From Candidatus Hydrogenedentota bacterium (GTDB lineage: Bacteria > UBA8481 > J006), in assembly GCA_003697085.1 (NCBI GenBank), contig RFFU01000081.1, forward strand, positions 1 to 23,105: a stretch of 23,105 nt of DNA, written 5' to 3'. Every line of letters begins with the position of its first letter. The first letter of the stretch is position 1. A program made the position numbers and the translations under genes. Below the pieces are notes generated by a model. The model was not told where the DNA came from and searched no databases. It worked only from the letters and a program-made list of their open reading frames with translations. This document shows positions 1 through 23,105 of the stretch, in pieces.

Positions 1-1008
1 GGACCACGTTTACACGGCTCTGGTGACCGTCAATGTCGCGCTCTCCGGAACCTTCTCCTGCACCGTCGCCGCCAACGACATCGTCCGAAACGAGGACTCG
101 GTCGTGATCCTCGTCGTCAAGGACGATTCCCCTCCGATCATCCGGCGTTTCGCGACAAACGACCCCGACACCACCTATCGGAACCGGGAGATCATCGAGT
201 TCCAAGTCTTCGTTGATTCGAACCTCGTGGATCCCGGAGAACCCGGGTTGACGATCACCGCCGACTTCTCTCGAATCGACGACAACTACCACGCGGGTGC
301 CGAGGTTGTTTCCGATGACGGAGCCGGCACTTACACGATCACCTACACGATCTCTTGGAACAATTCCCAACCCGACGCGAACGACCTTCCGATCCGGGTC
401 GTCGCCACGGATGGAGCAGGAAACTTCGACATCGACACGTGGTACGTCTCCTTGGACAACGAAGGGCCGACGATGGATTCGCTGGCAATCGCTGATCTGC
501 GAATCGGAACGGACAGCGCACTCGATCAAATTCTCAACGACAACGATACCTTCACGGCGGTCGCAAAGGATGCGGCCCAGGAGATCATGGCGATGGAGTA
601 TTTCGTGGACGTCTTGGGGAACGACAGCGCGGGAACGGCCCTGGCTCCTCTCGATGGAGCGTACAACTCCACGACGGAGACGACCGTGGGCACGCTGGAC
701 ATCACGTCGTTGGCGGAAGGGCTCCATACGCTCTACGTCCACGCTCAGGACACGGCAGGCAACTGGGGTGAATACCGCTCCGAGACCTTCATCGTAGATC
801 GGATCGGGCCGGAGATCAGCAACGTCACGATCACCTATCCCGGCTCGCAAACAACCGTCGCCGTCGGGGACACGATCACGATCACGGCGGACGTCCGCGA
901 CGCCACGACCCGCGTCGATACGGTCTGGGTCGATGCCACGGCTCTCAACACCGCCTCCAACGCCCAACGACTCTTCGACGACGGGACGAACGGAGACGCC
1001 GTCGCGGG
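1..1008 (+). repeat. Tandem coding repeat, unit 1
   Basis: Bases 1-172 match bases 1009-1180 with only 6 differences, all synonymous, so 57 residues are identical between the units. Beyond that the units diverge to clearly related but non-identical Ig-like sequence. The unit is 1008 bp (336 codons). The window itself begins within this near-identical stretch, so further copies may exist upstream. Confidence 0.85.
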
Positions 1009-3418
1009 GGACCACGTTTACACGGCTCTGGTGACCGTCAATGTCGCGCTCTCGGGAACCTTCTCCTGCACCGTCGCTGCCAACGACATCGTCCGAAACG
1101 AGGACTCCGTCGTAATCCTCGTCGTCAAGGACGATTCCCCTCCGATCATTCGCCGTTTCGCGACAAACGACCCCGACACGCGGTATCGCAACGGCCAGAC
1201 GATAACCTTCCAGGTCTTTATTGATTCCAATCTCGCGGATCCCGGCGAAGTCGGCCTGACCGTAACGGCGGACTTCTCGCTGATCGATGCAGCGTATCAC
1301 TCCGGAGCCGAGATCGTCTCCGACGACGGAGGCGGGACGTACACCATCTCGTACACGATCTCCGAGGAGAATTCCCTCTCGGACCGCACCGACAGTCCGA
1401 TCACGGTTCGAGCGACCGATGGAGCGGGCAACTTCGACACGGAGATTTGGCGCGTCTCGCTCGACAACTCCGGCCCCACGATGGATTCGCTCGTCATCTC
1501 CGATCTCCAGATCGGAACCGATTCGGCCTTCGACCAGTTATTGAACGACAACGACACCTTCATCGCGGTGGGAGTCGATGCGACGCAGACGATTGCGGCG
1601 ATGGAGTACTTCATCGACGTTTTGGGCAACGACAGCGCGGGGACGGCGATCCCGCCTCTGGACGGTGCCTTCGACAGCGCCCGCGATACGGGTCTTGGCA
1701 CTCTCGATCTCTCCCCGCTCGACGAAGGACTCCACACGCTCTACGTCCACGCGCAGGACACCACCGGCAATTGGGGGGCCTATGCCGCTGAAACGTTCAT
1801 CGTGGACCGCGTTGCGCCGAAGATTCAGGATGTCCGGATCGACCTCGGCGGCGAAACCTTCGCCAGCGACGGAGAGACCGTCACGATCGAGGCGACGGTA
1901 TGGGACGTGACGACGGAGGTCGACACCGTCTATCTGGACGCGACGAATCTCAACGGAAATCCCTTCGTTCCGATGTTGGACAACGGAAAGAACGGAGACG
2001 AGGCGGCGGGGGACGACGTCTACACGGCGCAGGTCTTCGTCAGTACGGGACGCGCGAACGGCGAGACGGTCATACGGATCTACGCCGCCGACATCGTTGT
2101 CAACACAGGGGTCCGATCGGATTCGGTCTTTCTCGTGAACGCCGAGTCACCCGTGATCCAGTACGTCTTCGTGGACGATGTCGATACGGTCTTCGCCAAC
2201 GGACAGACCATTCGGCTGGAAGCCTACGTCACCGTCTCCGGCCAACCGGCTCCAGGCTTGACCGTTACCGCCGATTTCCTCCAGATCGACACGACGTACA
2301 TCGCGGGCGCGGAGGTTGTCGCGGACGATCAGAACGGAACCTACGCCATTCGCTACACGATCGCCGAAAACAACACCACGCCGAACAGCGACTCGCTGCC
2401 GGTCATCGTGACCGCCCGAAGCGCCTTCGGAGCAGATAGTTTCGTCATCTATCTCGCCTTGGCCGGTTCCGCCTCGGGCGACATCGTGGACCCCTATCTT
2501 GCCGAATTGATCGAGCCGGACAGCGGAAGTTCCGTCAGGACGACCGTTCGTTTGCGAGCCCGGGCGGGAGACACCGCCGGGCTGGATCGCGTGGAGTTCT
2601 GGCGGGTCGATCCCACGGGAGATACGATCCGCATCACCCAGGTCGAACTCTCCGGCGAAACCGAGGTCCAACTCGATTACACTTGGGACGTTCAGCATGA
2701 ATCCGAAGGCATCCATCAGCTCTTCGTCATCGCCTACGATCAAGGGGGAAACTCTCTTACCTCACCCTTCGTGACGCTTCAGATCGACCGGACCGCGCCG
2801 GATTCCTTCAGCGTTGTCGTCGAGAACATCTCCGGAATTCGGACTCAGGTCTTCACGGCCGGAGAAACCATCGTGATCATCGTCACCACCGGCGAGGTGG
2901 GTGACAGCGTCACGGCGGACTTCTCGGCGATCGATTCCGAATACCAGCCGGGAGACGAACAGCCGTTCCTGGTGTTGGGCAACGGCGTTTACGAGATCGA
3001 TTACCGCATCTCCCCGTCGAACACTCGCGTCGATGGAACCTACGTCGTTCCCGTCACGGTCTCCGACTCGGCGGGGAATACCGCGACGAAGGCGGTGGCG
3101 ATCCGACTTCAAAGCCCGACGGCGCGGACTCTCCCCTCGCCCAATCCCTTCGTCGAAGGTGTATCGGGCCGGTCATTCGTCGCCGGAGACCTTTCGACCG
3201 GGATTCTCTTCCGCCCGATGCAACCGGGAGCGACGCTTGAAATCTTCACGCTCGGCGGACGGCTCGTGCAACGCCTCACGGCTTCCGGCGGTCAGCCCTA
3301 CGTCCACTGGGACGTCCGAAACACGACGGGTCGTTCCGTGGCGAGCGGATATTACATCTATGTCGTTCGGAACCCGAACGGCTCACGTTGGACAGGAAAG
3401 GTGGCGATCGTGCGATGA
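2..3418 (+). CDS. Giant repetitive surface protein with FlgD-like C-terminal domain (5' end outside window)
   Basis: The reading frame is open from the first in-frame codon, so the start lies upstream; 1138 residues are visible. The sequence is Asp/Thr-rich and beta-rich, made of repeated Ig-like modules with recurring phrases such as DGAGNFD, SLDN.GPTMDS, LNDNDTF, GLHTLYVHAQDT.GNWG and ETFIVDR. Two units of about 335 residues are followed by a diverged third and further Ig-like segments. The last ~90 residues (PNPF, then TLGGRLVQRL, W-DVRNTTGRSVASGYYIY, GKVAIV) match the FlgD Ig-like / type IX secretion C-terminal sorting fold known from FCB and related phyla. It is probably exported and displayed on the cell surface. 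Substrate or adhesion partner is unknown. Its stop overlaps the start of a PorV-like gene (ATGA), which suggests co-expression and possibly export through that type of system. Confidence 0.8.
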   Translation, partial: DHVYTALVTVNVALSGTFSCTVAANDIVRNEDSVVILVVKDDSPPIIRRFATNDPDTTYRNREIIEFQVFVDSNLVDPGEPGLTITADFSRIDDNYHAGAEVVSDDGAGTYTITYTISWNNSQPDANDLPIRVVATDGAGNFDIDTWYVSLDNEGPTMDSLAIADLRIGTDSALDQILNDNDTFTAVAKDAAQEIMAMEYFVDVLGNDSAGTALAPLDGAYNSTTETTVGTLDITSLAEGLHTLYVHAQDTAGNWGEYRSETFIVDRIGPEISNVTITYPGSQTTVAVGDTITITADVRDATTRVDTVWVDATALNTASNAQRLFDDGTNGDAVAGDHVYTALVTVNVALSGTFSCTVAANDIVRNEDSVVILVVKDDSPPIIRRFATNDPDTRYRNGQTITFQVFIDSNLADPGEVGLTVTADFSLIDAAYHSGAEIVSDDGGGTYTISYTISEENSLSDRTDSPITVRATDGAGNFDTEIWRVSLDNSGPTMDSLVISDLQIGTDSAFDQLLNDNDTFIAVGVDATQTIAAMEYFIDVLGNDSAGTAIPPLDGAFDSARDTGLGTLDLSPLDEGLHTLYVHAQDTTGNWGAYAAETFIVDRVAPKIQDVRIDLGGETFASDGETVTIEATVWDVTTEVDTVYLDATNLNGNPFVPMLDNGKNGDEAAGDDVYTAQVFVSTGRANGETVIRIYAADIVVNTGVRSDSVFLVNAESPVIQYVFVDDVDTVFANGQTIRLEAYVTVSGQPAPGLTVTADFLQIDTTYIAGAEVVADDQNGTYAIRYTIAENNTTPNSDSLPVIVTARSAFGADSFVIYLALAGSASGDIVDPYLAELIEPDSGSSVRTTVRLRARAGDTAGLDRVEFWRVDPTGDTIRITQVELSGETEVQLDYTWDVQHESEGIHQLFVIAYDQGGNSLTSPFVTLQIDRTAPDSFSVVVENISGIRTQVFTAGETIVIIVTTGEVGDSVTADFSAIDSEYQPGDEQPFLVLGNGVYEIDYRISPSNTRVDGTYVVPVTVSDSAGNTATKAVAIRLQSPTARTLPSPNPFVEGVSGRSFVAGDLSTGILFRPMQPGATLEIFTLGGRLVQRLTASGGQPYVHWDVRNTTGRSVASGYYIYVVRNPNGSRWTGKVAIVR
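1009..2010 (+). repeat. Tandem coding repeat, unit 2
   Basis: Second copy of the ~335-residue Ig-like unit, 1002 bp to the equivalent DDVYTA point at 2011, where a third and much more diverged copy starts (about 2011-2460). The pattern fits internal duplication followed by partial homogenisation of the unit starts. Confidence 0.8.
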
Positions 3419-4890
3419 AAAAAATCCTGATGCTGATACTCATCTTGGCAACGGGTCTTCCCTCGGCGGCGGACGGCATCGGAACGACGGTGGGGGAATT
3501 CCTGAGATCGGAGCGCGGCGCAAAAATCCCGGCCTACGGCGGAGCCGGCGTCGGCCTCTCCGGAGACCTCTTTGCCGTGCAGAACAACCCGGCGGCGCTC
3601 GCCGGGCTCGACCGCTACGAGTTCGCCTTGGAACGGGATCAGATGATCCTCGATATAAGCGGAAACCATGTCTCACTCGGCGGTCCGTTGGGCCGCCGCT
3701 TCGCGCTCGGCCTCTCCTATACCGGTATCGATTACGGCTCGACCCTTCGTACGACCACGACGGACCCCGCCGCGGCCACGGGTGCCACCTTCGATGGACA
3801 GGATCGCAGCGTGGGAGTCGTCTTCGGAATGAGAGTCGGTAATTCCTCGCCGATCAATCTCGGTCTGACCCTGAAGACCTACCAGATGGAGATCGACCAA
3901 TATCAAGCCGACGGTCCCGCATTCGACTTCGGGATTCAGTGGCAACCGTCCCGCGGGCGCCTTGCCCCGCTGCGGCTGGGAGCCAGTGTCATCAACCTCG
4001 GCCCGAAGACCACCTTCTTCCGAGCCGAGGAATCGCTTCCGACAACGTGGCGTCTCGGCGGAGCCTGGACGGGACATCTCGGAGGAACCCGTCTGGAAGC
4101 CGCCCTCGATCTCGTCGGCGGCACCGGCCAGGACGTTCACGTCCAGACCGGAGCCGGCATCTGGATCGGCAACGTACTCGCCCTGCGCTTGGGTTACGAC
4201 GGGACCCGCGACATCGACAACGGATTCTCCGGAGGCGCCGGTCTCGAATGGAAGGATCTCGTCGTGGACTACGCCTACCTTCCCTACGGCGACCTCGGAA
4301 CACGCAACCGCATCTCGATGAAATATCTCTTCGGCAACACCCGGCCCCCCGCTCCTTCCTCCTCCTCGTCAAGCAAGAGCCGATTGGGGAAGAAAACCTC
4401 CGCGTCCGAAACCACGAAGAGCCCGTCCGTTCCCGAAAAGAAACCGGCTCCCGAACCCTTCACCCCTGCTCGAACCGCCGCTGCCCCGCCCGCGGCGAGC
4501 CGCACGCCGACGGCCGAACCTTCTCCGTATCTTCCTCCAGCGAAATCCGGCGCTCCGTCGCAGAATGTTAAGCCTTCTCCCGCCCCGGCCGTCGAATCTC
4601 TCCACATCTCCCCGCCGACGAAGGCGAACCGCGAGGTCTGGACTCACTTGTTCACGAACCTGGCCTCTCTCGACCGAATTCAACTTTCGGTCGAGGCGAA
4701 GGCTCAGTACTTCCTCGATCTCTCCTTTGTCGATCGCAACCCCGCCGGGAAATGGACCGGCGTGGCCATCCTTCGCGACAGGAAACAGGAGGTGGTCGAT
4801 TCGCTGGTACTGGATCCTCCCTCGGAGACGGCCGAGGATGCCGCCGGCCGAATCACCGCCTGGCTCTGGCTGGGCAAAGGACGAAAATAG
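3415..4890 (+). CDS. PorV/UPF0164-like outer-membrane beta-barrel protein with C-terminal extension
   Basis: 491 residues. The ATG at 3415 overlaps the upstream stop and opens a signal peptide (MKKILMLILILATG, cleavage near residue 18-20); an in-frame ATG at 3388 lies inside the previous gene and would spoil the signal. Residues ~20-308 look like a PorV/PorQ-family barrel: GEFLRSERGAKIPAYGGAGVGLSGD followed by the NNPAALAGL motif and alternating strands rich in Gly and aromatics. Residues ~309-400 are a Pro/Ser/Ala/Lys-rich disordered linker. Residues ~400-491 form a compact domain (LSVEAKAQYFLDLSFVDR, W-TGVAILRD) that I do not recognise and that is not a usual part of this family. PorV proteins act in type IX secretion in Bacteroidota; pairing with an upstream FlgD-tailed surface protein suggests a similar role, but no other type IX component is visible. 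Confidence 0.72.
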   Translation: MKKILMLILILATGLPSAADGIGTTVGEFLRSERGAKIPAYGGAGVGLSGDLFAVQNNPAALAGLDRYEFALERDQMILDISGNHVSLGGPLGRRFALGLSYTGIDYGSTLRTTTTDPAAATGATFDGQDRSVGVVFGMRVGNSSPINLGLTLKTYQMEIDQYQADGPAFDFGIQWQPSRGRLAPLRLGASVINLGPKTTFFRAEESLPTTWRLGGAWTGHLGGTRLEAALDLVGGTGQDVHVQTGAGIWIGNVLALRLGYDGTRDIDNGFSGGAGLEWKDLVVDYAYLPYGDLGTRNRISMKYLFGNTRPPAPSSSSSSKSRLGKKTSASETTKSPSVPEKKPAPEPFTPARTAAAPPAASRTPTAEPSPYLPPAKSGAPSQNVKPSPAPAVESLHISPPTKANREVWTHLFTNLASLDRIQLSVEAKAQYFLDLSFVDRNPAGKWTGVAILRDRKQEVVDSLVLDPPSETAEDAAGRITAWLWLGKGRK

Positions 4891-4919
4891 GAAAAATCCC
4901 TCAAGATCGCCGTCGGCCG

Positions 4920-4934
4920 TTCCCCTTGGGGGAA
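4920..4934 (+). terminator. Short hairpin, possible weak terminator
   Basis: TTCCCC-TTG-GGGGAA, a perfect 6-bp stem with a 3-nt loop, 30 nt after the stop of the barrel gene. No U-tract follows, so intrinsic termination is doubtful. Confidence 0.25.
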
Positions 4935-5094
4935 ATGGGGCCGGGGGTTGCCGCCCGGCGGGCAATCCTCGCTCAGTTTGGTCTCCAAGGCACAGTGTCA
5001 CAGCATCAACCTCCGGACCCATGTTTTCCATTCGAGGAATCCTTTTCATTGGGTGTGATTTTATTTTGTTGGTAGTCTCCCGGCCAGCGTAACA

Positions 5095-5119
5095 GGGAGG
5101 GCAAGGGCAGGGGCAAGGG
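5095..5119 (+). repeat. G-rich tract with G-quadruplex pattern
   Basis: Five runs of 3-4 G are separated by 1-3 bases (G3-A-G3-CAA-G3-CA-G4-CAA-G3) and the GGGCAA-like pattern continues to about 5132. It meets the simple G3+N1-7 quadruplex rule on the + strand. It may be only a low-complexity repeat. Confidence 0.5.
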
Positions 5120-5263
5120 CAAGCACAAGGGCAAAAAGGAGAAGGATCAAGGACGGGGACGAAGGCAGGAGTAGGGGCGGAAAAAGGCGCTACCGCGCTT
5201 GTTCTCGTCCGTGCTTGTCCCGGCGAGGATGCGGGGACCTCCATCGGTGGACCAGCAATGGAG

Positions 5264-5285
5264 GGGCGGATGCCCTCGTCCGCCC
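5264..5285. repeat. Inverted repeat
   Basis: GGGCGGA and TCCGCCC arms (7 bp) flank an 8-nt loop. It sits about 130 bp upstream of the putative rplS promoter and has no T-tract. Confidence 0.4.
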
Positions 5286-5415
5286 TACCCCGCCCAGGCA
5301 TACGCCTCAAGGTCCATCCCTGGGCATCTCCAGCGGCTCGTGAAGCCGTTCCAAGGCGTTTGCGACTGTCCAAACCTACCTACAAATCAAAACTGCGCCC
5401 TTCCCATTTTTTCCC

Positions 5416-5444
5416 TTGCTTATCACGACCGTTTGGCGTACAGT
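5416..5444 (+). promoter_or_regulatory. Putative sigma70-type promoter for rplS
   Basis: TTGCTT at 5416-5421, a 17-nt spacer, then TACAGT at 5439-5444. Both boxes match the consensus at four of six positions and the spacing is ideal. It would give a leader of about 85 nt before the rplS start. Confidence 0.45.
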
Positions 5445-5535
5445 TCGTCGCTCGCGCGAGGAAGGCCTTTTCATCCGGGCTTTCCCGGTTATTTGGCATC
5501 CGAAGAATCATCGAAGGAAACGAGGAGAAAAGAAG

Positions 5536-6057
5536 ATGAGCAAGTTGATCGAGGCGATCGAGAAAGAAGAGTTACGGCGGCGATCGCCGGACTTCCGGGC
5601 GGGAGACACCGTCCGGGTCCATACCAAGGTCCGCGAAGGAAACCGGGAACGCATCCAAATCTTTCAAGGCGTCGTTATTCAGCGCAAGGGTTCGGGTATT
5701 CGTGAGACATTCACGGTCCGGAAGAACTCCTTCGGAATCGGAGTGGAACGAATCTTTCCGCTTCATTCTCCCTTCATCGACAAGATCGAATTGGTGAAAA
5801 CCGGGCGCGTTCGGCGCTCCCGCATCTATTACATTCGGAAACGAACCGGCAAGAAATCGCGGCTCCGTGAGCGGATCCTTCCGGGGCAGGCCTTCGACGG
5901 TTTGACGGTCTCCGAAGCCATTGAGGTGGAACCGCGACCGGAACCGGAAAGCACGAAAGAAGAAACCTCGAAGGCAACTGCGGCGCCGGCGGAATCGGCT
6001 CCGGCGAAGACGACCGCGCAAGAGGCAGGAGAGTCATCTCCGGGCGTGTCGAAGTAA
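5536..6057 (+). CDS. rplS: 50S ribosomal protein L19 with acidic/Ala-Pro tail
   Basis: 173 residues. L19 sits at the 30S-50S interface. The core (residues ~1-118) carries the family pattern: [53 protein letters not shown] and the basic RRSRIYYIR segment. The ATG at 5536 is chosen because homology starts there and GAGGAG (5522-5527) lies 8 nt upstream; the upstream part of the same open frame has no L19 similarity. Usual L19 length is about 115-120, so residues ~120-173, rich in Glu, Pro, Ala, Thr and Lys, are an extra, probably disordered tail. It is followed by FliK-like and FlhB-like genes. The usual neighbours trmD and rimM are not upstream within this window. Confidence 0.96.
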
Positions 6058-6078
6058 GGAGCGGTCGAAAGCGGCGCT

Positions 6079-6124
6079 TCCCCGGCGTCTCGACTGCAGT
6101 ACGGGGCGAGCCCCTCGCCGGGGA
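6079..6124 (+). repeat. Inverted repeat between rplS and FliK-like gene
   Basis: TCCCCGGCG (6079-6087) and CGCCGGGGA (6116-6124) form a perfect 9-bp inverted repeat with a 28-nt loop that contains a smaller GGCGA/TCGCC stem. A weak T-run (TTTT) follows, so it could attenuate transcription between rplS and the next gene or be a processing hairpin. Confidence 0.45.
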
Positions 6125-6145
6125 TTTTCCCGAAAGGATTTGTTG

Positions 6146-7813
6146 ATGCCGATCTCGGGGGCCGGAGGTTCTCGTTCCTTCTCGCCTTCGATCGGAAAGA
6201 TCGTCGTCCGCGAGGTCGATGCGGCCGCGATCAAGGCTCGGCTCTCCGTCGGCTCGCGCCTCTCCGCGCGCGTTCTCCAGTCCCACGGAAAGAATCTCTT
6301 CACGATCGGCTTCGCCGGAATGCGAATGCTCGCCGAATCGGACGTTCCCCTCTCCGTCGGAATGCGTCTCTCCGTTCTCGTTGCATCGTTGGAACCGAAA
6401 ATTCATCTCCGCTTGACGCCGCGTGAAGGTCGAAACGCCGCCGAGATCCTCGGGAAATTCGGAATCCGGAATCCCTCGCCGGAACTGATCGCCGCCGCGA
6501 AAGAGATGATCGCCTTGGGCCTTCCCTTCGAACCCGCTCTCCTTTCGGCCGTACGAAACGCCCTTGATAAAGGATACACCCCCCGCCAGGCGGCGTTGAG
6601 CGCTGCGCGGGGATACGCCGTGACAAAGGAAGCCGCCGTGCGCGCCGCCGCGGCGCGCGATTCCCTCACCCAAGCCCTCTCCGCCCTTACCGAACATCTT
6701 CAAAACGACGGTCTCGAATCGACGGCCGCCGCGATCGAGAAGGCCTTCACCTTTCGCGGTGACCTCCGTTCTTTCCTCGAACCCCATCCGCTTCGCCTCA
6801 CCCGCCGCCTTCTCTCCCTCCCCGAGCCGAAGGAACCGGAAAGCCTGCAACGGTTTCTGGAGACGCTGCGCAATCTCGAACGCCGCTTCCGTGACACAGC
6901 CCTGGAGGAAGGAGAACCGGAGATGAGCCGAACGCTCGATCGCCTCCTTTCCGAGGACCTCGGAGGATCAGCCCTCTCCCCGATCGCTTCGGAGGATCTC
7001 GAACACCTTTCGGAGATTCTCATCGGCCGAGAACGTTTTCTCGAGGCGCGGGCTCTCCTGCGATTCCTTCCCGCGGATCGGCGGCGGGAAGCCCTCGCGT
7101 TGCGCCTCCGCCGGCTCATCGCTGCCGAAAGGGACCCCGGAGCCGATCCACGTGCTCCGGAAACCGCGCGGCTGGCCTCGGATCTGCTTGCCGAGATTCT
7201 CGCCGGCCCTTCCCGCAACGCCTCCGCAACGGCAAGACTTGAGAATCTCGTCACGCACCTCATCAATCTCGGTCGGACTCGTCAAGCAGGCTTCCTCGAA
7301 GCACTTTTCAATCCCGAGACTTCCGGAACGTCCGCACGGGAACCGATCGAATTGTTGATGACTCTCGCGGATGGAAAATCAACCGAGCCTCATCGAACCG
7401 TCTCCCCGGAGACGGCCCGCGCCGCGCAACATCTTCTGGCCGTCGCGGAGGGTCAGTTCCTGCTGGGAGAACCCGAACCGGCGATTCCTTTTCTCTCCGA
7501 GGACGACGAGAAATCGGAAGGGCGCCTGAGTGCCGATCGCGCCCCCGAGATCACATATCTCCGCTTCCGACTTTCCCCCACGAATCTTGGCCCGCTCGTC
7601 GGAGTGATGGATGTCCGTAGAAAAACGATCGGGCTTTCCCTCGGCTCGAACAGTGACAAAGCGCGGAAGGCCCTTCGTTCGGCCTTGCCGGACCTGCATC
7701 GATCGCTCGCCGCGCTCGGCTTTCATCTCGAATCCGCGACCGTGGAACCCCTGGAACGCGGCAGAGAGGCGTCTTCTGACGCGATCCCGTTCGGTTTCGA
7801 CGTGAAGATCTGA
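6146..7813 (+). CDS. FliK-like protein (flagellar hook-length control family, YlqG-type position)
   Basis: 555 residues. ATG 6146 is chosen because AAAGGA (6133-6138) lies 7 nt upstream; the upstream extension in the same frame is an Arg-rich shadow of the rplS tail. Residues ~10-90 look like the small beta domain often found at the N-terminus of FliK-like proteins (VGSRLSARVLQ, then FTIGFAG, LSVGMRLSVLV). The middle is helical and rich in Arg, Leu, Glu and Ala. Residues ~468-545 resemble the FliK C-terminal domain (LGPLVGVMDVRRKTIGLSL, then LRSALPDLHRSLAALGFHLESATVE). Known FliK measures hook length and switches FlhB specificity. Here it is followed 11 nt later by a FlhB-tail-like protein, the same order as rplS...ylqG-ylqH in Bacillus subtilis. 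Its real role outside a flagellar locus is not known. No flagellar genes are visible in the window. Confidence 0.65.
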   Translation: MPISGAGGSRSFSPSIGKIVVREVDAAAIKARLSVGSRLSARVLQSHGKNLFTIGFAGMRMLAESDVPLSVGMRLSVLVASLEPKIHLRLTPREGRNAAEILGKFGIRNPSPELIAAAKEMIALGLPFEPALLSAVRNALDKGYTPRQAALSAARGYAVTKEAAVRAAAARDSLTQALSALTEHLQNDGLESTAAAIEKAFTFRGDLRSFLEPHPLRLTRRLLSLPEPKEPESLQRFLETLRNLERRFRDTALEEGEPEMSRTLDRLLSEDLGGSALSPIASEDLEHLSEILIGRERFLEARALLRFLPADRRREALALRLRRLIAAERDPGADPRAPETARLASDLLAEILAGPSRNASATARLENLVTHLINLGRTRQAGFLEALFNPETSGTSAREPIELLMTLADGKSTEPHRTVSPETARAAQHLLAVAEGQFLLGEPEPAIPFLSEDDEKSEGRLSADRAPEITYLRFRLSPTNLGPLVGVMDVRRKTIGLSLGSNSDKARKALRSALPDLHRSLAALGFHLESATVEPLERGREASSDAIPFGFDVKI

Positions 7814-7824
7814 GGGGAACCGGG

Positions 7825-8094
7825 ATGGAAGGCCGAAAACAGGCCGTGGCGGTCCGATACGATCAGGAGAAGGAGACCGCGCCGCGCGTCGTGGCCAAGG
7901 GTAAGGGGCATCTTGCCGAAAAGATCATCGCCACGGCCAAGGAACACGGCATACCGATCTACGAAGATCGCGATCTCGTCACGATGCTCTCCGCCGTCGA
8001 ACTCTTCGACGAGATTCCGCCCGAACTCTACGCCGCCGTCGCCGAAGTTCTCGTCTGGGTCTATCGCGTCAACAAGAAAGGTCCGTTCGGCTGA
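7825..8094 (+). CDS. FlhB C-terminal-domain homologue (FlhX/YlqH-like)
   Basis: 89 residues covering only the cytoplasmic domain of the FlhB/YscU export-gate family. The pattern AVAVRYD, APRVVAKGKGHLAEKI, AKEHGIPIYEDRDLV, ELFDEIPPELYAAVAEVLVWVYR is typical. The membrane part and the NPTH autocleavage site of true FlhB are absent, as in stand-alone YlqH/FlhX proteins, which begin just after that site. ATG 7825 follows an AGGGGAA-type ribosome site. It is very likely translated with, and perhaps partnered by, the FliK-like protein upstream, since FliK C-terminal domains are known to contact this FlhB domain. Confidence 0.9.
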   Translation: MEGRKQAVAVRYDQEKETAPRVVAKGKGHLAEKIIATAKEHGIPIYEDRDLVTMLSAVELFDEIPPELYAAVAEVLVWVYRVNKKGPFG

Positions 8095-8110
8095 ACCTTC
8101 CGGCGGGAAC

Positions 8111-8213
8111 GCAGGTTGGAGAAACCGCGTTCCTCTTCTGCTGGCAAGATGCCTGCGGTTCCGGGGAGGACGCTCTTTGCGGGTCTTCAGGCGGGCAGGG
8201 ATGCCTGCGCTAC
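8111..8213. repeat. Cluster of degenerate palindromic repeats
   Basis: Three related modules: 8111-8128 (GCAGGTTGGAG with an imperfect second arm), 8143-8162 (GGCAAGATGCCTGCGGTTCC) and 8191-8213 (GGGCAGGG then ATGCCTGCGCTAC). The 15 bases at 8148-8162 recur in reverse orientation at 22.87-22.89 kb, and ATGCCTGCGCTAC recurs at 14607-14619. It fills most of the gap between the FlhB-like gene and the next operon. Confidence 0.6.
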
Positions 8214-8269
8214 CAGATTGGGAACGCGGGTTCTATCCTTTATTCTTGCGTCATTCTCCATTGCCGTGC

Positions 8270-8297
8270 TTTACGATCTCTTGGTTTTCTGTACAAT
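8270..8297 (+). promoter_or_regulatory. Putative promoter for the methyltransferase operon
   Basis: TTTACG (8270-8275), a 16-nt spacer and TACAAT (8292-8297), the latter five of six to the -10 consensus. It lies about 100 nt upstream of the first gene of the four-gene operon. Confidence 0.4.
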
Positions 8298-8386
8298 GTT
8301 TCGATTTCAGAGCAGCCCTATTCGACTCGGGCTTCGCCCGGGGCCGCCGGTGAAATACGAACGCTGTCCGTGGATCAGCGTTCCGG

Positions 8387-8392
8387 AAGGAG
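8387..8392 (+). promoter_or_regulatory. Shine-Dalgarno that sets a GTG start
   Basis: AAGGAG lies 7 nt before GTG 8400. It decides against the earlier in-frame GTG at 8370, which has no comparable site. Confidence 0.7.
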
Positions 8393-8399
8393 AAACGTC

Positions 8400-9293
8400 G
8401 TGAGCAGGAATTGTTATCTTTGCGGAAACACGGAGGAATCGCTTTTCGAGGTTACACCATCGAAATTGCGTTACGGGGAAGAGAAGGATATCGTCCGATG
8501 CCGATCCTGCGGACTCGTTTTCTTCCATCCACCGATGACCCCGGAGGAAGAAAAACATTTCTACGAAGAGGAATACGGCGAGATCTTCAGCAAAGAGAAG
8601 GATGCCACACCGGAGGACCTTTTCCAGCAACGACTCCCGGAGGCCCAGGATTACTACTCGCTCGTCAAGGATCACCTTCTCCCCACCGACGATTGCCTCG
8701 AACTCGGTTGCGCCTCCGGCTATTTCCTCCATTTCATTCGAGAGAAGGTCGGGAGCGTCACCGGCTATGAACCTTTCCTCCCCTTCCAGAAGATGCTGGC
8801 CGATCTCAACATTCCGATGATCGAAAATCCGGACACGGTCGAGAACGAACGTTTCGACAGAATTTTTATGTTCTTTCTGCTCGAACATCTGACGCAACCG
8901 ATCCCTTATCTCGAAAACGTTCGCAGGATTCTGCGACCCGGAGGCTCTCTCTTCGTCATCGTACCCAATCTCGAAGACGCTCTTCTTTCTCTCTACAAGA
9001 TCGAAGGATTTCGAAAGTTCTATTTCACCCTGGCCCATCCTTACTATTACTCCAAGGAGACGCTCGGGCGTCTGCTGACCAAGGCCGGTTTTCCGGATCA
9101 CGAGATTCTTCCGCATCAGCGGTACGATCTTTCCAACCACATCCACTGGATGCTCACGGGCCGCCCGGGGGGACAAGGGCGCTTCAACGATCTCTTCTCG
9201 AAGGCCTTGAACCAAGAATACGCCAGAGTGCTCAAGGAGCGATTCCTCTGCGATACACTCTTCGCGGTGGCTCAAAAGGGAGCGACGGCGTGA
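8400..9293 (+). CDS. Zinc-ribbon class I SAM-dependent methyltransferase
   Basis: 297 residues, GTG start fixed by the AAGGAG site. The N-terminus has a four-Cys zinc ribbon (C5, C8, C34, C37), then a helical segment, then a Rossmann-type methyltransferase domain with SAM motif I LELGCASG at residues 100-107, an acidic end of strand 2 (GYEP), the FLLEHLTQP segment and the post-motif LRPGGSLFVIVPN. This layout (Methyltransf_23 type with N-terminal zinc ribbon) is common in cell-surface polysaccharide and sugar-nucleotide gene clusters, where members methylate deoxysugars or amino sugars. The substrate cannot be told from sequence. Its stop overlaps the next start by 4 nt (GTGA), which places it in a sugar-nucleotide operon. 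Confidence 0.85.
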   Translation: MSRNCYLCGNTEESLFEVTPSKLRYGEEKDIVRCRSCGLVFFHPPMTPEEEKHFYEEEYGEIFSKEKDATPEDLFQQRLPEAQDYYSLVKDHLLPTDDCLELGCASGYFLHFIREKVGSVTGYEPFLPFQKMLADLNIPMIENPDTVENERFDRIFMFFLLEHLTQPIPYLENVRRILRPGGSLFVIVPNLEDALLSLYKIEGFRKFYFTLAHPYYYSKETLGRLLTKAGFPDHEILPHQRYDLSNHIHWMLTGRPGGQGRFNDLFSKALNQEYARVLKERFLCDTLFAVAQKGATA

Positions 9294-10387
9294 GCGCAAC
9301 TCCGCCGATTCGTTTCGCGCTCATCGGTTGCGGCCGGATCGCTTTCCGGCATGTCGAGGCATTGCGGGAGATCCCGGAAGCCAGGCTCGTTGCCGTCTGC
9401 GATCTGAAATCCGAACGTGCCGAAGCCTATGCGAAGGAAGAAGGCATACCGGCCTACACGAATTACCACGAGATGCTCTCTCGCGAGGAGATCGACGTCG
9501 TCAACATCATCACGCCCAGCGGAATGCACGCCGAACACGCGCTGGATGTGATGCGCCGTTATCGAAAACACGTCGTCGTCGAGAAACCGATGGCCTTGAG
9601 GATCGAGGACGCGGAGGAGATGATCGGCACGGCTGAAAAAGAAGGGGTGCAACTCCACGTCGTGATGCAAAACCGCTTCAACAAGGCGGTCCAGAAGATC
9701 CGCGAGGCGGTGGACGAGAACCGTTTCGGGAGGATGGTCCTTGGAACCGTACGGCTCCGATGGTGCCGCCCTCAACGGTATTATGACCGCGACCCATGGC
9801 GCGGAACGTGGGCCTTCGACGGGGGAGCCCTGACGAATCAAGCGGTCCATCACATCGATCTGCTCCAGTGGATGATGGGAGAGGTCGAGGAGGTCTCGGC
9901 GGCGGCGCAAACACGTTTGGTGGACGTGGAGGTGGAGGACACGGCGGTGGCGTGGTTGCGCTTCTCCAACGGCGCCTTGGGCGCGATCGAGGCCACGACC
10001 GCCGCGCGGCCGGACGACTTCGAGGCTTCCATCTCGCTTCTCGGGGAACACGGCACGGTGGTCGCCGAAGGCGCCTCGGTCAATCGGATCACTCTTTGGA
10101 CCTTTACGGATATCGACGTCGAAGAATTTTCGGAAGCCCCTCCCAACGTTTACGGCTTCGGCCATAACGTCCTGCTTGCCAATGTCACCGATTCCGTGTT
10201 GGGCCGAGCACGGCCGCTCGTCGATGGACTGGAAGGGATAAAACCGCTCCGTCTCCTTCACGCTATCTACTCCTCCATTGAACAAAATGCACGCGTCCGC
10301 CTCGACCAGAATCCCCGCTCCCGGCGGCTCGGCGTCCTGACGGAAAAGGATCTTCCCATCCGCCGCCTCTATATCAGCGAGCCGTGA
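9290..10387 (+). CDS. Gfo/Idh/MocA-family NAD(P)-dependent sugar oxidoreductase
   Basis: 365 residues. The N-terminal Rossmann domain has the GCGRIA nucleotide-binding loop (residues 13-18), the NIITPSGMHAEHAL segment and the hallmark EKP (98-100, with the catalytic-type Lys99). The C-terminal domain has the GGALTNQAVHHIDLLQWMMGE pattern with His188 and Asp190. This is closest in feel to the WlbA/WbpB group, which oxidises UDP-N-acetyl-glucosaminuronate at C3 during amino-sugar synthesis, but the exact substrate is inference. Start is GTG overlapping the upstream stop; the end overlaps the next gene by 4 nt. Operon partners (methyltransferase, SDR epimerase) support a role in making a modified surface sugar. 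Confidence 0.88.
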   Translation: MSATPPIRFALIGCGRIAFRHVEALREIPEARLVAVCDLKSERAEAYAKEEGIPAYTNYHEMLSREEIDVVNIITPSGMHAEHALDVMRRYRKHVVVEKPMALRIEDAEEMIGTAEKEGVQLHVVMQNRFNKAVQKIREAVDENRFGRMVLGTVRLRWCRPQRYYDRDPWRGTWAFDGGALTNQAVHHIDLLQWMMGEVEEVSAAAQTRLVDVEVEDTAVAWLRFSNGALGAIEATTAARPDDFEASISLLGEHGTVVAEGASVNRITLWTFTDIDVEEFSEAPPNVYGFGHNVLLANVTDSVLGRARPLVDGLEGIKPLRLLHAIYSSIEQNARVRLDQNPRSRRLGVLTEKDLPIRRLYISEP

Positions 10388-11331
10388 AATCCCGCGGAAG
10401 GATTCTTGTCACGGGAGGAGCGGGCTTCATCGGGAGCCACCTCGCCCGACTCGCCCTCCAGAAAGATTACCGCGTCACCATCCTCGATAATCTCAGTACC
10501 GGCTCGGAGCGGAACATTCCCGAAGGCTCCGACTTCGTTGCGGGAGATGTCAGCAGGGAACGGACGTGGAAGAGACTGAGGAAGGAACGATACGATGCGG
10601 TCTTTCATCTTGCAGCACAGTCCTCCGGCGAGGTTTCGCATTCCCGTCCCGGTTGGGACCTCAAGGCCAATACCCTGGGAACCTTGCACGCGCTTCACTT
10701 CGCCCGCGATTTCGGCGCCCGCTTTCTTTACTCGAGTTCGATGGCGGTATACGGCGAGCCGGACCGGGTGCCCGTCCGCGAAACGGATCCCTGCCGCCCC
10801 CTGTCCTTCTACGGAATCTCGAAACTCTGCGCCGAGCACTACATCTCCTATTTTTCCCGGAAGGGGCTGCCGACGACCGTCTTTCGCCTCTTCAGCGTTT
10901 ATGGTCCGGGGCAGAATCTTGCGAATCTGAAACAGGGGATTGTCTCCATCTATCTTGCATTTCTTCTCGAGGGTCGTCCCGTCCATGTCAAAGGATCACC
11001 GGACCGGTTCCGCGATCTTATCTACATCGATGACGTTTTGAAGGCCTGGTGGAAGGCCTTCCGATCGAAGGCGGCGATCGGAGAAGTTCTCAACCTCGGC
11101 ACCGGCCGGAAGACGACCGTGCGGGAATTGGTCGAAGCGGAGATCAAAGCGTTGGGAAGAAAGCCGGGAGAGGTGGAGGTTCGTTATCAGGGCTCGACCC
11201 CGGACGATCAATTCGGGCTTTACGCCGACATACGGCGGACGGTGCGGGTCCTTTCCCCCTGGCGCCCGCGGGTCACGCTGAAGGCCGGCCTGAAAAAGAT
11301 GATCGCGTGGGCCCAGAACGAGGCTCGATGA
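10384..11331 (+). CDS. Extended SDR NAD-dependent sugar-nucleotide epimerase/dehydratase
   Basis: 315 residues. It has the TGGAGFIGSH dinucleotide loop (10-19), LDNLSTG after strand 2, the HLAAQ motif, SSSMAVYG with the catalytic Ser region (117-119), the YGISK catalytic Tyr143/Lys147 pair, RLFSVYGPGQ, and FRDLIYIDDV in the C-terminal substrate domain. These are the marks of the UDP-glucose 4-epimerase-like extended SDR family; it could be a UDP-GlcNAc(A) 4-epimerase given the neighbouring oxidoreductase, or an NDP-sugar dehydratase. GTG start overlaps the previous stop; ATGA overlap with the permease gene follows. Confidence 0.9.
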   Translation: MKSRGRILVTGGAGFIGSHLARLALQKDYRVTILDNLSTGSERNIPEGSDFVAGDVSRERTWKRLRKERYDAVFHLAAQSSGEVSHSRPGWDLKANTLGTLHALHFARDFGARFLYSSSMAVYGEPDRVPVRETDPCRPLSFYGISKLCAEHYISYFSRKGLPTTVFRLFSVYGPGQNLANLKQGIVSIYLAFLLEGRPVHVKGSPDRFRDLIYIDDVLKAWWKAFRSKAAIGEVLNLGTGRKTTVRELVEAEIKALGRKPGEVEVRYQGSTPDDQFGLYADIRRTVRVLSPWRPRVTLKAGLKKMIAWAQNEAR

Positions 11332-12317
11332 AACTCATCGCCAAGATCTTCGCTTCCTGGAAGGTTCTCGGCGGGCTTTATATCGGATGGGGAATCGGGG
11401 CGAACGACTCGGCCAATATCTTCGGAACCGCCGTTGCGACGAATTCCGTGCGTTATCGGACGGCGACGATCTTAATCGCGGTCTTTGCCATTCTCGGGTC
11501 CATCCTGGAAGGTCCGAAATTATACGACAACGTTCATTTTCAGAGCGCGGAGGCGACGACTTCGGAATCGATGGCGCTCGCGGCGACCTTCGCCAGCGGA
11601 ACGGCGGTGCTCGTCGTGACTATTCTGGGAATCCCCGCTTCCACCTCCCAAGCCGCCATCGGAGGGTTGATGGGCATCGCCATCTTCAGTTCCGGTTTCT
11701 CGGCGGTGGACTGGAACAAGTTCGGCAAGATGGTCGTGTGCTGGGTCGCGACTCCGATCGGCGGAGCGGTCATCGGTTATCTTCTTTATGGATTCGGCGA
11801 CCGCCTCTTCCGCCGCCTCGTAAAGAATCCCGAAAAACGAAATACGATCATCCGATGGCTCCTCATCCTCTCCGGAAGCTACGGCGCCTATTCGCTCGGA
11901 GCCAACAACGTCGTGGTAACGACGGTCGCCTATTACGACGCCGGAATCTTCGGCGCGCCGGGCGTCTATCGCACGGCCTTGATAGCGGCCTCGATCGGCG
12001 GAGCCGCCATCGCCCTCGGCGCGCTCACCTACTCCTACAAAGTGATGGAGACCGTTGGAAAAAAGATCACGGTTCTCGATCCTCTCGCCGCGCTTCTGGC
12101 CGTTTTCGCCCATTCCCTCACACTCGAGTTCTTTACGGGGCTCCACGTCCCGGTCTCCTCTTCCCAAGCGATCGTAGGTGGAGTGATCGGGGTCGGACTC
12201 GTTAAAGGAATGGCCGCGGTCTCGGGAAGACAACTCGTCCGCATCTTCCTCGGATGGCTTGCAACCCCCCTCTCCAGCGCCGTCATCGCGTACGTTCTCG
12301 CACAACTCTTCTGCTGA
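11328..12317 (+). CDS. pit: PiT-family inorganic phosphate permease
   Basis: 329 residues, hydrophobic, with roughly nine to ten membrane helices. The family signature GANDSAN is at residues 24-30, and the mirrored half has LGANNVVVTTVAYYDAG and GLHVPVSSSQAIVGG, showing the internal duplication typical of PiT proteins that import phosphate with H+ or Na+. ATG 11328 overlaps the SDR stop (ATGA) and begins directly at the N-terminal helix; a longer in-frame extension upstream is out-of-frame SDR sequence. The length is on the short side of the family and no PhoU-like (DUF47) partner is adjacent. Why it is translationally coupled to a sugar-nucleotide operon is unclear. Confidence 0.92.
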   Translation: MKLIAKIFASWKVLGGLYIGWGIGANDSANIFGTAVATNSVRYRTATILIAVFAILGSILEGPKLYDNVHFQSAEATTSESMALAATFASGTAVLVVTILGIPASTSQAAIGGLMGIAIFSSGFSAVDWNKFGKMVVCWVATPIGGAVIGYLLYGFGDRLFRRLVKNPEKRNTIIRWLLILSGSYGAYSLGANNVVVTTVAYYDAGIFGAPGVYRTALIAASIGGAAIALGALTYSYKVMETVGKKITVLDPLAALLAVFAHSLTLEFFTGLHVPVSSSQAIVGGVIGVGLVKGMAAVSGRQLVRIFLGWLATPLSSAVIAYVLAQLFC

Positions 12318-12783
12318 CAAGAACCGCTTGGATCGGTCCCAATAGTTTTCGACTACAGAGCCATAAAGTTTTGTCCCCGGTGATCTGCGGTTGTCTTTTT
12401 GAGGACAGGCATTTTCGCCATACCATACACGGAACAAAAAGGAGCCTACCGATCCGGCACACAAAGCCGGCCGCGAAGCCGCATCTACTCCGTTCCCGCC
12501 GAAAAAATATTCATCGCTGGGCTTGGCTGCGCTTCGGAGTATTTTCAGCAAAAGTCCTTACGTCTCCGACCTCCCGCTCGGCCTGGGACCGTTGGATATC
12601 GATGGACTCCGATTTAATGACAGGTTCGTTTCAGTCTTTGGTCTGTTTTTCTTTCGTAACCTCCCACTCCTCTATACCACCGCGAATTACATCGATTCGC
12701 CATTAATTTCCTGTACAAACCACGCCATTCCACTCTCTTTGCTCAAACATTTCATCACTCTTCCCGATAAGGATAACCAATAC

Positions 12784-12799
12784 CGGATGTAAACATCCG
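12784..12799. promoter_or_regulatory. Operator-like palindrome upstream of the porin gene
   Basis: CGGATGT-AA-ACATCCG, perfect 7-bp arms around a 2-bp centre, 193 nt before the porin start and at the edge of the AT-rich stretch. The shape fits a dimeric repressor/activator site, but no regulator is identifiable here. Confidence 0.3.
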
Positions 12800-12973
12800 T
12801 TGATCTCGAAGGAGTCGCCCCCGGGATGAAAAGATCTCACGAGCGGAAACAGAAACACCATCGGTTAAAAGACTCTTCCGGAATCGTGAACATGCGGGAA
12901 AAGGATGTTCTTCCAGAGATCAAGGAGCAGCGGTAGAAGGCGCAAAAAAAATGGAACAACGGAAAACGAAAAA

Positions 12974-12982
12974 TAAGGAGGT
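12974..12982 (+). promoter_or_regulatory. Full-consensus Shine-Dalgarno
   Basis: TAAGGAGGT ends 10 nt before ATG 12993. It selects that start over the in-frame ATG at 12951, which would add a charged segment before the signal peptide. Confidence 0.8.
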
Positions 12983-12992
12983 CGGAACGAAG

Positions 12993-14306
12993 ATGAGGAA
13001 GGGAAACAGAAGCGTTATGCGAGCGGCACTGATGTCGGCTTTGGTCGGAATCTTGTCCGTCGGACTGCCGGCTGCGCACGCCGAGGTCGATCTCAAGGAG
13101 GTCGCGGACAAGTTGACGATCGGTGCCGAGGTTCGAAACCGCTATGAGACATTGGACAATTACGATTTCAACGATGCCGTTCTCGACGAGAACAGCCGTA
13201 TCTTCCTCCGCACTCGCGTGCGGATGAAGTTCGATGCCACCCCGGACATCACGGCCTTTGTCGAGGTTCAGGATTCCCGCCGGTGGGGTGATGAAACCTC
13301 GACCGCCAGCGACGACGCTGGAGTGGATCTCCACCAGGGATACGGAGAAGTCCGAAACATCCTTGGATTTCCCGTAGACATCCGGGTCGGGAGACAGGAA
13401 CTGTCCTACGGTTCGGAACGTCTGATCGGTGCGTTCGGCTGGTCGAACACGGGACGGAGTTTCGATGCGGATAAGATCACGGTTCATCTGAATTCGTTCG
13501 ACGTCGAATTGTTCGGAGCGATTGTATCGGACGAGGCTCGTTCCGATAACGACCACACATTGTGGGGGATCGTAGGAAAATACACGGGCAGCAAGACACT
13601 CAAATTTCAACCGTACCTCTTCTTCGACCGCGACGGGCGGGATTCCTACGTCGATGAAGGCGGAAACGCAGGAAAACTGAAGGAATACACGGCGGGAGCC
13701 TGGCTCTTCTGGGACGTGAACGACCGGTTCCGGATCGATCTGGAAGGCGCGAAGCAGTTCGGTGATCGTGGCAACGACGACATCTCCGCCTGGGCCGGAC
13801 ACCTCGGCGCGCGCTATACCTTCCCCTCCTCGACGTGGAAGTGGGAAATTTCGGGTGAAGGAAATATCGCCTCGGGCGATGTCAACCCGACCGACCGCAC
13901 GCTCGAGACTTTCGATCTGAACAACAACTATCCGACGAATCACAACAAGTACGGATACGCCGATCTCTTCGCTTGGAAGAATATGGAGGATTATCGCGCC
14001 GGGATCGCGTTCCATCCCTTCGCACGGACACGGGTCTCGGTCGATTACCATTATTTCCGCCTCAATGAACTCAACGACGCCTGGTACCGCGCCAACGGGA
14101 TGGTCCTCAACGGCCTGGTCGGTGGCACCTTCACGGGAAACAGGAAGATGGGCGACGAAGTCGATCTCTTGATCAAGCACAAGTACAACGATCACCTCGA
14201 CTTCCTCGGTGGCTGGTCCGTCTTCCTCCCGGACAAGGTCCTTCCGGCGACGGGAACGAGCGACAACGCAAACTTCTTCTACCTGCAGTCGCGTTATCGT
14301 TTCTGA
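12993..14306 (+). CDS. Alginate-export-family outer-membrane porin
   Basis: 437 residues. A clear signal peptide (basic MRKGNRSVMR, hydrophobic core, cleavage after AHA at ~30) is followed by a beta-barrel: alternating strands such as IFLRTRVRMKFDATPDITAFVEVQDSR, DIRVGRQELSYGSERLIGAF, ending in YLQSRYRF with the C-terminal Phe that BAM recognises. The early motif (RNRYE...FLRTRVR...FVEVQDSR.WG) and GRQ-L-YG-ERL-G are typical of the alginate_exp / AlgE-like porin family. In other bacteria such proteins pass anionic polysaccharide or small solutes; no alginate genes are seen, so the cargo is unknown. It appears monocistronic, with its own leader and a consensus ribosome site. Confidence 0.85.
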   Translation: MRKGNRSVMRAALMSALVGILSVGLPAAHAEVDLKEVADKLTIGAEVRNRYETLDNYDFNDAVLDENSRIFLRTRVRMKFDATPDITAFVEVQDSRRWGDETSTASDDAGVDLHQGYGEVRNILGFPVDIRVGRQELSYGSERLIGAFGWSNTGRSFDADKITVHLNSFDVELFGAIVSDEARSDNDHTLWGIVGKYTGSKTLKFQPYLFFDRDGRDSYVDEGGNAGKLKEYTAGAWLFWDVNDRFRIDLEGAKQFGDRGNDDISAWAGHLGARYTFPSSTWKWEISGEGNIASGDVNPTDRTLETFDLNNNYPTNHNKYGYADLFAWKNMEDYRAGIAFHPFARTRVSVDYHYFRLNELNDAWYRANGMVLNGLVGGTFTGNRKMGDEVDLLIKHKYNDHLDFLGGWSVFLPDKVLPATGTSDNANFFYLQSRYRF

Positions 14307-14319
14307 CTAGGAAGAGAGT

Positions 14320-14385
14320 AGGGGGCCGAGAACAGGGGGCCGGGGATTGAGATCGTACCACCTTGAAAATAATAGGGGGCCGGGG
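14320..14385 (+). repeat. AGGGGGCCG direct repeats
   Basis: AGGGGGCCG occurs at 14320, and the longer AGGGGGCCGGGG at 14334-14345 and 14374-14385. They lie directly after the porin stop. Function unknown. Confidence 0.6.
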
Positions 14386-14513
14386 CTCGATGAAGCCTCC
14401 GGCCTCCTCGCCGGGGCCAGCGCGCACACGAGCAAGCACGTGGGTCAAGCGCAAGGGCAGGAGCTTAAAGAAAGGCTCGAATGCTCACGAAGAGACGGCT
14501 TAAAGGCCCGGGA

Positions 14514-14644
14514 GCTGTATCAAAATCTGCCGTTACTTGTAGCGCAGGCATCCTTGCCCGCAAAAACGCGGGGAGCGTGTTTCCGGCGCCGCGATCGGCA
14601 GGCAAGATGCCTGCGCTACGTTCATCTCCCACTTTTGATACAGC
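14514..14644. mobile_element. 131-bp symmetrical inverted-repeat element (MITE-like candidate)
   Basis: Perfect 12-bp ends GCTGTATCAAAA (14514-14525) and TTTTGATACAGC (14633-14644). Inside each end, after exactly 13 unmatched bases, come perfect 13-bp inner arms GTAGCGCAGGCAT (14539-14551) and ATGCCTGCGCTAC (14607-14619). The two-tier symmetry with equal spacing is hard to get by chance. It encodes nothing. Related inner arms occur at about 8.2 kb and 22.88 kb. No clear target-site duplication is visible, so mobility is inferred, not shown. Confidence 0.55.
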
Positions 14645-14837
14645 CCCGAACAGACGTGCGGGAAATACCGGCAGCCTGAGGAGAACCAGTGTCTGAGCCA
14701 GCCCCTTATGCTCCCGGCACTGCATTTAGGCCGATGCCTTGGAGGCGGTCAGGATGGCCGCTGAAAATGAGCGAAAGGCGATATTGGACAACTACCTACT
14801 TTTTGAATCCACACCCAGCGGGACCGAGGTTTTCCCA

Positions 14838-14866
14838 TTGACTTCTCCGCTTTCCTCCTGTAGGAA
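14838..14866 (+). promoter_or_regulatory. Putative promoter for the punA operon
   Basis: TTGACT (five of six to the -35 consensus) at 14838-14843, a 17-nt spacer, then the weak -10 candidate TAGGAA at 14861-14866. It would place a leader of about 210 nt, rich in hairpins, before punA. Confidence 0.35.
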
Positions 14867-14886
14867 TAGGCGCTCCGGTTGATTTC

Positions 14887-14972
14887 GCCCCGTTGAAGCG
14901 GGGCCGAGGCAGCCTCACGGGGGCGAGGCAGTCTCGCCGGGGCCCGCCAGACGCCGCCCGTATCTTCGGGCG
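14887..14972 (+). promoter_or_regulatory. Hairpin-rich leader upstream of punA
   Basis: Four perfect short stems within 86 bases: GCCCCG/CGGGGC (14887-14904, loop TTGAAG), GAGGC/GCCTC (14906-14916), GGCGAG/CTCGCC (14922-14938) and CGCCCG/CGGGCG (14955-14972, loop TATCTT). An imperfect direct repeat of CGAGGCAG(C/T)CTC is also present. No poly-T follows. It could be a structured RNA leader or another dispersed repeat. Confidence 0.4.
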
Positions 14973-15083
14973 TTGCCGCCACCGTTCGCCGCGCTACGGG
15001 GCTGGTTGGAATCGCCTCTTGACCAGAAAAGGCGCAATTCGCGGCGGAAGTAGAGGAACGATGTGACGGGAGAGTTCAAAGAG

Positions 15084-15908
15084 ATGAACAAGGACGAACT
15101 GAGCAGGACCCTTGCCGCGGCGGCGGCTCGAATCGAGTCCGAATCTCCGGGAACTCCTCGGATCGCCATGATTCTGGGCTCCGGACTCGGGGCTTTGGGC
15201 GAGGAAGTCGAGGGAACAAGCATCGACTACGGTGACATACCGGGATTTCCCGTATCGACGGTCGAAGGCCACGCGGGAAAACTCTGCCTCGGCCGCCTCG
15301 CTGGACAGGAGGTCGCCGTGATGTCGGGCCGCTTCCATTTCTATGAGGGATACACCCTGCAGGAGGTGACCTTCCCGGTACGGGTCCTGCGCCGGATCGG
15401 TTGCGAAATTCTCCTCGTCACCAACGCCGCGGGAGGAATCAACTCCGAATTCTCCGTTGGAGACTTGATGCTGATTACCGACCATATCAATTTTCTCGGA
15501 GCCAATCCGCTCTTCGGTCCGAACCTCGATGAACAGGGGCCGCGGTTTCCCGATATGTCACAGGCCTACGACCGCGCGTTGCAGAACACCGCGCGAACCA
15601 CCGCGCACGAACTGGGAATTGTGCTTCGCGAGGGCGTTTACGTCGCCTCGATGGGGCCGAGCTACGAGACGGCCGCGGAGATCAGAATGTACCGAACAAT
15701 GGGCGGGGACGCCGCGGGAATGTCCACGGTACCGGAAGTCATCGTCGCGCGGCACGCCGGAATGCGGATCCTCGGGCTCTCCTGCATCACGAACATGGCC
15801 GCCGGCATCCTGCCCCAGCCGCTTTCCCACGAAGAGGTCATCGAGACGACGGAACGCGTCAAATCCACCTTCCGGAAACTCGTCCTCGGCATCCTGGAGA
15901 GGCTCTGA
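15084..15908 (+). CDS. punA: Purine nucleoside phosphorylase (trimeric, 6-oxopurine type)
   Basis: 274 residues. It cleaves (deoxy)inosine and (deoxy)guanosine with phosphate to base plus ribose-1-phosphate. Visible family marks: ILGSGLG with Ser33, EGHAGKL with His63, MSGRFHFYEGY with Arg83 (phosphate site), TNAAGGIN, GVYVASMGPSYETAAEIRM with Glu195, GGDAAGMSTVPEVI and SCITNMAAG with Asn237 (base site), as in the mammalian-like PunA group. ATG 15084 has GGGAGAG 9 nt upstream; GTG 15063, in frame with AGAGGA 5 nt upstream, is a real alternative adding seven residues. It heads a tightly packed operon with the pyrimidine phosphorylase 3 nt behind. Confidence 0.95.
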   Translation: MNKDELSRTLAAAAARIESESPGTPRIAMILGSGLGALGEEVEGTSIDYGDIPGFPVSTVEGHAGKLCLGRLAGQEVAVMSGRFHFYEGYTLQEVTFPVRVLRRIGCEILLVTNAAGGINSEFSVGDLMLITDHINFLGANPLFGPNLDEQGPRFPDMSQAYDRALQNTARTTAHELGIVLREGVYVASMGPSYETAAEIRMYRTMGGDAAGMSTVPEVIVARHAGMRILGLSCITNMAAGILPQPLSHEEVIETTERVKSTFRKLVLGILERL

Positions 15909-15911
15909 AGC

Positions 15912-17219
15912 GTGCTGACTCCGTACGAAATTATCAAGAAGAAGCGCGACGGAGGGGAACTGACGCGAGAGGAAATCTTCTTCATCATCGATTCTTTCAC
16001 AAAGGGCGAGATTCCCGATTACCAGATGGCCGCTTTCCTCATGGCCGTCTACTTCCGGAAACTCAACGACCTCGAGACGGCGCTCTTGACGCAAGCCATG
16101 CAAGCGTCGGGAAAGTCGATGGACCTCTCTTCCGTTCCCGGGCCGACCGTGGACAAGCATTCCACGGGCGGCGTCGGAGACAAGGTCTCGCTTCCCTTGG
16201 CTCCGCTCGTGGCGGCCTGCGGCGGGTTCGTTCCGATGATGTCGGGAAGAGGTTTGGGACACACGGGCGGAACTTTGGACAAACTCGAATCAATTCCCGG
16301 CTTCCGCGTGAATCTTTCCAATGGAGAATTCGTCTCGGCCGTGCGTGAAGTCGGCTGCGCGATCATCGGCCAAACCGCAGATGTGGCGCCGGCGGACAAG
16401 AAACTCTACGCTCTTCGCGACGTAACCGCAACCGTCGATTCGATGGATCTCATCGCCGCTTCGATCCTCTCGAAGAAATTGGCCGCCGGCCCGAAATCCC
16501 TTCTGCTCGATGTGAAGACCGGGTCCGGCGCGTTTATGCGAGAACTCGACGATTCCCGGGCCTTGGCGCGTTTGATGGTCGCGATCTGCCGTAATTCCGA
16601 CCGAAACGCGCGGGCTTTGATCACGAATATGGATCAGCCGCTGGGAGAAGCCGCCGGTAACGCGAACGAGGTGGAGGAGTCCCTTTCGGTTTTGCGGGGA
16701 GAGGGACCGGAGGATCTCACGACACTGGTCGTGGAATCGGGGGCCCGGATGCTCGAAATGGCCGGCTTGGTGAAGAACCTCGATCAGGGACGCGCCCGCA
16801 TCCGCAATGCGATTACGTCCGGCGCGGGACTGGACCGATTCCGGAAGATGCTGGAGCGCCAGGGAGGCGATCCGCGGGTCGTCGACGACCCGACCTTGCT
16901 TCCGCAAGCCGCCCATCGCTGGGAAGAAACCGCCGACCGATCCGGAACCCTCCTCTCCATCGATACCACGGCGGCGGGAATGGCCGTCGTCGTTCTCGGA
17001 GGGGGAAGGCAGAAGAGCACCGACGACGTCGATCACGCCGTCGGAGTCCGTTTTCTGAAAAAACCGGGCGATGCCGTGGAGAAAGGAGAACCGGTGTTTC
17101 TGATCGATTACAACGACGAGGAGCGCCTCGCGGATTGCCGCGCGCGCCTCGAAAAAGCCATCGTTATCGGCGACGGCGAACCACGGCGTCTTCCGTTGAT
17201 CCTCGAGGAGATCGACTGA
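15912..17219 (+). CDS. pdp: Pyrimidine-nucleoside (or thymidine) phosphorylase
   Basis: 435 residues. It splits thymidine/uridine with phosphate. The phosphate loop KHSTGGVGDK (82-91), the family signature SGRGLGHTGGTLDKLES (111-127), SILSKKLAAG-KSLLLDVK-GSGAFM and the C-terminal beta/alpha domain are all present. The length fits Pdp/DeoA of bacteria (about 430-440). I favour Pdp over strict thymidine phosphorylase from the overall pattern, but substrate range is not certain. GTG 15912 follows GAGAGG by 8 nt. With punA it supplies both halves of nucleoside salvage; its stop shares one base with the recJ start (TGATG). Confidence 0.93.
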   Translation: MLTPYEIIKKKRDGGELTREEIFFIIDSFTKGEIPDYQMAAFLMAVYFRKLNDLETALLTQAMQASGKSMDLSSVPGPTVDKHSTGGVGDKVSLPLAPLVAACGGFVPMMSGRGLGHTGGTLDKLESIPGFRVNLSNGEFVSAVREVGCAIIGQTADVAPADKKLYALRDVTATVDSMDLIAASILSKKLAAGPKSLLLDVKTGSGAFMRELDDSRALARLMVAICRNSDRNARALITNMDQPLGEAAGNANEVEESLSVLRGEGPEDLTTLVVESGARMLEMAGLVKNLDQGRARIRNAITSGAGLDRFRKMLERQGGDPRVVDDPTLLPQAAHRWEETADRSGTLLSIDTTAAGMAVVVLGGGRQKSTDDVDHAVGVRFLKKPGDAVEKGEPVFLIDYNDEERLADCRARLEKAIVIGDGEPRRLPLILEEID

Positions 17220-19447
17220 TGCGCCTCGAAAAAGAGTGGGTCGTCCCGGAACCGGACTTGGCTCTCGTAAACGAGATGGCCCGGGGTCTGGGAGTCTCCG
17301 AGGCTCTCGGGAAATTGCTCGTGGGACGCGGATTCCGCTCACCCCGCGAGGCTCTTGCCTTTCTCGATACGAGTCTCGACCGTCTCTCGAATCCCTTTCT
17401 CCTCAACGAAATGGTAAACGCGGTCGGCCGTGTCCGGCTCGCGCGGAGGCGGGGCGAGACCGTGTTCATCGCCGGAGACCGTGACGTGGACGGCGTCACC
17501 TCGACGGCGCTTTTGGTGAACCTGATGAAACTCTTCGGCATCAACTGCCGCTGGCGCGTTCCCCTTCCGGAAGACGGATACGGACTGAGCGTAAGGGCCG
17601 TGGAAGCGGCGGCGGCCGCGGGAGCGAAACTTCTGATCGCCGTCGATTGCGGTATCCGCGATTTCGCCGGCGCCGAGCGGGCCGAAAAACTCGGGCTCGA
17701 TCTCATCATCCTCGATCATCACGAGCCGGCGGAGAAACTTCCTCGAGCCTGGGCCGTCGTCGATCCCAAGCGCGGGGATTCGCGGTACCCCTTTTCGGAA
17801 CTGAGCGCCTGCGGGCTCGCGTTCAAATTCGCTCAAGCCCTGCTCCTTTCCGAGGACGAGGAATTCTACGGAAAAGAGATCGTGGTCTTCGACTTCGAGA
17901 CTTCGGGATTCCAGCCGTCCCGCGCCCAGATCATCGAGATGGGAGCCGTGAAGACCCTCAACGGCAATGTCCTGGAGGAGTTCTCGTCCTTCGTGGAATG
18001 TCCCTCCCCTCTCGATCCTTCCTGCACGGAAGTACACGGCATCCGGGACGAGGACTTACGCGGAGCGCCTCCACTTGAAGAAGTCCTGCCGCGGTTTCTG
18101 GAATTTGTCGGCGACGCGATCCTGGTGGCTCACAACGCGCCGTTCGACATCAAGTTTCTCAATTCCGCGCTCAAGGAGTGCGGGTTGCCGCGCCTAAAAA
18201 ACCCCGTCTGGGACACGCTGCGGATGGCACGAACGCACTTTCCGGCAATGGGCCACAGCCTTGAAAATATGGCGGAGGAATTGGGGTTGAAATTGGATCA
18301 GGCGCACCGGGCCGTCGATGATGCCCGTGCCACTTTCGAACTCCTCAAGCGCATCGTCGTCCGCCGCAACGCGAAACTTCTCGCGTTCCTCGGAGAACAC
18401 CTCGACCTCGTGGCTCTCTCGACCGTGGCGGACGTCGTCCCGCTCGTCGACGAAAATCGCGTTCTGGTGAAGAAAGGCTTGGAAAAACTTTCGTCGAGCC
18501 GGCGGCCGGGAATCGTCGCCCTTCGAACAGCCCTCCTTCGTCGGGGATCGGATCCGACCGCCAAGGACGTTTCCTGGTCGTTCGCTCCTCTGATCAATGC
18601 GGCCGGGAGAATGGGTCGCGCCGCACTCGCCGTTAACCTTCTGCTTACGAGGAACGAGCGGGAGGCTTCCGAGATCGTGGCGAAATTGACCGCGCTCAAT
18701 ACCGAGCGGAAGGAGCGCGTCAAAACCAATATGGAAGCGGTCATCGCGGAACTGGAAGAGACCTTCGATCCCGAGCGGGACATGGCGGTGGTCGTCTGTG
18801 TTCGGGATATCGAACACGGCGTGACGGGCATCGTGGCGAACCGGCTCCTTCACGATCTTGGCCGGCCCGTCGCCGTGCTGATCGAGGACGAGCGCGGGAT
18901 CGCCCGGGGAACGACGCGAAGCATCGAGGGATTCGATATCACCGTCGCGCTGAAGCGACTCGAACACCTTTTGCTGAAATGGGGCGGGCATTCCGGCGCG
19001 GCTGGCCTCTCCCTCCGGATGGAAAACCTCGAGGCCTTTCGTCAGGGGTTGAACGAACTCGTGGCTCGCGAGATTCCCCCGGAACGGTTGCGGCCGCGGT
19101 TGCGGATCGACGCCGAGCTCCAACCGGATGAGATCAATGATCGGCTCGTCAAGGAACTTGAACTCGTCGAACCCACGGGGCATGGTAACGAGCGGCCCGT
19201 CTTCTGCATCCGTAGCGCCCGCGTCGGAGAGATACGGCGGATGGGCGACCAAGAACAACATCTCAAGGTGACCGTGGAATCGAGAAACGGCCCCCTCGAG
19301 TTCGTGGCCTGGAACGTGGACGACGCTCTGGTGCCGTATCCCGGCGAAGAGATCGACGTGGCCTTCGGGTTGGAACGAAACGAATGGCGCGGGCTCGAAC
19401 GCATTCAGTGCCTCGTCGAGGACATCAAAAGGAGGGGGAGAGTATGA
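17219..19447 (+). CDS. recJ: RecJ 5'-3' exonuclease with DnaQ-like DEDDh exonuclease inserted in the DHH core
   Basis: 742 residues, against about 560-580 for ordinary RecJ. RecJ parts: motif I GDRDVDG (Asp87, Asp89, Asp91), motif II VDCG (Asp143), DHH at 166-168, ACGLAFKFAQAL (197-208), then after an interruption LDLVALSTVADVVPL (Asp405), LINAAGRM (458-465), DHHA1 signature GGHSGAAG (589-596) and the OB-domain phrase PTGHGNERPVF (652-662). Between them residues ~221-380 are a complete DnaQ/epsilon-type 3'-5' exonuclease: FDFET (Asp225, Glu227), AHNAPFD (Asp310) and HRAVDD (His363, Asp368), so all five DEDDh residues are kept. ATG 17219 has GAGGAG 8 nt upstream. The frame is continuous across both junctions with no sign of sequencing frameshift. 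Known RecJ needs Mn/Mg and degrades single-stranded DNA from 5' ends; a dual-polarity nuclease is inferred. Confidence 0.93.
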   Translation: MRLEKEWVVPEPDLALVNEMARGLGVSEALGKLLVGRGFRSPREALAFLDTSLDRLSNPFLLNEMVNAVGRVRLARRRGETVFIAGDRDVDGVTSTALLVNLMKLFGINCRWRVPLPEDGYGLSVRAVEAAAAAGAKLLIAVDCGIRDFAGAERAEKLGLDLIILDHHEPAEKLPRAWAVVDPKRGDSRYPFSELSACGLAFKFAQALLLSEDEEFYGKEIVVFDFETSGFQPSRAQIIEMGAVKTLNGNVLEEFSSFVECPSPLDPSCTEVHGIRDEDLRGAPPLEEVLPRFLEFVGDAILVAHNAPFDIKFLNSALKECGLPRLKNPVWDTLRMARTHFPAMGHSLENMAEELGLKLDQAHRAVDDARATFELLKRIVVRRNAKLLAFLGEHLDLVALSTVADVVPLVDENRVLVKKGLEKLSSSRRPGIVALRTALLRRGSDPTAKDVSWSFAPLINAAGRMGRAALAVNLLLTRNEREASEIVAKLTALNTERKERVKTNMEAVIAELEETFDPERDMAVVVCVRDIEHGVTGIVANRLLHDLGRPVAVLIEDERGIARGTTRSIEGFDITVALKRLEHLLLKWGGHSGAAGLSLRMENLEAFRQGLNELVAREIPPERLRPRLRIDAELQPDEINDRLVKELELVEPTGHGNERPVFCIRSARVGEIRRMGDQEQHLKVTVESRNGPLEFVAWNVDDALVPYPGEEIDVAFGLERNEWRGLERIQCLVEDIKRRGRV

Positions 19448-19704
19448 GCGCGGGAAAGGGAAAGGAGTCCGTGTCGGTCTTTGCCGTCGTGGACGAGATC
19501 GAGGAGGACCTGCTCGTGCTGGTCTTCGACGACAATCGGAAATTGACCTGGCCGCGCAAGGAAGCGCCCGCGGGAACACGCGAGGGCACCGTGCTGCGGA
19601 TCACGTTGGAGCGCGACGAGGAGGAACGAAAGCGCCGCGAAGACAAAATCCGCTCGCTTCAACAACGTCTCCTCGAAAGAACACGCAAAGGACACGGAAA
19701 ATAA
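19444..19704 (+). CDS. Small DUF3006-like protein
   Basis: 86 residues. The N-terminal half is a small beta unit (VFAVVDEIEEDLLVLVFDD, LTWPRKEAPAGTREGTVLRI) and the C-terminal half a highly charged helix (DEEERKRREDKIRSLQQRLLER). This fits the DUF3006 pattern (xVDRIE...P...LPEG-KEGDVL, then DEE...R-E-I..L...L). The function of that family is unknown; members are often next to nuclease-like or ComEC-type hydrolase genes. ATG 19444 overlaps the recJ stop (ATGA), and a GGAGGGGGAG ribosome site sits at the end of recJ. It could be an accessory subunit of the operon's nucleases, which is inference. Confidence 0.6.
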   Translation: MSAGKGKESVSVFAVVDEIEEDLLVLVFDDNRKLTWPRKEAPAGTREGTVLRITLERDEEERKRREDKIRSLQQRLLERTRKGHGK

Positions 19705-19706
19705 CG

Positions 19707-21107
19707 ATGACCTATCGCGAAATCGTCGAACGGGAAGCGACCGAGTCGAAGACACTCCCGGTCGTCGCGGAACGATTCCGCGGAATATCGGGAAGAAAGG
19801 TGCTTCTTTTTTCCCACGACGACCCCGACGGGGTGGTGACGGCCTCGATGGCCGCTCGACTCTTGAAACGCTGTGGAGCGGCGGAGGTCGAGGTGCATCT
19901 GCCCCCGACCTTCGACCTCGAGCCGAACGAGGTGCGCGAGGCGCTTTCCGGCAGATCCTTCGACCTCCTCATTTCCCTCGACAAGGGCACCAGCTCCAAG
20001 GCGGATGAACTTATCGCGCTGGTTCCCGACGTTATTGTGATCGACCATCATTATCAGCAGGGAGAAATCCAAAAGGCGCTCGTTTACAACCCCTGCGTTC
20101 AGAACGATCGTCCGTACTGTTCTTGTTCGTACCTCCTCCATATCCTTTCTTCCCTCCTCGGCCGAACTTCCCCGGCGGACGATTGCGACGCGCTTGTGGG
20201 GCTCAAGGCGGATTGGGTCATCGACCCGACGATCGGGAATTGGGGAGCCGAAGAGTTCGTGCGCCCCTTTGTCGAGGAGATGGCGGAACGTTACCCCGGG
20301 CTCTTCCGGAAGACTCCGGGAGCAACCCTCTTCGATGTAACGCAGCGGAAGGAAAGCGTCGTCCTATCGAAAATTGCTCAAGCCTATTTCGCCGTTTCCG
20401 GCGGCGGTTTTCAATATTTCTTCCCCGTCCCCTCGCTCAATGGAGGTCAACCGCCGCGGGTTCTCCTCGAGGCGCTTCTTTCCCTGGACAAGAAGGCGTC
20501 ACGGTTACCGGAGGTCGATTCTCCGCAAGACTTCTTCTCTCTTTTTGAAAACGGTGACATCTTCCGGGAATGCCTGGCGGCCTTCGAGCAGGAGTGGCGG
20601 CGGGTTACGAAACTGCTCGAGATCGCCACACCCTTGGTGGAACTCAACGGGAGCCAGGTTCTGATCTTCTTCTCGGACCGCCTGCGCCTCCTTCCCCTCG
20701 TCGGGGGCCTGGTTCTCGAAACGCTTCTCGCAAGGGAAGGAAAAGAGAACGGTCTTCTGATTATGATCAATCGCGAAGAACACGGAATCCACTTCTCCTT
20801 GCGGGCGAACTGCGACCGGATCCATGTCGGTAAATTCTGCGGCACGTTGGCGCAACGGCTTGTCGACCTTTTCGGCCATCCCGATCAGATCACCGGCGGC
20901 GGCCACATCCGCGCCGGTGAGTGCAGGACACGCCGGAGCGGGGCACCGTACTTCGAAGTCCTTCGCGTCTTCTTCCAACTCGTCGAGGACCTCGTTCGTT
21001 GCGATCGAGGCGAGGCGGAAACGACTGCCGATCCGGCGCTGATCGAAATCCTCGGCCCCGAACGAATCTCTCCCGCCGCAAACAACGGAAAGGAGTCACG
21101 AAAATGA
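19707..21107 (+). CDS. DHH/DHHA1 phosphoesterase, RecJ-like (second DHH protein of operon)
   Basis: 466 residues. It has DHH motif I SHDDPDG (residues 36-42), motif II ISLDKG (Asp92), the DHH triad at 113-115, and a C-terminal DHHA1 glycine motif GGGHIRAGEC (397-406). The order and spacing fit the DHH superfamily of Mn-dependent phosphoesterases (RecJ, archaeal RecJ-like/GAN, NrnA-type nanoRNases). Sequence around the motifs is unlike the upstream RecJ, so it is not a simple duplicate. The HDDPDG form reminds me of archaeal RecJ-like proteins. Substrate (single-stranded DNA, RNA, oligonucleotides) cannot be chosen from sequence. ATG 19707 is 2 nt after the previous stop with only a weak GGA ribosome site, suggesting translational coupling. 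Confidence 0.85.
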   Translation: MTYREIVEREATESKTLPVVAERFRGISGRKVLLFSHDDPDGVVTASMAARLLKRCGAAEVEVHLPPTFDLEPNEVREALSGRSFDLLISLDKGTSSKADELIALVPDVIVIDHHYQQGEIQKALVYNPCVQNDRPYCSCSYLLHILSSLLGRTSPADDCDALVGLKADWVIDPTIGNWGAEEFVRPFVEEMAERYPGLFRKTPGATLFDVTQRKESVVLSKIAQAYFAVSGGGFQYFFPVPSLNGGQPPRVLLEALLSLDKKASRLPEVDSPQDFFSLFENGDIFRECLAAFEQEWRRVTKLLEIATPLVELNGSQVLIFFSDRLRLLPLVGGLVLETLLAREGKENGLLIMINREEHGIHFSLRANCDRIHVGKFCGTLAQRLVDLFGHPDQITGGGHIRAGECRTRRSGAPYFEVLRVFFQLVEDLVRCDRGEAETTADPALIEILGPERISPAANNGKESRK

Positions 21108-21529
21108 CATTCAAAGAAACGGAATATCCCGGCCTTCTTGGCGAGATACGGCGTATCGCCGAGACGGAACGCGATCCTGCGTTGGCCCTCGAACGAATCC
21201 GGGAATTGATCCTCATCGAAAATCGCATTCCGCTCTATCCCGGCCTTGTGACCTTGGTAGGACAGTCGCTTGTCGAGGAAGTTTCTGTCTCGGATTTGAG
21301 CCCCGGCGATACCGTCTCTCTCGACGCTGACGGAAGGACCCTGCTGGGAATTGTCGCCGAGCGGAAAGGCCGTTCCCTTCTTCTCAAAAACGCGGTTCTC
21401 TCGGAACATATTCCTCAGACCCGCGTCGATGCGCCGGAAAAGGCGCGTCGCCTGAACCGAAACGCGCTGGAAACCTCCTGGCCTTCCCTCGTCTTCCAAC
21501 GCCGTTCAGGAAAGAGAGCCGCCCGATGA
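21104..21529 (+). CDS. Unrecognised 141-residue protein in the nuclease operon
   Basis: 141 residues; I do not recognise the family. The first ~50 residues are helical and acidic (LLGEIRRIAETERD, ALERIRELILIENRIP), the middle is a likely small beta-barrel (VEEVSVSDLSPGDTVSLD, LLGIVAERKGRSLLLKNAVL), and the tail is basic (RRLNRNALE, QRRSGKRAAR). No signal peptide or membrane segment. ATG 21104 overlaps the DHH stop (ATGA) and has AAGGAG 8 nt upstream; the end overlaps the kinase start in the same way. Position between a nuclease and a polynucleotide kinase, and a basic tail, would suit a nucleic-acid-binding adaptor, but that is inference. Confidence 0.8.
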   Translation: MTFKETEYPGLLGEIRRIAETERDPALALERIRELILIENRIPLYPGLVTLVGQSLVEEVSVSDLSPGDTVSLDADGRTLLGIVAERKGRSLLLKNAVLSEHIPQTRVDAPEKARRLNRNALETSWPSLVFQRRSGKRAAR

Positions 21530-22770
21530 ACCACACGTTGAAAAAGGGGGAGATCCTCTCCGTCGCCGGACCGGCCTTCGTTCGTGTCAAGCGCGGGATG
21601 GTCGAGATCGTAGGAGCGCCGTTGAAACCGTCGCGAGTACCCTTGAAGATCCCGGAGGGAAAAACGGTTCCGTTCGAGGCAAGGAAACCAAGCGTGCTCT
21701 CCATCACCGGAGCCGACGCACGCGTGGAGGAGATTCGAAAACGGACGATCCCGAGGAAATGGGATCTTCTGATCGAGCGGATCGCAAGGCGGCGGATTCG
21801 GAAGATTATCGTTTTGGGGGAGATGGATACCGGGAAATCCTTCTTCGCCACCTACGTCGCCAACAAATTGCTCGGGCGCGGCATCCGCCCCGCCGTCCTC
21901 GATTGCGATATCGGCCAGTCCGACATAGGACCCCCGGGGTGCTTCGGAGTTCTCGTATTGAAGCGCCCCACACCGTTTCTTGCGCTTCAGGAGCCGACGG
22001 CGATCGAGATGGTCGGAGCCCATTCTCCCGCCCTCCATTTTCTCCCCACGGTGGCGGCCTTTTCCCGAATGACGAAACAGGCCTTGAAAAGCGCGGATGT
22101 ACTGATCATCAACACCAACGGTTGGGTCCAGGGAGACGGAGGAAGAGCGATGAAACGGACGAAACTCGAGGCGTTCGATCCCGATCTCATCGTTCTTATG
22201 CAGCGCGACCGCGAACTTGAACATCTCGTTGTACGTGAACCAAAACGTAAAATCGTTCGCATGGTTGTTTCCCGCAAGGCATCCTTTACACCGCCCGACG
22301 AACGAAAATTGCTTCGCGAGGAGATTTCACGGCGGTATATGAAGAACGCTCGCACCATTACGATCCGCGGATTTTTCACCGCGCGGGCGTATTACGGGAC
22401 CGGACAAGTTTCTCAACCGCCAGTGCCCGTCCCGGGCCTCCTCCACGCCGAACGCCTCTCGGGTTGGGAGGGCTGGCTGCTGGTAACGAAGAAACCGATC
22501 CGGAACCCGGCACGCCTTTCCGAACGGTTGAAATCGCGGATTATGAATATCGTTGCCGGCAGCGAAAGGAACGTGATGGTCGGCTTGCTCGATGCCCGCG
22601 ACCGTTGCCTCGGTATCGGCTCGCTTCAGTCCCTCGATTACGCGCGGCGCATTGCGAGAATCGTAACCCCGGTGCGCAACAAAAAAGCGATTTGTACGAT
22701 TCAGTTCTCTTCGTTGCGGCTGGATCCGAAGGGATACGAGGCGGGGTTCGTCACACCAGGTTCCTTCTGA
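21526..22770 (+). CDS. Clp1/Grc3-type polynucleotide 5'-hydroxyl kinase
   Basis: 414 residues. The N-terminal beta domain resembles archaeal/eukaryotic Clp1 proteins (VAGPAFVRVKRGMVEIVGA, then PEGKTVPFEA, 14-52). The P-loop domain has Walker A GEMDTGKS (98-105), the family phrase DCDIGQSDIGPPG (126-138) and INTNGW (195-200), the Walker B-adjacent NTxGW 'clasp' region of Clp1/Grc3. A C-terminal beta-rich domain follows, as in the family. Known members phosphorylate 5'-OH ends of RNA and sometimes DNA with ATP, feeding tRNA splicing, rRNA processing or repair; they are typical of archaea and eukaryotes and sparse in bacteria. ATG 21526 overlaps the preceding stop. As last gene of the operon it would supply 5'-phosphate ends to the RecJ-like enzymes upstream. 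That link is inference. Confidence 0.85.
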   Translation: MNHTLKKGEILSVAGPAFVRVKRGMVEIVGAPLKPSRVPLKIPEGKTVPFEARKPSVLSITGADARVEEIRKRTIPRKWDLLIERIARRRIRKIIVLGEMDTGKSFFATYVANKLLGRGIRPAVLDCDIGQSDIGPPGCFGVLVLKRPTPFLALQEPTAIEMVGAHSPALHFLPTVAAFSRMTKQALKSADVLIINTNGWVQGDGGRAMKRTKLEAFDPDLIVLMQRDRELEHLVVREPKRKIVRMVVSRKASFTPPDERKLLREEISRRYMKNARTITIRGFFTARAYYGTGQVSQPPVPVPGLLHAERLSGWEGWLLVTKKPIRNPARLSERLKSRIMNIVAGSERNVMVGLLDARDRCLGIGSLQSLDYARRIARIVTPVRNKKAICTIQFSSLRLDPKGYEAGFVTPGSF

Positions 22771-22824
22771 CAAGAAGAGCCTGTTTTGTACCGGGAATGG
22801 GGCTCCTGGTCGTGGATAGGAAGC

Positions 22825-22968
22825 GCAGGTTCTCCAACCTGCCGAAGGAGGAAAGTGAGAAGAAAACACGTCGCTGGAACCGCAGGCATCCTGCCTGCAC
22901 GAATGGAGCGCAGGTTCTCCAACCTGCGGGACGCAGGGAAAGAATCGGGCGCGATCCCTGGGATCGCG
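22825..22968. repeat. Cluster of four palindromic repeats
   Basis: GCAGGTT-CTCC-AACCTGC at 22825-22842 and again at 22910-22927 (21 identical bases when the preceding AGC is counted), GCAGGCA-TCC-TGCCTGC at 22882-22898, and CGCGATCCC-T-GGGATCGCG at 22950-22968, followed by a half-degenerate GGCAGTTTGCCTGC. The arms alternate between two types. It lies between the kinase gene and the next start, and related modules occur at 8.1 and 14.5 kb. Confidence 0.75.
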
Positions 22969-23000
22969 GGCAGTTTGCCTGCACGAAGAAAGCAAAATAT

Positions 23001-23007
23001 AAGGAGG
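23001..23007 (+). promoter_or_regulatory. Consensus Shine-Dalgarno for the last gene
   Basis: AAGGAGG, 9 nt before ATG 23017. It is as strong as the site before the porin gene and marks the following short frame as a true gene start. Confidence 0.75.
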
Positions 23008-23016
23008 TAAGCAAGA

Positions 23017-23105
23017 ATGCGGCTCGGAAGAAATTTCACGAATCTGCTCGAATACGACTATATGCCGGAGAGAGAGAAGAAAAAATTCCGCGCGGGAAAA
23101 TTGGA
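23017..23105 (+). CDS. Start of an unidentified gene (cut by window end)
   Basis: Only the first 29 codons are present: MRLGRNFTNLLEYDYMP followed by a charged EREKKKFRAGK stretch. It has no signal peptide. There is too little to assign a family. Support comes from the consensus ribosome site and the open frame to the window edge. Confidence 0.6.
   Translation, partial: MRLGRNFTNLLEYDYMPEREKKKFRAGKL

Follow-up and report, generated by a model that had tools for sequence, protein, structure and literature searches.

A RecJ-family protein of a Candidatus Hydrogenedentota bacterium with a DnaQ-type exonuclease domain nested in its DHH core

A nested exonuclease domain in RecJ and its gene neighbourhood

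The stretch of DNA analysed here, hereafter the window, is a 23-kb contig from the draft assembly of a Candidatus Hydrogenedentota genome (G000). It carries a recJ gene within one apparent operon of overlapping genes, in the order purine-nucleoside phosphorylase, thymidine phosphorylase, nested RecJ, DUF3006 protein, DHH protein, 141-aa protein and CLP1-like kinase (Table 1). The ATG of recJ begins on the last base of the thymidine phosphorylase gene. A second genome of the same phylum (G001) keeps this gene order as two blocks; in Treponema, recJ has a DNA-ligase frame close by at several loci. With its nucleoside phosphorylases, DHH protein and CLP1-like kinase, the operon could point to nucleic-acid salvage instead of repair.

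Table 1. Features of the window within and around the nested RecJ gene
Feature	Position	Strand	Basis or remark
Purine-nucleoside phosphorylase, 5' of nested RecJ, one apparent operon	15063..15908	+	Order conserved in G001
Thymidine/pyrimidine-nucleoside phosphorylase, 1-base overlap with RecJ start	15912..17219	+	Conserved in G001
Nested RecJ gene, 742 aa	17219..19447	+	ORF and profile matches
DHH domain, part N-terminal of insert, residues 82-210	17462..17848	+	Pfam; D87, D89, D91, D143, D166-H167-H168
Arg88 in motif I (GDRDVDG), Tyr/Phe in insert-less RecJs	17480..17482	+	Family alignment; DrRecJ Tyr80 equivalent
Shortened loop RVPLPEDGYG, residues 113-122, without 5'-phosphate arginine (DrRecJ Arg109)	17555..17584	+	DrRecJ alignment, family table
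Inserted PolC/DnaQ-type DEDDh exonuclease, residues ~214-385	17858..18373	+	RNase_T, VIA fold match, residues
RecJ core resumes: LDLVALSTVAD, motif IV, residues 395-405, Asp405	18401..18433	+	Sequence, alignment
DHHA1 domain, residues 524-616	18788..19066	+	Pfam
RecJ OB domain (RecJ_OB), residues 630-735	19106..19423	+	Pfam
DUF3006 small protein, overlapping RecJ stop codon	19444..19704	+	Present in G001 too
Separate second DHH/DHHA1 phosphoesterase, 466 aa, without insert	19707..21107	+	Relative in G001
141-aa protein, unknown family, between DHH and CLP1 genes	21104..21529	+	155-aa ORF in same place in G001
CLP1_P P-loop protein (Clp1/Grc3-type polynucleotide 5'-kinase-like)	21526..22770	+	Order DHH, 155 aa, CLP1 in G001

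The sequence-only reading had proposed that a complete DEDDh domain interrupts the DHH core of this RecJ. The open reading frame is as it described, and all five DEDDh residues (D225, E227, D310, H363 and D368) lie exactly where it placed them, in an insert that occupies the DHH domain between RecJ motif III and motif IV. RNase_T (PF00929) matches residues 222-376 with an E value of 2e-38 and 132.9 bits (cut-off 24), covering model positions 1-164 of 164, and Pfam returns the nested order DHH, RNase_T, DHHA1 that had been anticipated. The flanking RecJ motifs are indeed intact: all eight metal-binding residues (DDDDDHHD; 87, 89, 91, 143, 166-168 and 405) are kept, and the recJ profile TIGR00644 scores 506.9 bits against a curated cut-off of 396.9 over model positions 3-546. 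Both catalytic residue sets are thus complete, consistent with the nested two-nuclease protein that had been envisaged. The short connection attributed to ordinary RecJ was also found, the motif III-IV stretch measuring 3-25 residues in 87 insert-less RecJs versus about 180 in the window protein. The closest relatives of the insert are PolC exonuclease domains (37-41% identity), and it is only ~40% identical to the PolC exonuclease of its own genome.

An AlphaFold2 model of the 742-aa protein (pLDDT 95.1, pTM 0.93) has both folds formed. Compared by VIA, the model matches S. aureus RecJ (8y30) with Z 39.7 over 554 residues, spanning residues 3-740. The insert (residues 213-383) matches a PolC exonuclease (Z 25.6, rmsd 1.5 over 169 residues) and E. 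coli epsilon, which has the DnaQ fold (Z 24-25, rmsd 1.4-1.6), and its Foldseek matches have a TMt of 0.86-0.88. The model therefore supports the earlier suggestion that the insert would fold as an independent DEDDh domain.

The 5'-end pocket of the DHH half is altered. In D. radiodurans RecJ (DrRecJ) the 5'-phosphate pocket comprises Arg109, Arg280, Ser371 and Arg373, with Tyr80 and Tyr114 stacking on the +1 base; Arg109 holds the 5' phosphate, Tyr114 excludes ribose, and kcat/Km falls 15-fold in Y80A and 11-fold in R109A (PMC4846377). The equivalents of Tyr80 and Arg109 are both absent in 82/82 insert-bearing RecJs, whereas 94-95 of 96 insert-less RecJs keep them, and the sole insert-less sequence without both contacts clusters with the nested RecJs. 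At the motif I tyrosine position, 47 of 59 tabulated nested rows have Arg or Lys. In the window protein the loop equivalent to that of Arg109 is one residue shorter than in DrRecJ; elsewhere in the pocket Tyr121 (the conserved equivalent of Tyr114), Arg464 and Arg567 are kept, and the Ser371 equivalent is Thr565. With neither the tyrosine of motif I nor the arginine that binds the 5' phosphate, 5' to 3' action like that of any RecJ is not to be assumed. By descent and by fold the window protein belongs to RecJ, yet its end pocket is not the standard one, and insertion and pocket change together mark one old clade.

Distribution and decay of nested RecJs

The same nesting is found in G001, whose homologue is 53% identical over residues 2-738 and has the same gene upstream. 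It also occurs in a MAG of Elusimicrobia, in two additional phyla and in numerous Spirochaetota. Live and dead forms together, the RecJ subclass with the insert spans at least seven phyla. The junctions are the same in G001, G030, G018, G072, L034 and the one-contig genome G158. A misassembly or frame error at the junctions, against which the sequence-only reading had cautioned, is excluded because independent genomes share the nesting. Admittedly, the window comes from a draft assembly, as a contig of 23 kb, but the idea that an artefact fused recJ with a polC or dnaQ fragment is refuted by these genomes, sits poorly with the modest identity between the insert and the genome's own PolC exonuclease, and has a negligible probability. 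That reading had also allowed for a common, already characterised RecJ subclass. Common it is, in Spirochaetota; characterised it appears not to be, as no described nesting of DnaQ/RNase_T in RecJ was found in the searchable, largely open-access literature.

In Treponema-, Borrelia- and Brachyspira-like genomes and in two other phyla the insert is, judged by its residues, probably a dead pseudo-exonuclease beside an intact DHH site. One MAG (G177) has the reverse state, with live exonuclease residues and the DHH site lost. The Treponema inserts were not recognised as exonucleases by phmmer with the window insert or by Pfam up to an E value of 1, and a Foldseek search gave no significant match (best E 5e-3, to integrase-type RNase H folds). 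Profile-profile comparison matched the Treponema insert to an exonuclease with a probability of 91.6, and the rows listed in its VIA ranking were overwhelmingly DEDDh-type exonuclease chains, from Z 10.6 downwards; the call of an exonuclease fold rests on this ranking rather than on Foldseek.

The DEDDh residues show no variation across the live inserts, which come from four to five phyla. Mean pairwise identity is 39.9% for the insert, 39.0% for the DHH part and 30.2% for the OB part. The insert is therefore as conserved as the DHH part and more so than the OB part, which argues for comparable constraint. In a tree of exonuclease domains the inserts lie on one side of a branch and the other RNase_T domains on the other, with support of 75/57, and at that support the tree does not establish a single origin. 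A check of 80 RecJ-like loci on viral contigs revealed no recognisable nested RecJ. A search of genome contigs with the single window protein as query returned no close relatives; an alignment query, unlike the single protein, recovered them (L034). Taken together, the nested arrangement is ancient, common to several phyla and later decayed on either side by lineage, and the window protein is no one-off but represents an old subclass of RecJ in its live form.

Possible roles of the two active sites

For gap repair, recombination and mismatch repair, E. coli employs RecJ alongside ExoI and ExoX, DEDDh exonucleases that are proteins of their own. The reading we favour, and consider moderately probable from the residues and the model, is that the window protein is a RecJ-family nuclease with a second, independent DEDDh active site that serves bidirectional clearing of ssDNA in repair. 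The DEDDh site would remove nucleotides from ssDNA 3' ends, given the 3'-5' polarity general for DEDDh exonucleases, and the DHH/DHHA1/OB channel would degrade ssDNA processively. If both sites are active, a single polypeptide could serve these three processes by resecting or clearing ssDNA at either end. The basic residue (Arg or Lys) in place of the tyrosine may partly substitute for the lost arginine, in which case the DHH half would still work, with an altered end preference.

In G000 an RNase_T profile search found no ExoI/ExoX-like protein, since PolC and the RecJ insert are its only RNase_T domains. The idea that G000 has no other 3' ssDNA exonuclease was weakened, as this genome has ExoVII, an enzyme active on both ends, and the lack is not absolute. 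In 12/15 Spirochaetota genomes with a live insert no RNase_T domain besides the insert was found, and in several Spirochaetota families it is the only RNase_T-family exonuclease found. By hand counts uncorrected for relatedness, standalone RNase_T proteins occur in 3/15 live-insert genomes versus 54/84 others. A non-catalytic role also exists, because many relatives keep the insert as a dead fold.

These counts would also suit a stand-in proofreader that removes 3' mismatches in trans for the replicative polymerase, RecJ being a mere carrier, which we regard as unlikely. In the Spirochaetota family f178 the RecJ insert is the sole RNase_T domain in 4/4 genomes and DnaE has lost nearly all of its nine PHP metal ligands in the 3 genomes checked. 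A 2026 survey states that some dead-PHP, DnaQ-less bacteria 'may possibly use noncanonical proofreaders', and credits Treponema, whose RecJ insert is dead, with standalone DnaQ subunits (PMC12926913). G000, however, needs no stand-in, because the PHP site of its DnaE is intact and a separate, regular PolC brings its own exonuclease. The PHP site is likewise intact in most other live-insert genomes (the E. coli DnaE row in this comparison serves only as a visual guide), a simple pattern scan recognised no convincing clamp-like or alpha-binding motif in the nested protein, and the absence of DnaQ comes from one profile search of draft genomes.

Salvage, in which the DEDDh site would trim RNA or short oligonucleotides 3'-5' and feed the nucleoside phosphorylases of the operon, is also unlikely. 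RNase T and Orn are DEDDh enzymes, and the overlapping operon, with nucleoside phosphorylases and a CLP1-like kinase, is kept as two blocks in G001; at several Treponema loci, on the other hand, recJ has the DNA-ligase frame nearby. Moreover, PolC exonucleases, the nearest relatives of the insert, act on DNA, and the ribose-excluding Tyr114 is conserved as Tyr121 (PMC4846377). A mainly structural or docking module, guiding ssDNA or forming a protein interface with catalysis dispensable, seems quite unlikely. It would account for the dead fold being retained at the same site next to an intact DHH site, and the helical insertion in the DHH domain of human Cdc45 is seemingly placed for replisome contacts (PMC4873980), yet a mere scaffold would not need the five DEDDh residues that are invariant in live lineages, and the G177 MAG keeps a live exonuclease though its DHH site is lost.

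A broader proposal, tentative and somewhat improbable, is that RecJ-embedded DEDDh domains form an unrecognised class of 3'-5' exonuclease: the missing noncanonical proofreader in f178 and elsewhere part of a bidirectional RecJ with a redesigned 5' pocket, the reciprocal decay in Treponema and G177 reflecting activities shed independently.

RecJ is found almost universally and is regarded as a 5'-3' enzyme with a single activity. An entire clade, labelled simply RecJ in databases, houses a second nuclease within its core and has altered residues for 5'-end recognition. As a two-ended ssDNA nuclease, one polypeptide may cover what several E. coli exonucleases do, and the nested RecJs offer a natural experiment in the gain and loss of each activity. 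The 'extra' stretch of Treponema- and Borrelia-like RecJ can be reinterpreted as a dead exonuclease, and the insert is a concrete candidate proofreader for bacteria whose PHP domain is dead and which have no DnaQ.

Comparison with known systems

The RecJs of D. radiodurans (5f54-5f56), S. aureus (8y30) and T. thermophilus (2zxo) share the DHH, DHHA1 and OB domains, metal residues and fold of the window protein (Z 35-40), which differs in its 172-residue DEDDh insert before motif IV, in Arg for the motif I tyrosine, and in a loop one residue shorter and without an Arg109 equivalent. The extended D. radiodurans RecJ is, like the window protein, longer than the E. coli type, but its addition is a C-terminal, non-nuclease domain that binds HerA/SSB (PMC4663267, PMC4846377). 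In Cdc45 and archaeal GAN, too, an insertion interrupts the DHH domain of a RecJ core, and Cdc45 lacks equivalents of Arg109, Ser371 and Arg373 (PMC4846377, PMC4873980). In Cdc45, however, a helix and an acidic region are inserted elsewhere and the DHH site is dead, whereas both sites of the window protein look live. S. aureus DinG (8zef; PMC12345164) likewise joins a DEDDh domain, matching the insert with Z 25, to a DNA-repair enzyme, but as an N-terminal fusion to a helicase rather than nested within a nuclease. Nearest to the insert in both sequence and fold are the PolC exonucleases (T. maritima 2p1j; PolC 9qpc; 37-41% identity, Z 25.6). In PolC, too, a DEDDh domain lies inside another catalytic domain, the PHP (PMC3919608); its host is a polymerase, whereas that of the window insert is a nuclease.

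Architecture and predicted fold

The sequence-only reading had placed a DEDDh exonuclease domain inside the DHH core of this RecJ, and the domain matches in the table below agree with it. Residue alignment confirmed the five DEDDh residues it had named. Moreover, a curated RecJ model matches the window protein end to end, above its cut-off and with the insert (residues ~214–385) looped out, and all eight RecJ catalytic residues are intact, so that the RecJ motifs on both sides are preserved as claimed. The stretch occupied by the insert, held to be a short connection in ordinary RecJ, spans 3–25 residues in 87 insert-less RecJs.

Features of the window, of the nested RecJ (by residue) and of an Elusimicrobia locus
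Feature	Position	Strand	Observation
Nested RecJ ORF	17219–19447	+	stop-free translation, 742 residues
DHH	residues 82–210		Pfam
RNase_T	residues 222–376		Pfam, E 2e-38, complete domain
DHHA1	residues 524–616		Pfam
RecJ_OB	residues 630–735		Pfam
Clp1/Grc3-type polynucleotide kinase-like protein	21526–22770	+	CLP1_P, E 1e-31; last gene of apparent recJ operon
Ribosomal protein L19 frame	5416–6057	+	seemingly long extensions flank the L19 match on both sides
FliK-like (Flg_hook) frame	5921–7813	+	overlaps the L19 frame
recJ of Elusimicrobia MAG (L034)	4998–6755		seemingly frameshifted within DHHA1 region; DHH and exonuclease parts intact

Structure prediction had been suggested as a check. Given 60 aligned sequences from the window and the loci, AlphaFold2 produced a model of the window protein with pLDDT 95.1 and pTM 0.93. 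VIA-align matched this to Staphylococcus aureus RecJ (Z 39.7, rmsd 2.5, 554 residues, span 3–740), residues 213–383 to PolC exonuclease (Z 25.6, rmsd 1.5, 41% identity) and the insert to Escherichia coli epsilon (Z 24–25); Foldseek agreed for the window model. PolC exonucleases are the nearest relatives of the insert by sequence as well as fold. Because of this model and its matches, the RecJ half and the DEDDh insert are both predicted to be complete domains.

Distribution and decay of the insert

A misassembly or frame error could have produced such a protein, yet this is contradicted by its recurrence in independent genomes. The sole other genome examined from the window's phylum (G001), from a different family, encodes a nested RecJ with 53% identity over the whole length, and in both a thymidine phosphorylase gene precedes recJ. 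Screening of 145 genomes, almost every one from a different phylum, also revealed nested RecJs in G030, G018, G072 and G116. Among named genomes they occur in many Treponema/Spirochaetaceae and in an Elusimicrobia MAG (L034; best segment 43%). From genome sizes and RecJ types we infer that the phylum of G018 is Spirochaetota; a survey of this phylum yielded a complete one-contig genome (G158) with all five DEDDh residues.

DHH residues are retained in all complete nested sequences except one. All five DEDDh residues are present in the window, G001, L034, the phyla of G030 and G072, and Spirochaetota families f19, f157, f166, f167, f174 and f178. Spirochaetes that have lost the set include those resembling Treponema, Brachyspira (f154) and Borrelia (G220), as well as G200, whose genome is the size of that of Treponema pallidum. 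G116 and G119, from two other phyla, have lost it too. A Treponema insert, modelled on its own from Treponema rows only (pLDDT 87.6), has the strand and helix order of DnaQ, and the VIA matches listed were overwhelmingly DEDDh-type exonucleases (Z 10.6–8.1). Profile-profile comparison with live inserts was collinear for Treponema (prob. 91.6, E 8e-7) and weaker for Brachyspira-like inserts (prob. 52.8). The reverse decay occurs in the MAG G177 (76% complete; L330, G177:C51:1000-4500), where DEDDh residues are intact and DHH residues lost (no DHH, no GGH); a separate RecJ-like frame of standard length lies elsewhere in that genome. Judged by residues, dead DEDDh in spirochaetes and dead DHH in G177 suggest that the two activities can be shed independently. 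Genome G261 encodes an insert-less RecJ-like protein (L250) whose DHH motifs are degenerate (ADCAPGA, DYH).

A rebuilt 5′ pocket and the gene neighbourhood

Nested RecJs depart from ordinary RecJs outside the insert too. The motif I residue flanked by the first and second aspartates is Tyr or Phe in 94/96 insert-less and 0/82 insert-bearing RecJs, the latter carrying Arg, Lys or Ser. Likewise, the Arg of the loop P-x-R-x3-E-G-Y-G is kept in 95/96 insert-less and 0/82 insert-bearing sequences, in which the loop is usually one residue shorter. These positions align to Tyr80 of Deinococcus radiodurans RecJ, which contacts the terminal base, and to its Arg109, which binds the terminal phosphate; kcat/Km falls from 17.1 to 1.1 (Y80A) and 1.6 (R109A) (PMC4846377). 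The standard 5′-phosphate pocket, a defining functional feature of RecJ, is therefore missing from the window protein. Only one insert-less sequence (L014, genome G068) has both pocket changes, and it groups with nested G116 in a tree built without the insert, where the other 85 insert-less RecJs lie on one side of a branch with support 100. This tree is unrooted and the direction of change inferred; the simplest reading is that insert and pocket change arose once, the insert being lost once later in L014.

The apparent operon runs PNP, thymidine phosphorylase, RecJ, DUF3006, DHH protein, 141 aa, CLP1-like polynucleotide kinase. It is kept in G001 in two blocks, including the order DHH, 141/155 aa, CLP1. 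Speculatively, it ties nested RecJ to nucleotide turnover, perhaps to 5′-end phosphorylation usable by a 5′ exonuclease. The Clp1/Grc3-type kinase-like protein here has a bacterial host. Several Treponema loci (L036, L038, L039, L044, L086 and others) have an NAD-dependent-type DNA-ligase frame a few kb from recJ.

Host exonucleases and a proposed role

Apart from the insert, PolC alone carries an RNase_T domain in the window's genome; the DnaE PHP site is intact and ExoVII present. The insert is the sole RNase_T domain found in 12/15 live-insert Spirochaetota genomes, and standalone RNase_T occurs in 54/84 others (p 0.003, hand counts, kinship ignored). A search of f154 genomes (G222, G242 and others), whose insert is degenerate, found no RNase_T domain, nor an ExoVII large subunit above the family cut-off in the two tested. 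In the four f178 genomes (G210, G217, G238, G263) no RNase_T domain was found besides the insert, and DnaE has lost nearly all PHP metal ligands in 3/3 checked genomes. A 2026 survey pointed out that such bacteria might use noncanonical proofreaders (PMC12926913).

Alongside the established architecture, residues, folds, conservation, pocket change and genomic context of nested RecJ, we propose that the DEDDh insert would serve as a 3′-5′ exonuclease carried on RecJ and that the RecJ half may have altered selection of 5′ ends. The outcome would be a single repair protein removing ssDNA from both ends.

RecJ and DEDDh domains are each well known. The alternative that this is a common, already characterised subclass holds in so far as the protein is common in Spirochaetota, but the open literature searched yielded no description of the nesting or its spread across phyla, nor of insert decay to a pseudo-exonuclease in spirochaetes or the linked pocket change. 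The nested protein is RecJ by descent and fold, minus the standard 5′-phosphate pocket.
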